Shown piece by piece: positions 1-64,000 of a stretch of 64,000 nucleotides of DNA. The notes below the pieces were generated by a model. The model was given only the letters and a program-made list of their open reading frames with translations, searched no databases and was not told the DNA's origin. Made by a program: the position numbers and the translations under genes. The stretch covers positions 1-64,000 of IMG/VR virus record IMGVR_UViG_3300046535_001489; one strand, given 5' to 3'. The stretch comes from a virus. How positions within the stretch are numbered: the first letter of the stretch is position 1; every line of letters starts with the position of its first letter.

Positions 1-2129
1 ACCATGCATATCCCTATGTGGGGCGAGTATGGGCATATCGTGCAGTAGACCTCGCAGAGGTTGCTGCAGGAACACGGAATGCATGGGATGCTTTGCCGTA
101 TGCTGTATGGACGTTGCATACTGATTTCTACCCCACCCTCCCCCGCTTCAACGCGGCAGCATATGACCCAGCCACGGGGCGAATCTTCCTTTCAGTCGAT
201 AAAAGCGATGGCGACGGCAACGGAGTACCCCTCATCCATGTGTTTACTATTAGTCAAGGGGTGACAACCTATGCGCTGACAGTAACCAATGGGGGCGGAA
301 GTGGAAACTTTGCTGCAGGGGCTACGGTAAATATTCTTGCGAACACTGCAGCTCCGGGGTTTGCGTTCGATGAATGGACTGGGGATGTCTCGACGGTTGC
401 TGACGTAAATGCTGCTTCGACAACTATGATTATGCCAGCAGCCCCAGCAACAGTGACTGCTACCTATGCGGCGCTGCCAACCTACGCCCTGACAGTCACA
501 AACGGCACAGGGGACGGCAGCTATATAGCCGGAACTGTTGTACATATTGTAGCTGATGCCCCCGGAGGTGGGTCGGTGTTCGACCGCTGGACAGGCTCTG
601 CGGCTATCGTCAACATATTCGCAGCAAGCACAACTATTGCCATGCCCGCTGCGCCTACGACCGTAGTGGCTACGTATACCCCACCTCCATTGTATGCATT
701 AACAGTAAACAGCGGCACTGGAGATGGAAATTATGCTGCTGGAACTGTAGTGACTATCACTGCAGACACAGCTCCTCCTGGCCAGGTGTTTAATTCATGG
801 GTTGGGGCTACAGTAGCCGATGTAGCAGCCTCTACAACGACAATTACCATGCCAGCGGCTGCCGCAACTGTTACAGCTACGTATTCGACAACGAGCAGTG
901 GGTTGCCGATTGTACCGGGCGCGGCTGGATTTGGGATGGATACCCGTGCAGCGTATGGTGGGGCAACAAATCCAGTTGTCTTGAGAGTTACAACTATCGC
1001 TGATTCGGGAGCAGGGTCGCTACGGACTGCACTTGCAACTACCGGCCCACGGGTAGTCATTTTCGACACCAGCGGAGCAATTGAACTCACAACAGAGCTT
1101 GTTATCGCGGACCCCTATGTGACCGTTGCTGGCCAGACTGCCCCAGCCCCGGGAATTATGCTGAAGAACTATGGGCTGCAAATCCAAACCCATGATGTGC
1201 TCATTCAGCACCTATATATTCGCCCAGGTGCAGACACCTGTAACACTGGCGTAGAAGCCTTCATTACCGGCAACCCCTATAATATTGTATTGGATCATGT
1301 CTCCGTTAGCTGGTCGCAGAGCAAGAACTTTGCTTTCACTAACGGCACGCACGACATGAACCTTACGCTGTGGAAGTGCATCTGCTCAGAACCGTTGTAT
1401 AACGCACCGGGTCGAGAAAGCTGCGGCGGCGGCGGAGCAGGGTTCGCCTATGGGCTGCTCTTTAGAAACGAAGCGAAGCAAGTATGTGTGATCCAAACGC
1501 TCTTTACGCAATGCGCTGAACGGAACCCCTACTGCACCGGCAACGCAGAGGCGGTTGTTTATAATAATCTCATCTACAACTGGGACCATATTGCGACATT
1601 CTTTAGCGATATCGATGGGGTTGAACCGCCAGGACTGACTGCATCGGTTATTGGGAATTACTATAAAATAGGCCCTACCCCAGAACCAGATTTCAATGAC
1701 TGCGTCGCATCCCGATTCCTCGCAAGCAGCGCGCAGATTTATATTGCCGATGTGGGTAAAGACACTATACCTGGTACCCCGCTTACGACATACCACGTTA
1801 TCGACGGAGCTAATGCTCAGGTTCTGACACCCCCGATTGCTGTGGCAGACTATACGCTGCTGTCGTCAGGCACAGTGTATGGCCAAGTGCTGGCACAGGC
1901 TGGGGCACGAGTCGTTGACATGGACCCAGTAGATGTGCGTATAAAGAATGACGTCATTAACCGCACTGGGGGCTTCATTCAAACACCTGCAGATGTTGGT
2001 GGATACCCTACCTTTGCAGTAAATACACGAGTACTCTCTTTACCAGCTAATCCTAATACTGTAACGGGGTCAGGATATACTAATCTTGAGGTCTGGTTGC
2101 AAGGATATGCGTCAGTGGTTGAAGGCTAA
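1..2129 (+). CDS. Tailspike-like protein with repeat domains and pectate-lyase-like beta-helix (5' truncated)
   Basis: The frame is open to the left edge, so the start lies outside the window. Three tandem repeats of about 70 residues each open with a YALTV(T/N) motif and contain an AAGT(V)V segment, as in the divergent InlB/Listeria-type bacterial repeat (beta-grasp-like). They are followed by a region resembling pectate lyases (GFGMDTRAAYGG, VTTIADSGAGSLRTAL, then NIVLDHVSVSWS), the parallel beta-helix signature. I infer a virion tailspike that binds or cleaves acidic surface polysaccharide. It opens a run of structural genes. Confidence 0.75.
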   Translation, partial: HAYPYVGRVWAYRAVDLAEVAAGTRNAWDALPYAVWTLHTDFYPTLPRFNAAAYDPATGRIFLSVDKSDGDGNGVPLIHVFTISQGVTTYALTVTNGGGSGNFAAGATVNILANTAAPGFAFDEWTGDVSTVADVNAASTTMIMPAAPATVTATYAALPTYALTVTNGTGDGSYIAGTVVHIVADAPGGGSVFDRWTGSAAIVNIFAASTTIAMPAAPTTVVATYTPPPLYALTVNSGTGDGNYAAGTVVTITADTAPPGQVFNSWVGATVADVAASTTTITMPAAAATVTATYSTTSSGLPIVPGAAGFGMDTRAAYGGATNPVVLRVTTIADSGAGSLRTALATTGPRVVIFDTSGAIELTTELVIADPYVTVAGQTAPAPGIMLKNYGLQIQTHDVLIQHLYIRPGADTCNTGVEAFITGNPYNIVLDHVSVSWSQSKNFAFTNGTHDMNLTLWKCICSEPLYNAPGRESCGGGGAGFAYGLLFRNEAKQVCVIQTLFTQCAERNPYCTGNAEAVVYNNLIYNWDHIATFFSDIDGVEPPGLTASVIGNYYKIGPTPEPDFNDCVASRFLASSAQIYIADVGKDTIPGTPLTTYHVIDGANAQVLTPPIAVADYTLLSSGTVYGQVLAQAGARVVDMDPVDVRIKNDVINRTGGFIQTPADVGGYPTFAVNTRVLSLPANPNTVTGSGYTNLEVWLQGYASVVEG

Positions 2130-2134
2130 ATAAG

Positions 2135-2704
2135 ATGATTAAAAATACCGCAGGGCAGACTATCGGCGCAGGGCTGGTAAACACAAGCAATAGCAATGCC
2201 TTTACTGGCGTTGTTACGGTATATGTTACTGGAGATAACGGTTCGCAGGCTATCGGGTCTGTGGGGTCGGGGATATGTACGAGTAAAGGGAATGGGTATT
2301 ATACCTATTTGCCTGCCCAGGCTGAGACGAATTATAACATTGTATCGTTTACGTTTACTGGTAGCGGTGCTAAGCCAGAGACAGTTATTGTGCCTCTTTC
2401 GACCCAGACGGGGGATTCGTTTGCGCTGCTTGGAACGCCTGCAAATGGGACGGTTTCAGCAGATATTGCGGCAACGAATGCGAATGTGCTGGCTCAGTTT
2501 ACAACGGCACTCGCTGAGAGCTATAATGCTGATGGTGCCCAGGCCACAGCTGCTCAGATGCTCTATGGGATATTCCAGATTCTCACTGAGATGAACATCA
2601 GCGGTACGACGGTTACGGTTAAACGCCTCAACGGCAGCGCCACAGCCTACACCTGCACCATTAACGACCCGACAAATCCGACATCAATTACCCGCCTGTC
2701 GTAA
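2135..2704 (+). CDS. Putative tail-associated protein, unknown
   Basis: 189 residues, starting five bases after the tailspike stop. No recognised enzyme motif. The N-terminal two thirds is Gly/Thr/Ser/Val-rich, beta-type sequence (QTIGAGLVNTSNSNAFTGVV). The C-terminal part (AESYNADGAQATAAQMLYGI, then TVTVKRLNGSATAYTCTIND) resembles the end domain of proteins next to fibres in other phages. A structural or fibre-accessory role is inferred from position only. Confidence 0.6.
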   Translation: MIKNTAGQTIGAGLVNTSNSNAFTGVVTVYVTGDNGSQAIGSVGSGICTSKGNGYYTYLPAQAETNYNIVSFTFTGSGAKPETVIVPLSTQTGDSFALLGTPANGTVSADIAATNANVLAQFTTALAESYNADGAQATAAQMLYGIFQILTEMNISGTTVTVKRLNGSATAYTCTINDPTNPTSITRLS

Positions 2705-2710
2705 GATCCT

Positions 2711-4435
2711 ATGGCACTAATTGGCAATATCCCCGTACGTGGCTTCGATGCTGGAGACGTTTCAGCTATCGTTACGCGGGGATTCCACGCGCCAGCGATT
2801 GCTACTCCGGTTGTAACTGTTGAATGCCCAGAAGCAGTACTGGGAACAGTTGGCGTAGCATTTTCATCGACTGTTGTCGCAACAGGGGGGACGCCGCCTT
2901 ATACCTTTGCTATTGGGTCCGGATCACTTCCTACCGGCCTAACGATGGGTATTGATGGGGTCATTACTGGGACACCAACAGTTCCGGGAACCTTTCCGTT
3001 CTCGCTGTCAGCCATTGACGCAATGACGGTGGTTGGGACGACTTCATGCTCGATAACCATTGCTGCTGCCGTTGTGCTCGACACAGGGTCGGTTGTGATG
3101 TGTGTCGATGCAGCGAACCCTGGGGATGGGGAGTATATTGATGCCTACAGCGGGCTAGATGGGTCGTTTATTCAGCACGGGATACCGTTGTCGCCTCATG
3201 GAATTGGGTATGCTCAAGCTGGGGCAGTGCTGCCTAGTAATGGCCATGTATACCAATGGGGTATTCATGAAGCATCTATTCCTGACGCTGATAATTTATT
3301 TGAATGGGATAATGAACTTATTCAGCAAGCCGTCACATCGATTCCCTGGCCAAGCACTGGGGTATCCTATGCATGGATTCCTAACGGGATTTGCTTTGAT
3401 GGGTCAGATGTTTGTTATATCGCATGGATTGGTTCGCTAGCGATTGCTGGGCATTATGCCATGCAGCAACTGCAGGCAGGAACCTTTGCTGTTCTCAATA
3501 CCTATATTGATTTCGACGGCGGTGCTGGGGTTGGAACCTTTAGGCCTGGGGCTGTTACAGTTGACGGATCTACATATTATTATAGCTTCGGGGATTCGTC
3601 GTCGGCGACGGCGAACGTCATTAGAAAACTCGCTATTCCGGGGGGTACGGCATCAACATTTGCGACGTATAGTACGTGGAATGCTGGGACAGTAACTGGA
3701 TATCAGTTTAATCAAAACTGCCTCCAAACCGATACTGATGATAATGTATATGCGGTTGCACGGCACACAACCGGGGGTGTTGTTGATGGCGCGAGGCTGC
3801 TGAAGTTTGATTCGGCAGGGACGTTGCTGTTAGATTATCCTGTTTCATTCGATACCGTTGCGACGACTGTTGAAGGCATGGCCGTTACGCCCGATATGGC
3901 GTATATGTGGATTATTCTCCACCATCAGACACTACAGCAGTATCGGTTGTCGGATGGGGTTAGGACGATTAATTCCTCGGCTCCTAATGGATTCGCCTAT
4001 GGATCGTTGTCGATTACTGGGGTTGCTGGCCCTCCTCCACCAATGCCCGTGCTGCACATTGCGAAAGTTCAGCAAGGGACATTTTTCAGGGGCCAGATGC
4101 ACGCTACTTACCAATTGGCTGTGTCGAACAGCGGAGCTGCTACATCAGCCCCGATTGTTGTCCATGAGACCCTGCCTAGTGGGCTGAGTTTGGTTTCTAT
4201 GTCGGGGCCGGGATGGACGTGTGTGGGAAATGTCTGCTGCAGGCATGATGTGTTGGATTTGAACGAGACGTTCCCGCTTATTACGGTAACGGTTAATGTG
4301 GCTAGCGATGCGACGTCGCCGCAGGTCAATCTTGCAACAGTAACGAGTGATAGCTTGCCCCCGGCGTCAGCTACTGTGAGCACGCCATTGAGCGATGCCA
4401 GTAACGCTTGTGTGGCAACTCTACCTTTAGGATAA
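2711..4435 (+). CDS. Ig-like/DUF11-type extracellular structural protein
   Basis: 574 residues. Residues about 35-120 match the putative Ig (He_PIG) pattern: GGTPPYTFAIGSGSLPTGLT followed by DGVITGTPTVPGTFPFSL. The middle resembles a beta-propeller (repeated aromatic and Gly blades). The last 120 residues (LHIAKVQQGTFFRGQ, then VHETLPSGLSLVSMSGPGW) match the DUF11/conserved-repeat adhesin fold. The set suggests a surface-exposed appendage binding host glycans or envelope. It sits between the tailspike module and a fibre-like gene. Confidence 0.6.
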   Translation: MALIGNIPVRGFDAGDVSAIVTRGFHAPAIATPVVTVECPEAVLGTVGVAFSSTVVATGGTPPYTFAIGSGSLPTGLTMGIDGVITGTPTVPGTFPFSLSAIDAMTVVGTTSCSITIAAAVVLDTGSVVMCVDAANPGDGEYIDAYSGLDGSFIQHGIPLSPHGIGYAQAGAVLPSNGHVYQWGIHEASIPDADNLFEWDNELIQQAVTSIPWPSTGVSYAWIPNGICFDGSDVCYIAWIGSLAIAGHYAMQQLQAGTFAVLNTYIDFDGGAGVGTFRPGAVTVDGSTYYYSFGDSSSATANVIRKLAIPGGTASTFATYSTWNAGTVTGYQFNQNCLQTDTDDNVYAVARHTTGGVVDGARLLKFDSAGTLLLDYPVSFDTVATTVEGMAVTPDMAYMWIILHHQTLQQYRLSDGVRTINSSAPNGFAYGSLSITGVAGPPPPMPVLHIAKVQQGTFFRGQMHATYQLAVSNSGAATSAPIVVHETLPSGLSLVSMSGPGWTCVGNVCCRHDVLDLNETFPLITVTVNVASDATSPQVNLATVTSDSLPPASATVSTPLSDASNACVATLPLG

Positions 4436-4439
4436 TGAT

Positions 4440-6410
4440 ATGAAGAAGCTTCTTGTTGGGTTGACTATTGTGGTAGGGTTGGCTGTGGGGCTTAGTGCTC
4501 AGGGAAGTTTGAGCAGCCAGGTGCTGCAGTTGCTCACGCGCAACAACACATGGTCGGGAATTAATACGTATTTATCGACAGTTGGGTTGGCTGTTCAGCG
4601 AGGGTCTGCTCCGCCTGCGACGACTACAGATACTTTGTATAATGTCGGCGGAAGTTTGTATTTTAACGGGTCACTTTTGGCTAGTGGGAGCGGATCTGGC
4701 ACTGTGACATCGGTTGGACTCACTGTACCGGGTATTTTGGCTGTGAGTGGATCGCCAGTTACTGGAAGTGGGACATTGGCGGTGTCGTTGAATACATCGA
4801 CTGCGAATACTGTTTTTGCTGGACCGACAAGTGGGGGTGCGGCGACTCCGACCTTTAGGAATCTTGTTGCGGCAGACATTCCGAACATCTCAGCGACGTA
4901 TTTGACGCCTACTTCAACGGCGACGTTGACGAATAAGTCTGGGAATATTAGCCAATGGACGAATGATTCGGGATATTTGAGCACGAGCACGTCGAGTCTG
5001 ACGAGTCTTGCTGCAGTTGGGACGATTACGTCAGGAACGTGGAACGCAACGATTATTACCGGGGCGTATGGCGGGACTGGGGTTAATAATAGTACGAGGA
5101 CGATTACGACGGGCGGAAATATTACGACGGGTGGGGCATTTACAACGAGTGGGGCGTCTTCGTTGACGTTGACGACAACCGGGGCGACAAATGTTACGCT
5201 GCCGACGACTGGGACACTTGTTAATAGTGCTGTGACGACGCTGAGTAGCTTAGTGAGTGTGGGAACTATCTCTACAGGCACTTGGAGTGCTACGGCGATT
5301 GCTGCTAATAAGGGTGGTACAGGGCAGACAACGTATGCTATTGGAGATTTGCTGTATGCGTCGGGCGCTACGGCACTTAGCAAGCTTGCTGATGTCGCAA
5401 CTGGAAATGTGCTGATTTCTGGCGGTGTAGCAACTGCTCCAAGCTGGGGTAAGGTTGCGTTGGCTACTCATGTGAGTGGATCGTTGCCGCTGGCAAATGG
5501 CGGGACTGGATTGACAACGGCAGCTGACGACACAGTGATGGTTAGCAGCGGAACGGCATGGGTAGCGAGGGCGCTGACGACTGGAGTGGTGAGCTATGAT
5601 ACGTCTACAAATGCTTTTAGCGTTCCGACGACGTTTATCTTGGGCAGCGGAGCACCTACTCCCTCTGCAGACAACATCCTCCTCCGCAGCAACATCAATG
5701 GGTTGTTTGAGATGGTGTTGGGTAATGGGTCGGCGTATGCGAATGCCGAAGCGGCGAAGCTGGCGCTTGGTAACTTTGTCGATAACACCTTCGTTGCTTC
5801 CCGCTATACGACCCTTGGGGTAGTAAGTACCTATACTGGAACGATCTCCACTCAGCCGATTGTGCAGCAGTATAATCTCGTTGTCGCGACTCCTAGTGCC
5901 GATGCGACTCAGCCTGTTCAAGGTATGAGTGTCGCTGTGACAAGTGATGACTCGGTAAGAAACTTTGTTGAGTTGACTGCTGCAAGCTTTGACGCTGAGC
6001 CGTCAGGAAGCGGAACGGTTACAGCAAACACCGCGATTTATGCCCAAGGCTATGTCAGCGGTGTTGGAACGACTACGAAGAATGCCGGTATAGAGATTTT
6101 CGTGGGCGGCGCGGACACGTCGATTATTACTGATAACTACGGGCTGCTGATCGACGGAACGAGTGTGGGGATGACGCTGACGAATAACTATGGGATCTAC
6201 ATCGCTGACCAAACAGTGGCTTCGACCCTTAATTATGCCTTCTTCTATGCGGCCCCGTCGAGCAAGGAATTTGCAATTAAGGCCGATGGCCAGGTGATTG
6301 TTGGAGCACTCAAGACAACTGGGTCGGCGTCGAGCAAGAAAGTTGTGTGTGTGGATACCAGCACGGGACAGCTGTATGCCTCTAGCACCGGCACCGATTG
6401 CTCCAATTAG
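4440..6410 (+). CDS. Repetitive fibre-like protein carrying an N-terminal signal peptide
   Basis: 656 residues. The first 20 residues (MKKLLVGLTIVVGLAVGLSA) form a textbook Sec signal peptide, which is unusual for a phage structural gene. The rest is Thr/Ser/Gly-rich beta repeat sequence with several copies of a GGTG(Q/L)TT...LLYAS-type motif typical of tail-fibre shafts, e.g. NKGGTGQTTYAIGDLLYASG and LPLANGGTGLTT. It is either a secreted or exported fibre-like protein, or a fibre gene that captured a host leader. RBS-like AGGATAATGATATG precedes the ATG. Confidence 0.65.
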   Translation: MKKLLVGLTIVVGLAVGLSAQGSLSSQVLQLLTRNNTWSGINTYLSTVGLAVQRGSAPPATTTDTLYNVGGSLYFNGSLLASGSGSGTVTSVGLTVPGILAVSGSPVTGSGTLAVSLNTSTANTVFAGPTSGGAATPTFRNLVAADIPNISATYLTPTSTATLTNKSGNISQWTNDSGYLSTSTSSLTSLAAVGTITSGTWNATIITGAYGGTGVNNSTRTITTGGNITTGGAFTTSGASSLTLTTTGATNVTLPTTGTLVNSAVTTLSSLVSVGTISTGTWSATAIAANKGGTGQTTYAIGDLLYASGATALSKLADVATGNVLISGGVATAPSWGKVALATHVSGSLPLANGGTGLTTAADDTVMVSSGTAWVARALTTGVVSYDTSTNAFSVPTTFILGSGAPTPSADNILLRSNINGLFEMVLGNGSAYANAEAAKLALGNFVDNTFVASRYTTLGVVSTYTGTISTQPIVQQYNLVVATPSADATQPVQGMSVAVTSDDSVRNFVELTAASFDAEPSGSGTVTANTAIYAQGYVSGVGTTTKNAGIEIFVGGADTSIITDNYGLLIDGTSVGMTLTNNYGIYIADQTVASTLNYAFFYAAPSSKEFAIKADGQVIVGALKTTGSASSKKVVCVDTSTGQLYASSTGTDCSN

Positions 6411-6439
6411 TTGCCAAATGTCATGGAATGTGGCATACT
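6411..6439 (+). promoter_or_regulatory. Candidate sigma70-like promoter
   Basis: TTGCCA (6411-6416), exactly 17 bases, then CATACT (6434-6439), with G before the -10. The -10 hexamer and spacing are the same as in the candidate promoter at 50169-50197. It lies between the stop of the fibre-like gene and the start of the small membrane protein at 6447, so it could drive the downstream structural genes. Confidence 0.45.
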
Positions 6440-6446
6440 TACGTAT

Positions 6447-6647
6447 ATGATTAAAGCTTATCTTGTGCCGAGTTTGAAGACGCTAGGGACGCTGGTGGCG
6501 GGGGCGGTATTAGCCGTTGTGCTGTGGAATGGGTACTATTACTGGCAGCTGGCCAAGTGGGTTGACAGCAAGCGGACCTATGAAATCATCCAACAGGCAA
6601 ACCAGCAGCAGCAGAGGGCCGCACAAGCTCAGAAGAGTGCAGAATGA
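6447..6647 (+). CDS. Small membrane protein
   Basis: 66 residues with one strong transmembrane helix (about 10-28: LKTLGTLVAGAVLAVVLW), then a Gln/Ala-rich cytoplasmic or periplasmic tail (QQANQQQQRAAQAQ). An in-frame TTG exists upstream at 6411, but it lies in the promoter candidate, so I prefer the ATG at 6447. Its stop overlaps the next ATG (ATGA). Holin or spanin-like roles are possible, but nothing proves them. Confidence 0.6.
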   Translation: MIKAYLVPSLKTLGTLVAGAVLAVVLWNGYYYWQLAKWVDSKRTYEIIQQANQQQQRAAQAQKSAE

Positions 6648-6751
6648 CCCCTAAAGCCTACTGGGCGTTTTGGACGTGCTACGGAATAGGGTTCCTTATC
6701 CTCGCTCGCCTGCTGCTTGTTAATCCCATCGTTGATGCCCTGAAAAAGTAA
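6644..6751 (+). CDS. Tiny single-pass membrane protein (35 aa)
   Basis: ATG overlaps the preceding stop (ATGA), and its TAA overlaps the ATG of the next gene (TAATG). The product is mostly one hydrophobic helix (YWAFWTCYGIGFLILARLLL) followed by NPIVDALKK. Coupled starts on both sides make translation likely. The role is unknown; it could act with the membrane protein before it. Confidence 0.6.
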   Translation: MTPKAYWAFWTCYGIGFLILARLLLVNPIVDALKK

Positions 6752-7281
6752 TGGCTGCACATACACCTCCAGACCAGTTACTGCTAAACCTAACCCCTGC
6801 TCAAGTAGCCTATATGGCTGGGATATTTGATGGGGAAGGCTGTGTATTAATATCCCGAGTAAAGGAAAAAACAGCCTATCGAGTAGAATGTATGATCTCC
6901 AATACCGATCTAACTTTGCTGCAGACTATGCAGCTATGGTGTAATGGCATTGGATATATACGCGCAGGTAACTATAAAGCAGGACAAACACGACCATGCT
7001 ATACGTGGCGAATGAGTAGTCGCCGTGCTGCCTTATTTATGTCTATTATTAGACCATATTGTATTGTTAAAGCTAATCAAATAGATATAGCTATCCAGCT
7101 TAGCAATAGGATTAGAGACTATGATGGCCGTAAGGTGCGGAAGCCAGGACAAACCAGAAATAAGGGAATTCCAGAAGAAGAGCTAGCCTTTAGAGACAAC
7201 CTATTTTGCAGCTTAAAGGAGCTACGTCGTGTCATTCCAACAGTATACCTTGGCACAAATGCGTGCCATGCTGCAAACTAA
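6751..7281 (+). CDS. LAGLIDADG homing endonuclease
   Basis: 176 residues. The motif VAYMAGIFDGEGCVLIS is the LAGLIDADG dodecapeptide with its acidic metal ligand, followed by typical strands (YTWRMSSRRAALFMSIIRPY). One motif is seen, so it probably works as a homodimer. It is free-standing, not in an intein or intron, and runs 53 bases into the next gene. Such endonucleases spread by cutting alleles that lack them. Its A+T-richer codon use compared with its neighbours fits recent arrival. Confidence 0.85.
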   Translation: MAAHTPPDQLLLNLTPAQVAYMAGIFDGEGCVLISRVKEKTAYRVECMISNTDLTLLQTMQLWCNGIGYIRAGNYKAGQTRPCYTWRMSSRRAALFMSIIRPYCIVKANQIDIAIQLSNRIRDYDGRKVRKPGQTRNKGIPEEELAFRDNLFCSLKELRRVIPTVYLGTNACHAAN

Positions 7282-7936
7282 GATTGAAAGTGTACCGTTC
7301 TGGGTTGATGCCGAAGCCAATGATGCTATTAATGAGGCATTGTTGGTATGGAATAGTCTGACGGGGTATTGGAAGTCTACTCAGCCTATCACCACGACAG
7401 CAACCAACTGGGACTATACCCTCAACGGCACGATGGTGTTTGGGACGCGGGTAGAGTTTGATGGACACGGGCTGAGCCAGTCGTCTATGGCTGAGATGGA
7501 TGCCGGAAAGCCAGGGTGGCAGAGCCAAATGACCACTGATGGCGGGGATGTACCGACGACTCCGCAGATTTGGTTTCCACTGAGCATTGATGTGATTGGG
7601 ATATGGCCTGCTGATGCGATTGGGGGGCATACGCTGACAGTGGACGGGATTGCTGCGACTCCGGTGCTGCTGGCTGGAACAGACTATATTCAGATCGGGG
7701 CAGAGGAGTTCAACGCGATTTTGGGGTATGCGCTGCATGTGTTGGCGCTGAAGGAGGGCGGGGAGCGGTTCGCTGCAACAATGCCGTTGTTTAAGGACTT
7801 TTTGATGCAGGCTGCTGAGGAGAATGACCAGCTGGCGACGAGTTCATACTTTAGGCAGTTTGTTGGCATCGACATGGGTCGGCAAGAGAAACCGACGCAT
7901 GGGACGCCTAATGACTATGCGAAGTTGGCACAATGA
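7229..7936 (+). CDS. Putative head-tail connector / tail adaptor protein
   Basis: 235 residues. The GTG start is chosen because AAAGGAG lies just upstream. The N-terminus (YTLAQMRAMLQTKIESVPFW, then ANDAINEALLVWNSLTGYW) resembles phage adaptor proteins that assemble on the portal. A four-base overlap links it to the next gene. Together with the next gene and the truncated gene at 63715 it may form the connector set. The assignment is by sequence feel and context, not by a search. Confidence 0.55.
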   Translation: MSFQQYTLAQMRAMLQTKIESVPFWVDAEANDAINEALLVWNSLTGYWKSTQPITTTATNWDYTLNGTMVFGTRVEFDGHGLSQSSMAEMDAGKPGWQSQMTTDGGDVPTTPQIWFPLSIDVIGIWPADAIGGHTLTVDGIAATPVLLAGTDYIQIGAEEFNAILGYALHVLALKEGGERFAATMPLFKDFLMQAAEENDQLATSSYFRQFVGIDMGRQEKPTHGTPNDYAKLAQ

Positions 7937-8586
7937 GTATTAGTGACATCCAACTGCTGACTCAGATGCAATACACCATGATCGAGCCCGTTGATGGGGG
8001 GCTCTCGTGGCAGTCTGGGCTGTGGACAGCGCAGGAAGTGCTGAATTACCTCAATCAGCGCCAGAATAGGTTCCTTAAAGACACCCAAATGCAGATTGGG
8101 TTGGCAATGATTCCGGCTGCTGCGGGCACTCTCCAATACGACCTGCCAGATGATTGGATTACCACTGTAAGAGTGGTATGGATCAGTTCAGATAGGGCTA
8201 CGAGGGAATTAATTCGGTCGAATGCCTGGGAAGCCGACAATGGAATTCCCTCGTGGACGTATGTTGCTGGAGCCCCGATTATTTATATTGATGTTGATAC
8301 GCCTGTGCTGACGATTAAGGTGGCCCCGCTGCCAGATGAGGATGGTACGATTCAAGTTCAGTATGTACCGTTGGCTGGGTTGTTGACTGGGCAGAATATT
8401 ACTCCGCTTGGCGAACCCTTTACGCTGCCGGATGAGTTTGTGCCGTATGTGAAGTATGGTGCGCTGGCAGATATGTGGAGTAAGGTTGGGCGAGGCATGG
8501 ACCCTGAACGGGCAGCGTATTGTCAGGATCGCTACATGATGGGGGTGGAGATTGGGAAGATGATGTTGATGGGGTGGAAGAAGTAA
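7933..8586 (+). CDS. Putative connector/tail tube protein
   Basis: 217 residues. It begins at an ATG overlapping the previous stop (ATGA) and ends at the TAATG that starts the next gene. It contains WTAQEVLNYLNQRQNRFLKD and the C-terminal LPDEFVPYVKYGALADMWSK, a pattern seen in phage head-to-tail joining proteins. I infer a virion neck component. No catalytic motif. Confidence 0.55.
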   Translation: MSISDIQLLTQMQYTMIEPVDGGLSWQSGLWTAQEVLNYLNQRQNRFLKDTQMQIGLAMIPAAAGTLQYDLPDDWITTVRVVWISSDRATRELIRSNAWEADNGIPSWTYVAGAPIIYIDVDTPVLTIKVAPLPDEDGTIQVQYVPLAGLLTGQNITPLGEPFTLPDEFVPYVKYGALADMWSKVGRGMDPERAAYCQDRYMMGVEIGKMMLMGWKK

Positions 8587-9473
8587 TGCCTATTAAGCCT
8601 ATCATGCCGAGTATTCCGACTCCTCCTCAGTCTGGAGACGCCCCATTTGGCTCAACAGATATGCCAGGGTCTGCCCCAAATGCGGCAGATCCCTATATTG
8701 AGGGGCTATTGGGTTTCTTAGGCGTTGGCCCGGATACACATGCTAATAGAGGCGGGCAGCTCTTAAACATGTTATCCCCGGCTATTCTTAAAGGGCTGGG
8801 ATTAGCAGCGTCAGGAATTGCAGTAGGAGGGGGTACAGCACTCCCGGCACTAAAAGCTCATGGGGCTGACTTAATTGAACAGCTATTGCAGGCTAAAACG
8901 CTTGAAAAAGAAAGTTTGGGGATACCCCTCAGGGGCAATAAATTTAATCCTCCTGGATACGACCCCACTGTCCCACTGCCGGATACCATGCAACAAGCCC
9001 TTGTATACGCCCAGAAACGCTGGCCGAGGTTATTTGGGCATGTAACAAAAATTACTGATGTGGATGCTATACATCAGCTAGGTAGTGGCCAGAATACTCT
9101 AGGGTTAACACGAGAAACTCAGCCAGGGTCGCTCACAGGGCCACTGCAGCTATCCCCATCTGTTCATGCCCGCAATAACGCAGACCCAGCTAATACTGTT
9201 GGCCATGAGTTATTGCACGTAGCAGATCGTCTTGCTATTCCAAATATGCAAGAAAAATATCAGCAATCAAATGCGCTGTTTGGGGGATATGATGCAAATA
9301 GTTATGAAGTAAGGGCGCGTAATCAGGGGGCAAATATGGCTAAAGAGATGCAGCTAAATCAGCAGCTTGAGCCAAATACGCCAAACTCTAGGGCAGGACA
9401 GACTCTTATGCGAAAAAATAGAATAGCAGAAGCTCAGGCTGACGCTATTCGCCGTAAGGAGTTGCTGCCGTAA
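8586..9473 (+). CDS. Metallopeptidase-like structural-region protein (HExxH)
   Basis: 295 residues. The start at 8586 is set by the TAATG overlap; earlier in-frame starts lie inside the previous gene. Residues near 211-220 contain TVGHELLHVADRL, a classical zinc-binding HExxH helix, in a region rich in Asn and His. The N-terminal half is Pro/Gly-rich, with a small hydrophobic helix (ILKGLGLAASGIAVGGGTAL). Such domains in virions can process capsid proteins or peptidoglycan. No third zinc ligand is proven here, so activity is inference. Confidence 0.6.
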   Translation: MPIKPIMPSIPTPPQSGDAPFGSTDMPGSAPNAADPYIEGLLGFLGVGPDTHANRGGQLLNMLSPAILKGLGLAASGIAVGGGTALPALKAHGADLIEQLLQAKTLEKESLGIPLRGNKFNPPGYDPTVPLPDTMQQALVYAQKRWPRLFGHVTKITDVDAIHQLGSGQNTLGLTRETQPGSLTGPLQLSPSVHARNNADPANTVGHELLHVADRLAIPNMQEKYQQSNALFGGYDANSYEVRARNQGANMAKEMQLNQQLEPNTPNSRAGQTLMRKNRIAEAQADAIRRKELLP

Positions 9474-12400
9474 TGGCTCAAGAAAGTAAATCGACCCTCC
9501 CTGTTACAGCTTCGGATTTCAAAGCTCCGTTCCAGACGGCGGTGACGCGCTATGGGGTTGAAGGTCTCAACATCACTGACGCCATCGACTTTGTAAAACC
9601 CAATGAGATGACGCGGATGGTGAATGTCACTCATAGGGTAGATGGGGGTGTGGAGCCGAGGCCGGGGCTGACTGCACTGGCAACAGGCGGGACGAACCAC
9701 CATAGCATTAGGCTGCTCGACGGGCATGGAGTGTATGACCCCAATACCATCCATGGTGTCGATACGACGGTTATGGTTGGGCAGGCTGGGGCGCTTACGC
9801 AAGTTGATACGGGGTATTCTGGTGAGCCGTTGAGCCTTGTTCCCTTCCATCCTGTGCTCAACGGCGTGCCCTGGATGTACATCGGCGACACTGAACAGAT
9901 GTCAAAGGTGCGAGAGGATGGGACGGTGCTGCAGGTGGGCATGGTGCCGCCTGGGCTGATTGCTACGACAGTTCTCGGCACGCTCAACAAAACCCCCATC
10001 GCCAACTTCCTCACGGATGGCACTGCAGCAGCATCGTGGGCCGCAACAGCTGGTAAGAGCATCCCTGATAGCCTTAATGGGAGCATTGTTGCGACGGCTA
10101 ATCCTACAGTCACTGGATTCTTTCCAGGGCCGGGAGGCGGTGCTACGCCAGTTAACTTTGGCTTTGGGTTGCCTACTGGCACGGCAATGGGGCAGGGGAG
10201 CGCACAGGATTTTTGGAATCTTTGGGGGGTAGCTGCGGGGAGAGATTTGAGCGTCGTTGGCGCTGAGCCGATGACCGACGACGACTACATCCATGTCTGG
10301 ATACGGATGCAGAACACTGCAGCGGTGAAGGAGATCCGCATCTACTTTGTCGTCAGTGCAAGCTTTGACCCAACGAAGTTGCCGGGGCAGGCTCCAACGA
10401 CTGGTGGGGTGGTACCAAATGCTGACGCCTATTGGGTGAGTATTCAGCCCCCAGACCTTTCGGGGGCGCTGAACGCGATTCGATTGGCTCCCGATGCGGC
10501 GTTGGCGCATTTTAATCAGCAAATTCTAGATGCTGCAGCTGCAGGAGCACCGCTGGTGAGTGGGTCGCAACCGGTGATTCCAGTGATTGCTACGGGACCG
10601 GGTTCCGGCACATGGAATGAATATGCTTCAGTTGGGTTGCCGCTGCGACGGGGGGATTTTCAGCGCATTGGAGCCACCGCTGGACGAGACTGGAGCACCA
10701 TCACAGGCATTATCATCTATGCTGTAGGGTCGAAAGGGACAGGGTTTAGTAACATCGGATTCCAGCTCGCTGATATGTATGCTATGGGCGGCAGCGGGCC
10801 AGATAGCGGCGATGCCACGAGTACCCCGTATGATTATGTCTATACCCATTATGATTTATGGACGGGAGCTGAGAGCAACCCACAGCCGGGGGTAGATGCT
10901 GAAGATGATTTGAGTAATTCAGTGCCCATTGACGCGTTGCGGCGCAGCATCGTTGTCACACCAGGGGAGAGTTATCATAGCGCGCATGTGGTGCAGAGGT
11001 TCTATCGGCGGGGCGGGACGCTGCCGACGGATTGGTTTTTCGTAGGGCAGAACACAGCTGACGGAGCGGCGTTTATTGATACCATCACTGACACTGAAGC
11101 AGTGGCGGCTGGCAGTGTCGAAACTGACAACGACATGCCGGTATCTACAGTAGACCCTGATGGCGTCACGATTCTCCATCAGCCGCTGAGTTCTCTGTGG
11201 GGGCCTGTGGAAGGGTTTCTCATGGGGTGTGGCGACCCATACCGGCCAGGGTTTATTTACTTCAGCAAGCCGGGGAACCCTGATAGTTGGCCTCCGCAGA
11301 ACCGCACTGAGGTGTGTTCGTCGTCGGAGCAATTGCTGCAGGGGGTGATGTATGGCGGGCAGGCGTTTGTGTTTAGTCAGGAACAAATGTATGCGCTGTA
11401 TCCTAATCTGAGTGGCGATGTACCTGGGGTCACGTCACTCGTCACCCAATGCAAGAAAGGACTCGTCAATGGCTGCAGGTGGGGCGCGGCTGTGGGTATT
11501 GGTGGCATTGTTTTTATTGCGAATGATGGTATTTATCGTACAACGGGCGGTCCTCCGGAGTGGTTGAGTAAGAAGATTGATCCGCTGTTCAGGGGGCAGA
11601 GTAAGAATGGCATGCTGCCAATTGATTTCGACCAGCCGACGAAGCTGCGGATTGAAATCTACCAGAATGAGCTGTATTTTCTCTATCGAGATAGTAACAA
11701 CGACACCCAATGTTTAGTCTATAGTCTCATCTATCAGTTCTGGCGGCAGTATAATTCGACCAAGCCTATTTCTTGCATGTATGCAGTGGAAGGGTCGTCA
11801 ACGGATGTGCTGCAGGTAGGAGGCGGAGCTGGAGACGAATGGACGTTTGGTGGTGTTAGCGATGATGGGAATTCCATTGCCTGCAGCATGCGGGGTGGGG
11901 CGATTTTCTTCGACCACCCGCGTGAAGAGAAGCGGCTCGGGGATCAGATTATCGATATGGATTCTGATGGGGTAACGATTACTCTGCAGAATTACTATAA
12001 CTACGAAACAGTTGTGCCAGATCCGATTGCGTTGCCAACGTCGTCGGATCGCGGGCGGGTAGTATCTGATTCGTTCGGCCAGACTCCAGTGCGAGTGATT
12101 AATATCTCATCTGATTTGAGTTGGTCGTCGGCTACGAATACTCCAAAAGTATTCTATCTCGGGACGTCAGCGATTATTGAGCCGGACCTCACGAAGGATC
12201 GCGTCACGCAGTGGGATGACCTTGGACAAGGTGATGAGGTTTATCTAACTGGCATTACTCTCGACGTAGACACTGGCGGCGAAGATAAAGGCGTAGTGTT
12301 TGAGGTCGATTATCAAGGAGTAATATCGACTGCCTACACTGCAGTAGTCAATGCTAATGGGCGGCATAAGGTTCGGTTCAGTTGGCCAGCCGTGCAGGCG

Positions 12401-13456
12401 AACATGGTGCGGATTCGCCCTGTGGACCCAGACTGCCGCTTCTGGATTCTCTACCAGGCGCAGTGGATTCATCAGCCTGAGCCGCCTCGGATTGCTGCGT
12501 GGGATTCTTACTTCGAGAATGGATGGGATCAGTATTACACTGGGCTCGATCTGTACTGCGACACGTTTGGCCGCGATAAAACTATTGCGGTGTATGTCGA
12601 TGAGGTGCTGGTTAAGACTGAGACGATTAATACTAATGGCAGGTTGGTCAGACACATTACCCTCCCGTGGGGCAGGGGCCATGTCTTCCATTTCATTGCA
12701 ACTGATAGCAATGAAGGGTTGCTCTATGGGCATCGTTGGCAGCTAGACCCTGAGCCGAGCGAGCAGACAAACTGGAATCAGAACTTTACCATCGAGGGCA
12801 CAGAGGCAGGGAAGTATCTGAAGGCTATTGTATTTCAGTGTGACACCTTCGGGCAGGATAAGACAGTCACTGTCGAATGTGATGGGGTTGTCGTTGAAAT
12901 TCTGACGATTAACACCAATGGCCGAAAGGTTGTGCAGAAAGCCTTCCCGCAGCATTATGGGAATGTGTTTAGGGTGTATCCGACCGATGATAAGTTGAGT
13001 CGGTTGTATACACTCTGGTGGGTGTTTGACCAGGAGCCTCTGGCACTAGACCGCTGGGAGACGCAAGAGATTGACCATCGGATTGCTGGGTGGCATTATC
13101 CCACATATGGAAGTATTACCGTGCGGAGTGCTTCGGATGTTACGCTTGTGGTGACGGCATATAACCAAATCGGTGAGCCGACGGTGCGGTCATATGTTAT
13201 CCCGGCAACGAATGGGCTAAAGCAGAAATGCTTCGTACCGTTCCAGGCAGTAAAGGGGATTTTGTTCAAGTATGTATTGACATCTGATGATCCATTTTGG
13301 CTCTACCGAGAAGAGTCAGTGATGATGGTAAGGGTGTGGGGGACAAGTAATACAGAAGCTGTACATGTGTTTGGCAATGATGACATTGATGCCACGAGGG
13401 TGATGACGAAGCCATCGTTGGCTGCGGCAAGGAGTGGTGGGGGAACTGGTGCCTAA
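9473..13456 (+). CDS. Very large virion protein with C-terminal tandem repeats
   Basis: 1327 residues, the largest gene in the window. The N-terminal half (VEPRPGLTALATGG, then GVPWMYIGDTEQM) resembles propeller-like tail stabilisation proteins that start from a list of tail-end parameters. Residues from about 935 to 1190 carry about three repeats of roughly 100 residues sharing DTFG(R/Q)DKT, then TI(N)TNGR, then YxxxW...PEP. A tail tube or tail-needle-associated scaffold is likely. TAATG joins it to the metallopeptidase-like gene. Confidence 0.65.
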   Translation: MAQESKSTLPVTASDFKAPFQTAVTRYGVEGLNITDAIDFVKPNEMTRMVNVTHRVDGGVEPRPGLTALATGGTNHHSIRLLDGHGVYDPNTIHGVDTTVMVGQAGALTQVDTGYSGEPLSLVPFHPVLNGVPWMYIGDTEQMSKVREDGTVLQVGMVPPGLIATTVLGTLNKTPIANFLTDGTAAASWAATAGKSIPDSLNGSIVATANPTVTGFFPGPGGGATPVNFGFGLPTGTAMGQGSAQDFWNLWGVAAGRDLSVVGAEPMTDDDYIHVWIRMQNTAAVKEIRIYFVVSASFDPTKLPGQAPTTGGVVPNADAYWVSIQPPDLSGALNAIRLAPDAALAHFNQQILDAAAAGAPLVSGSQPVIPVIATGPGSGTWNEYASVGLPLRRGDFQRIGATAGRDWSTITGIIIYAVGSKGTGFSNIGFQLADMYAMGGSGPDSGDATSTPYDYVYTHYDLWTGAESNPQPGVDAEDDLSNSVPIDALRRSIVVTPGESYHSAHVVQRFYRRGGTLPTDWFFVGQNTADGAAFIDTITDTEAVAAGSVETDNDMPVSTVDPDGVTILHQPLSSLWGPVEGFLMGCGDPYRPGFIYFSKPGNPDSWPPQNRTEVCSSSEQLLQGVMYGGQAFVFSQEQMYALYPNLSGDVPGVTSLVTQCKKGLVNGCRWGAAVGIGGIVFIANDGIYRTTGGPPEWLSKKIDPLFRGQSKNGMLPIDFDQPTKLRIEIYQNELYFLYRDSNNDTQCLVYSLIYQFWRQYNSTKPISCMYAVEGSSTDVLQVGGGAGDEWTFGGVSDDGNSIACSMRGGAIFFDHPREEKRLGDQIIDMDSDGVTITLQNYYNYETVVPDPIALPTSSDRGRVVSDSFGQTPVRVINISSDLSWSSATNTPKVFYLGTSAIIEPDLTKDRVTQWDDLGQGDEVYLTGITLDVDTGGEDKGVVFEVDYQGVISTAYTAVVNANGRHKVRFSWPAVQANMVRIRPVDPDCRFWILYQAQWIHQPEPPRIAAWDSYFENGWDQYYTGLDLYCDTFGRDKTIAVYVDEVLVKTETINTNGRLVRHITLPWGRGHVFHFIATDSNEGLLYGHRWQLDPEPSEQTNWNQNFTIEGTEAGKYLKAIVFQCDTFGQDKTVTVECDGVVVEILTINTNGRKVVQKAFPQHYGNVFRVYPTDDKLSRLYTLWWVFDQEPLALDRWETQEIDHRIAGWHYPTYGSITVRSASDVTLVVTAYNQIGEPTVRSYVIPATNGLKQKCFVPFQAVKGILFKYVLTSDDPFWLYREESVMMVRVWGTSNTEAVHVFGNDDIDATRVMTKPSLAAARSGGGTGA

Positions 13457-14123
13457 TCAGAGGACGCCAAGGTATCCACACGTCGCAGAAGTCAAGGATG
13501 TCCCCACCCAAAACTCCCTGCGCCTCGCCTGGGACCAGCTACGGAATCAGAATGATGTCGTGACAGCAGCTAACGATACCATTGCTGCCCTGACAGCACG
13601 AATTGCTACGTTGGAAGCTATTGCTACTCATAGTATTGGGACGACTGCAGCAACGACTGCGGCGATTGCGACTGGTACCGATACAGGTGGCGGTGGAGGA
13701 GGCGGGGGTGGTGGAACAGACGATGGCGGGTTGGGCGCTGCAGGGTGTGCGAATGCTGGGGCGACTGGGCATGTGCCTGCTGGGACGATGCTCTCGTTGG
13801 ACACTGCTGGGATGATTGTGTGCGGGACAGCCCACGAGTTTTCATCGCTGCTGCTGCCGGTGGTAGACCAACCGACACGGGATGCGAATGTGCTGGAGCT
13901 GCTGGGCAGGATGATTTATCATCTGCAGCTGGCAGGGTTTGCAGCAGGGAAGCAACGAAACCCCTCGGGGCTGGTGAGCACCGATAAGCTCACGGTGCAG
14001 CAGGGGACAACGTGGTGGGCATATGATGTGTTCTCGCTGGTACCGTTTGACCAGCCGCTGAGCACTCAGATGATTCCGGTGGGCGGGGCGAATACAGTAG
14101 CTGACGGCGGAATTCCAGACTAA
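13449..14123 (+). CDS. Structural-region protein with Gly-rich linker
   Basis: About 224 residues from the GTG at 13449, which overlaps the previous stop by eight bases. A longer form from GTG 13434 is possible. The N-terminus is a short coiled coil (RLAWDQLRNQNDVVTAANDT and following), then a run of Gly (about residues 80-90) and a compact C-terminal domain with HVPAGTMLSLDTAGMIVCG. Likely a minor virion component with a flexible hinge. No known family recognised. Confidence 0.6.
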   Translation: MPNQRTPRYPHVAEVKDVPTQNSLRLAWDQLRNQNDVVTAANDTIAALTARIATLEAIATHSIGTTAATTAAIATGTDTGGGGGGGGGGTDDGGLGAAGCANAGATGHVPAGTMLSLDTAGMIVCGTAHEFSSLLLPVVDQPTRDANVLELLGRMIYHLQLAGFAAGKQRNPSGLVSTDKLTVQQGTTWWAYDVFSLVPFDQPLSTQMIPVGGANTVADGGIPD

Positions 14124-14137
14124 TTGGGGTTAATAGC

Positions 14138-14347
14138 ATGAAAAGTTGGGCGAAGTCGAGGACGGTATGGGTGGCGATTGGGCAGGCGGTGGTGGGAGTT
14201 CTGCTGGCGGTGATTTCTGCTGACCCGGCACTGCAACAGGTTGGATGGGTTGCTGCGGCAAAGTCGGTGCTGGATATTGTGCTCCGGGCGATGACAACGG
14301 TAGCTATCAGCCCTACCCCTCCACCTACCCTAGAAGTCAAAGGTTGA
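14138..14347 (+). CDS. Holin-like membrane protein
   Basis: 69 residues. It starts with KSWAKSRTVW and has two hydrophobic segments (about 10-28 VAIGQAVVGVLLAVI and 38-58), then a Pro-rich tail ending in KG. This length and arrangement are typical of phage holins of the KSRTVW type. It sits next to virion genes, as lysis genes often do. No endolysin is adjacent, so the lysis role is inferred. Confidence 0.55.
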   Translation: MKSWAKSRTVWVAIGQAVVGVLLAVISADPALQQVGWVAAAKSVLDIVLRAMTTVAISPTPPPTLEVKG

Positions 14348-14375
14348 CCTCGTTGCTCGTTGCAGGGGATACTTA

Positions 14376-14753
14376 ATGGGAAATGTGAGAGTTCGTCAAC
14401 TGCCCGTGGAGGAGTGGGAAAGGCTACGTGGGTTGCCCATTGCTGCAAGAACCATGCCAGACCCTGAGCGAAGCTTCATTCTTGTGGCTGAGGATGAAGG
14501 CGAGATTGTTGGGACATGGGGGGTTGTGTTTGCTCCAGTGCTAGAGGGGTTTTGGGTCGCTCCTGCCTACCGTAAGAAATCTGCTGCTGCCAAGATGTGG
14601 TTTCTCATGAAGCAGACGCTAACGAATTGGGTAATACCACAGGCTCTTACACTCGTGCAGACTGAAGATGTCGCAGACTTAGCTGAACATGCTGGGTTCG
14701 AACCCCTTGATGGTATCCTCTATTCCCTTAACCTACCTATGAGTATTAAATAA
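14376..14753 (+). CDS. GNAT-like N-acetyltransferase
   Basis: 125 residues. The core is GEIVGTWGVVFAPVLEGFWV, then APAYRKKSAAAKMWFLMKQT. The V-x-P-x-(Y/W)-R-K-x(2)-A pattern is the acetyl-CoA-binding strand and loop of GNAT enzymes. Short for the family. Its target is unknown; phage virion-region GNATs may modify capsid or host proteins. The end overlaps the next start (TAATG). Confidence 0.6.
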   Translation: MGNVRVRQLPVEEWERLRGLPIAARTMPDPERSFILVAEDEGEIVGTWGVVFAPVLEGFWVAPAYRKKSAAAKMWFLMKQTLTNWVIPQALTLVQTEDVADLAEHAGFEPLDGILYSLNLPMSIK

Positions 14754-15424
14754 TGCCAGCGATTCCTTTAATAGTAATGGGAGCTTCGGCGGCTGCTGGA
14801 GCCTACTCTGCCCATAAACAGGCAAGTATCGCGAATGATTCAGTGGGGTTGCAAAAGTCCTTGCTTGACCGCCAGAGTGCCCTAGCGAATAGAATGGGGA
14901 GCCTTGGGGAAGGGCAGATTTCTAACTCGAAGCCTGCGCTGGATGCGGCGATGAAGCATTACTTGACGTTGGCACAGGGTGGACGGGGGGAGATTAACTC
15001 GCTGCTGGCTCCAGACAGAGCAGCTGTAAATGAGACTGCTCGGGGGACAGCAAGGGGCATTGAAGCCCATATGGCTCCTGGTGGGCAGCGTGACCAAGCC
15101 ATTGCTGATATGAATCGCCAGCGACAGGGGCAGCTGGGATTGATGCCTATGCAGGCACGTACGGATGCTATGGGGAAATTGGCGGCGCTGGGTGGGCAGG
15201 GGATGGACAGAGGGTATAACTTTATGTCTGGGGCTGCTGGGGCGCTTGGGGGGCAGACAGCTGGGATTAATTCGATGTTCAATACCCAGATGGCGGGGCA
15301 GCAAGGGTGGAATCAGTTTGGGGCTGATATGTTCAAGACCTATGGGCCGTATTTGATGGGTATGGGGCAGAAGAAATCTAGCAACGACATGCCTGGACCG
15401 TGGGCTGGGGGGTATAAGTTCTAA
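14753..15424 (+). CDS. Internal virion / tail-associated protein
   Basis: 223 residues. A hydrophobic, small-residue N-terminus (IPLIVMGASAAAGAYSAHKQ) is followed by a Gln/Gly/Met-rich body (MNRQRQGQLGLMPMQARTDA). This resembles DNA-injection proteins such as P22 gp7-type or T7 gp14-type, which are ejected into the host envelope. Inference from composition and from the two large partners downstream. Confidence 0.55.
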   Translation: MPAIPLIVMGASAAAGAYSAHKQASIANDSVGLQKSLLDRQSALANRMGSLGEGQISNSKPALDAAMKHYLTLAQGGRGEINSLLAPDRAAVNETARGTARGIEAHMAPGGQRDQAIADMNRQRQGQLGLMPMQARTDAMGKLAALGGQGMDRGYNFMSGAAGALGGQTAGINSMFNTQMAGQQGWNQFGADMFKTYGPYLMGMGQKKSSNDMPGPWAGGYKF

Positions 15425-17202
15425 TGCCTGTCGGTGGATTCGGGCTAGGCTTCAGTGGTGCCCTTGCTGACTACATGGGCCAAGAGCGAGCGAGGAATCG
15501 CCAGCTGGAAGATCAGCAAACTGATTACCAGATGGAGTTGATTAAGTCGCTGGCGGCGAGGCCGGATATTAATGAGCGCCATGAGATTATGGGTCAGGCG
15601 ATTCATGATTTGATGTCGTTGAGTCAGGCGAAGGGCGGGAAGGGTAAGCAGTCGAAGGGCATGGCTGGCATGATGGGGCAGCATGATTTGCCTATTAGCC
15701 AGTTTTTGAGTGGGCTGATTAGCGGTGCGAGGCCAATGGTTGGGCCGACGCAGCAGCCGAATCCTGAGTTGCCGTCTGAGACGACTGGTTCGGCACTGCA
15801 GCGCACCCCAGATGCGGGGGCTCCTACTCCTATGCCACATGCTCCTGCACCGACGGGCGGTGCATCTATTCTTAATGCTCCAGTATCGATGCCTCCGCAG
15901 CCTGTAAGTGGCCCCCCTGAAGGTGTGAGGCTCATCGAGGCTGGCAGAGGCATGCAAGCTCAGGCTGCTATTAATCCTCCGCCGCCTGTGAGGATGCAGG
16001 AGCTGCCGAGTGAGAAGCAGCCCTATTTCATTAGCCCCGAGGAGCGCGCAGGGCGGGCAGGAGACATCAAGCGCACTGAAACCTCCAAGACCCGCGCTCA
16101 AGATGTTCAAGATCGTATGCAGGAGGGACAGCAAATCGGGCTGTCTGGCGCGGAGCTGCGGGATTATGCAGCGACAGGACGCATTCCAACGAGCAGACCA
16201 ACAGCAGATATTCAGAACTTTGAGTATGCGAAGGCACAAGGAGCTACTACTCCGCCGCAGCAGCCCCTTTCGGCAGGAGCTACTGGAGCTGCACCGGTAG
16301 CACCAATGCCAACCGCACCCCCAACGCCAACATCTCTTAGAGACTATCAGCAGCAGAAAGCTAATGATAAAAAGCCTGTTGTTAAGGCTCCTGTTGTGGC
16401 TCAGCCGCCAACGACTACGCCGATTAAAAACTACGAGTATGCCGTGAAGCAAGGGTTCAAAGGCACCTTTGAGCAATGGCAGAAGGAGCAGGCGAATAAT
16501 AAAATTGTGCAGCCGCGTGCTGCTGGAGCTGGGGGAGGTGGAACCCTCACCCCAGATGCTGTAGAAATGGCTGCTCAGAGCGTTGCGAAGGGTGGACCGA
16601 TGCCTGCGCTGGGGATGGGTGGGGGCCAGATGCGCTCTCAGATTCTCAACCGGGCAGCGGCGATTTATAAAGGTCTCGATTTGGCTAGCCAAACAGCAGC
16701 CTATAAAGCTAATGTCTCATCGCTGAATAAGCTGCAGCCCCAGGCTGATGCGCTGGAGGCGTTTTCTAATACTGCAGGAAAGAACCTCCAGCAGTTCCTT
16801 CAGCAAGCCCAGAAGATTGTCAGTACTAACTCTCCACTTGTTAACACTCCGCTACGGGCTATTAGTGCTAATGTCTTCGGCGATCCGAATATGGCTGCGT
16901 TCAATGCAGCGCGCACCGTTGTGCTCCCAGAGTTTGCGAGGATTATTGCTAATCCCAACATGACCGGGGCACTTTCGGATAGCGCACGGCGAGAGATCGA
17001 AGGCATCTTGAATGGGAATGCTACACTCTCGCAAATCACTAGTGTAACAAATATTCTCATGCAGGATGCGGCTAATCGGAGATCCTCTACGCAAGAACAG
17101 ATTAGAGATATTAAGAGTAGGATATCGGCTGCACCGGGGTCTGGGGGCGGTGGGCCGTCTAGCCCCGAGCAAGAACTCATGAACTTCCTGAAGGGTAAAT
17201 AA
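15424..17202 (+). CDS. Internal virion protein with repeat motif
   Basis: 592 residues. The N-terminus (GGFGLGFSGALADYMGQERA) is Gly/Ala-rich and may enter membranes. The centre is low-complexity Pro/Ala/Thr. It contains two copies of a (F/Y)EYA...QG(F) motif (IQNFEYAKAQG and IKNYEYAVKQGFKGTFEQWQ), the short repeat seen in several phage virion proteins. The C-terminus is helical. Likely an ejected or internal protein, TAATG-linked to its neighbours. Confidence 0.55.
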   Translation: MPVGGFGLGFSGALADYMGQERARNRQLEDQQTDYQMELIKSLAARPDINERHEIMGQAIHDLMSLSQAKGGKGKQSKGMAGMMGQHDLPISQFLSGLISGARPMVGPTQQPNPELPSETTGSALQRTPDAGAPTPMPHAPAPTGGASILNAPVSMPPQPVSGPPEGVRLIEAGRGMQAQAAINPPPPVRMQELPSEKQPYFISPEERAGRAGDIKRTETSKTRAQDVQDRMQEGQQIGLSGAELRDYAATGRIPTSRPTADIQNFEYAKAQGATTPPQQPLSAGATGAAPVAPMPTAPPTPTSLRDYQQQKANDKKPVVKAPVVAQPPTTTPIKNYEYAVKQGFKGTFEQWQKEQANNKIVQPRAAGAGGGGTLTPDAVEMAAQSVAKGGPMPALGMGGGQMRSQILNRAAAIYKGLDLASQTAAYKANVSSLNKLQPQADALEAFSNTAGKNLQQFLQQAQKIVSTNSPLVNTPLRAISANVFGDPNMAAFNAARTVVLPEFARIIANPNMTGALSDSARREIEGILNGNATLSQITSVTNILMQDAANRRSSTQEQIRDIKSRISAAPGSGGGGPSSPEQELMNFLKGK

Positions 17203-19127
17203 TGGCTGACGGACCTTTGGATTTGAATCCGGATCGGGTGAGTCAGCTGCTGCATGCGGAGGCGCAGGGGCAGATTCCAGAGCCATGGAAGCCTGTACTG
17301 GAGAAGTTGCGAGCGAGTGGGACGTTGCCGCCTGCGTTGCCGGGGGGTAGTCAGTTGTGGGGCGGTCAGCTGGCGAGCGGGAAGGCTACGAGTGCGTATA
17401 AGCCAGAGATTCCTCCCCCGCCAACTATGAGCCGATTGGGGAGTGCGGCGGCTGAGATTCCAGGGGCTGTGGATGCTGCAAAGTCGGGGATGAAGACGGT
17501 CGGGAAGGCTGCGCTCGATACGATGGCTGACCCAGAGGCGTTGGCATCGACAGCTGGAGGAATAATCGGGGGTGCTGTCGGTAATGCTCCGGGGGCATTT
17601 ATTGGGGCTGGAATGGGTGGGGCAGCAGTAGCGGGAGTGCGTGAGCATCTGGCTGCTACGAGAGAGAACCGCCCTGAGAGCATTGCTCCTGCCGCATCGA
17701 GTTTTGTGACGGGGGCAGCGGCTGAGGGGGCTGGACGGGCGTTGCCACGAATATTTAGCAGCGAGATGACCCCAATGGGAGCGAAAGTTGCTGGCCAGCT
17801 CGGCGACAAGGCGATGATCCCTGACCTTGTGAATTCGCCAGGGTGGGATTTTGCCCGCAACGTGGCACGCGAGGGGTTTCTGGGCCGGGGTAAGATGTTG
17901 GGACGTGAGCAGGAAAACGCAGGGACGATGCTGGGGAAGGTGACACAGAGGGCTGAGAGGGAGTTGCCGCCGCTTCAGATACCCAAAGTACAGCCAATGT
18001 TGAATCCCGATAAGACGATGGCTGGGCGCGAAGCTCAAGACCAACTGCGGGATCAATTCGTCACGAAAACCGGCGAAGGTAAAGACCTCTATAGAACTTT
18101 CATGGGGCAACACGGAAACACTCCAATCCAAACCGGCCCTACCTCAGCAACACCACTGAGGAATCTCCACGCTGAACGTAGTGCAGCACTCGAAGATGCT
18201 CGGGCTGCTGCAGGGTCTAATGACTATAAATCCCAAATGGAGGCAATGAGGAGGGTTCATAGAATTTCGGATATGATTGATGCGGCTGACCCTGCGCTGG
18301 CAGCGAGATATAATGATATTTCTAGGCAGTATGGACAGATTATGGAGCAGTTCGATAATCCGGTTGTGCGAAGCTTACGGGAGAAGGTGCCAGCTGAGAA
18401 TCTCGTTGATGTCATGCTGCATCCTGATAAGTTGAATACGTTTGCTCCGTTTAGGGAGAACACTACAGTAACGGGGAGGTCTATCCCTGCTCATCAGTCA
18501 GTTAGCCAAGAAGATGCAGTACATATGGTACGGGCTGCGCTTGGGGAAGATAAATTCAGGCAACTCCGTGCTGATACTATTATGCAAATGGGCCAAGCTG
18601 CCCGGTCGAGTGAACATGGAACCATTGAAGGACTCCAAGGCCGTGAACTCGTCGGTCAGCTAAAAAAGCTCCCACCGGGGGTGCAAACCGCCCTCTTCGG
18701 GCCGGGAACTTCTCAGGCATTAAATGATATTGCTGAGGTCACAGCGCACACGCAGCGAACCCGCAGTGGAACTGGAGCACTGTGGATTGTCATGCGCCAG
18801 CCGTCGGAAATGCTGAAGGTTGGGGGTGGAGTGATGGGGGCGGCAGGGTTAGCAGCAGGGTCGGGCTATAAAACCGGCCACGAAGACCTTGGGTTGACAA
18901 CTGCCGGGGCTATTCTGCTGTCGCCGCTGGTGCTGTCAAATATCTTGAGAAGCTCCACCGCCACGAAGCTATTCGTCCGAGCTATCGGTTCGCAGCCAAC
19001 CGTAAAGGCTAAAATCCTCCAGCGGCTCGCCACTCAAATCCCAGCTGAGGCTATTCGGGAGCAGACTCCCTATGCCGATGGCGGAAATGATTTAGGTAAT
19101 GGACTCCCCAACCCCCCAGGACAATAA
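17202..19127 (+). CDS. Large internal/ejection-like virion protein
   Basis: 641 residues. Residues about 110-150 form a Gly-zipper membrane region (GGIIGGAVGNAPGAFIGAGM). The rest is helical, with extended polar helices, and it ends with Pro/Asn. This is characteristic of ejection proteins such as T7 gp15/gp16 or P22 gp16. Probably acts with the two previous genes to build a conduit for DNA entry. Homology is not proven. Confidence 0.55.
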   Translation: MADGPLDLNPDRVSQLLHAEAQGQIPEPWKPVLEKLRASGTLPPALPGGSQLWGGQLASGKATSAYKPEIPPPPTMSRLGSAAAEIPGAVDAAKSGMKTVGKAALDTMADPEALASTAGGIIGGAVGNAPGAFIGAGMGGAAVAGVREHLAATRENRPESIAPAASSFVTGAAAEGAGRALPRIFSSEMTPMGAKVAGQLGDKAMIPDLVNSPGWDFARNVAREGFLGRGKMLGREQENAGTMLGKVTQRAERELPPLQIPKVQPMLNPDKTMAGREAQDQLRDQFVTKTGEGKDLYRTFMGQHGNTPIQTGPTSATPLRNLHAERSAALEDARAAAGSNDYKSQMEAMRRVHRISDMIDAADPALAARYNDISRQYGQIMEQFDNPVVRSLREKVPAENLVDVMLHPDKLNTFAPFRENTTVTGRSIPAHQSVSQEDAVHMVRAALGEDKFRQLRADTIMQMGQAARSSEHGTIEGLQGRELVGQLKKLPPGVQTALFGPGTSQALNDIAEVTAHTQRTRSGTGALWIVMRQPSEMLKVGGGVMGAAGLAAGSGYKTGHEDLGLTTAGAILLSPLVLSNILRSSTATKLFVRAIGSQPTVKAKILQRLATQIPAEAIREQTPYADGGNDLGNGLPNPPGQ

Positions 19128-19128
19128 C

Positions 19129-19458
19129 ATGGAAAACGCCGTTCCGTTTTCTCTCTTTTACCAAGAGATGCAGAATTTGCGGGCTGCAATGCTGGAAATG
19201 CACAAGAGCCAGCGTGCGGCTATTGAGGAGGGGTTTGAGAACCTAGGGGCAAAGCTAGAGGCCCACGAGAAGGAAGATTTGGTCGTGGCTAATCGAGTGT
19301 TGCTCATTGAGGAGCGCCAGAGGGTTGATAAGGAGCTGAAGATTGAAGCCCTCGACAAAGCCAACCGGCGTAGCACCCTTATTAGCTCAGTGGTAGCTGT
19401 TGGCGTCACCATTGCTTTCAAAGCCCTCGATTGGTTTCGCGCTAGCCCTCTTCACTAA
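19129..19458 (+). CDS. Coiled-coil protein with C-terminal membrane helix
   Basis: 109 residues from ATG 19129; an earlier in-frame start at 19099 lies in the previous gene. Residues 10-65 are charged heptad helices (MLEMHKSQRAAIEEGFENLG), then a hydrophobic helix at about 84-102 (LISSVVAVGVTIAFKALDWF). This topology fits holin-antagonist, spanin-like or tail-fold proteins. No specific family is recognised. Confidence 0.55.
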   Translation: MENAVPFSLFYQEMQNLRAAMLEMHKSQRAAIEEGFENLGAKLEAHEKEDLVVANRVLLIEERQRVDKELKIEALDKANRRSTLISSVVAVGVTIAFKALDWFRASPLH

Positions 19459-19473
19459 CCCCAAAAGGATACT

Positions 19474-19530
19474 ATGGATGAGATGATAGTTGGCATTGCT
19501 TTTGCAGCAGTGAGTGGCGAAGCTCCATGA
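19474..19530 (+). CDS. 18-residue leader-like ORF
   Basis: ATG at 19474 is preceded by AAAAGGAT. The product, MDEMIVGIAFAAVSGEAP, ends in a TGA overlapping the start of the next gene (ATGA). The strong RBS and overlap suggest it is translated, at least to couple ribosomes into the peptidase-like gene. It may otherwise be a leader with no independent role. Confidence 0.45.
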   Translation: MDEMIVGIAFAAVSGEAP

Positions 19531-19940
19531 ATGACATTGAGGAGGGCGATGCGCTGCCGGTGCTGCGGGTGGTCACAGCGAGAGACTGTGGCGACTGCGG
19601 AGTGTGCTGCCTAGCGATGATTTTGGGATATAGCTATGAGGATATCTTTGCAGTGGCTGTTGGGGTCACGCAGAATGTCGAGGTTCACACCGCTGGCATG
19701 TGGATTCGGCAGATTGTGAAGATTGCTGAGATTCTTGGGGTGACGCTGCATCGACGCAGGAAGTGGGATTTGGAGACGAGCTGCGGGATTCTCAGCCTCC
19801 ACAACACCAAACGAAACCTCGGGCATGTCGTGGTGCTGAAGAATGGCATGATTTTTGATGTGGATGGGACGGTGTGGGAGGCATCGGTGTATCTTGAGAA
19901 CTCGGCCTATGCTGTGAAGTCGCTGTTAACCTTAACATAA
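19527..19940 (+). CDS. C39-like papain-fold cysteine peptidase
   Basis: 137 residues. The catalytic-Cys region is ARDCGDCGVCCLAMILGYSY (compare Q-x-(D/N)-CG-x-(A/C)(A/S/C)LAM in C39 and bacteriocin-processing peptidases). The His is in NLGHVVVLKNG, followed by an Asp (MIFDVDGTVW). A proteolytic role in processing or degrading host factors is plausible. It is located with structural genes. Confidence 0.6.
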   Translation: MNDIEEGDALPVLRVVTARDCGDCGVCCLAMILGYSYEDIFAVAVGVTQNVEVHTAGMWIRQIVKIAEILGVTLHRRRKWDLETSCGILSLHNTKRNLGHVVVLKNGMIFDVDGTVWEASVYLENSAYAVKSLLTLT

Positions 19941-19948
19941 AGGATTCT

Positions 19949-20686
19949 ATGGCCCTTGAACCGCTGTTGCTTGTGCCGGATAGTCACCATCCGTATGCTG
20001 ATATGAAGGCGTGGGGGTTGATGTTGAAGGTAGGGAGGGCGCTCAAGCCGCAGCATATTTACTGCATTGGAGATTTGCTGGACTTTTATAGCGTGAGCAG
20101 CTACAGCAAAGATCCAGCGCGTAAAGCGAGCCTCGGGGCTGAAGTTGCTGCTGGAAATGAAGCAATGGATGCGCTCGACGCCTTGAAGGCGAAGCATAAG
20201 ACCTTTATAGCGGGTAATCATGAGGACCGGCTGCAGCGGCACCTGCAGGATAAAGATCCACAGCTGTTGGAGTTTGTGGATGTAGCTAAGCTGCTGAGGT
20301 TAAAGGAGAGGGGATGGAAATATGTTCCTTATCGTAGCCATTGCAAGCTTGGGAAGCTTAATCTTACTCACGATGTGGGTAATGCAGGGCGCTTCTCAAC
20401 CTATAAAGCTCTTGATACCTTTCAGCATAGTGTGGTCACTGGCCACGCTCATCGGATGTCATATGTTGTCGAGGGGAATGCTGTAGGGGAAGTGAAGTTG
20501 AGCGCGCAGTTTGGGTGGCTGGGGGATGCCAGCAAAGTGGACTACATGCAGAAGATCAATGTGCTGAAGAACTGGGCGCTAGGGTTTGGCATTGGTTATT
20601 TTGACGCGGCCACTGGGATCGTGTATATGACCCCAGTGCCGATTGTGAATTACTCGTGTGTGGTGAATGGACGACTCTTTAAGTAA
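19949..20686 (+). CDS. Calcineurin-like metallophosphoesterase
   Basis: 245 residues with the five motifs of the family in order: PDSHHP (N-terminal D-x-H), GDLLDF, AGNHEDRL, LTHDVG and TGHAHR. These bind the di-metal centre. Substrates in phages include cyclic nucleotides, nucleotides and RNA or DNA ends. Its end faces the end of the minus-strand gene at 20650, with a 37-base convergent overlap. Confidence 0.85.
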   Translation: MALEPLLLVPDSHHPYADMKAWGLMLKVGRALKPQHIYCIGDLLDFYSVSSYSKDPARKASLGAEVAAGNEAMDALDALKAKHKTFIAGNHEDRLQRHLQDKDPQLLEFVDVAKLLRLKERGWKYVPYRSHCKLGKLNLTHDVGNAGRFSTYKALDTFQHSVVTGHAHRMSYVVEGNAVGEVKLSAQFGWLGDASKVDYMQKINVLKNWALGFGIGYFDAATGIVYMTPVPIVNYSCVVNGRLFK

Positions 20687-20904
20687 GCTATAAAGGGGTC
20701 AGGTTTAAGCCAGTTTTCAGCAAGCTGCGGACGGATATGATCCATAACAGCCTTATTTACAGACTCTAGTGTGCCGATTTCATGATCAAAGCAGTGGCCA
20801 TAGGAGCACTGCTCAGATGCCCACCCAGGCATTCGGGGAGCAATGCGATAGAATCTACGGCGCTTACCGCATTCTTGGCAGAGTTTAATAGTGTATTTTT
20901 GCAT
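20650..20904 (-). CDS. Zinc-binding small protein
   Basis: 84 residues. CQECGKRRRF near residues 9-18 and further Cys and His (EQCSYGHCFDHE) fit a treble-clef or zinc-ribbon core. It is the last gene of the minus block and overlaps the phosphoesterase gene tail-to-tail. Function unknown. Confidence 0.6.
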   Translation of the reverse strand: MQKYTIKLCQECGKRRRFYRIAPRMPGWASEQCSYGHCFDHEIGTLESVNKAVMDHIRPQLAENWLKPDPFIAYLKSRPFTTHE

Positions 20905-20939
20905 AGTGAGACTCTAACTGCCAATTCAGGCTTTCGCCT

Positions 20940-21230
20940 TCATTCTAAATAGTAACTGCACCACAGTCCAGCATACATTACCAGATCCATCCGGCTATCC
21001 TGAATTGACTCATTATTGGGCTGCTTGCCTTTCGTAAGTAGCTCTTTTAATCTAGCGAGTTTGATTCCAATCATTACAGTAAATACAGTATCAATAGAAC
21101 ATCCCGCAACTGCTGCAGCCTCCTTAAAATTACTGTATGAATCGCTATCGGCAGCGTAGTCTGCATTCTTTTTGGCATGGAGTTCTCCCATCTGATATAG
21201 CAGAGCATCAAATTTCGGGTTAGCTGCCAT
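20940..21230 (-). CDS. DUF1599-like nucleotide-modification-associated protein
   Basis: 96 residues from ATG 21230, chosen for GGAGGG seven bases upstream. The pattern LLYQMGELHAKKNADYAAD, then IGIKLARLKELL, then ESIQDSRMDLVMYAGL fits DUF1599 (nucleotide modification associated domain 1), found beside nucleotide-handling phage genes. It probably binds a nucleotide. It overlaps the HD gene by 11 bases. Confidence 0.65.
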   Translation of the reverse strand: MAANPKFDALLYQMGELHAKKNADYAADSDSYSNFKEAAAVAGCSIDTVFTVMIGIKLARLKELLTKGKQPNNESIQDSRMDLVMYAGLWCSYYLE

Positions 21231-21765
21231 AAAGCCCTCCAAATATACTCCTAAACTCATACTCCACATCAATCGGTGCTTGTGGCATGATGCGATACCT
21301 CGTATCGGGCTTCACCAAATCCCACTCACTCACATCCCCCATCAACTGATGCGCTTCGATGCTAAGGGCCATCTGGTCAGCTTCGTGGACAGCTGGAGGC
21401 ATTTCAGTTGGCAGCTCGAACTTCTGACAAATCACTGCCATGAGATCCTTCTCGCACTGACGGTAGGCGTGGAACTCAGGAAGGTGCTTCACTGGACGAG
21501 CCACATCAATGAGATAAGCCTCTGAAGCATCATGGAGAAGGCCCCATAGGCAGATATGGTCAGGTTTGGCTTGGTCATGAAGTAGTAATGATACAAGTAA
21601 TGAGTGCTGTGCCACAGAATAGAAGTAACGAGTGTGGCCAGTGAAGCGGCACTGAAGGCTGAGGGCGTGGGCGATGTCGGCAATGGCGATATCCTCCGGT
21701 TTGGCATTGAGGGGGTAGACCTTTTTGCCTGAGTAAGTGTGCACCCAAGATGGGTCATGTGACAT
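21220..21765 (-). CDS. HD-domain phosphohydrolase
   Basis: 181 residues from ATG 21765 (AGGGAG upstream). The motifs are FYSVAQHSLLVSLLL (H), then GLLHDASEAYLIDVARPVK (HD..E) and a later EAD. It is of the YfbR or phage nucleotidase type that hydrolyses dNMPs or dNTPs. In modified-genome phages this family includes dATPase (DatZ), but no PurZ or MazZ homologue is seen in this window, so ordinary nucleotide-pool control is likelier. Confidence 0.75.
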   Translation of the reverse strand: MSHDPSWVHTYSGKKVYPLNAKPEDIAIADIAHALSLQCRFTGHTRYFYSVAQHSLLVSLLLHDQAKPDHICLWGLLHDASEAYLIDVARPVKHLPEFHAYRQCEKDLMAVICQKFELPTEMPPAVHEADQMALSIEAHQLMGDVSEWDLVKPDTRYRIMPQAPIDVEYEFRSIFGGLYGS

Positions 21766-21766
21766 C

Positions 21767-22345
21767 TTAGTGCTCCCTAGGTACAGTAGGATCTGGAATA
21801 TCAGTATTGACAATCCTAATAGCCGGTGCCCGCCAGCAAGTTGGGCTTCCCCAGCGGCAGATGTTCACTGGCAACTCCTCATTACCTGGCTCACGAAATA
21901 GCCCCTCACCTTGGAAGTAGGTGGGCGAGAAGAAATTGAGAGGGAAGCATTCGAGCAGGGTGCAAGGTTCTGGGGTCCAGTTGTCAGCGTAGCTCAGCCA
22001 CACGTCGATGTTGCCGACACGGTAGACCAGTTCCCACTCGACGCCATGATTGCCGCTCCGCTGTCCTAGGAGAGTCTGATGGCGGTCAAAGATAGGCTGT
22101 TGGCGACCATCGATAGTAATAAGCACCACGGGCATCGAAGAAGGCGGCAAGTTGAAGTTAAACTGCTGGGTTTGTGTGAAGGTGACGCTCTCACCAGCTG
22201 CGAGGGTCACGGGAAACTGCCAATTGAGTGCTGCGCCTTCGTAAATATCCCATCCTGATGCCAAGCTCACATCCTGAACAGTAAACTGCTGTGCGCTTGC
22301 GAACGGTGCCAACATCAACATCGCGATAACCAATAGTGTTCTCAT
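21767..22345 (-). CDS. Secreted/periplasmic protein of unknown function
   Basis: 192 residues. A clear signal peptide (MRTLLVIAMLMLAPFASA) with a QQ after the cleavage site, then a beta-rich domain with a Trp-rich end and Cys (CTLLECFPLNFF, NICRWGSPTCW). Exported phage proteins may block superinfection or alter the envelope. No family recognised. ATGA overlap with the upstream gene. Confidence 0.6.
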   Translation of the reverse strand: MRTLLVIAMLMLAPFASAQQFTVQDVSLASGWDIYEGAALNWQFPVTLAAGESVTFTQTQQFNFNLPPSSMPVVLITIDGRQQPIFDRHQTLLGQRSGNHGVEWELVYRVGNIDVWLSYADNWTPEPCTLLECFPLNFFSPTYFQGEGLFREPGNEELPVNICRWGSPTCWRAPAIRIVNTDIPDPTVPREH

Positions 22346-22584
22346 CGATTCTCCTTGGTAGCTGAATGGGTAACTTCGCTAATGTCTATGTAGACAATAG
22401 CAGCGGGTGGATAGAGTCTTCGCTCGGCCCAGATGCCGACTTTCATACAGCGTTCTGCTTCGGCTTCGGCGTCGTCGCGGGTGTCGAAGGGGCCGCGCTT
22501 GACGGTGTTCATGTCGATGTTGGCGAGGAGCCACCATTCGGCGAGGGTAGCTTGCATCTTTTTATTGCCTTGCTTGGGCATCAT
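22342..22584 (-). CDS. Small hypothetical protein
   Basis: 80 residues. EWWLLANIDMNTVKRGPFDT, then DDAEAEAERCMKVG; an acidic/helical short domain. The ATGA end overlaps the secreted-protein start, and its own start region overlaps the next gene. No function seen. Confidence 0.55.
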   Translation of the reverse strand: MMPKQGNKKMQATLAEWWLLANIDMNTVKRGPFDTRDDAEAEAERCMKVGIWAERRLYPPAAIVYIDISEVTHSATKENR

Positions 22585-22718
22585 TGCATCTCCAGTGTAA
22601 TGATTGTATGGATGAGTTGCAGCACAGCAAGGATTTCTTGGTTAGTTGCTGTCTCAGCCTTGAGAGTCCGCAGCACTCCCTCAGCTGTGTTAAACAAGTC
22701 AGTCACATCGTTTTCCAT
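22581..22718 (-). CDS. Small helical protein
   Basis: 45 residues from the ATG at 22718, chosen because AGGAGAG is just upstream. An extended form from a GTG at 22775 is possible. Entirely helical (MENDVTDLFNTAEGVLRTLK, then ILAVLQLIHTIITLEMQ). Likely a short regulator or coiled-coil partner. Confidence 0.45.
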   Translation of the reverse strand: MENDVTDLFNTAEGVLRTLKAETATNQEILAVLQLIHTIITLEMQ

Positions 22719-22771
22719 CTCTCTCCTTTGCATTCCACTAATTGTTTCAGACCAGAAGGCGTCGTTGTAGC

Positions 22772-22996
22772 TCACTGAGCTTCCCAGTAGGCATTGTTGC
22801 TCAAATAGCTACATCCACACCAGCGTTGAATAGAGTTCGTATGCATCCCCCGCATCGCTGTTTGAGTGAGGTCCATGCGAGTGCAGTAGTCCCAGCTGCC
22901 GTCTGCTCGCTCCCAAACCTCATAGAGAAGGTGTTGAGGATAGTTTGGGCCATAGATATCGTCGCAGTGGCACCAGACGAGGTGTAGGTAGCTCAT
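22772..22996 (-). CDS. Small protein with Cys/Trp-rich core
   Basis: 74 residues from ATG 22996, which overlaps the DNA polymerase stop (ATGA). It contains HLVWCHCDDIYGP and RWCGCSYLSNNAYWEAQ, so paired Cys may bind metal. Co-translated with the polymerase. Unknown function. Confidence 0.55.
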   Translation of the reverse strand: MSYLHLVWCHCDDIYGPNYPQHLLYEVWERADGSWDYCTRMDLTQTAMRGMHTNSIQRWCGCSYLSNNAYWEAQ

Positions 22997-24921
22997 TTCA
23001 TCTCTCCCCAGCAAACTCCACGCTTACTCTCTGTTCCTATATGCAAGAATTGGCCCAACCCCCAGGAGGGGTCCAATGGCAGCTCCTCCACGGGCTTCTC
23101 CATTTCAAACTTCATTGTCTCGTCGCAGTAGTCAGCTTGGTCGATCGGGCATTCGGCAAAGTTGCTATCGTGGATGAGTAGGCGTAGCCATTGGGCGATG
23201 GTGTCAGGGTAGTTGTAGTAGAGACGCTTCAGGGCCTTTTTGATGATAAAGGCTGCATCGCTTTGAGGACCGGCAGCAATGAGGCGCTTGGCATCGTCAC
23301 CGTAATCCCAATCCCATTTGCCTTGCTTCTTGCTCCACGCCAGTACGCTGTAGAATCGCTGAATGTGCCCAAAGGAGTTTTTGTACACACAGCTTTTATC
23401 AACCTGTAAGCAGAGGCGCTCGTGCCACGCAGGGATTTCTGGGAAGACTTCGTAATAGTCTGCTCGCCCTCTAGCAGCATCCTTAATACGATGAAAGACT
23501 GTAGGATGCTGTTCACTTAGCTCTTTAGGGCCAATGCGGTAATTGCTGCTATGAACTATGATCTTCGCCACAGTACGTTCATTCGGGTAGGTCTTCTTAA
23601 TCTGCTTGAGGTAAGCCCCAAGGTCAGCATCACTCCACGCGAGGTTAGGGAGGTCAGCAGCTGTGAATCGGCCTTGCCTGTAGAGGTTATAAGCTGTCAA
23701 ATAGCTGTGGACATCGATGGCTGCAAGCCGGATGTAGTCTTTGCTGCCACAATGGTAGCCTACGAGCTTGGCTTCGATGCCGCTGAAGTCTCGTTCGATG
23801 AAGATGTGGCCCTGCTGAGCTACAAAAAGCATCTTCACGAGCTTCTGAATATCCGAATCGTCGCCACGAGGGATGTTCTGCAGATTAGGGCTGACCATAC
23901 TAGAGCGGAGAGTGCTAGGGGTATGTCTAAAAATTCCCCTGACACGCCCATCGCGTCCAACAGGAAATCCACCAGCGATAGCGCCGGAAGCCACATCATA
24001 CCACCCAATATAGCGCGAGCCGATGGTGCTAAGTTCACGTTCTTCTAAAACCCATTCGTAGAATTTGTGGTCGGGGTGACGGCCTATGAGTTTCGACACC
24101 GCCTTTTCATCGCATGTAACTTTGCGGTCGGCCCCTTTGCCGGTGATGATGAGGGGGTGTTTGAAGTATTGTTGATAACGCTGTATCCCCTTTGTGCTAG
24201 CCTTAAACGGCTCCAGCCTAGCCCACCGCTTTTCACCTTCTACAACTTCGACGCTGGAGGCTCCAGCGCATCGATTTGTTTCTGTGCGAACTTCAATACC
24301 TTCGCTACATGGATTGTTGCTTCGCTTTCGGGTAGCGGTATGTTTAGCTGTCCACTTGGCTCCACAAACGGAGCATGTGCGGGCCAGCTTCGATTTATAA
24401 TGAGCCTTTTTTGGATCTCTTTCCGCACATCTAGAGCATTCTTGATGTGAGACGGCTCCCAAGGTGATTTCCGTGAGTCCACTAACATCTGCTGGGGTTT
24501 TGACGTATCCATTGGGTGGAGAATAGACCCGAATAGCGTTTGGAACCACTGCTTCAATTTTAGCCCTAACTTCATGACGTTTCTCTATAAGTTGTTTGGA
24601 CGATTCGACTCGGCGGGCGAGGTCAACGGGCATGCCTGCTCGGGTCATGGCTGAGAAGACTGGATCGAGTTCACAGATGAATTCGTTGTAGATGTTCCAC
24701 ATGCCGTGTTGCTTGAGGAGTTTCATGATGCCCCGAGCGTTTTGGCCTGCTGTGGAGGCATCTACGGCGTTGTAGTAGGCTGGGGAGCTGCCAGATTCAT
24801 TCTTCCACATGCGCTGGCCGTGGCAGATGAAGGGGGTGACAAAGCCCAATGACTTCTTGAGGTCGCTGTTGAGGATATGCCACATATCCATGCCATCGTG
24901 GTTGGTGCCGTTAATGATCAT
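22993..24921 (-). CDS. Family A DNA polymerase, C-terminal part (exonuclease III motif and polymerase domain)
   Basis: 642 residues. The N-terminus carries on the 3'-5' exonuclease domain (YYNAVDA at 49-55 is the Exo III Y-x3-D). Polymerase motifs follow: motif A IERDFSGIE (D378), motif B R449-T-V-A-K453 through Y461/G464, motif C LIHDSNFAE (H584-D585-S586). Motif C has Ser where most have Glu. An insert at about 160-232 carries four to six Cys (C162/C165, C183/C186, C205, C218), which looks like a zinc finger. The exonuclease/UDG half is encoded upstream at 25040. Confidence 0.9.
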   Translation of the reverse strand: MIINGTNHDGMDMWHILNSDLKKSLGFVTPFICHGQRMWKNESGSSPAYYNAVDASTAGQNARGIMKLLKQHGMWNIYNEFICELDPVFSAMTRAGMPVDLARRVESSKQLIEKRHEVRAKIEAVVPNAIRVYSPPNGYVKTPADVSGLTEITLGAVSHQECSRCAERDPKKAHYKSKLARTCSVCGAKWTAKHTATRKRSNNPCSEGIEVRTETNRCAGASSVEVVEGEKRWARLEPFKASTKGIQRYQQYFKHPLIITGKGADRKVTCDEKAVSKLIGRHPDHKFYEWVLEERELSTIGSRYIGWYDVASGAIAGGFPVGRDGRVRGIFRHTPSTLRSSMVSPNLQNIPRGDDSDIQKLVKMLFVAQQGHIFIERDFSGIEAKLVGYHCGSKDYIRLAAIDVHSYLTAYNLYRQGRFTAADLPNLAWSDADLGAYLKQIKKTYPNERTVAKIIVHSSNYRIGPKELSEQHPTVFHRIKDAARGRADYYEVFPEIPAWHERLCLQVDKSCVYKNSFGHIQRFYSVLAWSKKQGKWDWDYGDDAKRLIAAGPQSDAAFIIKKALKRLYYNYPDTIAQWLRLLIHDSNFAECPIDQADYCDETMKFEMEKPVEELPLDPSWGLGQFLHIGTESKRGVCWGEMK

Positions 24922-25040
24922 AATTGTTTTATCTTACGCATATGCCCACCACACTTAGTACACCGAGGTCCAGCTCCCCCTCCAGAAGGCCCTGCTAATG
25001 ATTTAGTAACTATAGTCCCGCAATTATCGCATTTCCACAT
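24918..25040 (-). CDS. Zinc-ribbon microprotein inserted between the two polymerase genes
   Basis: 40 residues. It opens MWKCDNCGTIV and later has RCTKCGGHMRKIKQL, a four-Cys ribbon. Its ATG overlaps the TAA of the UDG-exonuclease gene (TAATG), and its TGA overlaps the start of the polymerase gene (ATGA). The three adjacent genes therefore occupy three frames. It sits exactly where the exonuclease domain is interrupted. It could be a selfish or adaptor insert; function unknown. Confidence 0.7.
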   Translation of the reverse strand: MWKCDNCGTIVTKSLAGPSGGGAGPRCTKCGGHMRKIKQL

Positions 25041-25972
25041 TATTTACTCGCCAATATCCTAGGAATATCATATGAACCATTCCACCACAGTTTATCACAA
25101 GGATGGCTCAAAAGTTTCTCATGAATTGAGTGATAAGGCCCACCCCAAGGGATAGACATACCTCTATAGTCCATGTAGCTATAACCACAACGCAAAATGA
25201 TGTAATCGCTCCCATCTTCAAGGTCTAGCTCCTCTTCGTCTGAGCCTTTTTGGGGGGTTTCGATATCTACTGAAAGAAATAAACTATTGTCTGCCATCCA
25301 AGCCTGCTCAAACTCGACAGCCCATGCCATAGCAGCCATAGGAGTAGGATCCAGCAGATAACTGCCTTCAATATATTCATAGCCGTCTCTTGCAATCTCC
25401 GTGCCGCGTTGGATATCGTGAATGAGGACTTGAGCCCAGGCGGTTTTTCCGCGCATGACAAAGCTAGGGTGTACCGTTGGCAGCACCCATGTTTTATACT
25501 TTGCACTCCAGAACACATAGCCCCGTGCGCCTTTGTGCTTTTTGGAGTCGAGGAGTCCTACGCCGTGTTGGTTGGCAAACTCAGGGATCAAACGACGAAA
25601 CGCAGTAACACCCAAAGCAACAATACAGCGAGGCTGAAAGTCAGCAATACACCTGTCAAGGTTAGGGCTACAGTAATCAATAGCATCTTGAGCATAGGAT
25701 TCACCGGCTAATTTGTTGTTTGGAGGCCTGCAGAAAAGCACGTTGGCAATTTTGAAGTCATCTCTATTTAGTCCTCCACGTTGCATCATGCGGTCGAGAG
25801 CTTGGCCAGCACGGCCTTGGAAGGGTAGGCCAACTGGCACCTCATCAGCCCCGAGAGCCTCACCTACTAAAAGTGTGCCGTTGGCTCCTGTACCACTCAC
25901 TTCCATAAAGCCTATGCCGTCGCCATAAAGACTACAGCCTCTGCAGGAATTGGGTTTGACTAGAAGGGGCAT
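25040..25972 (-). CDS. Uracil-DNA glycosylase-like domain fused to N-terminal part of 3'-5' exonuclease
   Basis: 310 residues. Residues 10-195 are a family-4/SPO1-type UDG: C10/C13, VGEALGADEVPVGLPFQG (motif A), FCRPPNN and TVHPSFVMR. Residues about 230-310 begin the polymerase-associated exonuclease: SVDIETP (Exo I D236/E238) and LWWNGSYDIP (Exo II). The gene stops 8 residues after Exo II. In phages such as SPO1, UDG-like, exonuclease and polymerase domains sit in one protein; here the protein ends early and the rest is a separate gene. Confidence 0.85.
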   Translation of the reverse strand: MPLLVKPNSCRGCSLYGDGIGFMEVSGTGANGTLLVGEALGADEVPVGLPFQGRAGQALDRMMQRGGLNRDDFKIANVLFCRPPNNKLAGESYAQDAIDYCSPNLDRCIADFQPRCIVALGVTAFRRLIPEFANQHGVGLLDSKKHKGARGYVFWSAKYKTWVLPTVHPSFVMRGKTAWAQVLIHDIQRGTEIARDGYEYIEGSYLLDPTPMAAMAWAVEFEQAWMADNSLFLSVDIETPQKGSDEEELDLEDGSDYIILRCGYSYMDYRGMSIPWGGPYHSIHEKLLSHPCDKLWWNGSYDIPRILASK

Positions 25973-26637
25973 TCGTCCTCAACATCCATATTTAGTACAG
26001 TGGGCTTCATTAGGTCTTTTATAGTATATAGCGTTTGATCTTGAGTTGTTTTCAATAGCTCATTCAACCATGCCATAGACTTTGGAACCGGAAGCTGCTG
26101 GATGTTCAATGGCTCAGGCACCTCCTCCGACAACTCCTTCAACACCACCTCATCAAGAGTATGCCCATATCTTGCACAAAGTTTGATATAGCGCCCAAGA
26201 GTTTTCTTGTGGCCTTTGTTGAGCAAACGAATAGGCTCGTCAGGTGCAGTGGCCTCTTTATGGGACACTCGTTCCTGTTTTCTGGACAGGATGGCGTGGG
26301 CGTGGCAGCTGAGGTCGAAGAAGCTGAGGGTTTCTTTGCAGTCTACTCCGGCACTAATGAGGACTTGGATGGGTTTCATGATACCTGGGATGTAGCCTTC
26401 ACCGACGAGTTCGCCGCCGCCCACGTAGTTTCGTTCTCCAATCGCTGCCCGCTCAAAGAATGGCATAGAGGTGAGAAACTTGTCGGCAGTTGGGGTGTTG
26501 GTTTTGGCAAACCACACATCAATATCCCCAGCTTTGTCATAATCCGCTACTGCTCCGCCTGCGATGAATATGGATGAGCAGCTACCAGTGCGCTTGAAAA
26601 TGGTCTCGAAGGCTTCGGTTTGGTTGAGGATCTTCAT
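25960..26637 (-). CDS. Nucleotidyltransferase-fold protein
   Basis: 225 residues from ATG 26637, which overlaps the membrane microprotein stop. The motif FIAGGAVADYDKAGDIDVWF matches the DNA polymerase beta/poly(A)-polymerase-type nucleotidyltransferase signature (GG...D...DIDVW). A helical C-terminal half follows. It could tag RNA or nucleotides, or act as a minimal antitoxin-like NTase. It overlaps the UDG gene start by 13 bases. Confidence 0.7.
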   Translation of the reverse strand: MKILNQTEAFETIFKRTGSCSSIFIAGGAVADYDKAGDIDVWFAKTNTPTADKFLTSMPFFERAAIGERNYVGGGELVGEGYIPGIMKPIQVLISAGVDCKETLSFFDLSCHAHAILSRKQERVSHKEATAPDEPIRLLNKGHKKTLGRYIKLCARYGHTLDEVVLKELSEEVPEPLNIQQLPVPKSMAWLNELLKTTQDQTLYTIKDLMKPTVLNMDVEDECPF

Positions 26638-26783
26638 CTCAGATTCCCTGTAATTGCTAGTACCAACAAAATAATCAACAGCAACGTCAATATACTCATC
26701 CCAGCAATCGGCTGGCCAATGTGAATAGCCCCGCCGCCCCCAAAAAGGAGGATAAGGATGAGTAGAAGGACTAGAATATTCAT
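26634..26783 (-). CDS. DUF3309-like small membrane protein
   Basis: 49 residues with two hydrophobic stretches around a Gly/Gln linker (MNILVLLLILILLFGGGGAI, then LTLLLIILLVLAITGNLR). DUF3309-type proteins have this arrangement; the match is by eye. It has overlapping start and stop with both neighbours. Role unknown. Confidence 0.6.
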   Translation of the reverse strand: MNILVLLLILILLFGGGGAIHIGQPIAGMSILTLLLIILLVLAITGNLR

Positions 26784-26986
26784 TTAGACTCTCCTTTGAT
26801 GAAATAGGGTTCATTGGGGTTAATTAGCCCAGCAGCAACATAGCGGGCATCGATGGTTACTTCAGGGCCTTGCAAAGTTCCTGCCGCTATCTGCCGTAGC
26901 CGTCGTCGGCGCTCCCGTTGGCTCTGGTGGGGGAGGTACTTATTGCCGCGTTGGGGTACGAGAATGCGGTTGTCGTTGAGTTTCAT
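26780..26986 (-). CDS. Small basic protein
   Basis: 68 residues, Arg/Gln-rich N-terminal half (VPQRGNKYLPHQSQRERRRR), then a hydrophobic segment. It overlaps both neighbours by four bases. Basic character suggests nucleic-acid binding. No known family. Confidence 0.55.
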   Translation of the reverse strand: MKLNDNRILVPQRGNKYLPHQSQRERRRRLRQIAAGTLQGPEVTIDARYVAAGLINPNEPYFIKGESK

Positions 26987-27231
26987 TCGGTGTCCTTCTC
27001 ATAAATAATAGCTACTCTTTTGACAATATCATCATTACGTATGCCTTTACAGTCGTCGCAGACACCGCCAGCGTCGTTGATATCACCGACTAAAAGAATG
27101 CCAATGCTTGTGTCTAGTAGCATGCCAGGTTTAACTGGAGGAGGATCGTTCCTTGTTTCATATGTGATAAGACTAAAATCCCACCAAGATTTATTGACTT
27201 CTTGCCATTCTATTGTAGAGTTGAGTTTCAT
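26983..27231 (-). CDS. Small hypothetical protein
   Basis: 82 residues, beta-like with one Cys pair (GGVCDDCKGIRNDD) near the C-terminus that may bind zinc. ATGA overlaps on both sides show translation with the set. Function unknown. Confidence 0.55.
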   Translation of the reverse strand: MKLNSTIEWQEVNKSWWDFSLITYETRNDPPPVKPGMLLDTSIGILLVGDINDAGGVCDDCKGIRNDDIVKRVAIIYEKDTE

Positions 27232-27368
27232 AGCTCCTCCAGTTCGTTCATAGCTTTTGATACTCGCTCCTGTAATTCTAAACCTCCAGTTTTCCAGCCT
27301 TGACCTGCATGGTAAATGTCGAGAAATTCGTAGATGTCGAGCAAAAGCTGCATCATATCAGTTTTCAT
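27228..27368 (-). CDS. Small helical protein
   Basis: 46 residues: MKTDMMQLLLDIYEFLDIYH, then GGLELQERVSKAMNELEEL. It overlaps the downstream start (ATGA) and the HNH gene end. Likely a two-helix protein. Function unknown. Confidence 0.5.
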   Translation of the reverse strand: MKTDMMQLLLDIYEFLDIYHAGQGWKTGGLELQERVSKAMNELEEL

Positions 27369-27925
27369 GACAGCTCACACCCTTCTGTCGGGCAGCTACA
27401 ACTCTTCATATAATACTCTTTTCTCTTTAACTGTCTGCATGCTCTACATTGCCGCTTTCCACTAGGATGCCAGTAGATATTATCTCCTACCAATTTATGG
27501 CCTCGTTGACATTCTGCTCTGGTAGGTCGTAAAGGTCTGGGGGCATCTACCGAAAGACCTTTATTAATGCGTCGTCTAATCGTCCATTCAGGAATATTGA
27601 TATCTCTAGATAATCTAGCTAAAGTAGTTGCAGTATCTTTATAGTTAACCCGTCGATTATGTCGTGTATTATTAGCTTGCTCTTCTCTAGTAGCCCAACG
27701 GCAATTTTCTGGGCCATAGGGGCCGTCGTTATCTATTCGTTCAATAGATAGACCGTTAGATGGCCCCATATCTTCATAGAAGGTTTTGAACGAATTAACC
27801 CATTCAGGACAAATAGCTATACCGCGCCCTCCATAATGCTTATAATTGGTGCTCTTAGGACGGAGGCAACGGTCTTTCATTAGTTGCCAAATTCTATATT
27901 CACGGTATTCAGCTAATTTACTCAC
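27365..27925 (-). CDS. HNH homing endonuclease (AP2/NUMOD-type)
   Basis: 186 residues from GTG 27925; a longer ATG form from 27991 is possible. The core is YRIWQLMKDRCLRPKSTNYK, YGGRGIAICPEW, then LSIERIDNDGPYGPENCRW, a phage HNH signature. The C-terminal half contains a helix-turn-helix-like region (TATTLARLSRDINIPEWTIR) and a Cys-rich tail (CQRGHKL, CRACRQLKRK) that may recognise DNA. It is embedded between early genes and is probably mobile. Confidence 0.8.
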   Translation of the reverse strand: MSKLAEYREYRIWQLMKDRCLRPKSTNYKHYGGRGIAICPEWVNSFKTFYEDMGPSNGLSIERIDNDGPYGPENCRWATREEQANNTRHNRRVNYKDTATTLARLSRDINIPEWTIRRRINKGLSVDAPRPLRPTRAECQRGHKLVGDNIYWHPSGKRQCRACRQLKRKEYYMKSCSCPTEGCELS

Positions 27926-28259
27926 AGTTTTCAGCTCTACAGGAACAATGGCTCTTAAAGCATGCCGAACGGCACCGCACGTTGTCTTCAATAACTACTG
28001 CACTATTTGTACCATCTGGATTAGGTTCACACTTCTTATGACAATTGCAGTTGTGATCAGGAACTTCTGGATTATGTACACAATTTGCTCCCGGCGCTGG
28101 CTCCTCGTGGTTGGGGTTGCCTTCTGGTGGCGAGGGAACGCTCTGAGCCATAGCCATTGGCATCATACAGGCAATGTAGCGAGATGGGGCCATAGCTAAA
28201 CCGACTCCTGCAAAGAGGGTTGCTGAGATGACGAAGCCGCCGATGTGGTTAAGTTTCAT
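27918..28259 (-). CDS. Secreted Cys-rich protein
   Basis: 113 residues. A signal-peptide-like N-terminus (LNHIGGFVISATLFAGVGLAMA) is followed by a Pro/Asn segment and then ten or so Cys (CVHNPEVPDHNCNCHKKC, CRSACFKSHCSCRAENC). These resemble disulphide or metal clusters. A periplasmic target is likely. No known family. Confidence 0.55.
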   Translation of the reverse strand: MKLNHIGGFVISATLFAGVGLAMAPSRYIACMMPMAMAQSVPSPPEGNPNHEEPAPGANCVHNPEVPDHNCNCHKKCEPNPDGTNSAVVIEDNVRCRSACFKSHCSCRAENCE

Positions 28260-28981
28260 TAATTACTCCTCAACGCTGAAAGTGGGATGATCGTTGTTGC
28301 CCCTCGTCCATGGGGCAAAATCGCAATAGATTTCGCATAGCTTGCTCGCCCCTGGCAAAGCTGACAATTTTCGCATGTCGTTCTATGCCCCATTTCTGCT
28401 GAAGCAGGACAAGATATCTCGTCAGTGAGTGGTTCTACCGAATCGCGAACTCTAAATGTTCGCCAGCCCATTTGCTGGGCTTTATCACGTTCAGCTGGGG
28501 TATCGACTGAAGCCATTAGAAACTGCTGCAAGCTCTGGTCGCAATTTTGCCATTGATGAGTATAGCCTGTCCATGCAGATGCCTTAGTCGCCATATTTGC
28601 CCAAATAGCGGTTGGTATAGCTGCAGGGTCTCCATAGGCTCCCATACGGATACTGCGGTTATTCAAGGTGGTAACTGTAAAAGGTGGATAATTGCCTCGT
28701 TTGTAGGCTTTATAAACAGCTAATGGGCTATGGCTAACTGTGACGTAGCAACTGCGCTTTGTGTCAGCTGAGCCTCGGAATTTGCACGGCCCGCAGATGC
28801 TACTGTCGTCTCCAGTTTGAATAGCTTCCATGGGGTTTTTATCGGCCCGCAAAATCCATGTTTGGAGCATGTTGCCAGTTTTTGGGTTTTTACTGTGACG
28901 CTTTAGTCCAGTTACGATACCAACAAGCGGAGCACCATCGAGTAGTGATGGCCCTTCGTAGAATACTGCACCGTTAGTCAT
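28259..28981 (-). CDS. Phage conserved hypothetical protein with Cys motifs
   Basis: 240 residues. GLKRHSKNPKTGNMLQTWIL, then ICGPCKFRGSADTKRSCYVT resemble a widespread uncharacterised phage family with several Cys (CENCQLCQGRASYAK). Perhaps iron-sulphur or zinc-binding, and near replication genes in other phages. The assignment rests on memory of the family; no search was done. Confidence 0.6.
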   Translation of the reverse strand: MTNGAVFYEGPSLLDGAPLVGIVTGLKRHSKNPKTGNMLQTWILRADKNPMEAIQTGDDSSICGPCKFRGSADTKRSCYVTVSHSPLAVYKAYKRGNYPPFTVTTLNNRSIRMGAYGDPAAIPTAIWANMATKASAWTGYTHQWQNCDQSLQQFLMASVDTPAERDKAQQMGWRTFRVRDSVEPLTDEISCPASAEMGHRTTCENCQLCQGRASYAKSIAILPHGRGATTIIPLSALRSN

Positions 28982-29118
28982 TTCTCTCCCCTATAATCTT
29001 CCCACGTATCAATTCCATGGTCTGCCATGGCTTGGAGGCGTTCGTTGCGACTCAAGCGATGACGCGGACGGCCGATGTTCCAACCATCTTCTTGTGGCTC
29101 TTGTGGCTCTGCTATCAA
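28978..29118 (-). CDS. Small acidic protein (TTG start)
   Basis: 46 residues starting at TTG overlapping the previous stop (TTGA), with AAAGGGGA just upstream. It ends overlapping the following ATG. The product (PQEDGWNIGRPRHRLSRNER, then DTWEDYRGEK) is hydrophilic and looks like a compact helix. Function unknown. Confidence 0.5.
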   Translation of the reverse strand: MIAEPQEPQEDGWNIGRPRHRLSRNERLQAMADHGIDTWEDYRGEK

Positions 29119-29213
29119 TTCCCCTTTCGGGGGTCATTATTATACTCAGGGCAGTCCGTAGCATGCAGTTCACGTTCAATCCAGCTATAGCAAAATGTGC
29201 AATGTTTAGCCAT
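29115..29213 (-). CDS. Zinc-knuckle microprotein
   Basis: 32 residues. MAKHCTFCYSWIERELHAT, then DCPEYNNDPRKGN. Its Cys-x2-Cys plus later His and Cys suggests metal binding. It starts in an eight-base overlap (ATGGCTAA) with the gene at 29206 and overlaps the TTG start below. Function unknown. Confidence 0.55.
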   Translation of the reverse strand: MAKHCTFCYSWIERELHATDCPEYNNDPRKGN

Positions 29214-29400
29214 CGTTATTAGTAATAGGTTTAATGCGAACTTTACCTCCGCATTCTGGGCATTGTAATGGAGTCCTATGAATACCCATACCTTTAGTGT
29301 CTTTATAGATCCAACCACATTGAATGCAAATAGCATGACGTAGCCTTGCCTCTGCTGCAATAGCATCCTTAAAGGTCTTTTTGGACCCTGTAATCCACAT
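29206..29400 (-). CDS. Zinc-ribbon protein
   Basis: 64 residues from ATG 29400; a TTG at 29412 is alternative. CIQCGWIYKD and CPECGGKVRIKP give the classical four-Cys ribbon. It is part of the small-gene set. Such proteins usually bind DNA, RNA or host RNA polymerase subunits. Confidence 0.65.
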   Translation of the reverse strand: MWITGSKKTFKDAIAAEARLRHAICIQCGWIYKDTKGMGIHRTPLQCPECGGKVRIKPITNNDG

Positions 29401-29401
29401 A

Positions 29402-29635
29402 TTATTGAACAACCCCCGTCGGCATCAAATACATCGTCGCCCAGCTGCTTCCTTCATTCACAAACGCTGTCAACTCATCAGTGCTAAGCATCTGTCCCCT
29501 CATCTGCACTGCCAGCACTGTCAGCAGCCCACACACCGCCGTCGTTCTATTTGCTCCAACTTCCATTAAGGCATCCATAATGGCATTGTAGGCTGTTGCA
29601 GTGTCTTGGCTTGTCACAGCGGTCATTGTAATCAT
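29402..29635 (-). CDS. Small hypothetical protein
   Basis: 77 residues, mostly helical (ATAYNAIMDALMEVGANRTT), ending in PTGVVQ. The four-base overlap with its upstream gene supports translation. Function unknown. Confidence 0.55.
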   Translation of the reverse strand: MITMTAVTSQDTATAYNAIMDALMEVGANRTTAVCGLLTVLAVQMRGQMLSTDELTAFVNEGSSWATMYLMPTGVVQ

Positions 29636-29823
29636 TCAAACCTCGATTTTGGGCTGGTAAAAGTAATGCTACTTGGGCCGTCAATAGAATCAGCAAAGGC
29701 TGGAGTATCCCAACAACGGGGGTCATCTTCAGGAATTTCTGTATATACTTTCCATTCGTCCTGTTTGTCGAAGGGGATTAAATACCAGTGGCTGGAGCAG
29801 TCCTGGTCAAGAAAGTAGCGCAT
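29632..29823 (-). CDS. Small hypothetical protein
   Basis: 63 residues (MRYFLDQDCSSHWYLIPFDK). Short, acidic, aromatic-rich, beta-like. ATG is coupled to the microprotein stop (TGATG). Function unknown. Confidence 0.55.
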   Translation of the reverse strand: MRYFLDQDCSSHWYLIPFDKQDEWKVYTEIPEDDPRCWDTPAFADSIDGPSSITFTSPKSRFE

Positions 29824-29909
29824 CAAAAATCATCCTCATTCCTATCTGCATAAAAGAAGCCTAGTGTGATGGCTGCAACCGCAACGACGATCAATACAGT
29901 ATACGACAT
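29823..29909 (-). CDS. Membrane microprotein (28 aa)
   Basis: The strong RBS AAGGAGG precedes MSYTVLIVVAVAAITLGFFY and a charged tail (ADRNEDDF). A single membrane helix. Its Shine-Dalgarno sequence directly follows the long inverted repeat at 29920-30017, so its translation may be structure-controlled. Confidence 0.6.
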   Translation of the reverse strand: MSYTVLIVVAVAAITLGFFYADRNEDDF

Positions 29910-29919
29910 AAAATCCTCC

Positions 29920-30017
29920 TTAAATAGTCAGATCACTGAAATACAGGAAGGCATCTACATTTAGCCTCAATATAGAAGGAATTCCCCCTCCCATACTTCA
30001 ATCATCTGACTATTTAA
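29920..30017 (-). promoter_or_regulatory. Structured mRNA leader abutting an RBS
   Basis: A perfect 14-bp inverted repeat (TTAAATAGTCAGAT at 29920-29933 and its complement at 30004-30017) closes a 98-base element on the minus strand. Its 3' arm ends immediately at the GGAGG of the membrane microprotein, so pairing would hold or expose the ribosome site. No known riboswitch motif recognised. Confidence 0.5.
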
Positions 30018-30023
30018 TCTCAA

Positions 30024-30102
30024 GAAAAAACTACCTCAACCCCCTACAACACTTAATTGTGCATCGCCCTGCCTCGTGAACAGGGTAGAGAGCTGAGGTA
30101 GT
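30024..30102 (-). terminator. Long-stem terminator-like element
   Basis: On the minus strand, a 9-bp stem (ACTACCTCA with TGAGGTAGT; arms at 30094-30102 and 30030-30038) encloses a smaller CCCTG/CAGGG hairpin and runs straight into six Ts. It lies between the SSB-like gene (upstream) and the leader at 29920, so it could end or attenuate transcripts from the recombination genes. Confidence 0.5.
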
Positions 30103-30183
30103 GATACTTTCAATTCTGCTGTCCCCAGGCTGGCACCGGAGGGTGTTCTTACTGGTTTGTTAAGTTAATTCTATAGGCCTCCT

Positions 30184-30831
30184 TTAGGTTTTCTGCAGCC
30201 CAGACACCCAATAAGCAACACGCCCATTGGCGTAAATCTTCTTGCCGTCCTCATAGGGGTCAGGCAACCAGCTCTGAGGTTTGCCATCTTCGCCCACGGG
30301 GAAGTTTTTGGCCCCCTTTGTGGAGGTTTGGTCGTTCTTGTTGTAGGCTTCCCAGACCAATCCGAACTGGCAGGTGCGCCCCGAACATTGCCGCACAGCA
30401 TTCTTATAGTCCTCATTTGTCTGGGGACGCAAGTCCAACCCGCAGGCATGAATGAAATCGAGGATTTGATTACCCTCACGGTTGCTGTATTTCTTAGCTG
30501 AGAGTGTCGTGAATCGGACCTTATAACCGCCATCAATGATTTCGAGCGGGTCAATCTTGATCTTCAGGTAATTCTGCTGCGTCTTCTGGAAGACTTCAGG
30601 GTCATCTCCTGCAGGAATCAGCGGCACCCGAGCGAAGTAACGACCTTCTGGTGGGGGACCAAAGTTCTTAGGTCCACCGTCTTCATATTTGTCGAACGAA
30701 ATTTGATCCGGCTCAACGAGATCCATCTGTGCAACATCAGCCATTCTGCCTCCCGGTTTAATTGTAAACTGTCCTTGGGGGCCAATAGATAGAACCCCAA
30801 TGTCTGCTGTAGTAAGTGTCCATTTCTCCAT
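30184..30831 (-). CDS. Putative single-stranded DNA-binding protein
   Basis: 215 residues. The body resembles OB-fold SSB-like phage proteins (YLKIKIDPLEIIDGGYKVRF, then ILDFIHACGLDLRPQTNEDY) with a polar tail. Its start abuts the stop of the RecA-like ATPase gene (TAATG), a common SSB/Sak4 pairing. The assignment is by context and general pattern. Confidence 0.5.
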   Translation of the reverse strand: MEKWTLTTADIGVLSIGPQGQFTIKPGGRMADVAQMDLVEPDQISFDKYEDGGPKNFGPPPEGRYFARVPLIPAGDDPEVFQKTQQNYLKIKIDPLEIIDGGYKVRFTTLSAKKYSNREGNQILDFIHACGLDLRPQTNEDYKNAVRQCSGRTCQFGLVWEAYNKNDQTSTKGAKNFPVGEDGKPQSWLPDPYEDGKKIYANGRVAYWVSGLQKT

Positions 30832-31715
30832 TATTGATTAAGGCCAAGCCGCTTCATCATTGCGATTTTCGCGGCATCTTGCCTCTTCTCCAACAACTGC
30901 AAAACCTGTACCAATGACGCTGGGGAGATTTTCGACGGCACCTTTGCAGTATCTCCGCCAGCCAACGGCACTCTCCCGTTACTCAACGCCTTCGCCATCC
31001 CCTTCGACTGCATCTCCACATGGCTATCTGTATAGAGGACATGTGTGGTGTCCTGATTTGGTAGCACCTCTGAGACGATTCTGAAGGTATACTGGAAACA
31101 CCGTGGAAGCTCTCCAGTCAATGCCTTCCCCGCAGCCTGCGGACCAACAACTCCACCATTTGCGTCGTCTTCACCACGTCTGTCGCCTGCCGTCCACAGC
31201 ACTGTGCCAGGAAGACTTTGACTCTGGGTAGATTTCTCAAACACCTGCTGCTGAGCAACAGAATAGTGAGCCATGTTATTGGACCCAATCTTGACTTTTT
31301 CAGCTCCAACCTCCTTTCCTCCTGCTACGAAGCTAAATGATCCTCCTCCTCCAATATTGACACCGTTTGAGGATGCCTGTGACATCCAGAGCATCAGGTT
31401 GTCTGAGATAGATGTAAAGCCTTCGAAGGCATACATGGCAATGTCTGGATCAATCCCAGGCACCCACTTGCCATTAACGATTTTATCACCCTTCACAGCA
31501 TGATCGAGCCATACGAATACATCGCCAAATAGCGGTACAATCTCTATGATCTTCAAATCAATATGCGGCTTAATAACCTCCCATCCTCCTTTGTCGGCAG
31601 CATAGATGCGGGTGCGCTTTTTGAGGGTTTTAAAATAATGCTCAGCTAGCTCCCCTACCTGAGCAGTCTTCCCCGCTCCCGTGCTGCCGTAGAGAAGGAT
31701 TGTCAAATCTGCCAT
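30831..31715 (-). CDS. RecA/Sak4-like AAA ATPase
   Basis: 294 residues. Walker A LLYGSTGAGKT (residues 8-17) and a hydrophobic Asp-containing strand (residues about 80-86). It is followed by the SSB-like gene and preceded by a small coiled coil and a PD-(D/E)XK nuclease. This organisation is typical of single-strand annealing or recombination-repair in phages (Sak4 family). Confidence 0.7.
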   Translation of the reverse strand: MADLTILLYGSTGAGKTAQVGELAEHYFKTLKKRTRIYAADKGGWEVIKPHIDLKIIEIVPLFGDVFVWLDHAVKGDKIVNGKWVPGIDPDIAMYAFEGFTSISDNLMLWMSQASSNGVNIGGGGSFSFVAGGKEVGAEKVKIGSNNMAHYSVAQQQVFEKSTQSQSLPGTVLWTAGDRRGEDDANGGVVGPQAAGKALTGELPRCFQYTFRIVSEVLPNQDTTHVLYTDSHVEMQSKGMAKALSNGRVPLAGGDTAKVPSKISPASLVQVLQLLEKRQDAAKIAMMKRLGLNQ

Positions 31716-31903
31716 TACTTCTTCGCCTTTGCTGCTTTCTCCTTAGCGACGACCTTTTCCGCCTTCACGATGTCCTTCTCGATGTCCTTCTGCTCGCTCT
31801 CGAATTCCTTGAGGGTCACTTTCACTGCCCTAAAGAAATCATCCAACTCTGCCTTCAGCTCTCTCAACTCCACTTCCGCTGGTGTCAATTCTTTCTTTGC
31901 CAT
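31715..31903 (-). CDS. Small Lys/Glu-rich coiled-coil protein
   Basis: 62 residues, almost entirely Lys/Glu/Ala helices (KKELTPAEVELRELKAELDD). TAATG links it to the ATPase gene. Possibly a loading factor or adaptor for the recombination proteins. Confidence 0.6.
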   Translation of the reverse strand: MAKKELTPAEVELRELKAELDDFFRAVKVTLKEFESEQKDIEKDIVKAEKVVAKEKAAKAKK

Positions 31904-31912
31904 TGTGCTCCT

Positions 31913-32092
31913 TTATGCGAGATTGTCTACGGCTGCTTCGATGGCCTTGTCGGCTTCGTTCATTTTCGCTGTCACCTGATGCAAACACTCTGCCGTTTCC
32001 TTAGTTGTACGGATTCCTCCTAGAAGTTGGTCGGCGTCGTAGAGTTCGTCGTGCGCTTTGTTGAGATATTCAATGACTTTATTCTTGTTCAT
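31913..32092 (-). CDS. Small helical protein
   Basis: 59 residues from the second ATG of an ATGATG pair; the GAGGAGG lies upstream. MNKNKVIEYLNKAHDELYDA, then ECLHQVTAKMNEADKAIEAA. Probably a four-helix or coiled bundle. Function unknown. Confidence 0.5.
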   Translation of the reverse strand: MNKNKVIEYLNKAHDELYDADQLLGGIRTTKETAECLHQVTAKMNEADKAIEAAVDNLA

Positions 32093-32327
32093 CATCCTCC
32101 TCTTCTCCTTCGTAGTTGTTATCATCAGCTTCTCGTAACTCATCTATGAGAATGCAGGCAATGTCGAGTTCTTCGTCAGTGGCGATCATCGTAATGGCAC
32201 GACAAAGAGCTAGAAGAATTAGCTCCTGGGATGCGTCGAATTCATCAAGGGTGCTAAGGACATCCCTAGCGCGTTCATCAATGATGTTGGAGTCGTAGCC
32301 GTAGCGGTCAGTGAGGGAACCGGCCAT
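32079..32327 (-). CDS. Small acidic protein
   Basis: 82 residues with a very acidic tail (YEGEEEDDEQE). DNA-mimic-like charge is noted but not proven. The overlap with its neighbours supports translation. Confidence 0.55.
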   Translation of the reverse strand: MAGSLTDRYGYDSNIIDERARDVLSTLDEFDASQELILLALCRAITMIATDEELDIACILIDELREADDNNYEGEEEDDEQE

Positions 32328-32515
32328 CAGTGAACATCCACTTTCTTATATACTGCTTTAATAAATCTATCGTGGTCGAATTGATCGTTGTCGGCTGCTA
32401 GGGCTAAGGCTAGTCTAATCACCATATCATCATATCCAGCCAAAAACGATGTCTCTCGCAGGAATTTTGCTAGGAAATCGTAGTGGCGCTTTTGGAATAG
32501 TGACTTACTTGACGA
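32327..32515 (-). CDS. Small hypothetical protein
   Basis: 62 residues from ATG 32515, which overlaps the end of the nuclease gene. LFQKRHYDFLAKFLRETSFL, then ALALAADNDQFDHDRFIKAV; two helical segments. Function unknown. Confidence 0.5.
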   Translation of the reverse strand, partial: SSSKSLFQKRHYDFLAKFLRETSFLAGYDDMVIRLALALAADNDQFDHDRFIKAVYKKVDVH

Positions 32516-33644
32516 CATTTTCTGCTCCATCCTCGAACACCGGAAGTCTGCGTTTGTACTCTCCAGATGCCAACGGATCGGCCCCAACAGAGGGCACCCA
32601 GCAGAGATTCTTGAAGCTGCATTCGTAGCCAAAGCTCGGCTGGCATTTATTAAAATCCTGCCGAAACGCTCTGTCCAAAATCGAGGTCACTTCACCATCC
32701 GACGATGCCTGCTGCAAATTTCGTACCGCTTCAGCCACCTCGGCCTCCCGGATGAGCTGCTGGCGAAACCACGTCTGCGCGATGTCGTCGCGAGGCATGA
32801 TTGGGCCGGTTTGGGGAAATTGGGCAATAATTATCTCAGACGGCATATTAGCGACCCAATCTCCTAGGTCATCGAATTCTTCAGCTACGGAGAATGCCTC
32901 CCATCCCTTTGAGCGTTGGTAGGTGTAGGAGTATTCTGGCATCATGCTGAATTGGCGGTTGACCCAGCCTTTCACGAAAATCGATCCCGGAGCACCTGTT
33001 TTCTTGTCCTTCCAGCCTTTGTTGAATCCTTGCACGAGCATTTGGTCTACACTGATGCCGAGCTGCTTAAGGGCATAGGCAGACGAGTGTAGCTGCGGTG
33101 ACTTGGCCCAGTGGGCAATCCACTTAGGGGAGTCGTCCGAGGTGGTTTTGTAGTCGATGTAGACTACTTCACCGTTGAACTTTGAGCGGAGCAAGATGTC
33201 TTGGCGAAACCGAAACCTATAAGTCGTTGCAGGAGTAGGATATCCTGGCCCCCAACCATGGATTTCTGGTTCAACAGTGTCCCAACTCCTCAACTTTTCA
33301 CTTTCCACAACCTCATACTCAGCCATCCAGCGGGGCCATACGGCTTTGACGAAGCCTCGGAGGTGCCCTTCAGCCAGTGCTGACCAGTCGCGAGCTAGGA
33401 AGGTAGCCATGCCGCTTTCGGTGGCGAGGCGGTAGCACTCTAGACGGGCTGCTACGTAGTCGATTTTGCCTTCTTTGGCTAGTAGCTCTAGATATTTGTG
33501 GATGAGATTGCCATAGACTAAATCCCACCCCGCTTGAGCTGGCTCCAGACCAGTTCCGCCCCATTCGCTGCCATTATAGCGGGCACGTTCGCAGTGGGAA
33601 TCTTGGTCACAGCGGCTAAAACTAAAGTAGCGTATTTCGCTCAA
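32505..33644 (-). CDS. Cas4-like PD-(D/E)XK exonuclease with Cys cluster
   Basis: 379 residues from TTG 33644, chosen for GGGAGG seven bases upstream and a TTGA overlap. Motif II/III: FRQDILLRSKFNGEVVYIDY then K-T-T (Asp and D-Y-K). Cys near the N-terminus (SRCDQDSHCERAR) and C-terminal C-x7-C-x5-C (CQPSFGYECSFKNLCW) resemble the Fe-S cluster of Cas4/AddB-like nucleases. It works with the RecA-like ATPase and SSB-like protein in recombination or DNA-end processing. Confidence 0.75.
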   Translation of the reverse strand: MSEIRYFSFSRCDQDSHCERARYNGSEWGGTGLEPAQAGWDLVYGNLIHKYLELLAKEGKIDYVAARLECYRLATESGMATFLARDWSALAEGHLRGFVKAVWPRWMAEYEVVESEKLRSWDTVEPEIHGWGPGYPTPATTYRFRFRQDILLRSKFNGEVVYIDYKTTSDDSPKWIAHWAKSPQLHSSAYALKQLGISVDQMLVQGFNKGWKDKKTGAPGSIFVKGWVNRQFSMMPEYSYTYQRSKGWEAFSVAEEFDDLGDWVANMPSEIIIAQFPQTGPIMPRDDIAQTWFRQQLIREAEVAEAVRNLQQASSDGEVTSILDRAFRQDFNKCQPSFGYECSFKNLCWVPSVGADPLASGEYKRRLPVFEDGAENVVK

Positions 33645-33991
33645 ATCGCCGCCTCCCACGTATTATAGCTCCAATTAGCAGCCCATTTCCCGTTACTGGC
33701 ATGATTCTTGCGCCCGAAGTAGCTCATCCATACCTCTTTCCTATCCTCACGGCTGAGCTTAGCAAACCTCATCACCTTCTCCAATGCAAGCTTCCTGCCG
33801 AGTTCTTTGTTGAAGTTGTCTTCAGCTGAGCACCAGGCAGTGGCGTGGAAAGTGTGGCCATCACCTACGGTTAAATGGCACATCGTAAAGCCTTTAACGA
33901 TATGGCCAGCGTAGCTTGGGCCAGCTGTAGGCTTAAACTGCTCATGATTGAAGCTAAACTGAATCTTTCCAACCGGCGCATAGGCAATCAT
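33641..33991 (-). CDS. Hypothetical protein
   Basis: 116 residues. YAPVGKIQFSFNHEQFKP and FGRKNHASNGKWAANWSYNT; an alpha/beta domain with several His/Cys but no recognised motif. It overlaps both neighbours by four bases. Possibly a nuclease partner. Confidence 0.6.
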   Translation of the reverse strand: MIAYAPVGKIQFSFNHEQFKPTAGPSYAGHIVKGFTMCHLTVGDGHTFHATAWCSAEDNFNKELGRKLALEKVMRFAKLSREDRKEVWMSYFGRKNHASNGKWAANWSYNTWEAAI

Positions 33992-34239
33992 CTCAAATCC
34001 TCCAATTCATTACTGCAAGTCGTTCTAATGATTCGGGTTACGTAACTTTCGCTTTTCTTTTGCATTGCTGCCACTGCTGCGGCTTTGTGGAATTCACAGT
34101 AGCCCTGGCCATCTTGGTGCCAGAGGGCTTTGCCATCACAGAGGCAGCAGATGCGCTGCTCGTAGCCTTTTGAGAAGCGGGGTTTGTCGATAAATCTGAC
34201 ATTGAAACCCCCATAGTACCCATAGTTCAAACGTGCCAT
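33988..34239 (-). CDS. Zinc-finger small protein
   Basis: 83 residues. RICCLCDGKALWHQDGQGYC then EFHKAAAVAA is a zinc-finger-like Cys4/His segment. Basic, with a helical tail. Likely nucleic-acid binding. Confidence 0.6.
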   Translation of the reverse strand: MARLNYGYYGGFNVRFIDKPRFSKGYEQRICCLCDGKALWHQDGQGYCEFHKAAAVAAMQKKSESYVTRIIRTTCSNELEDLR

Positions 34240-34276
34240 AGAACCTCGTATAAGTTAATCTAGGATGCGTTATAAA

Positions 34277-34510
34277 TTACAACTCGTCAGAACCGGTGTC
34301 AGCCTCATCTTCTGGCACTTCTCTGTCTAAAAGCACTAGGAGTGAGCAATAGCCTCTTAAGACTCTACCTTGCTGCTTAGCAGCCCTCACAGCTCCTGAT
34401 ACAGCTGCTGAGGGGCTTCCAGCATCAACTTCTCCTCTATAGGTTAGCGGAGGCTGAGTCATCGATTCCCATGTTACAGCATACTTCCATTTCATAATCG
34501 TCGTTTTCAT
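34277..34510 (-). CDS. Small hypothetical protein
   Basis: 77 residues: KWKYAVTWESMTQPPLTYRG, then an acidic C-terminus (VPEDEADTGSDEL). It overlaps the next gene start by 74 bases, which is unusual here but both frames look coding. Function unknown. Confidence 0.55.
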   Translation of the reverse strand: MKTTIMKWKYAVTWESMTQPPLTYRGEVDAGSPSAAVSGAVRAAKQQGRVLRGYCSLLVLLDREVPEDEADTGSDEL

Positions 34511-34634
34511 CTCCTATAAAGTTAAGAATTTCCGTAAACTTATCAGCTAGATAATACCCACTTCCCCACAGTTCCCGGCACTCTAGCCCTTCAATTATTA
34601 GATTTAGGTCGTATCGTTGCAACTTAATCTTCAT
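34437..34634 (-). CDS. Small protein
   Basis: 65 residues from ATG 34634, with AGGAGGG ten bases upstream. MKIKLQRYDLNLIIEGLECR and a second Cys pair (EVCCNMG). Long same-strand overlap with 34277-34510. Function unknown. Confidence 0.55.
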   Translation of the reverse strand: MKIKLQRYDLNLIIEGLECRELWGSGYYLADKFTEILNFIGDENDDYEMEVCCNMGIDDSASANL

Positions 34635-34800
34635 ATCCAGCCCTCCTAAACGCATCCTGCAACAACCCATCCAGCCACATCCTCACCTCCACAACCTCCT
34701 TAGCCTCTCTGCCTGCTTGCTCTCCACAAACGGAGGAGCAGCAGAGCTGGAACTTCAGATACGGTTGGAATACCCTTCGACACACCATGCATGAACTCAT
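34624..34800 (-). CDS. Zinc-binding small protein
   Basis: 58 residues: SSCMVCRRVFQPYLKFQLCC then SSVCGEQAG gives five or six Cys in two groups; the C-terminal half is helical. The start has GGAG eight bases upstream, and it overlaps the next gene by 11 bases. First gene downstream of the palindromic element at 34819. Confidence 0.6.
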   Translation of the reverse strand: MSSCMVCRRVFQPYLKFQLCCSSVCGEQAGREAKEVVEVRMWLDGLLQDAFRRAGYED

Positions 34801-34818
34801 CAATTAGGCTCCGCCAAA

Positions 34819-34876
34819 TTGTTCATGTTCAATTGTTCAACTATATACCCAAGTAATAGTTGAACACCGTGAACAA
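34819..34876 (-). promoter_or_regulatory. Nested inverted repeats, operator/origin candidate
   Basis: The arms are TTGTTCA (34819-34825) with TGAACAA (34870-34876), and a perfect 11-bp pair TGTTCAACTAT (34834-34844) with ATAGTTGAACA (34856-34866) around an 11-base centre. The (T)TGTTCA half-site occurs four times. This nested symmetry is more operator- or iteron-like than terminator-like. It lies just upstream of the gene at 34800 and downstream of the helicase gene. Function unproven. Confidence 0.5.
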
Positions 34877-34908
34877 TCCTACGAATTCTTAGTAAATCGG
34901 GGCGCACT

Positions 34909-35775
34909 TCAGCCCCTCCCCGATTGTTCTTTTAGAGACTTTACTAGCCTCCGAGAGGTGCTGAGGCTTACCCCAAACTGTTCCATCACGGCTTTATATG
35001 CCTCCATCTTTGGAAGAGTGGTAGGCAGGGCATTGATAAAGCTCACCTTCTCGTCCTGTTGGTTATCCAGTGTCCACGAGCCATTATCCAGCTGAACAAT
35101 AGGAATCTCCTCTGGGGCATCTGAGCGGGCTTCGATGTAGAGTGCGCTCTTGCTCATGTTAATCAAGGCATCCACAGCCCCAGCAAATCCCGTGCTGCCC
35201 CGAATGCTCCCTGGCCCCACTTCTCCCACCTGAGCCTTCTTCTTATGGGCAATATACATCAATGCTGCTGGCTGAGTGGCCTCAATAAAGGACGAGTGGA
35301 TCTCTTCCATGATGTCACTTTTGTCCTCATTTCCTTTGTGCATTCGCCTAATCGTATCGATAACGACCAAAATAGGTGACACACTGTCCACTTCTAGCCT
35401 CAGCCACTGCTGACAGGCCGGGTAGCGAATATCGAAGTTCTTCGGCAAATCCTTCATTTCGCGGTCGATAATGAAAATCTCGTGCCGTGCCACGTCGGAT
35501 TTGATGAGGCTCAAGTAGCCGGTTTTCCACAAGCTGCGGGGGGTATCCAGCTGAACAATAAGCACCCTGCCATGAGTTTGAATAGGTAAATCCAAGAAAT
35601 GGCTGATGGCTGGGTCGGCAATTGCCTCGCACAACCCTAAGCTTAACAACGACTTACCCACTTTAGGCGACCCGAAAAAGCTCATGCTACCGCCTACTGG
35701 AATCAGCCCTTTCCAGATCCATACCGAGTCGTCAACATCGAGTTTTTCGTAGTCGCAGATGGGGAGGGCGGGCAT
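34909..35775 (-). CDS. RepA-like hexameric AAA ATPase (helicase)
   Basis: 288 residues. Walker A FFGSPKVGKS (residues 33-42) and a Walker B-like strand (PILVVIDTIRR). The C-terminal half carries a helix-turn-helix-like region (KAVMEQFGVSLSTSRRLVKS). This is the RepA/DnaB-family helicase fold used in phage replication. It runs against the RNA ligase side of the module. Confidence 0.65.
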   Translation of the reverse strand: MPALPICDYEKLDVDDSVWIWKGLIPVGGSMSFFGSPKVGKSLLSLGLCEAIADPAISHFLDLPIQTHGRVLIVQLDTPRSLWKTGYLSLIKSDVARHEIFIIDREMKDLPKNFDIRYPACQQWLRLEVDSVSPILVVIDTIRRMHKGNEDKSDIMEEIHSSFIEATQPAALMYIAHKKKAQVGEVGPGSIRGSTGFAGAVDALINMSKSALYIEARSDAPEEIPIVQLDNGSWTLDNQQDEKVSFINALPTTLPKMEAYKAVMEQFGVSLSTSRRLVKSLKEQSGRG

Positions 35776-35904
35776 CTAAAATACCGTCATAGTGCCGTGA
35801 ATTTGGCACTTATTACAAACAGTACAAAACCGCTCTTGATAAAGATCCATTGTGCCCTCCTTTAACTTCCACGGTCCCCAATTATGAAATATCCAAAAAT
35901 GCAT
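35776..35904 (-). CDS. Zinc-ribbon microprotein
   Basis: 42 residues from ATG 35904 with AAAGGAG upstream; a second, in-frame start with AAAGGAGGG exists at 35850 (24 residues). FCTVCNKCQIHGTMTVF carries C-x2-C-x2-C, and the N-terminal part is Trp-rich. Two good RBS signals on one frame are unusual. Adjacent to the helicase start. Confidence 0.5.
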   Translation of the reverse strand: MHFWIFHNWGPWKLKEGTMDLYQERFCTVCNKCQIHGTMTVF

Positions 35905-35937
35905 ATATCTCCTTTAAGCCGTTACTAAAGCAGGTAT

Positions 35938-36114
35938 CTAAAAGTCCATCTTGTCATGAATCCAATCAAGGTCTGATTGCATATCCTTAATCTGCGCTAA
36001 AAGGGGCTCGACATCTTCCCATCTGCACCAAGCTCCGATTGGAGATTCTTCAATATCTATATTGTAATTATAATCTCCTACAATAACTACTTCTTCAATT
36101 TCGTATCGTTTCAT
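35938..36114 (-). CDS. Small hypothetical protein
   Basis: 58 residues from ATG 36114 that overlaps the RNA ligase stop (ATGA). IGAWCRWEDVEPLLAQIKDM resembles a widespread small phage protein domain. Acidic. Function unknown. Confidence 0.55.
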   Translation of the reverse strand: MKRYEIEEVVIVGDYNYNIDIEESPIGAWCRWEDVEPLLAQIKDMQSDLDWIHDKMDF

Positions 36115-36713
36115 GCCACCACCAACACATTCACCGGCCACGCAATCCCCATCTCCCTCTTCGTCACACTCGCCCACGCCAGCGGCTTCGCAATCGTCTC
36201 CTCCAGCAGAAACACAAACCCCTCAATCTCTGGTGACTCCTCTAGCTCAGCCTTGACTGAATCAAACAGCTCCTGGTCGGTAAATCCAGCCTTCGAGGTA
36301 ATCTTCGTCTGCCCACGATTCACAATCAACCCGCTGCCAGTCATAGGACTCACACATAGCATAAACGGCTCCTCGCATTGCATGGGGTTGCCTTTGATGT
36401 TTGGCCCAAAGGCTTCGTAAATGCCATCGTTGAGCTTGCCGCCGGGAGCGACCCGCTTAGCATTCACATAGGCAATATGCAGCAGCATATCTTCAGCTGG
36501 AAAAGTGTCAACGTCGAGCTGACATAGAGCAGCATCAGGGTCTGGGGGTGCTGGATACCATCGATATGGCAATCCTTTCTGCACTACCACTTGTACTCCA
36601 TCTAGCTTAATCGTCAGCAATCCCTGCTTTTCTCTCATCCAGGCTGACTCAGGATTAATCTGAGGCACAGCCATGCCACTGGCATCCCTCACAAACAACG
36701 GTACGACTTTCAT
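36111..36713 (-). CDS. RNA ligase-like nucleotidyltransferase
   Basis: 200 residues. Motif I LLTIKLDGVQVV (Lys36, the AMP acceptor in KxDG), motif III/IIIa YEAFGPNIKGNP (residues about 118-130), motif IV EGFVFLL and motif V-like ASVTKREMGIAWP. These are the covalent nucleotidyltransferase motifs of phage RNA ligases of the Rnl2-like or DUF5565-like type. The size suits a minimal ligase. It is near a phosphatase and a RapZ-like gene. Confidence 0.75.
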   Translation of the reverse strand: MKVVPLFVRDASGMAVPQINPESAWMREKQGLLTIKLDGVQVVVQKGLPYRWYPAPPDPDAALCQLDVDTFPAEDMLLHIAYVNAKRVAPGGKLNDGIYEAFGPNIKGNPMQCEEPFMLCVSPMTGSGLIVNRGQTKITSKAGFTDQELFDSVKAELEESPEIEGFVFLLEETIAKPLAWASVTKREMGIAWPVNVLVVA

Positions 36714-36916
36714 TTTGAATGATACTCCTCAGAAATTGTAAATTCAGGACTGCTGCATAGGCCATTGCAGCCATGAGCACCCATCCAATTTTTCCAGCTA
36801 TTTGGATGTAGAGCCTCAGATAATAGCTTAGATGGATGCCCGCAGCCTTTTGGGTCTATAAGCTCTACCCTAATGCCATCTTCCCGTATAATCATTGGCC
36901 ATATTGCTTTTGGCAT
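36710..36916 (-). CDS. Small Cys/His protein
   Basis: 68 residues. LIDPKGCGHPSKLLSE, then MGAHGCNGLCSSPEFTISEE; scattered Cys and His may form a metal site. It overlaps the ligase start (ATGA). The next upstream region is the structured non-coding stretch to 37325. Confidence 0.55.
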   Translation of the reverse strand: MPKAIWPMIIREDGIRVELIDPKGCGHPSKLLSEALHPNSWKNWMGAHGCNGLCSSPEFTISEEYHSK

Positions 36917-37325
36917 GTTTAACTCCTGAAAAACTCTGACCCACCCCGTCCTAGATCCCCCACCTAGGATGCCTATGGCTTTCGCCTCATATCAACTTCA
37001 CCCCCGAGGATAGTTTGTTGGCTATCTTGCTCGGCAGAGTGGGTCATTCTCTTTGATAGCCTACGAACCTGAGTCGCTGATTTGCACAGCATTAGGTATG
37101 GCTAACCCGGCCTTTCTAATCGGCCCATTCTCAGCAGTACGTCTACGGTAGGCTATCAAACTTGTTAAAAATAGTGGACCGGCCTAGACTCGAACTAGGT
37201 TATTCCGGAAGACCCCACGGTCCCGGCCCAAATTAATCTGGCTCCCGTAAGAGCAATTGGGATTTTAGCCACCTGGATCACACCCTCATCTCTTCCTTAC
37301 CTGTGGCTACGACGGTAGCAAAACT
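36917..37325 (-). ncRNA. 409-base structured non-coding stretch with three stem-closed modules
   Basis: Coding is not supported here. Module 1 (37175-37229) is tRNA-like (see next entry). Module 2 has a perfect 13-bp closing stem (37052-37064 with 37148-37160). Module 3 has an 8-bp closing stem TGACCCAC/GTGGGTCA (36937-36944 with 37039-37046), inside which CCGAG/CTCGG with GATAG/CTATC, a GGCGAAAGCC hairpin (GNRA loop) and TCCTAG/CTAGGA are visible. Module 3 is followed by five Ts and the RBS of the gene at 36916. A further hairpin is at 37230-37264. The minus strand is assumed because all neighbours are minus. Confidence 0.5.
37175..37229 (-). other. Mini tRNA-like structure
   Basis: The T-arm is excellent: CCTAG, loop TTCGAGT, CTAGG (37183-37199), matching the TTCRANY consensus. 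A 7-bp acceptor (GGGCCGG with CCGGTCC, one G-U pair) and an A after it close the element. Only about 23 bases lie between acceptor and T-arm, so a complete cloverleaf cannot form; a GACC/GGTC hairpin is the only other arm. It could be a tRNA fossil or a tRNA mimic. It is not a normal tRNA. Confidence 0.45.
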
Positions 37326-37436
37326 TTATCGACAGTTATGAATCACTACTGATGAGCTTTGATAGCTGACATACCACACAGCCATAGCCACATAAGCAGC
37401 TAGGCAAAGCGTGCTGCCGAGAATGAATTTAGTCAT
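37326..37436 (-). CDS. Small membrane/secreted protein
   Basis: 36 residues: KFILGSTLCLAAYVAMAVWY, then SVVIHNCR. One hydrophobic segment, perhaps a signal-anchor. It overlaps its upstream neighbour by four bases. Function unknown. Confidence 0.5.
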   Translation of the reverse strand: MTKFILGSTLCLAAYVAMAVWYVSYQSSSVVIHNCR

Positions 37437-37618
37437 ACACTCGTTCCTGTAATGAATTCGTAGTCGCCGGGGAACTTGAGGTTGTCGTTGGCTTCAATGA
37501 GCCACTCGTTGACAATTTCATGGGCGTCAAATTCTCCTTCGCCTAGAGTATAGCCATAACTGGAGTCGTCAACAGGTACAATAAACTTCACAGTAACTTC
37601 AACTTTAGTCACAATCAT
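37433..37618 (-). CDS. Small hypothetical protein
   Basis: 61 residues from ATG 37618; the upstream in-frame codons read through the gene at 37605. MIVTKVEVTVKFIVPVDDSS then EWLIEANDNLKFPGDYEF. Alpha/beta. Function unknown. Confidence 0.55.
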   Translation of the reverse strand: MIVTKVEVTVKFIVPVDDSSYGYTLGEGEFDAHEIVNEWLIEANDNLKFPGDYEFITGTSV

Positions 37619-37772
37619 CCTCATAATCCCAATCGCTGGGCTTCGTTGGGGCCACGATAATCTTCTCATGGCAGGTGCAAGTGCAGCGAAATCGCTTGCC
37701 CCCAGCATCAAAGAGATGCTCCGGGCAGGAGTCGTGTTCGTTTGAATAACATAGACCGCTTAGTTTACTCAT
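37605..37772 (-). CDS. Zinc-binding small protein
   Basis: 55 residues. SGLCYSNEHDSCPEHLFD, then RFRCTCTCHEKIIV gives six Cys and two or three His, a likely two-metal or Cys-rich fold. It overlaps both neighbours. It has an acidic C-terminus (DWDYEDDCD). Confidence 0.6.
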   Translation of the reverse strand: MSKLSGLCYSNEHDSCPEHLFDAGGKRFRCTCTCHEKIIVAPTKPSDWDYEDDCD

Positions 37773-38148
37773 GTCGATTATCTCCTACTTCGTCACTAAT
37801 TTGATACACACCAGCATCAACATCTCTAAGAGGATGGATACGCTTTCTCAATTCATGTAGCCTTTCAGCGTTCGACTTCGCTCCACCATAATACAAATAC
37901 TCATCCAAGCTCATCTGCAACGCATGTAGCTCAGCAATATCAAACCCCTTCTTGATGAGATGCAGCGCAGCTACATTCGCCTGGCGGAGCTTCCGGCGCT
38001 CAACACCAATCATTGCAGCAGCAGCACCTTCTTCAGAGGTGAATTCGTGGGCTTTGCCGGTAGCGTGGGCGGCTTGTCCACCTTTTCTGGATAATTCTTT
38101 GCGGCGGCTCTTTGAGGCGCTACCGAAACCTCTATCCTTCGTTGACAT
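37765..38148 (-). CDS. KGG-motif stress-type protein
   Basis: 127 residues from ATG 38148. It starts MSTKDRGFGSAS, then KELSRKGGQAAHATGKAHEF, the KGG/con-10-like motif of small conserved proteins. The rest is a helical domain. The N-terminal 12 residues are identical to those of the next protein, with different codons. Function unknown. Confidence 0.65.
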   Translation of the reverse strand: MSTKDRGFGSASKSRRKELSRKGGQAAHATGKAHEFTSEEGAAAAMIGVERRKLRQANVAALHLIKKGFDIAELHALQMSLDEYLYYGGAKSNAERLHELRKRIHPLRDVDAGVYQISDEVGDNRHE

Positions 38149-38476
38149 AGGGCAATTCTCCAATCCGCTTTTCACCAGATTCAACCGCCAAGTTAACTGC
38201 GTTAGCCCCGTAGGAAGCAATAATGCTTGTCCACGCTGCGTTTAGACCTAGTTCAATACCATATTGACGTTCAGCGGCAGCATTAAGATCCCTATACTTT
38301 CGTTCTTTTACGTGTTCGTCTTCATCAATACCACCTGAAAACCCATAGATGGAATTCATTTGGGATTCTAACTCTCCTCTCATTTTACGACACTCAGCGA
38401 TTCGACGCTTGAAATCAATGTAGATTTCATATATGGGGTTTGAAGCTGAACCGAAGCCACGGTCTTTAGTGCTCAT
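38132..38476 (-). CDS. Hypothetical protein sharing the MSTKDRGFGSAS start
   Basis: 114 residues from ATG 38476. After the shared 12-residue start it is unrelated to the previous protein (KRRIAECRKMRGELESQMNS, helical). Overlaps both neighbours. The shared start suggests a common targeting or binding tag. Confidence 0.6.
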   Translation of the reverse strand: MSTKDRGFGSASNPIYEIYIDFKRRIAECRKMRGELESQMNSIYGFSGGIDEDEHVKERKYRDLNAAAERQYGIELGLNAAWTSIIASYGANAVNLAVESGEKRIGELPYVNEG

Positions 38477-38586
38477 TATCGACCATTCCCGCATTTAGCA
38501 CATCGAGAGTCTTCGTCTTTATTTAGCGCGCTACAAATAGAACAACGCCAAGCCCAGCTCATGAAAAATCTAATATATTTAATCAT
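38476..38586 (-). CDS. Zinc-ribbon microprotein
   Basis: 36 residues: IKYIRFFMSWAWRCSICSA, then CAKCGNGR. Four Cys in C-x2-C pairs. It overlaps its neighbours (TAATG at one end, ATGATTAA at the other), so it is co-translated. Confidence 0.6.
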   Translation of the reverse strand: MIKYIRFFMSWAWRCSICSALNKDEDSRCAKCGNGR

Positions 38587-38788
38587 TATGATACTCCCAG
38601 CTCCAATCTACAGCAGCATTTAAGTAGTCGTCAGTATTTTCTAAATACCATTTAAGCTGCCGCAGTATTCCTACCTGCGCCTCAAATGCAATTTTACTAT
38701 TACCTATTAAGTTACTATGAGGTGTATTCTCTACCCAAGCAATAAATTTATTGACTCTAGTAGAGTAATTGTTATCCTCAACATTCAT
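38579..38788 (-). CDS. Small hypothetical protein
   Basis: 69 residues: RVNKFIAWVENTPHSNLIGN and WYLENTDDYLNAAVDWSWEY. Helical, aromatic, acidic C-terminus. Function unknown. Confidence 0.55.
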   Translation of the reverse strand: MNVEDNNYSTRVNKFIAWVENTPHSNLIGNSKIAFEAQVGILRQLKWYLENTDDYLNAAVDWSWEYHND

Positions 38789-38813
38789 TTTAGATAATCT
38801 CCTGCCACGAATT

Positions 38814-38840
38814 AAAAAGCGGGGGCCTCACACCCCCTCG
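38814..38840 (-). terminator. Intrinsic terminator
   Basis: Minus-strand GGGGG (38833-38837), seven-base loop, CCCCC (38821-38825), then GC and five Ts (38814-38818). It would end both the small RNA and any read-through from the upstream genes. Confidence 0.7.
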
Positions 38841-39001
38841 GAGGTTGACCTCTGACAACCTCTAAGCAGCATTTTGTAGGAGATTGGCGTGTTGGTGAAG
38901 ACGCCTGCGTTTTACGTTGCCCACTGTGCTGCCTAACCATACTCATCTCAGCAGCTACACCCGCTCCGTATCGCTACACCGGGTAGGCTCTCTCCTACAA
39001 A
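38814..39001 (-). ncRNA. Putative phage small RNA ending in an intrinsic terminator
   Basis: About 188 bases without a coding frame. An 11-bp perfect stem (TTTGTAGGAGA at 38991-39001 on the minus strand with its partner at 38873-38883) closes a multi-hairpin core: CCCG/CGGG with GTGT-AGCG-ATAC, GCTGC/GCAGC and GGCGT/ACGCC. After it come a GAGGTTG/CAACCTC hairpin and a GGGGG-TGTGAGG-CCCCC stem followed by GC and five Ts, a textbook intrinsic terminator. No known family is recognised. Confidence 0.55.
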
Positions 39002-39004
39002 CTT

Positions 39005-39439
39005 TTAGAGCAACTGCCCCCGCACGATGTTTGTATCGTCAGCAATGTAAAGGAACCCAGCCTTCGCGCCGCTCACGATATCCCTTACCTTCCCGAACTG
39101 CGACGTCATCTTCACTACCGTAGCCGCACCATACTTCGATTCAAAGAAATCCCCAGGCTCGTGGGTTTCCTCAACCTCAGCAACCTCCACAATCTCCAAC
39201 TCTCCATCACCGCTCACCCGGAGAACCGAACCAACCGGAAGCTCCGCGACCGTCGAATTGCCCGTCGTGAACGTATAGCCGACATCAATAGCACTCATCT
39301 GACCCTCCTCTTTACCGATAAAGGCAGCTACATCAGCAGGATTGCTGGATGCTCTGCGCGTTGCAACGCTTTTGGAATATTCAGGATACTCATCTTCTTC
39401 GAGGTCGTCATACCACATATATGCAGCTTGCATGTTCAT
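39005..39439 (-). CDS. Hypothetical acidic protein
   Basis: 144 residues, acidic N-terminus (WYDDLEEDEYPEYS), then a beta-rich domain with VGSVLRVSGDGELEIVEVAE. The stop is next to the small RNA region. It is between that RNA and the phosphatase. Function unknown. Confidence 0.6.
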   Translation of the reverse strand: MNMQAAYMWYDDLEEDEYPEYSKSVATRRASSNPADVAAFIGKEEGQMSAIDVGYTFTTGNSTVAELPVGSVLRVSGDGELEIVEVAEVEETHEPGDFFESKYGAATVVKMTSQFGKVRDIVSGAKAGFLYIADDTNIVRGQLL

Positions 39440-39457
39440 TTAATCCTCCTGCAACTC

Positions 39458-40552
39458 CTATGCCGTCACCATCGTTCCGCGCCTCTCCAACCACGTCAGA
39501 TGAGCTGGATTGTGGCACGCAACTATCGGACATCCCATCGTTGTACACCTATGTTCCATGACTATGCCATTGACGACTTGGGTATCGATAACCGAGCCAA
39601 ACTGCATGGTGGCATAGTTATTGTCGTTTGTAGCCACTGCTGTTGTCTGCTTCGATGCAGTGGAATTCTTCGCTCCTGGCACATCAGCCAGCGCCGCCTC
39701 AATATCAGCAGCCAAATCCGCTACATCAGCTTCTCTACCCTCATACACCGCCAACGCATGCTCAAACCTCAACTTATCCACATACAACTCATGCAAATAC
39801 TGCTCCTGCTTCAAACTCTCCACAGCCTTTTTGCAATGCTCCTTTCTCACATGTTCTATTGCTCCCCAGTAGTCCTCCACTCCGGCAGTAATCATCAGTG
39901 CACACAGTGCTGTTCCAGTGCGCCCATGACCCCCATGGCATGCTATCACTGTTTTAGCTGGCAAAGCTTCCCATAAGTGCTGCCAGAAATCCAGCTCAAC
40001 CGGGGGGATTCCCATATCGGTCCAATCCAAGCTCAGCAATTGAGCAGTCATCACTTGGGGTTCGGGTTTGGGCACAAAGGATTCGAGCTTCTCCAACAGC
40101 GCCTTTGGCACTGTGCTAAGCGATCTTACAAACTTAGACGACGTATCACTCTTTGGCCGCACATTTCCAGCAAGGTCAATAATGAGATTCCACTGATCAG
40201 AATACTCCTTCAACCCCTGCCAGCTCGAAGCATAGAGAGCTTTGCCTTCGTGCTCAAAGACAACTTTACTTCCAGTGTGGTCACAGGTTGGGCCAGAGAT
40301 ATAACCACTATTACCACTATAACTATAACCATTCGGCCATTGATTATTTGACTGCGGCACATTTGCCCCACCCTGCCATCCACCCGCCGCTTTACTCCCT
40401 TTCTTCACCAACATCGGTAGTTGTGTTGCCATACTCTCCTCTAGCATTTCTGCTTCTAGGTAATTCTGAATCTCATCCATTGAAGGGTCTAGGAATGCAC
40501 GGCCCTTTGCAGCCTTAGCCACTTTCGCCTTCTTTTCGCGCCTACGCCCCAT
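39458..40552 (-). CDS. Dual-specificity/tyrosine-type phosphatase
   Basis: 364 residues from ATG 40552, which has GTGAGGT upstream. The P-loop IACHGGHGRTGTALC carries the catalytic C-x5-R (Cys at about 205), preceded by a DWTDMGIPP loop with the general-acid Asp. About 90 low-complexity residues (including NGYSYSGNSGYISG) lie N-terminal, and a C-terminal tail has a Cys/His pair (MGCPIVACHNPAHLTW). It could remove phosphates from protein, sugar or RNA 5' ends; the substrate cannot be read from sequence. It follows the PEP-synthase-like gene. Confidence 0.8.
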   Translation of the reverse strand: MGRRREKKAKVAKAAKGRAFLDPSMDEIQNYLEAEMLEESMATQLPMLVKKGSKAAGGWQGGANVPQSNNQWPNGYSYSGNSGYISGPTCDHTGSKVVFEHEGKALYASSWQGLKEYSDQWNLIIDLAGNVRPKSDTSSKFVRSLSTVPKALLEKLESFVPKPEPQVMTAQLLSLDWTDMGIPPVELDFWQHLWEALPAKTVIACHGGHGRTGTALCALMITAGVEDYWGAIEHVRKEHCKKAVESLKQEQYLHELYVDKLRFEHALAVYEGREADVADLAADIEAALADVPGAKNSTASKQTTAVATNDNNYATMQFGSVIDTQVVNGIVMEHRCTTMGCPIVACHNPAHLTWLERRGTMVTA

Positions 40553-40563
40553 TGAGAATAACC

Positions 40564-42777
40564 TCACTTTTTGACTACGAAAGGAAGTTGTTTGCCATCG
40601 TGCCATACAGCGGTGATAGTGAAGTTTGTGTCGTAATGTGCTGCGGTTGCGAGATAGCTTTCTACGATGTAGTTTACACCTTTTTCACTATTCGGATATG
40701 CCGGATAATACCCCCCAGCATCTGATGAATAGCTGCCTTCAGCTCCATAATCTTGCAGGGGCTTCAGAAACTCCTGCACATTCTCCACAGCAACCTGCAC
40801 CGTTCTCGAAAAGTACCCAATCTCCCCTACAGCAAACTGGAAATGCATGCTCACTATATTCCCGGACTGAGCTTCATATCTTACATGAATTTTAGTGACT
40901 TTGTGCTCTATGGGATTGTAGACGATCTTTGAGAGCTTTGTTGGGCCACTTGGGTTATCTGGCTCAACAGCTAGAGGTTCTTCTTCTTTAGTATCCTCAA
41001 TCTCCATTGGTTTATCATCGATAATTTCAATGATGTCGTCGTCAGACTCATCACTATCATTAGAGTCTTCTTCAGGCAACTCACGGCTCATTCGCTCAGC
41101 AACCACAATCGGCTGCTGAAGCTTATACTGCTCCACAAGCTCAGCCGCTCGTGGATTCGTAAACTCCTTTGCTACCTGCAACGCTGCCCAACCTGCTTCG
41201 GCAATAATAGTTAGATTCTGCTCAGCAGCATAGGTAAATGTCAGGTCGTCCCCAGTAAACTTATTCATCCACCAGCCGTTATTATGTGCTTGATTCACAG
41301 CTAGATTGAGCTTTTCTGTCATGGCTAGCACATTAGCATGTGTTGGCCAGCGAAGCATCTCCAAAATAGCCGTATCCAACTCAATCAATGCTGCTGTACA
41401 CTTTCCCCACTCTTTACCACCATAACCCTGTGGCCACGAGTCATACACAAACGCTTCGTGGGCAATTTTTAGCATCTGCCGGGATGAGAAGAACTGTTTG
41501 AAGGAGAGCTGATAGATATTACTTCGTAGAGTTGTTGTTCCGCCCCCTCCAGGCCGATGCCTTGCTTCTCCATGAGCTGCAGCCAGTCCCATTCTCAGCA
41601 TCACTGCAGCACTAACCCCCAACCACACCCCATACCCATTGCTCATTGCAGGGGCATTGTGGAGCGCCACGAGCATCAGTTTGATGGCTTGGGCTCTCTC
41701 AGACCTATCGCTATCACTAAAATCCAGCACCAACCCAATCCCCAAACCCCTCATCACCGCTTTAGGATCTGGAGGTCGAATGTCGGCTTTAGGCTCCTTC
41801 TCCAGCCATTCCCCAACCACTGGCATTCTCGATGTCATAATGGGGATTCGATTGAGCAGACAATGCACCCCATAGTGGGATATCACACTCCCGCCAAGAT
41901 GCACCACAACTGTGCCTTGCCGAATCTCAGCTGTTTGGGATTCCCACAGCTGCAAGTCCCCCGAAGCCTCAAGAATCCTCTCCACCTGCACACGCTGAGG
42001 AATGTAGTCTCGCTCAATCCCAGCAATCTTAGGGCCTGCGCGGAGTTGGGTGAAGTGCCAACTATTCTTTCGCACTGCTTCAACATATGGTGAGCTATCC
42101 TCGCCCACCCCTGCAGCACGAATTACAGCTTCATCCAAATCCCCAAACGGCGCACCGATAAGTGGAAGCTCAATCGACTCATGCCCCGAAGTGGCCCCAT
42201 CATGCCCTACACCTACTGAAATTTTGTAGGGAGTAATAACTGCATTTGCAGTGGCTCCTTCGATCAGCGGGCACAGCAACACTTCAGCATGTGGATCTGC
42301 GGCTTGGGCTTCATGAAAGATAGCTCGCAGAGCTTCTTTATCGTTTTTAGCCACAGGCCGGCTGTCAACAAAGCCATGCCGGGGTCGCTCGGGGCACGGT
42401 CTGGCGAAGTAGGGTGGAGAATATATATAAGGACTCGATGCCCCTACAATAATATCAATATCCCCCTCTTCACCGATGATATAGTAGGGTCTGGGCACAG
42501 TCAAACTACTCTTATGGGCAAGAGTAATATACCCTCTAGACTTCTGCGTGCGAGGCTGCACGAATCCTCTATTCACCGCAGCTGTACGGCTATCAATACT
42601 CTCCCCAACTGCAACGCATTCACTCTCCTCACATATATGATGAATCTCGCAAAACGGCTCCTTGCACAAAATACACAGAGGCTCGACTTTGACTTTCGGC
42701 ACATCTCCCTCCACTGCTGGCGAATTAGGCAGATACTTCTTCGAGAGTTGGGCTAGCGTTTGCGGGCTGAGAGCCAT
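40564..42777 (-). CDS. PEP-synthase-like protein with swivelling His domain
   Basis: 737 residues from ATG 42777; GAAGGAG upstream. Residues 35-54 are Cys-rich (CILCKEPFCEIHHICEESEC), a zinc knuckle. Residues about 130-250 resemble an ATP-grasp/PEP-synthase-like ATP-binding part (GFVDSRP, AEVLLCPLIEGATANAVIT, then FTQLRAGP). Residues 280-325 match the PEP-utiliser mobile domain (GTVVVHLGGSVISHYGV, His301 as phospho-acceptor), then IPIM. The rest is helical, with an acidic linker (about 590-625) and a C-terminal domain. A phosphotransfer enzyme, possibly degraded. Inference. Confidence 0.55.
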   Translation of the reverse strand: MALSPQTLAQLSKKYLPNSPAVEGDVPKVKVEPLCILCKEPFCEIHHICEESECVAVGESIDSRTAAVNRGFVQPRTQKSRGYITLAHKSSLTVPRPYYIIGEEGDIDIIVGASSPYIYSPPYFARPCPERPRHGFVDSRPVAKNDKEALRAIFHEAQAADPHAEVLLCPLIEGATANAVITPYKISVGVGHDGATSGHESIELPLIGAPFGDLDEAVIRAAGVGEDSSPYVEAVRKNSWHFTQLRAGPKIAGIERDYIPQRVQVERILEASGDLQLWESQTAEIRQGTVVVHLGGSVISHYGVHCLLNRIPIMTSRMPVVGEWLEKEPKADIRPPDPKAVMRGLGIGLVLDFSDSDRSERAQAIKLMLVALHNAPAMSNGYGVWLGVSAAVMLRMGLAAAHGEARHRPGGGGTTTLRSNIYQLSFKQFFSSRQMLKIAHEAFVYDSWPQGYGGKEWGKCTAALIELDTAILEMLRWPTHANVLAMTEKLNLAVNQAHNNGWWMNKFTGDDLTFTYAAEQNLTIIAEAGWAALQVAKEFTNPRAAELVEQYKLQQPIVVAERMSRELPEEDSNDSDESDDDIIEIIDDKPMEIEDTKEEEPLAVEPDNPSGPTKLSKIVYNPIEHKVTKIHVRYEAQSGNIVSMHFQFAVGEIGYFSRTVQVAVENVQEFLKPLQDYGAEGSYSSDAGGYYPAYPNSEKGVNYIVESYLATAAHYDTNFTITAVWHDGKQLPFVVKK

Positions 42778-43144
42778 TAACTTTCTCCTTCTTCTTCAAA
42801 TCCCTATGCTCAATTTCCACATCCCAACCATTTTCACGGCACTGCTGAGCAATAATCTCCACAATCGCTACAGAACGATGTTTGCCGCCTTGGCAACCGA
42901 TAGCAGCTGTGTAGAAACCAAGACTTAGCTGTGTCATAGCTTTATTGATAATCACCTGCGCCCCCGCGCACTTCGTCACAAATGCCTGGACATCAGAGTC
43001 AAGCCCATTGAGCTTTCGCAGCTTTGGATGCCGCCACGGGTTACGAACAGTTTTGCGGGCATCGTGGACTCTTGTGAAGCTGCTATTTGAGATTTTACCA
43101 TTCTTGTAGGCAAACGAAATGAGCTTGACTTTCTTCGCTTCCAT
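42725..43144 (-). CDS. RapZ C-terminal-domain protein
   Basis: 139 residues. RVHDARKTVRNPWRHPKLRK, then AAIGCQGGKHRSVAIVE, and IEHRDLKKKE match the C-terminal domain of RapZ/YvcJ (GC-GG-HRSVA and HRDL). In Escherichia coli this half of RapZ binds small RNAs and RNase E. The P-loop N-terminal half is absent, as in stand-alone phage forms. It overlaps the PEP-synthase-like gene by 53 bases, showing a shared mRNA. Confidence 0.85.
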   Translation of the reverse strand: MEAKKVKLISFAYKNGKISNSSFTRVHDARKTVRNPWRHPKLRKLNGLDSDVQAFVTKCAGAQVIINKAMTQLSLGFYTAAIGCQGGKHRSVAIVEIIAQQCRENGWDVEIEHRDLKKKEKVNGSQPANASPTLEEVSA

Positions 43145-43174
43145 TTTTACTCCTTTGTTATAAGGTAAATATCC

Positions 43175-43232
43175 AATACCCTTTAGTCAGCCCTCCACTA
43201 CATTTGAGTGAAAGGGCTGAGTGAAAGGTATT
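43175..43232 (-). terminator. Two-tier hairpin between genes
   Basis: AATACC (43175-43180) pairs with GGTATT (43227-43232), and CAGCCCT (43188-43194) with AGGGCTG (43213-43219). It starts inside the stop of the gene at 43231 and precedes the RapZ-like gene. It may be a processing or attenuator hairpin. No long T-run follows. Confidence 0.45.
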
Positions 43233-43743
43233 AAACGATAGTTGGCGGCACGAGCTTGTACGCTTTCAGCTCTTCTTCCCATTCATCTTGGAATCGTTTG
43301 AGATTAGAGATGGCGGCTTTGGCGTATGCTGGAGTGCCATACTGATCCTGAGTAGGAAAGGGGTATTTACCGACAGCCTTATTATGGTTCATGCTGTTGT
43401 TCCCCCAAAATAACCCGCTCACGTCAACTCTAGTAACTTCAGGAAACAGCAGGTAGGTCTCATATTCAGTTTCATCACGCCAAGGATAATGCAGCTCCTT
43501 TTCAAACTTCCTTTTCGTGAGGGTCATCGTGTGTAGCCACCCCGAAAAACACCCAATCGTTCCACAAGCCGGGCCACGGGTGATGTCTTCGTTGACATCT
43601 GGAACAACCGATAGAATAAAATTCTCCATATACAATCGTTTCGGCTCAGCCCTCACCAATTCAATAAGCTCGTTAATAAGTTCGTAGCTGTTGGTTGCGC
43701 GGCTGTGGGGCGTCAAATCCCAGTGTCGTTCCATTGCTGTCAT
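43231..43743 (-). CDS. Phage conserved hypothetical protein
   Basis: 170 residues. The motif GPACGTIGCFSGWLHTM, with a Trp/Phe-rich remainder, is familiar from many phage genomes but has no known function. It heads the RapZ/PEP-synthase-like/phosphatase stretch in transcription order. Confidence 0.6.
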   Translation of the reverse strand: MTAMERHWDLTPHSRATNSYELINELIELVRAEPKRLYMENFILSVVPDVNEDITRGPACGTIGCFSGWLHTMTLTKRKFEKELHYPWRDETEYETYLLFPEVTRVDVSGLFWGNNSMNHNKAVGKYPFPTQDQYGTPAYAKAAISNLKRFQDEWEEELKAYKLVPPTIV

Positions 43744-43762
43744 AACAGTCTCCTAATGAATT

Positions 43763-44044
43763 TTAGAGCTTCCCACCACGATTTTGAAATTCTGCAAGCA
43801 GTCCTAATGTATAGTAATCACAATGCCGATCCCTATACATTTGGTCATGCAGCAATGCAGCCATACTCAATCTCAACGGCGCACACTGCACTTCACTAAA
43901 CACCCCTTGAGCATCAAAGCACATTACTGGTCGATTGCCGTCCATCACTACGACATTTTGGCCTTTACTCTGAGCCACAAAGCGGCCTAGCTCGAAGCTT
44001 TTGGTTTTATCTTTGAGGCCTTGGATCTTGAGTTCACCCTGCAT
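43763..44044 (-). CDS. Small hypothetical protein
   Basis: 93 residues from ATG 44044 (AAGGGAG upstream). KIQGLKDKTKSFELGRFVAQ and NVVVMDGNRPVMCFDAQG, an alpha/beta protein. Function unknown. Confidence 0.55.
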   Translation of the reverse strand: MQGELKIQGLKDKTKSFELGRFVAQSKGQNVVVMDGNRPVMCFDAQGVFSEVQCAPLRLSMAALLHDQMYRDRHCDYYTLGLLAEFQNRGGKL

Positions 44045-44069
44045 AATCTCTGCTCCCTTCATTATTAGC

Positions 44070-44174
44070 TAACTCAACTCATCTATTGCGAATAGTAAGC
44101 CCTATTGCCACAAATACTAAAAGCCATGCCACAGCTGTCATAAGCATTGAGATGTTGATGATTGAGAAGGTCAC
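44070..44174 (-). CDS. Small membrane protein (GTG start)
   Basis: 34 residues: TFSIINISMLMTAVAWLLVF then VAIGLLFAIDELS. One transmembrane helix, with GTG start beside the stop of the gene at 44177. Probable. Function unknown. Confidence 0.45.
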
Positions 44175-44176
44175 CT

Positions 44177-44422
44177 TTAGTACCTCGCTACAAGATTAGG
44201 CACGTTTAGTAGTTGCTCAAAGTCCTTAAGAGCAGCATTAACTTCGTCTACGTGTCGTTGGTAGCCATCAATGACTTCTTGGCGCGTATTGCCACTTTGG
44301 CCGTATTGCCTTTTCATTTCGTCTGGTGTGCAGTTACGAAATGCAGCCTTTGCACGCTCTAAGTTATCACCGCGTCTTTCTTTGATGGCTTGAAGAATCA
44401 GATTGTAGGATTTTTTGGTCAT
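44177..44422 (-). CDS. Small helical protein
   Basis: 81 residues. KERRGDNLERAKAAFRNCTP and RHVDEVNAALKDFEQLLN, mostly helical. The start overlaps the ribbon gene stop (ATGA). Function unknown. Confidence 0.55.
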   Translation of the reverse strand: MTKKSYNLILQAIKERRGDNLERAKAAFRNCTPDEMKRQYGQSGNTRQEVIDGYQRHVDEVNAALKDFEQLLNVPNLVARY

Positions 44423-44535
44423 CGCAGCCTCCTAATCTTCTTATAGAAATCCATGCAATCATCACACAAATAGTATGGATATTTCCACACAGCCCTGGCG
44501 ATTTCACAGATGACACAGGTGATTTTGATGCTCAT
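44419..44535 (-). CDS. Zinc-ribbon microprotein
   Basis: 38 residues: SIKITCVICEIARAV, then YYLCDDCMDFYKKIRRLR. Four Cys in two C-x2-C pairs. ATGA overlaps at both ends. Confidence 0.65.
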   Translation of the reverse strand: MSIKITCVICEIARAVWKYPYYLCDDCMDFYKKIRRLR

Positions 44536-44648
44536 CTATGCACCCAGCAATCCTTGCAGAACCAATTACCGTTGGCTTGATAACGTCTGCATTGCCGCAA
44601 CTGCCCACACACACGACAAAAGTGCCGTTTAGCCTTTTTCTTAACCAT
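44532..44648 (-). CDS. Zinc-ribbon microprotein
   Basis: 38 residues: RHFCRVCGQLRQC, then FCKDCWVHR. Strongly basic, four or five Cys. Directly linked to the gene at 44419, so the two ribbons are made from one mRNA. Confidence 0.65.
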   Translation of the reverse strand: MVKKKAKRHFCRVCGQLRQCRRYQANGNWFCKDCWVHR

Positions 44649-44665
44649 TGTCAATACCCCGGTGG

Positions 44666-44854
44666 TTAGTTATTTTCTCGCATAGCCTTAAAAGCATCCG
44701 ATGAGCAGTCACTACAATGCCACAAAGGTTGCTTATGTTTACACCAACCACAAGTACGATGCCCCCTTGTTCCAGCCTTTAAGCAGTTAGCACGCTCCAA
44801 ATCATCTAAACGTGGTTCATAACCTGTTAAATGAAAGAACTCAAACGTATTCAT
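44666..44854 (-). CDS. Zinc-ribbon small protein
   Basis: 62 residues: RTCGWCKHKQPLWHCSDCSS, a clear ribbon, with a helix after it. Near the two previous ribbons. Confidence 0.65.
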   Translation of the reverse strand: MNTFEFFHLTGYEPRLDDLERANCLKAGTRGHRTCGWCKHKQPLWHCSDCSSDAFKAMRENN

Positions 44855-44882
44855 CTTAACCCCCTAGTCAATACCCTCTAAG

Positions 44883-45047
44883 CTACCTTCCACCTTTGGT
44901 TATGGTTTTAATAGGAATACGCCTAACATGCCATTTATGCCACACAAGCAAAGCTAGACACTTAGGGCACCAAAATTGATGCTTAAAGCCCTGTAATTCT
45001 CTACTTGCTGGCATTATCCGGCAAACACTACAAATAGGTGTATCCAT
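44883..45047 (-). CDS. Zinc-ribbon microprotein
   Basis: 54 residues: MDTPICSVCRIMPASRELQG, then FWCPKCLALLVWHKWH, and basic tail. RBS AAAGGAT. A fourth ribbon in this 1 kb stretch. Confidence 0.65.
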   Translation of the reverse strand: MDTPICSVCRIMPASRELQGFKHQFWCPKCLALLVWHKWHVRRIPIKTITKGGR

Positions 45048-45087
45048 ATAATCCTTTGCCACAAAGCGGAAGGCAGGTTGGAAGAGA

Positions 45088-45246
45088 TTAACTCTTCACC
45101 GCAGCCAACAACGCTCTCTGCTTCTTCGCCCCAACTCCCACACCCAATCTGCTATCCAGCACAGCCACCTTCTGAGAGGTAGAGAGTGAGTGCCAGTATT
45201 CGATTCGCTCAGCAGCTTCGATGCGGCGCATTTCTTTAGACTTCAT
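45088..45246 (-). CDS. Small conserved phage protein
   Basis: 52 residues: MKSKEMRRIEAAERIEYWHS, then LDSRLGVGVGAKKQRALLAA. A common small phage protein type (with AKKQR), function unknown. It overlaps the upstream start (ATGA). Confidence 0.65.
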   Translation of the reverse strand: MKSKEMRRIEAAERIEYWHSLSTSQKVAVLDSRLGVGVGAKKQRALLAAVKS

Positions 45247-45440
45247 TTAACCTCCTCTAGCGCATCCTTTGGCAATTCAAAGAACGGCAGCTTACCACCC
45301 CAACAACAGGCAATGCCTCGTGGAGTGATACATCCGTAGGTTGGTCCGCTATATCGCTCAACAATCTCCCCTGCATTGAGGTCATCATCGAGCCAATGGC
45401 ATTCTTCACGAACAACGGGGCGAATGAGTCTGTATTTCAT
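45243..45440 (-). CDS. Small beta-rich protein
   Basis: 65 residues: RLIRPVVREECHWLDDDLNA, then SGPTYGCITPRGIACCWGGK. Cys-rich and acidic. ATGA overlaps on both sides. Unknown function. Confidence 0.6.
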   Translation of the reverse strand: MKYRLIRPVVREECHWLDDDLNAGEIVERYSGPTYGCITPRGIACCWGGKLPFFELPKDALEEVK

Positions 45441-45577
45441 GGCTCCTGTCTCCTTCCTCTCTCACGAATCTGTTCCCTCACCCATTGTGAAGTTACAGCG
45501 TCGGCTTCCTGGTTATTGCGAAGTACTACATAAGCCACCACGAGTACCACAGCAAATCCGCCAATCATCCATGCCAC
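45437..45577 (-). CDS. Small membrane protein (GTG start)
   Basis: 46 residues with AAAGGAGG upstream and a TAGTG overlap with the gene before it. AWMIGGFAVVLVVAYVVLR is a transmembrane helix; the tail is basic (QIRERGRRQEP). Function unknown. Confidence 0.55.
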   Translation of the reverse strand: MAWMIGGFAVVLVVAYVVLRNNQEADAVTSQWVREQIRERGRRQEP

Positions 45578-45840
45578 TATTTGACCTCCTTTAAACTGTC
45601 AGGAAGAAAAAGTATATCTTCCACATTCATTTTCCAGCCATTGTCTTCACCAAGACGATAAGGGGCTACTTCTATATTACTTACGCCTTGTTCATCAAAC
45701 ACAGTCCCATCAAAGGCACAAGTATATAGATTCTGAGTTTTGTGGTAGTTAACCTCATCTAGGCTACCACATTCAGGACAGGTGAGCGGTTGGCCATGTG
45801 TAAACACCACCGCATTTAGATGTTTAATATAAGTAAGCAT
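45577..45840 (-). CDS. Zinc-binding protein
   Basis: 87 residues: LTCPECGSLDEVNYHKTQ then CAFDGTVFDEQ. CPECG plus a later Cys suggests a ribbon. Acidic C-terminal half. Function unknown. Confidence 0.6.
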   Translation of the reverse strand: MLTYIKHLNAVVFTHGQPLTCPECGSLDEVNYHKTQNLYTCAFDGTVFDEQGVSNIEVAPYRLGEDNGWKMNVEDILFLPDSLKEVK

Positions 45841-45846
45841 CGAAAC

Positions 45847-46146
45847 CTACTGCAACCCCTTCGGTCCAGGTACCCAGTTAGCCTCTGGCATCTTTGGAGT
45901 AGACTCACACGCCACTGTATCCTTCTCAGCATCCTCAGCCAACGAAGGGTCCACAGCCAGAATCCGCTCCTTTACTGACATCATCTTCTCTACAGATGTT
46001 CCAGCCAAGAAATCATCAATATCAGCAGCTGCGGCTTTGAGAGCTGTTGACAATTCCTTTGTGGGTGGAATCCCTGTCACACCAAATGACACCAACAGAA
46101 TGTCGAACAAATCATGAACAACAGCATAGCGATTCACTTCAGACAT
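45847..46146 (-). CDS. Hypothetical protein
   Basis: 99 residues: RYAVVHDLFDILLVSFGVTG, KAAAADIDDFLAG; helical N-terminal half, Pro-rich tail. Its RBS (GGGAGG) follows the structured region 46190-46560. Function unknown. Confidence 0.6.
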   Translation of the reverse strand: MSEVNRYAVVHDLFDILLVSFGVTGIPPTKELSTALKAAAADIDDFLAGTSVEKMMSVKERILAVDPSLAEDAEKDTVACESTPKMPEANWVPGPKGLQ

Positions 46147-46197
46147 CTCTCAATCCTCCCTTATTTGATGTTGACTTCCACCACGAATTTAAAGGGT

Positions 46198-46294
46198 TGC
46201 CACAGGCAGGCGTCGAACCTACTAATAAGTATATTACGTAGGATAATATACTTATCAACACCAAAGGATTCCTACATCCTATTGTGTCTGTAGC
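46198..46294 (-). ncRNA. Cloverleaf tRNA-like RNA
   Basis: By hand the minus strand folds as: 7-bp acceptor GCTACAG/CTGTGGC (one G-U) with A after it; arm 1 ACAC/GTGT carrying AGGAT-(GTAGGA)-ATCCT; arm 2 a 12-bp stem ATAAGTATATTA with its perfect complement around loop TCCTACG; and T-arm GTAGG-(TTCGACG)-CCTGC. Loop bases GTAGGA and TCCTAC are exactly complementary (6 bp), a kissing interaction not found in tRNA. No tRNA gene call is made because C replaces U33 and the arms are too long. Candidate novel RNA. Confidence 0.5.
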
Positions 46295-46565
46295 ATAAAC
46301 TTAGCTTTCTCAATGGGACGCTGGAGCAGATTATATCAGGCTATTCCTGATTCAAGCTCCAACGCCCTATTCAAAAAGCGGCAGTTTTTGGTGCTGCGAT
46401 AACTGCCAACGCCATGCCGTTTAGGATACGGTCAAACTCTGCTGTTTTAACAATATATAATCTAAGCTCCGTTTAACCGACTACGGAGAAGGCTGAAGGC
46501 TATGTAGCGGTTATTTGAGATACCACCTAAACTCTTCACGTTGGCTCAACCCGGTGGGCTATTCA
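46295..46565 (-). ncRNA. Further multi-hairpin non-coding stretch
   Basis: No coding frame is convincing. Minus-strand stems: CGTTGGAGC/GCTCCAGCG (9 bp, one wobble; around 46316-46368) with TCAGG/CCTGA inside; GGCAGTT/AACTGCC (around 46380-46408); CTCCG/CGGAG at 46468-46487, whose loop also pairs with the AACCG/CGGTT stem partner at about 46507 (pseudoknot-like). It probably continues the cloverleaf-containing RNA. Confidence 0.4.
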
Positions 46566-46763
46566 TCATTCACCCATTCTGCCTATTGGCCAGTTAAGGA
46601 TAAATCTATACCACACACATGCTAAAAGCGGGCTTTCACTTAATAGCCCAATGTGCCAGCCTTTTGACGGCTCCCTATAATTATAGGGACGTATCTGGTC
46701 ACCCACATTTATATTATAGGCTGTCTTTCCAGCAGTCAGCCCGTAGGCGATGGAGTGGAGCAT
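46566..46763 (-). CDS. Small hypothetical protein
   Basis: 65 residues with the strong RBS AAAAGGAGTCTT. HSIAYGLTAGKTAYNINVGD, then HIGLLSESPLLACVWYRF. No family recognised; the RBS is the main support. Confidence 0.5.
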   Translation of the reverse strand: MLHSIAYGLTAGKTAYNINVGDQIRPYNYREPSKGWHIGLLSESPLLACVWYRFILNWPIGRMGE

Positions 46764-46777
46764 AAGACTCCTTTTAA

Positions 46778-46888
46778 TTATTTGTGTTTATTCCAGCAAA
46801 AGGCACAACACTGCTTTATACGGTTTGGCTCGCCTCCAAAGAAGATACGTTTACACCACTGACAAATGATACTATCTGATAAATACAT
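46778..46888 (-). CDS. Zinc-ribbon microprotein
   Basis: 36 residues: MYLSDSIICQWCKRIFFGGE, then KQCCAFCWNKHK. Two Cys pairs. Weak RBS. Another member of the ribbon set. Confidence 0.55.
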   Translation of the reverse strand: MYLSDSIICQWCKRIFFGGEPNRIKQCCAFCWNKHK

Positions 46889-46899
46889 GGGCTATAAAC

Positions 46900-46971
46900 C
46901 TACTTATCGTATCCCCGAATCTTCCTCAACTCCAGACACGCACGAATCAGTTGCTGTTGCAGATTGGACAT
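46900..46971 (-). CDS. 23-residue helical peptide
   Basis: Strong RBS AAGGAGCACCT. SNLQQQLIRACLELRKIRGY, then DK. A single amphipathic helix. Could be a leader or a small regulator. Confidence 0.4.
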   Translation of the reverse strand: MSNLQQQLIRACLELRKIRGYDK

Positions 46972-46982
46972 AGGTGCTCCTT

Positions 46983-47477
46983 CTATCGCGTCACTGTAGT
47001 ATTAAATCCCTTCTGGCTTGGCAATCCTTCTTTCCACTCCTTTTTCCTTACAGCAGGAAGTTCCCCAGGTGTCAATCCACTCGGCCCACCAATCGCTTCT
47101 CCTTTCATGTAGAAGATAGTCTTGTGTCTATCTTCCTTACCATCCTTTGTAGGTTGCAGCTTCCGCAGATTCTCAATTCTCTGCTCTGTATCCTGTCTAT
47201 TGAAACAGTCAGCACAACCATGAGCTTTCTTCAACACTGGAGGTTTCTTGACTGCCTCAATCGTTGCCACATTCGTCACAGGGTTGATAGTGAGAATCTC
47301 CTCTTTCGGGGGCCAGTAGCCGATGGTAATCTTACGGCTATCATGGAGCTTAATAGCCACACCACAAAATCCACACTCTACATGTGGACTACCATCAACA
47401 AACAGGGTATCTCCAATCTTCACAGTGCCTCGACTGCGGTTTAACATCTGACTAACTGGCATTAAATACGCCATCAT
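46983..47477 (-). CDS. Zinc-binding hypothetical protein
   Basis: 164 residues. VECGFCGVAIKLHDSRK, and later HGCADCFNRQ; two C-x2-C pairs separated by about 50 residues. A basic C-terminus. Possibly a DNA/RNA-binding treble clef. ATGATG overlap with the gene at 47474. Confidence 0.55.
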   Translation of the reverse strand: MMAYLMPVSQMLNRSRGTVKIGDTLFVDGSPHVECGFCGVAIKLHDSRKITIGYWPPKEEILTINPVTNVATIEAVKKPPVLKKAHGCADCFNRQDTEQRIENLRKLQPTKDGKEDRHKTIFYMKGEAIGGPSGLTPGELPAVRKKEWKEGLPSQKGFNTTVTR

Positions 47478-47626
47478 AGCCCATCCCTTCCAGCATTGTT
47501 GAATGCTAGGTCCCTGTCAGCCTTAGTGTCGAAACTGCGAATGATGATATACGTTCCGTCGTCTTCGCAGCCGCAACAAAGCTGTATAGCAATGCAATAC
47601 TTCCCATTGTGGTCTATCTTAATCAT
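47474..47626 (-). CDS. Small Cys-containing protein
   Basis: 50 residues: IDHNGKYCIAIQLCCGCEDD, then RSFDTKADRDLAFNNAG. Start site GGAGG follows an 8-bp hairpin (47640-47664). Function unknown. Confidence 0.55.
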   Translation of the reverse strand: MIKIDHNGKYCIAIQLCCGCEDDGTYIIIRSFDTKADRDLAFNNAGRDGL

Positions 47627-47634
47627 CGTCGCTA

Positions 47635-47717
47635 CCTCCTTATCTAAACCAAAAGCTTAGATAAAGAGATGCTAGTCTTTTTCTACAGACATACGCTGTA
47701 GTGGCTAAAGACTAGCA
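47635..47717 (-). promoter_or_regulatory. Hairpin pair in front of an RBS
   Basis: Stem TTATCTAA/TTAGATAA (47640-47647 with 47657-47664) ends directly on the GGAGG of the gene at 47626, and a second, larger stem TGCTAGTCTTT/AAAGACTAGCA (47670-47680 with 47707-47717) holds CTACAG/CTGTAG inside. The hairpin next to the RBS resembles the one at 29920-30017. Translation control is inferred. Confidence 0.45.
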
Positions 47718-47739
47718 AAACCCAGCGACGATGCCGACC

Positions 47740-48141
47740 TTACAGCGCGATGTTGTATTCCGAGGGTTTCGGCAGTGGTGCGTGCGTCCAGTTCAGAAAC
47801 GCCAGCTTGATTTCAGGCAAGAGCCTGTCCAAAGCTTCTCTGCCGTCGGAATCCTCGGTGTTGGCGACCAGAATCGTCCGGCCGTCGTGACCTTCAACCC
47901 TAACAGGGTCAACGGCCAAAACCTCGGTGCCGTAGGATGTTGGAACGGCAACGCTGAAGTCTCCCCCAGCTTTCGCGAAGATGGGGAAGTCCAGGCAAAG
48001 CCCTGTCAGCGGTCCAATCAAGCTGACGTATGCCCGAAACTTCGGGGACTTCTCTGATGCTGTTTTCTTGGCGACAACGAATCTCACTTTCATTGTCGGG
48101 GCAGCATTCTCAATCAACGGTGCTGAATAGTCTGTAGACAT
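47740..48141 (-). CDS. Hypothetical protein
   Basis: 133 residues. APTMKVRFVVAKKTASEKSP and FRAYVSLIGPLTGLCLDFPI; beta-rich, with GHDGRTILVANTED. No motif recognised. Confidence 0.6.
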   Translation of the reverse strand: MSTDYSAPLIENAAPTMKVRFVVAKKTASEKSPKFRAYVSLIGPLTGLCLDFPIFAKAGGDFSVAVPTSYGTEVLAVDPVRVEGHDGRTILVANTEDSDGREALDRLLPEIKLAFLNWTHAPLPKPSEYNIAL

Positions 48142-48254
48142 TTCGTAACCTCTCTAGGCTATACGGTATGTTTATTGCTACTAGCTAACCCGTATCATTA
48201 GCAAGTAGTAGATTGATTATCAATCTAAAGCATAGGACAGTCGGAAGTTAGCGT

Positions 48255-48464
48255 TTACTTATACGATAACCATTCTTCGCCGTCGATAGTTACAGTTCTC
48301 GGTGCCTTAGCCATCGCTTCTGCCTTGTTCAACGCAATCCTTGCAGACTTAAGCTTACGGTGAACGTCGGCAGCTTGCCAGATGGCCATTCCATCAGCAG
48401 GCAAGCTTTCGATACTTGCTAATGCTGCATGGGCTTCGCTGAATCGTTCATCAATCTTTAGCAT
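48255..48464 (-). CDS. Small helical protein
   Basis: 69 residues: ERFSEAHAALASIESLPAD, then KLKSARIALNKAEAMAK. It is bracketed by a 10-bp inverted repeat (TAGGACAGTC at 48233-48242 and its complement at 48478-48487). Function unknown. Confidence 0.55.
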   Translation of the reverse strand: MLKIDERFSEAHAALASIESLPADGMAIWQAADVHRKLKSARIALNKAEAMAKAPRTVTIDGEEWLSYK

Positions 48465-49539
48465 GTTGATGCTCCAAGACTGTCCTATCCTGTAGAGTGA
48501 TAATCATTCGATAGAACCCTTAAGAAAACCCTAAGGCAAGCCAGGTGAGGATTATCAACGTCTTGGCGCATGCTGTAGGTGTTCGCATAGCCTAAGACTT
48601 CTGAAGTCTTTATCTATGTCGGTCGTTACAGTGGCTTGAAGGTGTGTTGTATGTTCTCAGGCTAAAAGCCTATTCTGTCAACCTTAAGGGCTTTACTAAA
48701 GGTTCTATCGTTGCGCCATCAGGGCGTGTCCGTCTACTGCGGTATGCCTTGTCCCCGCTCCCTTAAGACCAAACCGGACGCTGTAGGCTGCCCTACGCTC
48801 TTTCCGTTGAACCTTCAAGGGTTGCTATTGGGTTAGTCTGCAACCGTTTCGCTGAGTTTTCAATGACCGCCCGACCGCTTTGCGCTTGACGACGGCCGAC
48901 GGTCGGCAAATAAGCAGGCGGCTTGCCAAGTGTGCCAACCCGCAAAAAGCCTAGCAAATCCGCTGTTTTCGCCCTTTTGTTCGCTGCTCGAAGTCTGACT
49001 CGGGGCAGACAAAAGTTGCACAAGTCAGCTGACTACCGCCTTTTTCTACCTCAGCAGCAAGAATCGGCCAACTTTCGCGTCGTTTTCGCCCCCGGTAGTG
49101 GGTAGGTAGCCTGCTCTCGGCGATTGTGGCTCCAGCAGCCTGCTAGGTGCCTTGCAGGTGCCTTGTGGCGGTCGCTCGTGAGTCGAAAAAGGAGCATCGG
49201 CCGATAGCATCGCGTTTGGCAATAGCTATGCCAGTGTCCTGGATTGTAGACAGAGGGGTATCGGCGTAGTCTATCCGAGTCGGAATCCAGCAATCTGCTA
49301 AAGCTCGACTCAAGTAATCTGATAGCTGAGTTATCAACCCCATTGGCTCAACTATTGCATAGGCGACCTGGCATGGGGCTTGCATTAGCATAAACCGTGC
49401 CAAAGGACGATGGCATGGCCCTTGCATGGCGGGCATTGTCGCGGGGGCGGCCGTCAGAGGCTGTGGAGGTGTACCGACTTCATTTTTCTTGCATTAAACT
49501 TACCTATATGGATGAGTTCGTTCGCGGCCTCTAATCTCT
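48465..49539 (-). other. 1.07 kb stretch without a convincing gene; large structured RNA or origin candidate
   Basis: No frame here has protein-like sequence or RBS. Composition looks G+C-richer and unlike its neighbours. A 10-bp stem CGATAGAACC/GGTTCTATCG (48509-48518 with 48701-48710) closes about 200 bases with internal hairpins (AAGACTT/AAGTCTT at about 48594, GTAGG-CTGC-CCTAC at about 48785, GCCGAC-GG-TCGGC at about 48892). A ten-base repeat AGGTGCCTTG occurs twice near 49145. It may be a giant phage RNA or a replication or packaging region. Only the structure is seen; the role is guessed. Confidence 0.4.
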
Positions 49540-50163
49540 CTAAGTTGTTGACTCCTTTGACTTTGCCTTCGCTAGCTCCACAGCATAAAGTTCCTCCATG
49601 GTTTCGGGTTGCTTCGTTGGAGCAGGGTTGCGAGAAATGCCCATGTAGGATGATGTGGTGGCGTTCATGCCTGTAATACCATAGAGGGATTTGGATGTTT
49701 TGGGGTTTTTAACTGTTACATTTCCAGTCCACTTAAACTGCCCAGCTATTCCTGGGTCTCCTTCACCGCTGCTAGTGCTAAGTTTACAGCTATAATCCCA
49801 TTCTGATTTAGTAGGAATTGATAATGGTTCAAAAGCCGGAGCAGCTTCGCCGACTTTGTGGAATACGGCTTCTTTGCGCTGGGCGATTAGCTTTTTCATT
49901 AGCCCGATATAGATACTTTGGATAAAGGCCGACGGATCAGCAGTATCATAGATACTAAGTTTACTCATAGATTCAACAGCTAAACAGTTATTAGTCAAAT
50001 CTATTGCCCGCAAATCGATATGGTTCATATGACCCATATAATGCCACGACAAGCCAATTTTATAGTTATTGCAATCAGGCTGAAGCTCTTTTATCACGTA
50101 GTCGATATAGTCTACTGTTTTCTTCTGCGCCAAATTGTTCTCCTTAGTTGACAAAGTTTCCAT
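49540..50163 (-). CDS. Hypothetical protein
   Basis: 207 residues. KKTVDYIDYVIKELQPDCNN, HYMGHMNHIDLRAIDL, and a Pro/Glu-rich tail. It is the first minus-strand gene after the divergent promoter region and is likely expressed early. No family recognised. Confidence 0.55.
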   Translation of the reverse strand: METLSTKENNLAQKKTVDYIDYVIKELQPDCNNYKIGLSWHYMGHMNHIDLRAIDLTNNCLAVESMSKLSIYDTADPSAFIQSIYIGLMKKLIAQRKEAVFHKVGEAAPAFEPLSIPTKSEWDYSCKLSTSSGEGDPGIAGQFKWTGNVTVKNPKTSKSLYGITGMNATTSSYMGISRNPAPTKQPETMEELYAVELAKAKSKESTT

Positions 50164-50168
50164 GATAG

Positions 50169-50197
50169 TTGACTAGATGCAGAAAGTATGCCATACT
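50169..50197 (+). promoter_or_regulatory. Strong sigma70-like promoter of the packaging/head genes
   Basis: TTGACT (50169-50174), exactly 17 bases, CATACT (50192-50197). It lies between the divergent minus gene and the plus-strand packaging genes. Its -10 is embedded in the palindrome at 50184-50198. Confidence 0.6.
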
Positions 50198-50198
50198 T
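50184..50198 (+). promoter_or_regulatory. Palindromic operator over the -10
   Basis: AAGTATG-C-CATACTT: seven-base perfect arms with one central base. It includes the whole -10 hexamer, so a bound repressor would stop RNA polymerase. The minus strand carries the same CATACT, so it could also regulate the divergent gene. No repressor gene is identified. Confidence 0.5.
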
Positions 50199-50290
50199 CA
50201 TTCAATGCAACCCGCTCCCCTCCCGCCGCTCCTCCAGTCCCTCCCCTGGTGTGAATGTTGCCAGACGGCTGAGTGGGTTGCAGACCTTTG

Positions 50291-50560
50291 ATGCCTATCC
50301 CCATGTACCCAAAGGTACCCCATCCTTTGCCTACGGACCCTGCAAAGCCAGCCAAGGTGTATGTTTCGCCAGAAGTGGTAGCCAATGGCCAACCCGCAGC
50401 CGACGAACCGCGCTATGGCTGCATCGGGGAAGACACGCTGCTGACAATGCACATTCCGCTGGTGGGGTACATTGTCATCCGCACCCATGGCCGCACCGCA
50501 GGCATCTGCACCTTCACCGAAGCCGAAATTGCCAATGGACAAGTTAATCCCAGAGATTGA
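50291..50560 (+). CDS. Hypothetical protein
   Basis: 89 residues from ATG 50291; a GTG at 50273 is alternative. ADEPRYGCIGEDTLLTMHIP, then RTHGRTAGICTFTEAEIANG. First gene after the promoter; the end overlaps the zinc-ribbon gene by 26 bases. Function unknown. Confidence 0.5.
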   Translation: MPIPMYPKVPHPLPTDPAKPAKVYVSPEVVANGQPAADEPRYGCIGEDTLLTMHIPLVGYIVIRTHGRTAGICTFTEAEIANGQVNPRD

Positions 50561-51053
50561 GGTGTTTGCAAGGCCCTTTGGGTATCTGCAATGGGTGTGC
50601 CCGAATTGCCATGAAATATTTGGGGCTAAACAAATCAGCGGTCGCACGGCTAGGATTGTCTGTAATCATTGTGCGCGAGTATATCGCTTGGGGCTGAGTT
50701 TCGGCAGAGGTAATAACCTACCTGCCCCTTGGAACGCTAAGCTCGCGGGGCAGTGGAATGGCTACACAGCTAATCGACTTGGAGACCCCTTCCCGCCAAA
50801 TGCTATTGCCCGCTTTAGAGGACGCCTCGACTGGCGCTGTCCTCAATGTGAGACAACGCAGTCTTCAGCTGTGGGCCGTGAGCTAATGGATGTTCGCTGC
50901 GGAGCTTGCAGCAAGATATTTTACCTTAGCGTCCTATTTTACAATAGCAAACCGGGTGCTATAGTTACCTGCCCGATAGACTGGAGCCCACCATTTGAGC
51001 CTACTGAAAGTCCTAGCAACCCCCTGGCTGCTGAGGCGGCTAGTCAAAGCTAA
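50535..51053 (+). CDS. Double zinc-ribbon protein
   Basis: 172 residues from ATG 50535. Two ribbons: VCPNCHEIF...CNHCARVYR and CPQCETTQSS...CGACSKIFY, with Trp/Arg loops between. A DNA- or portal-interacting role is conceivable next to packaging genes. Its last 59 bases overlap the gene at 50995. Confidence 0.65.
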   Translation: MDKLIPEIEVFARPFGYLQWVCPNCHEIFGAKQISGRTARIVCNHCARVYRLGLSFGRGNNLPAPWNAKLAGQWNGYTANRLGDPFPPNAIARFRGRLDWRCPQCETTQSSAVGRELMDVRCGACSKIFYLSVLFYNSKPGAIVTCPIDWSPPFEPTESPSNPLAAEAASQS

Positions 51054-51237
51054 TGAAAAAGCCGCTAACGCCCTCGAAGACATCGCCGCAGCCCTCAACA
51101 CTGAGTTTGGCATCGTTAAATCGCCTAGCCAAGAAGCAGCAGACGACGACGACGACTACTCCGTCAGCACCGACCAAGACACCTACGAAAGAGAAGTGGG
51201 GCCAAGGCGGCGCTCTCGTCGTGACAGCGAAGAATAA
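50995..51237 (+). CDS. Small amphipathic helical protein (TTG start)
   Basis: 80 residues from TTG 50995. LLKVLATPWLLRRLVKANEK, then ALEDIAAALN is a natural helix, with an acidic tail (SQEAADDDDDYS) and Arg-rich end. Reads better as protein than the low-complexity N-terminus of the overlapping frame at 51053-51237, so I think this gene is real and the terminase gene starts later. Confidence 0.5.
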   Translation: MSLLKVLATPWLLRRLVKANEKAANALEDIAAALNTEFGIVKSPSQEAADDDDDYSVSTDQDTYEREVGPRRRSRRDSEE

Positions 51238-51835
51238 GCAGGCGCTCGACCAGGTGGAAGAAGCGATTGGTGGGAGGGCAGCATTTGTCGATACCATAGC
51301 TCTCGCGCCGCTGGACAAAAAGCAAGAGCACTTTCTGAGACTGCTGTGCGACCCCATGAGGCAGACGGATAGCGTAGCGACGATAGCTAGAGATGCTGGG
51401 CTGCTGCCGACGCAGGTGATGAGTCTCTATAGGGAAGCCAGCTTTGCCAAGGCGCATGCTATCTCGATGGGGCAGCTGGCGGAGCGCATACCAGCTGTGG
51501 TGAAGGATCTTGCCGACAAAGCCCTCGATGAAGTGATTCAGTGCCCTGAGTGCCTTGGCGACGGTGCAGCTAGCGACATCGAAGCCTGCGAAAAGTGCCA
51601 TGGGCGCGGCACCATCATGCGCCAAGGCGATCTCGACCATAAAAAGGTGGCGCTGGAGCTGAGCGGGCTGCTGAAAAAGGGACCGGGGGTCAATGTGCAG
51701 GTGCAGCAGAATAATATTACAGCACAATCGCCTGGGGGGTTCTTCAGTCGCTTCGTCAAATCCACTGATGCTGATGCCTATGCCGTGAATGTCGAGCCCA
51801 TCGAAGCGGAGGTCGCCGCTGGCAAGGAAGATTGA
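51053..51835 (+). CDS. Putative small terminase (TerS) with DnaJ-like Cys motif
   Basis: 260 residues from ATG 51053 (TAATG), but the first 55 are Thr/Pro/Lys low complexity; a GTG at 51221 is the likelier start. SVATIARDAGLLPTQVMSLY is a helix-turn-helix typical of TerS. CPECLGDG...CEKCHGRG is a DnaJ-like double zinc motif, unusual in TerS. Upstream of HTH and TerL genes as expected for the DNA-recognition subunit. Confidence 0.55.
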   Translation: MKKPLTPSKTSPQPSTLSLASLNRLAKKQQTTTTTTPSAPTKTPTKEKWGQGGALVVTAKNKQALDQVEEAIGGRAAFVDTIALAPLDKKQEHFLRLLCDPMRQTDSVATIARDAGLLPTQVMSLYREASFAKAHAISMGQLAERIPAVVKDLADKALDEVIQCPECLGDGAASDIEACEKCHGRGTIMRQGDLDHKKVALELSGLLKKGPGVNVQVQQNNITAQSPGGFFSRFVKSTDADAYAVNVEPIEAEVAAGKED

Positions 51836-51992
51836 GGATCGCGAGTATAAGCGCATCCTTGAATTGAAGGCTATCGGCCTTACAGCGGCTGTCATTGCTG
51901 AACGCCTGGGGGTGTCGCGCAAGACAGTTCAGGTTTATTTACGCGCAAATCGTCTCAATTTGAAGCCCTACGAGGTGCCTTCAGGTGCGTAA
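51789..51992 (+). CDS. Helix-turn-helix protein
   Basis: 67 residues: YKRILELKAIGLTAAVIAER, then LGVSRKTVQVYLRANRLN, a clear HTH. Basic N-terminus. It overlaps the TerS gene by 47 bases and ends in the start of the HNH gene. It could be a resolvase-like or TerS partner. Confidence 0.65.
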   Translation: MSSPSKRRSPLARKIEDREYKRILELKAIGLTAAVIAERLGVSRKTVQVYLRANRLNLKPYEVPSGA

Positions 51993-52440
51993 GAGAGACC
52001 CGAATAAAAAGATGTCTCCGCAGCGCCTGAAAAAACAGCGCGAATATAATGCAACTCATAAAGAAATGATGCTTGCATCTAAAAGAAAGTACGCTGAGAA
52101 ATATAAAGAGGAACTTAAAGTATATAAACGTGAGTGGGAGATAGCGAATAAGGATAAATTGAAGCCACACAAAGCTAAATATTATCTGAAAAAGACATAT
52201 AACTTAACCCCTGAACAGTTAGAGATTATGGTTCAAGCTCAGCAGGGAGTATGTGCTATATGTAAACAGCCAGAGCGCCAAAATACCCGGCTTTCGATTG
52301 ACCATAATCATCAAACAGGCAAGATTCGTGGTTTGTTATGCCGTAATTGTAATGCTGCTCTTGGAGCATTTAAGGATAATCCACTATATCTTCAGATTGC
52401 CATTGATTATTTAAATTATCATGATAGTAGGGAGACCTAA
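51985..52440 (+). CDS. Endonuclease VII-like HNH homing nuclease
   Basis: 151 residues. Basic coiled N-terminus, then CAICKQPERQNTRLSIDHNH, TGKIRGLLCRNCNAALGAF, the HNH/Endonuclease VII zinc core with two C-x2-C pairs. Free-standing between HTH and terminase genes. Probably a mobile element that inserts beside packaging genes. Confidence 0.85.
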   Translation: MRKRDPNKKMSPQRLKKQREYNATHKEMMLASKRKYAEKYKEELKVYKREWEIANKDKLKPHKAKYYLKKTYNLTPEQLEIMVQAQQGVCAICKQPERQNTRLSIDHNHQTGKIRGLLCRNCNAALGAFKDNPLYLQIAIDYLNYHDSRET

Positions 52441-52441
52441 G

Positions 52442-52615
52442 TTGCACTTAGGAGAGGAAGTAATCTCTATATTGAGTAGATGGATTGATTACGCTGAGCC
52501 TGAGCCTGAAATATACCGTGACTTTACGCACTTAGAGGTTGCCTATTTGCAGTTGGATCTACTTAAGGCTGTGGAAATGCTGAGACTTGCCGCTGGGCCA
52601 ACGGTGGAGAGCTAG
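52442..52615 (+). CDS. Small hypothetical protein
   Basis: 57 residues from TTG 52442, with AGGGAG seven bases upstream; an ATG at 52421 would overlap the HNH gene. HLGEEVISILSRWIDYAEPE, then LQLDLLKAVEMLRLAAG. Helical. Ends at the TerL start. Confidence 0.5.
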   Translation: MHLGEEVISILSRWIDYAEPEPEIYRDFTHLEVAYLQLDLLKAVEMLRLAAGPTVES

Positions 52616-53884
52616 ATGTACCATCCCCAAATCGTGGCTCGACGCATGAGCAACATGGCAACAGTAATTAGAGGCTCAATTGACCCTAATTTCGACTTTA
52701 AGGAGTATTCGATAGCCGAAGTTGAGCAGCGATGCGGGGAGTTGGAGAAAATCTACGATCCTTTGAGCGGAAATCTCGTGCAGCCGCTCAACGCCGAGGC
52801 TGAAGCCTTCATTCGGCATGAAATCAACCGCTGCAAGGTCGATTTTCTCTATTGGGCGACTCGATATGCGAAATTGAAGTCGAAAGACGCTGAACTTATC
52901 AGACTTAACCCCACAGCCGTCCAAAAACTGCTCATCGACAAGATCGGAGCCGCCGAATTAGCTGTTTTCACTGAAAAAACCGGCGATGGCATCCTGTTTC
53001 AAGTCCTGAAAGCTCGCCAGTTGGGGGTTTCGACTATTTCAGAGATGATCATAGCCCATCGGGTGTTCTTTTATGCCAATACGACGGCTCTAGTGGCTGC
53101 TGACGTCGATGACCATACCCAGGGGCTCTATAATATGCTGCTGAGGGTGTTTGATAACCTTCCGTGGTGGATGAAGCCCCGCTCCGCTGACCCAAAGCGC
53201 GACTATCGAGTCAAAAACAAGCTCCTTTCCTTCGCCGACCAAGACTCCATCATCCAAATCGGCAGCAGCAAGAATCTCCAAGGCGGCGATTCGGGCCAGG
53301 AGAAGGGTTCGATGGGTACGGGGCAGACGTTGCCGCTGGTGCATCTCAGCGAGCTAGCGCTGTGGGAAAACCCATGGCAAATTGACGACGCCCTGATGCC
53401 CTCCATTCCCATGAGCAGCAGAACCTTTGCGATCTTTGAGTCTACTGCCAAAGGGCGCGGCAACTGGTGGCATGAGAGCTGGGAAGCGAGCAAAAAGGGG
53501 TTGGGGCGCAGACGGCCCGTTTTCATTCCGTGGTACACCGATCCAGACACATATAAGCTCCCGGCACCGAGCGATTGGTCGCCCTCAACAGCTGCCCTCA
53601 ACCATGCCGACCGCGTGAAGGAGCTTTCGACTAAGTGGTTGCCTGCTTCGGTGCAATTGACCAAAAATCAGCTCTACTGGTGGGAAATCACCAAAGCCGA
53701 TTACATCTCCAGAGGCGTGCTACACAAATTTCTCGCGGAATACACCGCAGACGACATGGAGAGCTTCCAGAACAGCACTGTGGGGGTGTTTCCTTCAGAG
53801 ATGATTGATGACATGCGCCAGAAGGCGGGGCGGATGCCGGTGTTGGTGGAGGTGAGGCCAAAGATGGAGTTGAGGAATGGCTAG
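52616..53884 (+). CDS. Large terminase, ATPase part (TerL-A)
   Basis: 422 residues. Walker A-like KARQLGVST (132-140), Walker B region LVHLSE (241-246), coupling motif ESTAKGRGN (275-283). The reading frame ends at TAG after RNG, and the nuclease domain is a separate gene starting inside the last 8 bases. ATP-driven DNA translocation into the prohead. Standard TerL joins both domains in one chain. Confidence 0.8.
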   Translation: MYHPQIVARRMSNMATVIRGSIDPNFDFKEYSIAEVEQRCGELEKIYDPLSGNLVQPLNAEAEAFIRHEINRCKVDFLYWATRYAKLKSKDAELIRLNPTAVQKLLIDKIGAAELAVFTEKTGDGILFQVLKARQLGVSTISEMIIAHRVFFYANTTALVAADVDDHTQGLYNMLLRVFDNLPWWMKPRSADPKRDYRVKNKLLSFADQDSIIQIGSSKNLQGGDSGQEKGSMGTGQTLPLVHLSELALWENPWQIDDALMPSIPMSSRTFAIFESTAKGRGNWWHESWEASKKGLGRRRPVFIPWYTDPDTYKLPAPSDWSPSTAALNHADRVKELSTKWLPASVQLTKNQLYWWEITKADYISRGVLHKFLAEYTADDMESFQNSTVGVFPSEMIDDMRQKAGRMPVLVEVRPKMELRNG

Positions 53885-54728
53885 GGATGTTCGTAGCCTC
53901 ATAGCTCCAGGAATGGGCCTCCATGTCATTGAAGAAGTCAGCCGTTTTGAATCTGACTGGTGGAACGGTCGCCTCCTCATCTGGGAAGGCCCCGAACAAG
54001 GTGAAACCTATGCTATTGGCGTCGATCCCGCTGAAGGCGCTGGCCAAGATCGTTCAGTCTGTGAAATCATCAAAGTTGGCAACCTCTACCACCCAGATGT
54101 CCAAGTCGCCGAATTTGCCTGCGACTATCTTGATCCGATATACTTTGCAGACGTAGTGAACACCATTGGCCGCTTCTACAAAGACCCAGAGGGCACCGAA
54201 GCGTTTGCAACTATAGAATTCAACGCCCCCTGCGGCGACACCATGATCTCCGACCTCTGCAACAGATTAAGTTATACCAATCAGTTTATTTGGAAAGCGT
54301 ACGACAGGATCAACAATGTCTACACGAACAAGTATGGTTGGAGTACTAATAAGGCTACTAGACCGAAAATCATTGCGCGGGGACTACATGCGTTTGGCGT
54401 GGGCGATCTGGTCGTCAACTCACCATTCGTTATCGATGAAATGGAAGATTTCGCGAGAGATCATTTTGTGGCTAAGGCTAAGGCGCGCCATGGAACGCAC
54501 GATGATCGACTGATGGCGCTGTTGATTGGATACTGGGGAGCCCACGACGATGAATTCCTCAATGGTGAAGATATCGGTGAGCAGCGGAGGATGCGGATTG
54601 CTGCGGGGGAGATTCAGCAGGAGATGATTAAGGAGGTTACAGCTAAGAAGAAGGCGGATTTTCAAAATACTGCTATTACCTACCGGCAGATGCAAGAGAG
54701 AGCGAATGAAATGTTTGAGATGGATTAA
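53877..54728 (+). CDS. Large terminase, nuclease part (TerL-N)
   Basis: 283 residues from ATG 53877, overlapping the ATPase stop by ATGGCTAG. RNase H-type nuclease motifs: YAIGVDPAEGAGQD (Asp50), IEFNAP and HDDRLMALLIG. Frame is +1 relative to the ATPase gene. Either separate subunits, a programmed frameshift or an assembly error. Confidence 0.8.
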   Translation: MARDVRSLIAPGMGLHVIEEVSRFESDWWNGRLLIWEGPEQGETYAIGVDPAEGAGQDRSVCEIIKVGNLYHPDVQVAEFACDYLDPIYFADVVNTIGRFYKDPEGTEAFATIEFNAPCGDTMISDLCNRLSYTNQFIWKAYDRINNVYTNKYGWSTNKATRPKIIARGLHAFGVGDLVVNSPFVIDEMEDFARDHFVAKAKARHGTHDDRLMALLIGYWGAHDDEFLNGEDIGEQRRMRIAAGEIQQEMIKEVTAKKKADFQNTAITYRQMQERANEMFEMD

Positions 54729-54739
54729 GGAGCACAGAG

Positions 54740-54988
54740 ATGCAAATACAACTTTGGCAAGCAAAAAAATGGCCGTACCCTTGTGTCGCGAGTAGAACAC
54801 TAGCTTATCATATCGGTCCCCTTTGTACAGAATGCAACGCTGCACGAAAGCGAATACAGAAAGCTGCGTGGCTTCTTGAGTACAATACGCATCAATGGGC
54901 TTTCTATGCGTATTGGTTACAAATACTATTATTGGTTGGGTTGTTTTCGCTCCCGTTGATCAAATACTTAGCTAAGGGGGGATTTTAA
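54740..54988 (+). CDS. Small membrane protein with Cys pair
   Basis: 82 residues, RBS AAGGAG. CTECNAARKRIQ suggests metal binding, and about 58-76 is a hydrophobic helix (YWLQILLLVGLFSLPLIKYL). Next to the terminase genes. Function unknown. Confidence 0.6.
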   Translation: MQIQLWQAKKWPYPCVASRTLAYHIGPLCTECNAARKRIQKAAWLLEYNTHQWAFYAYWLQILLLVGLFSLPLIKYLAKGGF

Positions 54989-55368
54989 TGCAACTCAAGT
55001 TTAACCTGAGCGATCAAGTGTACGAAGATTACGTCCTCCGATTCGGTGTCCAAGGCACCTACCAGCGCATGCGGAAAGTGCTGGAAGAAATGCAGGGGGT
55101 GGACCCAGCAGACCGCTACTTTATCGTAGCTGGCGACGACCGGCGTGCAGTAGAGAAAGTGTTTCAAACCACGATTGGAGATTCCAAGCAGCTTGCGAGG
55201 GCAGTGGAGCGCCTCAATGCTGTGAGCATCGAAGGCACCAAGATGGAGTTCACTTCTGAGGAGTTGGAGCGCATTCGAATGCAAGCCACCTTCCACGGAA
55301 AAGTATTCGAGCAGTTTCTCGAAGACATGGTCGCCGAAATCAAGGGCGAGTTTTTGAATAGGATTTAA
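54988..55368 (+). CDS. Hypothetical protein
   Basis: 126 residues: DYVLRFGVQGTYQRMRKVLE, then YFIVAGDDRRAVEKVFQTTI; alpha/beta, similar in flavour to portal- or terminase-adjacent proteins. TAATG couples it to the next gene. Confidence 0.6.
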   Translation: MQLKFNLSDQVYEDYVLRFGVQGTYQRMRKVLEEMQGVDPADRYFIVAGDDRRAVEKVFQTTIGDSKQLARAVERLNAVSIEGTKMEFTSEELERIRMQATFHGKVFEQFLEDMVAEIKGEFLNRI

Positions 55369-55553
55369 TGATGGAAACAGAAACTTCGCCCCGCGATAAG
55401 TTCCGCTATCTCGTCACTTGCCCTTGTGGGCTGACGAGAGCTCTGCCAGCCGACATCCAACCTGGCGACCCCATCAGCCTCGTGGCGTGCTTGCGGTGTG
55501 GCTCTACACTGATTGGAACATTTAATGGCGAGGGAGTACTGACGCATGGATAA
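55368..55553 (+). CDS. Zinc-ribbon small protein
   Basis: 61 residues: LVTCPCGLTRALPADIQ, then CLRCGSTLIGTF. Four Cys. ATGATG at its start overlaps the previous stop. Function unknown. Confidence 0.6.
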   Translation: MMETETSPRDKFRYLVTCPCGLTRALPADIQPGDPISLVACLRCGSTLIGTFNGEGVLTHG

Positions 55554-55779
55554 TAAAAACGGTGCAGAAAATGTATGTCCGTCTTGCGGATATTGCCCGC
55601 ATTGTGGTAGAGGTGGCTATCAAACTTATCCTTATCCCCACTGGCCTGATACTTATCCTACTGTACCTTGGTGGAGACCATATCCATTAGTCTGGAGCGA
55701 TGTAAATACAACTACTACTATAACAGTAGCAGATTCCTCCTCCCCAACCTTTGGCTTCACAGGGTTCAAAAATGGTTAG
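55546..55779 (+). CDS. Aromatic-rich zinc-ribbon protein
   Basis: 77 residues: ENVCPSCGYCPHCGRGGYQT followed by a Tyr/Trp/Pro-rich segment (YPYPHWPDTYPTVPWWRPYP). Odd composition; may be a disordered linker. Overlaps its neighbours. Function unknown. Confidence 0.55.
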   Translation: MDNKNGAENVCPSCGYCPHCGRGGYQTYPYPHWPDTYPTVPWWRPYPLVWSDVNTTTTITVADSSSPTFGFTGFKNG

Positions 55780-56119
55780 ATGGAACATCAGCTGCCCCGC
55801 TTGCGCTACTGTCACCTACGATGTCGAATGCTCCATGTTTGCTATCCCTCAATGCAGCTGCGGCAGCGAACGCTTTCTGTCTAACCAAGGCATCGCTCCT
55901 AAGTCTAGGGTATTCCCCTTCGAAGCTCGGCATGTGTCGCCCGACGGCAAGCCGATGATCATCGAAAGCATGAAGCACCTCCGCGACGTCGAGCGCAGCC
56001 ATGGGGTGGTCTTCAGTGCATTCAACAATAATGAAAATAATAGTGTCGATGCCACAAAAGGCGACCTGCCCCGTTATAGAGGCGAAGATGAAGATTTCAA
56101 GAGAGATCATAGGCGATAA
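55772..56119 (+). CDS. Zinc-binding hypothetical protein
   Basis: 115 residues from ATG 55772, overlapping the previous stop (ATGGTTAG). VRWNISCPACATVTY, then CSMFAIPQCSCGSERFLSN; six Cys in two groups. Last gene before portal. Likely a packaging accessory. Confidence 0.6.
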   Translation: MVRWNISCPACATVTYDVECSMFAIPQCSCGSERFLSNQGIAPKSRVFPFEARHVSPDGKPMIIESMKHLRDVERSHGVVFSAFNNNENNSVDATKGDLPRYRGEDEDFKRDHRR

Positions 56120-58144
56120 ATGAGCGATAACATTTTCACAGTCGGTTCCACAGCCCCCGGCGACGACTACGAGCCGACACTCCTCAACTGGATTCAGGAG
56201 AGGGTGCTGGAGGGCGATGCCATCCTCCGCGACGAGCCAGCCTACGACGAAGTCGATAAAGCCATCAGTTACATCATGGGAGACCAGTTTCAGAGTAGCC
56301 GCCCCTCCGAACTGGCCAATTGCCCCGACAACCGACTCAAAAACATCCTCAACCAGACCGTAGCGGCGCTCACCGACATCCACCCGCTGTTTGGGTTCAA
56401 AACCTACAATCCCGCCTTCAAAGACCAAGAAAACACCCTCATGCACCTTTCGCAGGCATGGTGGGTCAATACCTTTGCTGATTTGAAGCTGGGGGATGTC
56501 ATTAAATTCGCCGCTGGGGTGGGAACTGGCTATTGTGAGGTCGCATGGGATGCTTCGGCAGGAGGCGGAGCAGGGGATATCTCGCTAAGGGCTGTAGACC
56601 CCCGAGATGTACTGCCCATTCGCCCACAGCTCAATTCCTCCATCCAAGACTGGGGCGGAGTGATTGTCCGCACAGCGAAATCCCCAGAGGAGCTGAAGAC
56701 TAGGTTTCCAGACAAAGCCCACACCATCATCGCTGACAACCAGCCCTCCATCGTTGCCCGCACCTGGAGCCGTGCTCGCCGCCTCATGTCCCGCATCATC
56801 AGCCCTGCAAGCCCAGTTGATGGCCTCAACGCTTCTAATTCTCGCAACATGCCCCGCCGCGTTGAGACTACTGAAGTCTACACCCTCTACCTCAAAGACT
56901 ATCGGCTCTCTATCGACAACAACCCCCGCATCATGGGCGATCCGGCGACGACGTGGAGCTACACGGTGTATCCTGTAGGCTACGACCGCGTGCCCGATGG
57001 CTACGACGAAATGGGCCAACAGCAATACCGCCGCGCTAAGCTCGAAGACACCAAGCTCTATCCGCGTGGCCGCATGATCATCGCCACCAAGCGAGCAATT
57101 CTCTACGACGGCCCCAACCCCTACTGGCATGGGATGTTTCCAATTGCTAAGCTGAGCCTCGACCCATGGCCGTGGACGTTGCTTGGACTTGGGCTCGTTC
57201 ATGACCTGATGCCCATACAAGACGCGCTCAATGAGGTACTCAATGGATTCTTGGATCACGTTCGCAAGCTACTCAGACCTGCCGTTGTGGCTGATAAGAA
57301 ATCAGTGGCCAACTCGATCTGGGACCGTATCGATTCTCGACTGCCTGGCATCAAGCTCAAAACCAACCAAGCCGCTGGAAAAGGCGTCGAATTCGTCAGC
57401 CCCGAGCCACTCCCGGCCTATACCTTCGAATTCCTCCAGTGGCTAACGACTGAGATGGACTACCTCAGCGGAGTAGGCAACCTCAACTCCCTAGCTCAGC
57501 TGCAGCAAGTACCGGGTGAAGATACCATCGAAAAGATGCAGGAAGCTCTGCAGCCAACGTTGAGGCTGAAGAGTCGTCTATTGGAGTATTTCCTCCGCGA
57601 AGTCGGAGAAATGGTCAAATGCAACTTCTTCCAGTTCTACAACCTCCCGCGCCGCGTGGCAATGCTTGGGGATGCTGGGATTGTCTTCAATGACTTCGAC
57701 TTCGACCCCGGCACGATGATTCCTGCTCTCGGAGCTAACGACGAAGGCTACGAGCCAGGACTCGATAAGCGCCTCAGCAGACCCCAGCGCGCCCAGTGGT
57801 TCCATAAGAACTTCACCTTCCAGATCACTCCTAATAGCATGTTGGCTATTAGTCAGATGACGCGGAAGATGCTTTATATGCAGCTGCGTAAAGACATGCT
57901 TGTTGATAGGTGGACATTGTACGATGTGTTGGAGGTTCCAAACGGTGGAGCACCCCCGCCAGGAACAGGACAGACAATTACAGATAAATTGATGGCTGAA
58001 ATGATACTGTTCATGCCGCCAGCGGCACCGCTAGGACGCCCAAACAGTAACGAACAGCCGCCGTCGCTCCAGCAGAAAACTGGAGAGGATGGAGTTCAAC
58101 GCCAGACAATATCAACCAGCGGCGCAGGAGGCGATAATCCATAA
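56120..58144 (+). CDS. Portal protein
   Basis: 674 residues. The context (TerL on one side, scaffold and capsid on the other) and length support portal. Regions ATTWSYTVYPVGYDR, LGLGLVHDLMPIQDALNE and VGNLNSLAQLQQVPG are typical of long podovirus-type portals. Forms the dodecameric vertex through which DNA is packaged. Confidence 0.8.
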   Translation: MSDNIFTVGSTAPGDDYEPTLLNWIQERVLEGDAILRDEPAYDEVDKAISYIMGDQFQSSRPSELANCPDNRLKNILNQTVAALTDIHPLFGFKTYNPAFKDQENTLMHLSQAWWVNTFADLKLGDVIKFAAGVGTGYCEVAWDASAGGGAGDISLRAVDPRDVLPIRPQLNSSIQDWGGVIVRTAKSPEELKTRFPDKAHTIIADNQPSIVARTWSRARRLMSRIISPASPVDGLNASNSRNMPRRVETTEVYTLYLKDYRLSIDNNPRIMGDPATTWSYTVYPVGYDRVPDGYDEMGQQQYRRAKLEDTKLYPRGRMIIATKRAILYDGPNPYWHGMFPIAKLSLDPWPWTLLGLGLVHDLMPIQDALNEVLNGFLDHVRKLLRPAVVADKKSVANSIWDRIDSRLPGIKLKTNQAAGKGVEFVSPEPLPAYTFEFLQWLTTEMDYLSGVGNLNSLAQLQQVPGEDTIEKMQEALQPTLRLKSRLLEYFLREVGEMVKCNFFQFYNLPRRVAMLGDAGIVFNDFDFDPGTMIPALGANDEGYEPGLDKRLSRPQRAQWFHKNFTFQITPNSMLAISQMTRKMLYMQLRKDMLVDRWTLYDVLEVPNGGAPPPGTGQTITDKLMAEMILFMPPAAPLGRPNSNEQPPSLQQKTGEDGVQRQTISTSGAGGDNP

Positions 58145-58169
58145 TGTCATTTAAGGAAGTTATAATGGC

Positions 58170-58520
58170 ATGATCACCGTTAAAGCAACTCGTGAAGGGC
58201 TAGTAGGTGGTAAAACGGCTAGTGGCTACGTTATCGATACAGTAGTCCCCTTCGTAGCCCTCCCATCCACCAAAGCTCTAGGCCACTTCGTACGCCTCAA
58301 ACATGACAAATACACCTGCTGCGCTATCGTCCTCGACGTTGGCCCCTGGAACGAGCACGATGATGCCTATGTCTTTGCAGGTAGGCGTCCAGCTGCTGAA
58401 ACCCTCCCAGACGAGCGAGGCCGTACTACTAACAAAGCTGGCATCGACCTCAGCGAAAAAGTCTGGAAACTCCTCCATATGACAGGCAACGATCCTGTTA
58501 GCTGGGAGTTTATCGACTAA
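58170..58520 (+). CDS. Double-psi beta-barrel (RlpA-like) protein
   Basis: 116 residues. GKTASGYVIDTVVPFVAL, HFVRLKHDKYTCCAIVLDVG, GIDLSEKVWKLLHMTG match the double-psi beta-barrel fold of RlpA/expansin proteins. Could bind peptidoglycan or be a head-region protein. Catalytic Asp not proven. It sits beside the portal gene, outside a normal lysis module. Confidence 0.6.
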   Translation: MITVKATREGLVGGKTASGYVIDTVVPFVALPSTKALGHFVRLKHDKYTCCAIVLDVGPWNEHDDAYVFAGRRPAAETLPDERGRTTNKAGIDLSEKVWKLLHMTGNDPVSWEFID

Positions 58521-58521
58521 G

Positions 58522-58550
58522 TTGACAGCGTTCACAACCTTACTTAATAC
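58522..58550 (+). promoter_or_regulatory. Candidate promoter before the head genes
   Basis: TTGACA (58522-58527, exact consensus), 17 bases, TAATAC (58545-58550). It lies right after the DPBB gene and before small genes leading to scaffold and capsid, so it could boost capsid expression. Confidence 0.5.
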
Positions 58551-58567
58551 TTAATAGGATTTAATCC

Positions 58568-58708
58568 ATGTCAGCAAAACTTCCTGAAAATCCCAAACCC
58601 AACACCACTCAAACTTCCCTCCCCACTGGCAACCAGCACAACGACATGGGGAGCTTCAAAATCGTCCTCCCGCATGGCCCCAAGTTCAAAGACACCGAGA
58701 ATACCTAA
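58568..58708 (+). CDS. Small Pro/Asn-rich protein
   Basis: 46 residues: SAKLPENPKPNTTQTSLPTG, HNDMGSFKIVLPHGPKFKDT. Polar, likely disordered; TAATG links it to the next gene. Unknown. Confidence 0.5.
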   Translation: MSAKLPENPKPNTTQTSLPTGNQHNDMGSFKIVLPHGPKFKDTENT

Positions 58709-58839
58709 TGCTCGATAGAGAGCTGACGGTACGGCATGCGTTGTGGGCAGTGGTGGCGTGGGTGGCGCTTAAAGCGTACGTAGCCTACGCGCTCGTGTTT
58801 AAGATGTCAGAGTTTCTATCTCAAGCCGTGAGAGGTTGA
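58708..58839 (+). CDS. Small membrane protein
   Basis: 43 residues. LTVRHALWAVVAWVALKAYV, then AYALVFKMSEFLSQAVRG; one transmembrane helix. Co-translated with its neighbours. Unknown. Confidence 0.5.
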   Translation: MLDRELTVRHALWAVVAWVALKAYVAYALVFKMSEFLSQAVRG

Positions 58840-58840
58840 T

Positions 58841-59020
58841 GTGCCTGCCCAGTATGACGCAATCAAAGAATCCCTCGTAAGCCAAGGTGTAGGCCGCTCC
58901 ACCGACGACAAAGCCGTTAAGCGCAGCGCCGCCCGCATTTTCATCGCCAGAGGCAAAGGCGGCGACCGCAGTGACCGTGCCAAACGCCTCGCCGCTGACA
59001 GAACCCCGAAAGGAAGATAA
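58841..59020 (+). CDS. Small Arg/Lys-rich protein (GTG start)
   Basis: 59 residues: PAQYDAIKESLVSQGVGRS, then AARIFIARGKGGDRSDRAKR. Basic, helical. Possibly nucleic-acid binding. Context: run of small genes before capsid. Confidence 0.5.
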   Translation: MPAQYDAIKESLVSQGVGRSTDDKAVKRSAARIFIARGKGGDRSDRAKRLAADRTPKGR

Positions 59021-59021
59021 C

Positions 59022-59093
59022 ATGCCCGAAGTCGAGATCAAGACCCCCTTCAAGGATGCCCTCGAAAAGTGCGTTGGCAAGAAAGATAGTTAA
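59022..59093 (+). CDS. Tiny peptide (23 aa)
   Basis: MPEVEIKTPFKDALEKCVG, then KKDS. Start one base after the previous stop, end three bases before the next ATG with AAGG as RBS. Probable coupled peptide; weak. Confidence 0.4.
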   Translation: MPEVEIKTPFKDALEKCVGKKDS

Positions 59094-59095
59094 GG

Positions 59096-59464
59096 ATGCC
59101 CTTCCCAGCTTCTAGTGCCCAAGGCCCCGCACCGCTTCCACCGCCGATGGCTGGTGCCGCCGCGCCTACTCCGCCCCAACCCTCAATGATGTCGCTTGCC
59201 GGAATGCAGAGCGGCCAGCAAATGGGGCAGGCGATGACTCCGGGGATGAGTCAGGTGAGTGAGTCGGCAGTGAGGATGTCGGCTGAGATCGACCAAGCCC
59301 TCAAGCTCCTCGCCCAAGCCATCCCCCAACTCGCCCCATGGGTCGAACAAGTCACTAACGAACTCCGCAACCAAGTCGGTCAGGCCCTCCAAGGTGGAGC
59401 AGTGCCAACCGACCCCTCAGCACAAGACAACAGCCGCTTCCCCGATGGCGCTGCGAGACTTTAG
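59096..59464 (+). CDS. Small scaffold-like or head accessory protein
   Basis: 122 residues, N-terminal Pro/Ala/Gln-rich (PLPPPMAGAAAPTPPQPS), then helix (EIDQALKLLAQAIPQLAPWV). Amphipathic helix plus disordered N-terminus fits an assembly chaperone or head decoration factor next to the scaffold gene. Confidence 0.5.
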   Translation: MPFPASSAQGPAPLPPPMAGAAAPTPPQPSMMSLAGMQSGQQMGQAMTPGMSQVSESAVRMSAEIDQALKLLAQAIPQLAPWVEQVTNELRNQVGQALQGGAVPTDPSAQDNSRFPDGAARL

Positions 59465-59560
59465 TTAATCGGGAGCACCAATCGCAAGGTTCCCCTATAG
59501 CTGGCCTACCAATCCCGGTAGAGGCGTATAGTCCAAGGAGCTGGCTGCGTAGAGGTTCAC

Positions 59561-60316
59561 ATGGCAAAGAAAGACAACGAGGCGATCTATCAAGAGTTTC
59601 TGGCCGACCTAAAGAAAATCAACCCAAAGGTCGAGGAAATCTTGGACGACGCAACAAACGCCAAGCTGAAAGAGTCTGTTCTGGCGCGCTCCGAAATGTC
59701 CCGGCAAATGGATGCTCTGACCGCAGAGCGAGCAGAAGTTGCCGCATTCGTAGAGCAGGAAAAGACCAAAGTTCAAGGTTGGCAAGACTGGTATGGGAGC
59801 GTCACGAAAGACATCAGCAACATTCAAACTGAACTCAAGTCCTACAAAGATGCCTACGGCGAACTCGATTCAACTTCCAAGCGACAAATCGCAGAAAGCC
59901 ATGGTATGACTAAAGAAGACTTTGAGCGGAACCTCCAACAGCGCGATGTGGCAGCGATCAAATTCGTAGACGACCTCACAGACCTCAAGATAGATCACCG
60001 GGACAAGTTCAAGGAAAAGCTCGACACTAGCGCCGTCTACAAAATCGCTGGCGAAAAGAACCTCCCCTTGGACGTTGCCTACAACCTCTACATTGGAGAT
60101 AAGCTCCAGAAGCTCAATGACGCCAACGTGGAAGCTCGAATCGCACAAGCGCGGACAGATGCCGTCGCGGAGTATGCTACCAAGCACAATCTCCCCGTCA
60201 TCTCCAGCAACCCCGATTACGTTCATCCCCTTGATGTTAAGCAGCCTCTGACAAATCCCAATGAGCGAATCAACGCTGCCGTAGCGGACTACACCAAGCG
60301 GCAGTCTCAACGATAA
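59561..60316 (+). CDS. Capsid scaffolding protein
   Basis: 251 residues, helical and charged (SEMSRQMDALTAERAEVAAF, then a central coil), ending KRQSQR. It lies immediately before the major capsid gene, the usual position of scaffold genes. No protease motif. Family assignment is by context. Confidence 0.65.
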   Translation: MAKKDNEAIYQEFLADLKKINPKVEEILDDATNAKLKESVLARSEMSRQMDALTAERAEVAAFVEQEKTKVQGWQDWYGSVTKDISNIQTELKSYKDAYGELDSTSKRQIAESHGMTKEDFERNLQQRDVAAIKFVDDLTDLKIDHRDKFKEKLDTSAVYKIAGEKNLPLDVAYNLYIGDKLQKLNDANVEARIAQARTDAVAEYATKHNLPVISSNPDYVHPLDVKQPLTNPNERINAAVADYTKRQSQR

Positions 60317-60331
60317 GGACAATAGTAAGCT

Positions 60332-61381
60332 ATGGCAAACCTGTCAGGGTTCCTTGACGAACTCAATACGTCTACTCAGCGGCACATCGTGCCCGGTCTG
60401 GTAGACAACAACTTCAAGAACGACCCCCTCTTGGCGTACATGAAGAAAAACAACCTGGAGAAGTTCACTGGTGGAACCCAGATCCAGGAAAACCTCGTAT
60501 ATGCATCTCTGCCCAATGGCGGGGCGTACGCCGATGGTCAGACCGCCTCGATTGCGATTGTGCAGACCGAGACGGGTGCGAGCTTCATCCCGAAGAACTA
60601 CTGGGTGCCTGTGGCGATCTCGAAGATCCAGGCTCAGGTGTTCAACAAGGGGCCGGAAGCGGTGTTTAGGTTGGTGGATAGTCGCCTTCAGAACGCGGCC
60701 TTGACGATGAGTGCCATCCTCGCGATTGCCCTCTACAATCAAGGTCAGACCTCTCCCCGTGTGCTTGAGCTGAACGGCCTCGCCGAAATGCTCAATGACG
60801 GCAGCAACAACAGCTGGACCGGAGCGGCTTACACGACCTACGGTACCCTGACCCGTGGTGGAACGATTGGCTCGGCCCTCAACAGCCCGATGACCTCCCC
60901 CACTGCCAACGTCGCCGGTCCTATCACCTACAAGATCCTTGAGGAAGGCTACAACACCGTCGTCATCGGTGACGAGTTCCCCAACCTCATGGTAACGACC
61001 AACCTCGGGATGTCCTACATCAAGGAGAAATTCCAGCCCCAGTGGCGCGTGGAGACTCAAGACCCCAAGATTGGGTTCAACGGCATCAAGTTCAATCAGG
61101 CCATGGTGATTCAGTCGCAGTATGCGCCAGGATCGCTGGGGGTCAACGATGCGAACTTGGGTAACTACCTTGCGCCCTCCAGCCAAGGCGAGACCCTCTT
61201 CTACCTCAACACCAAGTACTTCCGCATGTGGGTCACTGACGACCCGGAATTTGGGTTTGGCTTCACCGGCTTCAAGCCCGCGCAGGATAGCTTGACCGTT
61301 GCTGGACAGTATCTGTTCACGGGCAACGTCACCTGTCAGGCTCCGCGCCTCAGCCGCCAGCTCTACAACATCACTGGTTAA
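60332..61381 (+). CDS. Major capsid protein
   Basis: 349 residues. NLVYASLPNGGAYADGQTAS, ITYKILEEGYNTVVIGDEFP, and SYIKEKFQPQWRVETQDPKI look like an HK97-fold capsid protein of the podovirus type. The location between scaffold and decoration-like genes supports this. Likely the most abundant virion protein. Confidence 0.75.
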   Translation: MANLSGFLDELNTSTQRHIVPGLVDNNFKNDPLLAYMKKNNLEKFTGGTQIQENLVYASLPNGGAYADGQTASIAIVQTETGASFIPKNYWVPVAISKIQAQVFNKGPEAVFRLVDSRLQNAALTMSAILAIALYNQGQTSPRVLELNGLAEMLNDGSNNSWTGAAYTTYGTLTRGGTIGSALNSPMTSPTANVAGPITYKILEEGYNTVVIGDEFPNLMVTTNLGMSYIKEKFQPQWRVETQDPKIGFNGIKFNQAMVIQSQYAPGSLGVNDANLGNYLAPSSQGETLFYLNTKYFRMWVTDDPEFGFGFTGFKPAQDSLTVAGQYLFTGNVTCQAPRLSRQLYNITG

Positions 61382-61451
61382 TTCTCTTTCAGGTAATCGA
61401 GGGGGTTCACCAGAAAGGTGGGCCTCCTCCTTCGCCAAAGGATTCTAAATT

Positions 61452-62006
61452 ATGGCATCTGCTACAGGTCGTTTTTTCCCCGTTCAGGTTATGCATCTTG
61501 GCCCTGTCGGGACGTTTGCTGGATTCAACGTAGCCACCCTCGGCGGCGACGGCACCGTTGCATCTGGCGATTCCGGCCCCTGGTTCGGCCAGCTCGGTCA
61601 GGTTGTAGAGGATTCGGGTAAGTGCTATCGCCTCGTGCAGTTTGATAATGGCACGGGTGATGTGGCGTCGGCGGCGGGTGGTGTGGCTCACTGGAAGACC
61701 CGTGCGAGTTTCATCGTCACGAGCGACCAGACCGACGCGCAGGCTTCACTCAACAGTGTGGCTGGTGGGTTCCTTGGAATTCAGACTGATCAGTATTACT
61801 GCTTCATTCAGCTGGGTGGTACGCAGGCTGTTATCACTGACACAACCCAAGCGGCTGGTGTGGCACTCATTGCCAGCACGACTGACTTGACCCTCGTGGC
61901 CGGTTCGACCAATACCAAGGGCAACCAGCTCATCTACGCCATCAGCTACGGCACCGTCACGACCACTTCCGTTACCGTCTTCTGGGTTTTCGGCAACCTC
62001 CTGTAA
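61452..62006 (+). CDS. Head decoration-like protein
   Basis: 184 residues, Gly/Ser/Thr-rich beta domains (GPVGTFAGFNVATLGGDGTV, YYCFIQLGGTQAVITDTTQ). The position directly after the capsid gene and beta-rich composition suggest decoration or cement function. Short inverted repeat at 62020-62045 follows. Confidence 0.55.
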   Translation: MASATGRFFPVQVMHLGPVGTFAGFNVATLGGDGTVASGDSGPWFGQLGQVVEDSGKCYRLVQFDNGTGDVASAAGGVAHWKTRASFIVTSDQTDAQASLNSVAGGFLGIQTDQYYCFIQLGGTQAVITDTTQAAGVALIASTTDLTLVAGSTNTKGNQLIYAISYGTVTTTSVTVFWVFGNLL

Positions 62007-62019
62007 TCCTTTTTCGGTG

Positions 62020-62045
62020 TTAGGGGGCCTCTCGGGGTCTCCTAA
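62020..62045 (+). terminator. Weak hairpin between capsid-region genes
   Basis: TTAGG...GGCC pairs with GG..TC...CCTAA, an imperfect stem-loop. No T-run follows. It may slow transcription or protect RNA ends. Low confidence. Confidence 0.3.
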
Positions 62046-62060
62046 TGCCTGAGGTATCTC

Positions 62061-62543
62061 ATGGCATCTACAATGACACTTGCCGGGGACTGGATGGTTT
62101 CGCTCGGGAACCGTAGACAGACTTCCGGGACGGGTAATATTGGTACATATGTAACAAACGGCATTGCCGTTGCGGCGGCGCAGGTTGGCCTTGGCGTGCT
62201 TCAGAGCCTTGTAGTTGATCCTGCAGGCGGGTATACGTTTGAATGGGTCGCTTCGACGGGTAAGATTAAAGCCTACCTCGGCAGTGGCGCGCTCGCAGCT
62301 CATACTCACGACCTCAAAATCATCGGCGGGCAAGCAGCGGCTTCGACAGCGGCTACAGCCTACTACGCAACAGATATCTTCGGTAAGGAAGCTGTGACCA
62401 ACAAAACAATTGCTGGTGCAGACTCCGCAACCAAAGGCGGCGTCGTGGCAGTTTCAGCAGGCAGCGCAGCCATAGGCACTGAAGTCACGAGCACGACAGC
62501 CCTTGCTGGCGTTACCTTCAACTGGCGCGCTGTGGGGATCTAA
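62061..62543 (+). CDS. Capsid decoration-like protein, copy 1
   Basis: 160 residues. STMTLAGDWMVSLGN, then TYVTNGIAVAAAQVGLG, and AHTHDLKIIGGQAAASTA. The core ATAYYATDIFGKEAVTNKTI is shared with the next protein. Tandem duplication of a virion surface protein is likely. Confidence 0.6.
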   Translation: MASTMTLAGDWMVSLGNRRQTSGTGNIGTYVTNGIAVAAAQVGLGVLQSLVVDPAGGYTFEWVASTGKIKAYLGSGALAAHTHDLKIIGGQAAASTAATAYYATDIFGKEAVTNKTIAGADSATKGGVVAVSAGSAAIGTEVTSTTALAGVTFNWRAVGI

Positions 62544-62546
62544 CCC

Positions 62547-63023
62547 ATGGCGGCAACTATTACTCTACAACAGCTGCTCAACGTAGGCAGCGCAGAAGCT
62601 TCGTTGGGAACAGGTAATCTTGGTACTTATGCTACTGGCGGGGTCGCTGTAGCGGCAAACCTCTTTGGCCTCCCCCGGCTGGGAACCCTCCTTATTCAAT
62701 CTTCAGGGGGGTATGACTTCGGCTACAACTCCTCGACCGGCAAGATTCTCGCGTATGGGTCTGGTGGTGTCGGTGCCCACAGCCACGATTTGGCTATTAT
62801 CGGTGCTCAGGCTGCAGGTAGTACAGCAATTACTGCTTACTACGCTACTGATATTTTCGGCAAAGAAGCAGCCACTGATAAGACCATCGCAGGCGTTGAT
62901 TCAGCGACCAAAGGGGGCATCTCCGCAAATACTGTGCCAACTTCAGGGGCTATCGGAGCCGAAATCGACAACGCAACTGACCTCTCAGCCATAACCTTCA
63001 GCTGGCGTGCCTCGACCTCTTAG
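62547..63023 (+). CDS. Capsid decoration-like protein, copy 2
   Basis: 158 residues. AATITLQQLLNVGSAE, then TYATGGVAVAANLFGLP, and AHSHDLAIIGAQAAGSTAIT. Same TAYYATDIFGKEA core as copy 1 and the same arrangement. The pair may form heteromultimers or have changed specificities. Confidence 0.6.
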   Translation: MAATITLQQLLNVGSAEASLGTGNLGTYATGGVAVAANLFGLPRLGTLLIQSSGGYDFGYNSSTGKILAYGSGGVGAHSHDLAIIGAQAAGSTAITAYYATDIFGKEAATDKTIAGVDSATKGGISANTVPTSGAIGAEIDNATDLSAITFSWRASTS

Positions 63024-63715
63024 TGTATACTAAAAGCATGTCAAATGGAGTTATCGGAGTCTCTGCCGCAGAGCAGGGACGGTTTACATCGTTTTGGGCC
63101 TCTAAAGATGCCATGTGGAAGCCTGCTCAGTATATCGGAGCAACTGTCTATAGCTCCAACATCGCAGGCAACCGCAATGAAATCACCCAAGTTATGCTCG
63201 ATAATGCAGCAGACTGGGTGCTTTACCTAGACGACGACCATATTTTGCCCCAAGACGTTCTCCCACGCCTCCTAGCAGCAGACAAAGACGTCGTTTCAGC
63301 ACTCTACACTCAACGCCAGCCGCCTTTTGACCCCGTGCTGTTCGACTCTGAAGTCAAAGGTGGTGGGCACATCAGGAAATCCCTCAAAAACGGCGAGCAT
63401 GGGCTCGTAAAGGTCTCAGCAGCGGGGGCAGGGTGTTTGTTGGTGAAGCGGAAGGTGATTGAAGCCCTCACCCCGCCCTACTGGACCCTCGGGCAAATTG
63501 ATGCGGGCAGCTGGGGAGATGATTTGGACTTCTGCAACCGTGTCAGAGCAGCAGGCTTCGACATCTACTGCGATCTCGACACATCAATCGGCCACAGCAT
63601 GACCGGAGTCGTCTGGCCGGCCTACGATGCCGCCAACGGCTGGGTCGCCAACTTCAGCCGCAACGCTCAAGACCCCCCAATCGCTCAATGGCTGATGCCG
63701 ATGAGTAATATCTAA
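63023..63715 (+). CDS. Glycosyltransferase (GT-A-like)
   Basis: 230 residues from GTG 63023 (TAGTG), or ATG 63038. WVLYLDDDHILPQDVLPRLL contains DDD as in the GT2 DxD motif, then DVVSALYTQRQPPFDP. AAGAGCLLVKRKVIEAL and GSWGDDLDFCNRVRAAGF follow. A host-cell or virion sugar transferase; may glycosylate the capsid surface proteins next door. Confidence 0.75.
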   Translation: MYTKSMSNGVIGVSAAEQGRFTSFWASKDAMWKPAQYIGATVYSSNIAGNRNEITQVMLDNAADWVLYLDDDHILPQDVLPRLLAADKDVVSALYTQRQPPFDPVLFDSEVKGGGHIRKSLKNGEHGLVKVSAAGAGCLLVKRKVIEALTPPYWTLGQIDAGSWGDDLDFCNRVRAAGFDIYCDLDTSIGHSMTGVVWPAYDAANGWVANFSRNAQDPPIAQWLMPMSNI

Positions 63716-64000
63716 TGGCACACGGACAGGACACCTTTCTTGAAATCACACGGGCGCTAAGACTCTATGTGCCAGAATTGCCAATTACTCTTGCTCAGCA
63801 GTTCATTCGAGACCGATATCGTCGTATCCTCGACCGGCGCGATTGGTCCGCTACACGCCGAGAGGCAGAGTTCCTCCTGGCACCCGCAAAAACCACTGGG
63901 ACTGTTCTGCTGGTTCGTGGAGCTAGCACAGTTGTCGGAACCGGCACAGCCTTCGATGTTAATGATGTTGGCAGACAATTCAAAGCAGGAATAGGATCGC
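63715..64000 (+). CDS. Connector/tail-adaptor protein, truncated at right edge
   Basis: At least 95 residues (MAHGQDTFLEITRALRLYVP, then RILDRRDWSATRREAEFLL) and open at the edge. TAATG links it to the glycosyltransferase. The LxxxD-x4-(R)-W-x-(A/T)-R pattern resembles phage neck proteins; more tail genes are expected beyond 64000. Confidence 0.55.
   Translation, partial: MAHGQDTFLEITRALRLYVPELPITLAQQFIRDRYRRILDRRDWSATRREAEFLLAPAKTTGTVLLVRGASTVVGTGTAFDVNDVGRQFKAGIGS

Follow-up and report, generated by a model that had tools for sequence, protein, structure and literature searches.

The family A DNA polymerase of this uncultivated phage is encoded in pieces: its gene, contiguous in relatives, is split by a small zinc-ribbon gene without loss of coding sequence. 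The window in which it lies is the whole stretch analysed, the first 64,000 nucleotides of a 70,714-bp virus contig (IMGVR_UViG_3300046535_001489). Because the record bears an exact 127-bp direct terminal repeat (1-127 and 70588-70714), the 70.7-kb contig probably represents a genome that is complete or circularly permuted. Judged from its sequence, the polymerase is a real gene-in-pieces and most likely functional, and we think it probable that insertion of the zinc-ribbon gene split it, that the two halves reassemble non-covalently and that the ribbon is a passenger.

Three ORFs on the minus strand make up the locus, with the positions, frames and overlaps given in the initial annotation. 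The first (25040-25972, 310 aa; here the N half) encodes a UDG domain with the Exo I and II motifs, the second (24918-25040, 40 aa) a zinc ribbon of the form CxxCG...CxxCGG, and the third (22993-24921, 642 aa; the C half) the Exo III motif and a family A polymerase. The stop codon of the N half and the ATG of the ribbon share one nucleotide in a TAATG (25040-25042, minus strand; agt aaa TAATG tgg), and the stop codon of the ribbon and the ATG of the C half share four in an ATGA (24918-24921, minus strand; caa ttATGA tca). The ORFs occupy three different frames, and stops close all frames at the junctions. As in-frame stops lie two codons before the ribbon ATG and five codons before the polymerase ATG, the ribbon and the polymerase half each need a start of their own; with every frame closed near the next start, the ORFs could be joined only if the insert were bypassed or removed. 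A frameshift or indel error is ruled out by the closed frames and by relatives that lack the whole of the approximately 120 bp. Upstream, a gene of unassigned function running in the same direction (25960-26814, minus strand, no Pfam match) overlaps the N half by 13 nt, and the series of overlaps makes a single polycistronic mRNA with coupled translation likely.

Pfam places a UDG-superfamily domain at the N terminus of the N half (PF03167, E 5e-23) and DNA_pol_A in the C half (PF00476, E 7e-22). Motif alignment assigns Exo I (DIET; D236, E238) and Exo II (NGSYD; N298, D302) to the N half, and Exo III (YNAVD; Y50, D54) together with polymerase motifs A (D378), B (K453/Y461) and C (H584/D585) to the C half, which confirms the proposed division of UDG plus Exo I/II from Exo III plus polymerase. 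The three exonuclease motifs (D/E, N/D and Y/D) align with those of intact members while being divided over two chains, and all 11 catalytic positions checked are kept. The elements of a UDG-Exo-PolA enzyme are all present (UDG, Exo I-III, polymerase motifs A, B and C), distributed over three ORFs in place of a single polypeptide; members in two ORFs are common in this family. A search of the whole record found no second polymerase of family A, B or C and no DnaQ-like exonuclease. The protein gp31 of phage SPO1 does hold UDG and 3'-5' exonuclease together in one chain, as had been claimed, and both gp31 and L092, the nearest relative found, have the domains of the window in the same order; unlike the window, both are in one frame and lack an insert between the Exo II and III motifs. 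By its annotation, SPO1 carries, in place of a window-type insert, an intron with a homing endonuclease.

The comparison with intact relatives reveals how cleanly the gene was divided. The first alignment-based scans recovered 13 relatives with 33-43% identity over the N half, and the reading frame continues across the cut point in 13 of 13. In most of them the match passes from N-half residue 306-309 to C-half residue 3 after 9 to 18 bp; in L024 the C-half match begins at residue 8. L092 (IMGVR_UViG_3300033571_014591), which came from a second scan, has an intact polymerase in one frame, 63% identical to the N half and 58% to the C half, and its match to the latter spans residue 1 or 3 to 642. 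When the two halves are aligned jointly to L092, the alignment is collinear and gapless through the junction, with K310|M1 standing on G308|I309 and no residue missing or added, which makes the ribbon a seamless insert of some 120 bp. The initial annotation had placed the fission inside the exonuclease domain with the ribbon exactly in the gap, and the intact relatives, L092 and the 13 others whose frame runs on, bear this out. L092 also has Sak4-like and SSB-like genes in the order of the window, and the ribbon is absent. In a 77-member tree the window and intact L092 are sisters (SH-aLRT 100), and the clade around them is otherwise uncut at this site. Since the insert is absent from every intact relative, and no relative found carries it, the fission is most simply placed on the branch that leads to the window. 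Only one genome, a single metagenomic record, was found to have this exact split; searches for the C half as a single protein, in bacterial and archaeal genome contigs, and for relatives of L003 (a split member treated below) yielded nothing.

A model of the L092 protein (AF2; mean pLDDT 87.6, pTM 0.83) matches the Klenow and Bst polymerase I structures. The junction falls in loop 307-314 of this model, which connects the helix that follows Exo II to the strand beyond it. As Exo I and II belong to the first chain and Exo III to the second, the proofreading site must be built from two chains. In the history that we favour, a one-piece UDG-Exo-PolA gene would have been interrupted, after its divergence from L092, by about 120 bp carrying the ribbon gene. 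On the L092 model the site falls in a surface loop, and the alignment shows that all of the original codons were kept, with new start and stop codons at the edges of the insert. On a probable polycistronic message, as the overlaps and in-frame stops indicate, ribosomes would terminate at TAATG and reinitiate on the ribbon, then terminate at ATGA and reinitiate on the polymerase half. The two chains would then fold against each other and rebuild a proofreading polymerase non-covalently. We infer such reassembly because the catalytic residues are complete, there is no other polymerase, and gene 43 and nrdA provide precedents. Gene 43 is split (43A/43B) in Aeromonas phages 25 and 44RR, and the products from phage 25 co-purify and polymerise (PMC2988022), which makes re-association the natural expectation for the window. 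The nrdA gene of Aeh1 is split by mobE, and the split NrdA is active; mobE of T4 shows a UAAUG overlap (PMC2988022). These are, like the window polymerase, essential enzyme genes in pieces, and their products work. Gene 43, however, encodes a family B polymerase and nrdA a ribonucleotide reductase, and their gaps hold a homing endonuclease or an untranslated spacer.

The pattern CxxCG-x(8,30)-CxxCG occurs in two ORFs of the 70.7-kb record, compared with 0.025 per dinucleotide-shuffled genome, so the ribbon is a real gene-like feature rather than a chance one. Its profile matches are to zinc ribbons only, weak and all under the curated cut-offs, and a single HNH-family match among PHROGs (E 0.31) is at chance level. 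A block of small genes lies between the SSB-like gene and the polymerase and is missing in L092; it contains an HNH endonuclease (27365-27991, minus strand; PHROG 3377, E 1e-47), which need not be connected with the split, and a second small zinc-ribbon ORF of similar layout (29206-29412, minus strand; CIQCG...CPECGGKVR). GC3 is.29 for the ribbon,.32 for the HNH gene and second ribbon,.45 for the UDG half and.56 for the polymerase half; the low value of the ribbon, taken from the small sample of 41 codons, fits a later arrival. The phage is unusually rich in zinc ribbons, with about seven other small minus-strand ORFs that have two CxxC motifs: the second ribbon just given, 38476-38586, 44419-44535, 44532-44654, 44666-44854, 44883-45062 and 46778-46888, four of which stand side by side at 44.4-45.1 kb. 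Given this company, the gap ORF is most simply read as a passenger, a small zinc-ribbon gene among several in the phage, which came to lie in a loop that tolerates insertions. It may have a regulatory or nucleic-acid-binding function independent of the polymerase. Genes known to split others mostly encode nucleases and the ribbon does not, which counts against even this best explanation.

Splitting proves to be recurrent in the UDG-Exo-PolA family. About 100 loci, which had been collected through a single conserved UDG motif and as relatives of the window, were scanned with an HMM of intact members; the counts describe this sample. Two-ORF polymerases are cut at no fewer than five sites: the window's own, between the Exo II and III motifs; immediately ahead of Exo III (L025, L049 and L085 with 4-nt overlaps, and L083 with two small genes); at the exonuclease/polymerase boundary (18 tree rows); close to where thumb and palm meet (L105, L106, L109 and L110); and further on in L026 only. 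At least eight changes between the intact and the split state, in either direction, are needed on the tree of 77. Catalytic residues are retained almost throughout the 27 other split members.

What stands between the halves varies widely. There is no gene at all in L025, L032, L049, L066 and L085 (4-nt overlap), MazG in L028 and L046, a methylase in L046 and, weakly, L086, an Endonuclease VII in L105 (4201-4665; Pfam 8e-20), HNH_3 in L026 (Pfam 7e-14), and several genes over 3.5 kb in L109, where a 61-aa Cys-rich ORF directly precedes the C half; elsewhere there are other small genes. L003, which is Podoviridae ctLwi270 (MW202554), resembles the window in arrangement, having a UDG-Exo half and a polymerase half with a zinc-ribbon ORF in the gap and a 1-nt stop/start overlap with the C half. 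Unlike in the window, its cut lies after Exo III and its ribbon (2878-3138; PF22811, 2e-14) is of the NrdR type and unrelated in sequence; no near start codon is evident at the N-terminal end of this ribbon. Such varied contents show that a zinc ribbon is no general component of split polymerases. The thumb/palm split of L105 is found without the Endonuclease VII in L106 and L110, and with 3.5 kb of other genes in L109; from the sequences it looks as if the endonuclease came and went.

Nucleases in two of these gaps, those of L105 and L026, lend some weight to the idea that the window's insert is the relic of a homing endonuclease or other mobile gene that shrank until a zinc-binding module was left. 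Phage gene splitting by mobile nucleases is established (PMC2988022), and an HNH gene stands 1.4 kb upstream in the same phage. The gap of the window contains no endonuclease, however: its ORF is a complete, closed ribbon whose start and stop are fitted to both neighbours, without an HNH, GIY-YIG or other nuclease motif. Nor did a longer relative appear, tblastn against phages giving no homologue even at E 10 and two DNA-pattern scans of IMG/VR giving either nothing or one unrelated protein end. We regard a relic as unlikely, if the best of the alternatives. The initial annotation had offered the ribbon as the selfish cause of the split; this is plausible only to the extent that insertion of the ribbon probably made the split. 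The ORF has no nuclease motif and no relative found.

The same annotation had also suggested that the ribbon acts as a pin, a working subunit that holds the halves together or replaces the covalent link, with all three products forming one polymerase. Its position exactly in the gap, where coupled translation would make it in step with both halves, speaks for such a part, and the ribbon of L003, albeit unrelated and NrdR-type, and the Cys-rich ORF of L109 point in the same direction. Against this, splits at other sites in the family have no gene in the gap or one for MazG, a methylase, HNH or Endonuclease VII, so a clasp is not generally needed. The family A polymerase of Methylophilales phage MEP401/402 is likewise in two ORFs around a small ORF of unassigned function (PMC10580990); it differs from the window in being cut inside the polymerase domain, in having no UDG found on its N half and in the length of the small ORF, 78 aa. 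In MEP401 this gap protein has no cysteine, which rules it out as a zinc ribbon. With about seven other small CxxC/CxxC ORFs in the phage, moreover, it would be no great coincidence to find a ribbon in the gap. The pin is thus weakened and appears to us a slim prospect. Slimmer again is a broader version, by which small zinc ribbons would repeatedly settle in polymerase cuts (the window, L003 and perhaps L109) as detachable assembly or regulatory subunits that switch proofreading.

That the split is merely a decaying gene or an assembly artefact is very improbable. A single metagenomic record would allow it, but the catalytic residues are intact in both halves, the polymerase is the sole recognisable one in the record, which excludes decay in the presence of a back-up, and the terminal repeat makes the record look complete; a chimera would hardly add a whole ribbon ORF at 1-nt and 4-nt overlaps without loss of a residue. 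Least credible of all is that about 120 nt are removed as an intron, or skipped by ribosomes as in T4 gene 60, to give one full-length polymerase: joined halves would have the exact ancestral length, the stop follows a possible take-off codon AAA and another AAA lies near the start of the C frame, but the insert has no Rfam match, folds worse than shuffled sequence (z +1.57), is far below the length of known self-splicing introns and codes for a coherent ribbon whose start and stop overlap the neighbouring genes, and landing on the matching AAA would lengthen the product by two residues.

Insertion of the ribbon gene followed by reassembly of the halves would extend what is already known of split phage polymerases, which have been described in both family B (PMC2988022) and family A (PMC10580990). 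The novel points are a cut that falls within the exonuclease domain, an insert that is a zinc ribbon and the degree to which UDG-Exo-PolA enzymes are split; no description of these three points was found in the open-access literature searched, and one may exist elsewhere. Because the natural split separates two catalytic motifs within the proofreading domain of a family A polymerase, reassembly of a two-chain exonuclease becomes directly testable. That UDG-Exo-PolA genes of uncultivated phages are cut at several places and carry differing cargo should help gene callers, and natural split sites could be used in polymerase engineering.

The polymerase half contains cysteines of its own. A Cys-rich module lies in frame between exonuclease and palm, at about residues 170-230, and C183, C186, H194 and C205 are invariant among the close relatives aligned. 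On these grounds the polymerase of the window/L092 clade probably carries its own zinc site, enlarged in the window and L092.

Follow-up and report, generated by a model that had tools for sequence, protein, structure and literature searches.

Rifampin phosphotransferase (RPH) and PPDK/PEP synthase combine an ATP-grasp domain with a swivelling His domain, and in RPH the acceptor (drug-binding) domain is placed between the two. Plants use dikinase-type phosphorylation by glucan water dikinase, together with laforin/SEX4-type phosphatases (DSP) that remove the phosphate. In phages, PPDK has been published as an auxiliary metabolic gene, both for Vibrio phage J26 (PMC12038007) and for Virtus (PMC9229204).

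Here, we analyse a 64,000-nt window of viral DNA (positions 1 to 64,000 of IMG/VR record IMGVR_UViG_3300046535_001489) that contains a three-gene locus related to these systems. We propose, with a probability of about 0.68, that it encodes a phage phosphotransfer module comprising an ATP-driven histidine-relay phosphotransferase with a new acceptor domain, together with a phosphatase dedicated to it. The proposal draws on the composition and synteny of the module, the homology of the third domain, the invariant predicted catalytic residues and the dikinase-fold match of the first two domains. This predicted phosphotransferase and its matching phosphatase recur in numerous bacterial viruses that are not otherwise related, in one conserved module that unites a fused gene without a database family and the phage PPDK genes published as auxiliary metabolic genes.

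Three adjacent genes and a three-domain protein

Three consecutive genes on the minus strand encode a RapZ C-terminal-domain (RapZ-C) protein (139 aa, 42725–43144), a 737-aa PEP-synthase-like protein (40564–42777) and a PTP/DSP-type phosphatase (39458–40606), at the positions given by the original prediction, which was made from the sequence without searches. The first two genes overlap by exactly 53 bases (42725–42777), as had been predicted, and by sequence reading a good Shine–Dalgarno precedes the start of each. The identities assigned to all three agree with Pfam PF22740, a dikinase-family fold and Pfam PF00102, respectively. None of the three proteins matched PADLOC models of known anti-phage defence systems.

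The 737-aa protein found no match in Pfam, PHROG, PADLOC, PDB sequences or BFVD. Its homologues were located by motif scan, giving 30 in IMG/VR (E 1e-22 to 1e-74). Using these homologues, AlphaFold2 and VIA alignment, we divide the protein into an ATP-grasp region (residues 71–266; 41980–42567), a swivelling phosphohistidine domain (residues 267–330; 41788–41979), an all-helical domain (residues 336–560; 41098–41772), and an acidic linker with a low-confidence C-terminal tail (residues 561–737; 40567–41097; pLDDT mostly <60). The ATP-grasp region carries the motifs TQKAxG, RPCPxxPRHGFVxSR, DGATxG and QxRxGP, and its residues K79, R126, E165, E233, Q244 and R246 are unchanged across the 23 full-length members of the fused family. 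The AlphaFold core (residues 71–330) best matches RPH (VIA Z 14.6, 236 residues aligned), followed by PPDK (Z 12.7–13.2, 241–245 aligned over PPDK chain residues 2–502, a stretch that takes in the PPDK catalytic His), with generic ATP-grasp folds scoring lower (Z about 10). The swivelling domain lies inside the PPDK alignment, and hhalign places its GGSVISH on the GGxTSH of phage PPDKs and the SH of the PEP-utilizers domain. The predicted catalytic His301 (codon 41875–41877) is invariant in 23/23 and 29/29 sequences. The Pfam PPDK_N model does not score on the 737-aa protein, and a profile comparison of the fused N-terminal part with the phage PPDKs gave no significant overall match (hhalign 3.6%; the His region alone aligned), so that the case for a shared ancestry is one of fold and motif. 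The modelled structure indicates that the ATP-grasp and swivelling His domains form a dikinase-family pair, in keeping with the PEP-synthase and ATP-grasp folds suggested beforehand.

The third domain, which the original prediction missed, defines the system. Residues 336–560 match phrog_20946 (hmmsearch E 1e-12 to 1e-7; hhalign 97–98%), although a search with the PHROG model phrog_20946 gives the window protein no hit. Across the helical domains compared, the motifs ExRH, GGxxW, HNxG and K recur: E404, R406, G453, G454, W457, H498, N499 and K506 are present in 61/61 sequences, and H407 in 60/61. Judged by profile comparison and this invariant motif, the domain is a homologue of phrog_20946, a family of unassigned function that phages of Vibrio, Stenotrophomonas, Rhizobium and Rhodobacter encode as a gene of its own. 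AlphaFold2 models the domain with a pLDDT of 86. Its best VIA match is a designed bundle (Z 7.2, too low to count as a match between helical proteins) and its best Foldseek match has an E of 0.25; a failed fold search would not make the fold new, and no match to the model suggests a substrate. The module brings to light a domain without a recognised fold but with enzyme-like invariant residues. In contrast to RPH and PPDK/PEP synthase, with which the window family shares invariant positions (Lys, Arg, Glu and His), the third domain is this helical HNxG domain, not a PEP barrel and apparently not the drug domain of RPH, the order is ATP–His–acceptor, and a PTP is an obligate neighbour. Here the third domain comes after the His domain, and RPH does not appear in the list of structures aligned to the helical-domain model.

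The phosphatase scores above the PF00102 cut-off. By sequence reading, its likelier start is the ATG at 40552, just past the upstream stop and preceded by GAGG, rather than 40606. It retains the WPD-loop Asp (general acid), the C-X5-R loop (CHGGHGR; 39920–39940) and the Q-loop; among 19 sequences, C223, R229 and D197 are invariant and Q267 nearly so.

Fused and split forms of the module

The window holds the fused form of the module. A PTP lies directly downstream of the kinase-like gene in 35/35 testable fused loci, often overlapping it by 4 bases or more; a neighbourhood search had been proposed with the original prediction, and the kinase–PTP pair does recur. In the split form, the order PPDK (phrog_18609)–PTP (phrog_17568)–20946–PTP is exact in 54 of 68 IMG/VR loci; the PPDK frame is broken in one further locus, and the remaining 13 hold a partial cluster. 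The split cluster is present in Stenotrophomonas phages DLP3 and DLP5, Rhizobium phage TM16 and Rhodobacter phage RcZahn, and in Vibrio phage vB_VhaS-a it has one PTP.

Both forms have the same three predicted activities and the same 20946-then-PTP order. The fused-type PTP, found in 0/50 control phages, is closer to the PTP that follows 20946 (median 72.6 versus 51.4 bits) and shares its CxGGHGRTG and YCxxAVE signatures (P2-type), which identifies the two as orthologues. The split form differs in that its kinase and 20946 are separate genes, it usually has one PTP more, and its kinase sequence is far nearer to cellular PPDK. We propose as the best explanation that the split cluster is one and the same machine, divided over several chains. 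None of the papers searched describes the PPDK–20946–PTP cluster as a system, and a plasmid search gave no match.

Outside the module, gene content hardly overlaps among carriers of the fused form. That the module recurs in phages with almost nothing else in common argues for a strongly selected function. Besides the module, the recurring families are DNA polymerase A, HNH and ribonucleotide-reductase-like alone (names from sequence reading); these families gave no name for the substrate.

A proposed relay and its acceptor

In the proposed mechanism, the ATP-grasp domain would load a phosphate from ATP onto His301, and the swivelling domain would then swing to the all-helical domain (ExRH/GGxxW/HNxG/K), where the phosphate would be handed to an acceptor. 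We infer both the catalytic activity of the 737-aa protein and the transfer to its third domain. By analogy with RPH, PEP synthase and PPDK, in which a substrate-specific third domain decides what gets phosphorylated, the helical domain may do so here. The PTP encoded by the next gene would remove or edit the phosphate, which would make the modification reversible or proofread; from synteny only, we infer that kinase and PTP act on one substrate. RapZ-C, where present, would be an accessory.

What the module phosphorylates is a testable question in existing phage isolates. A nucleic acid or nucleotide is our leading, still tentative, candidate; a sugar or other small molecule ranks second as a possible acceptor, and a protein comes third and is unlikely. 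The DNA of Stenotrophomonas phage DLP3 resists 15 restriction enzymes (PMC7326821), which we do not count as evidence of DNA modification because this phage encodes a sugar and glycosyltransferase cluster as well. At slightly less than even odds, the module represents a widespread phage system of reversible phosphorylation of a macromolecule (nucleic acid or protein), written by a dikinase-type His relay by way of a new kind of acceptor domain, the helical HNxG domain, and erased by the co-encoded PTP, with fused and split forms circulating among unrelated phages.

The best-surviving alternative, that the phosphohistidine relay reversibly phosphorylates proteins of the virion or the host and the PTP erases the mark, fits the classical PTP features and the two PTPs of the split type; however, no target was found, we know of no dikinase-family enzyme that phosphorylates other proteins, and we consider it unlikely. 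Less probable again is a small-molecule phosphotransferase resembling RPH that would inactivate or make a nucleotide or antibiotic-like signal, possibly in counter-defence. RPH is the best structural match and, as with counter-defence genes, the phages carrying the module have few other genes in common, but the RPH acceptor domain does not follow the His domain as the third domain does here, the helical domain lacks an informative ligand-domain match, detoxification would not be expected to come with a dedicated phosphatase that reverses it, and PADLOC models found no match.

RapZ-C and the metabolic annotation

The RapZ-C protein scores 85.4 bits on PF22740 (cut-off 27; E 4.5e-24) and is matched by the E. 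coli RapZ C-domain 5o5s at E 1e-12 (phmmer). Its CQGGKHR (42875–42895), a C-X5-R-like loop, aligns with GCTGGKHRS of E. coli RapZ. Like RapZ, the RNase adapter of enterobacteria, it has the C-terminal domain with GCxGGxHRS and a basic C-terminal tail; unlike full RapZ, which joins an N-terminal Walker ATPase to a C-terminal RNA-binding domain, it is a stand-alone C-terminal domain of 139 aa. Phage RapZ-C is reportedly covered by a 2023 study of the rhodanese-phosphatase superfamily.

RapZ-C occurs in 14/63 module carriers versus 0/50 control phages (p about 1e-4; contigs not independent), and lies <3 kb from the module in all four other fused contigs possessing it. In split-type carriers it is 8–13 kb away, where measured, and 49/63 carriers are without it. 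RapZ-C is therefore an enriched but optional accessory of the module. RNA ligase, with which the original prediction had also associated the locus, is weakly enriched (7/30 carriers versus 2/50 controls, p 0.012; contigs not independent). These enrichments would suit an RNA-end or sRNA switch in which RapZ-C brings RNA, and kinase and PTP, with the RNA ligase, add phosphate to, or strip it from, RNA ends or an RNA-bound regulator. Yet most carriers lack RapZ-C, kinase and PTP have no recognised RNA-binding domain, and no sRNA target is known, which makes such a switch improbable. Of the earlier suggestion that phosphate transfer is coupled to RNA or protein ends, the theme of phosphate transfer is supported, but nothing links kinase and PTP to RNA; capture of a host sRNA switch is likewise unsupported, with the RapZ ATPase half missing.

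The role published for split-type phages, raising host energy by converting pyruvate and PEP into each other, is very improbable: split-type proteins carry PPDK annotation and score on Pfam PPDK_N and PEP-utilizers, but the PEP/pyruvate-binding TIM barrel (PEP-utilizers_C, PF02896) is present in 0/38 phage PPDKs, and glycolysis does not explain the synteny with PTP and phrog_20946. Pfam finds no PF02896 in the window protein, and a copy elsewhere in carrier contigs is found in 0/45, while 14/14 control genomes score. Lacking the defining barrel, the phage proteins are not PPDK or PEP synthase proper; the auxiliary metabolic reading is thus unsupported, and the sugar-metabolism label given to the split form is a mislabelling.

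The pairing of a dikinase-type enzyme with a phosphate-removing phosphatase recalls plant glucan water dikinase and laforin/SEX4, as an analogy of logic only. No carbohydrate-binding domain was found in the module, and GWD1_pHisD is weakly matched by 2/38 phage PPDKs.

Fold of the 737-residue protein

The original prediction placed three minus-strand genes together in the window (from a parent IMG/VR virus record of 70,714 bases), and all three ORFs are present: RapZ-C (42725–43144), a gene for a 737-residue PEP-synthase-like protein (40564–42777), which shares the anticipated 53 bases with RapZ-C, and a phosphatase gene, PTP (39458–40606). The first and last identities hold up in homology searches, RapZ-C scoring 85 bits to PF22740 (E = 1e-12 against the E. 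coli RapZ C-domain) and PTP passing PF00102.

The 737-residue protein has no sequence match in Pfam, PHROGs or PDB. In an AlphaFold2 model built with 29 family members, the confident core spans residues about 75–560, and residues 71–330 resemble rifampin phosphotransferase (VIA-align Z 14.6, rmsd 3.5, 236 aligned) and pyruvate phosphate dikinase (PPDK; Z 13.2, rmsd 4.2, 242 aligned, chain residues 2–502) more than unrelated ATP-grasp proteins (Z about 10), a modelled match in keeping with the predicted dikinase/ATP-grasp fold. Among 23 full-length members, TQK (K79), RPCPxxPRHGFVxS, E165, DGATxG, E233, QxRxGP (R246) and H301 show no or almost no variation, and the predicted catalytic His region aligns on GGxTSH of phage PPDKs. 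Dikinase-type phosphotransfer is a likely activity. The low-confidence N-terminal tail carries a Cys/His cluster, CILCKEPFCEIHHICEESEC (residues 35–54; window 42616–42675), possibly a metal-binding knuckle.

Split clusters and the third domain

Searching phage genomes with the window PTP led to isolates (RcZahn, TM16, DLP5 and Vibrio vB_VhaS-a) that carry a gene labelled ‘pyruvate phosphate dikinase’; after it come small ORFs, a PTP, a roughly 330-residue protein of unannotated function and, in most of the isolates, another PTP. The roughly 330-residue protein is phrog_20946, homologous to residues about 390–510 of the fused protein (hmmsearch E 1e-12 to 1e-7; hhalign 97–98%). An IMG/VR scan based on this family gave 68 loci: 54 have the exact order PPDK, PTP, phrog_20946, PTP, one keeps it with a broken PPDK frame, and 13 hold part of the cluster, several ending where the fetched DNA ends. 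In this HNxG domain, E404, R406, G453, G454, W457, H498, N499 and K506 are invariant (61/61 sequences), and H407 occurs in 60. Modelled alone, it is all-helical (pLDDT 86) and matches nothing in the PDB above the level of unrelated bundles; it appears enzyme-like because of its invariant polar residues.

The fused-form PTP scores a median of 72.6 bits to the second split PTP versus 51.4 to the first, and shares the signatures CxGGHGRTG and YCxxAVE with the second, whose orthologue it is. The window gene therefore joins in one chain two activities encoded side by side in other phages, and the PTP that follows is the same; we put this module identity and domain composition at about 0.95. The ‘thymidylate synthase’ label that PHROGs and GenBank give to phrog_17568, DLP05_143 (MG189906) and DLP3_141 (MT110073) is a misannotation of PTP-family phosphatases (CxGGHGRTG).

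Split-type PPDK of Vibrio phages has been presented as a glycolytic auxiliary gene (PMC12038007; PMC9229204); the J26 paper reports structural overlap with PPDK 1GGO over residues 1–527 and mentions a barrel-like domain in the model as well (PMC12038007). All 38 split-type phage PPDKs from IMG/VR contain PPDK_N and PEP-utilizers and none contains PEP-utilizers_C; likewise, none of 45 carrier contigs encodes the PEP/pyruvate barrel, which 14/14 control genomes contain. The published function is therefore unsupported by either barrel test (0/38 proteins; 0/45 contigs). Genes of this published type that lack the barrel and belong to the PTP/phrog_20946 cluster lie in compared loci L033 (3092–5296), L034, L035, L036 and L041–L108.

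Recurrence across phages

A degenerate pattern for RPxPxxPRHGF found 30 stretches on 29 IMG/VR contigs, all coding for relatives of the 737-residue protein, with similarity extending over hundreds of residues at tblastn E-values of 1e-22 to 1e-74; podovirus record MW202742 holds a more distant one, and bacterial genome contigs (L037–L039) also carry the fused gene. The expected recurrence of the kinase-like gene with PTP is borne out: PTP immediately follows on the same strand in 35/35 testable fused loci, window included (24 from fetched DNA, 11 from whole contigs; L040 left out), many pairs overlapping by 1 to 56 bases.

We clustered 1,392 predicted proteins from 15 whole or nearly whole fused-form contigs and the window. 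Only five families occur in at least five genomes (the 737-residue-type enzyme, its PTP, DNA polymerase A, an HNH-like and a ribonucleotide-reductase-like family); the window has between one and five families in common with any other contig of the set, and in three pairs of contigs the shared families number 16 or more. What these otherwise mostly unrelated phages have in common is therefore the enzyme and PTP pair. Among 50 control phages picked by DNA polymerase motif, a search with a positive control found the fused-form PTP in none.

On one 112-kb contig (G006; L008 and L024), the fused gene and its PTP occur twice; on another (G017, 87498–89047), two additional PTP genes sit some 10 kb away from the module. 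In Acidobacteria (L038, 13593–14330; L039, 13957–14865), the neighbourhood of the fused gene includes Prok-E2_D and ThiF (E1-like) genes, which look like a PRTRC-type cassette of mobile elements.

Proposed mechanism and companion genes

In RPH, PEP synthase and PPDK, the swivelling domain picks up a phosphate on its His from the ATP-grasp domain and hands it to a substrate-specific third domain. In the 737-residue protein, that third role would fall to the HNxG domain. The obligate PTP points to editing or reversal of the phosphorylated product; any one specific substrate is tentative at best.

RapZ-C is a companion of the module rather than a core part. It occurs in 14/63 carrier contigs versus 0/50 controls (one-sided Fisher p 1.4e-4), and RNA ligase PF09414 in 7/30 versus 2/50 (p 0.012), both p-values being optimistic because the contigs are related. 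RapZ-C overlaps the module in the window, lies 0.6–2.8 kb away in the four other fused contigs that have it, and lies 8–13 kb upstream in measured split-type contigs. For the RNA ligase predicted elsewhere in the window, 36111–36713 (minus strand), the match is weak: it is to PHROG 14301 over residues 3–54 only (E 3e-6), and no Pfam RNA ligase scores.

DNA of Stenotrophomonas phage DLP3 (L229, MT110073) is reported to resist 15 restriction enzymes (PMC7326821), which its UDP-glucose epimerase, WcaG, WecE, PIG-L deacetylase and glycosyltransferase genes (record 55–70 kb) may explain. In the window, a Uracil-DNA-glycosylase superfamily gene (25040–25972, minus strand; PF03167, E 5e-23) adjoins the phage DNA polymerase, and overlapping plus-strand ORFs (52616–53884 and 53877–54728) each match terminase large subunit families, as if the ATPase and the nuclease were encoded apart.
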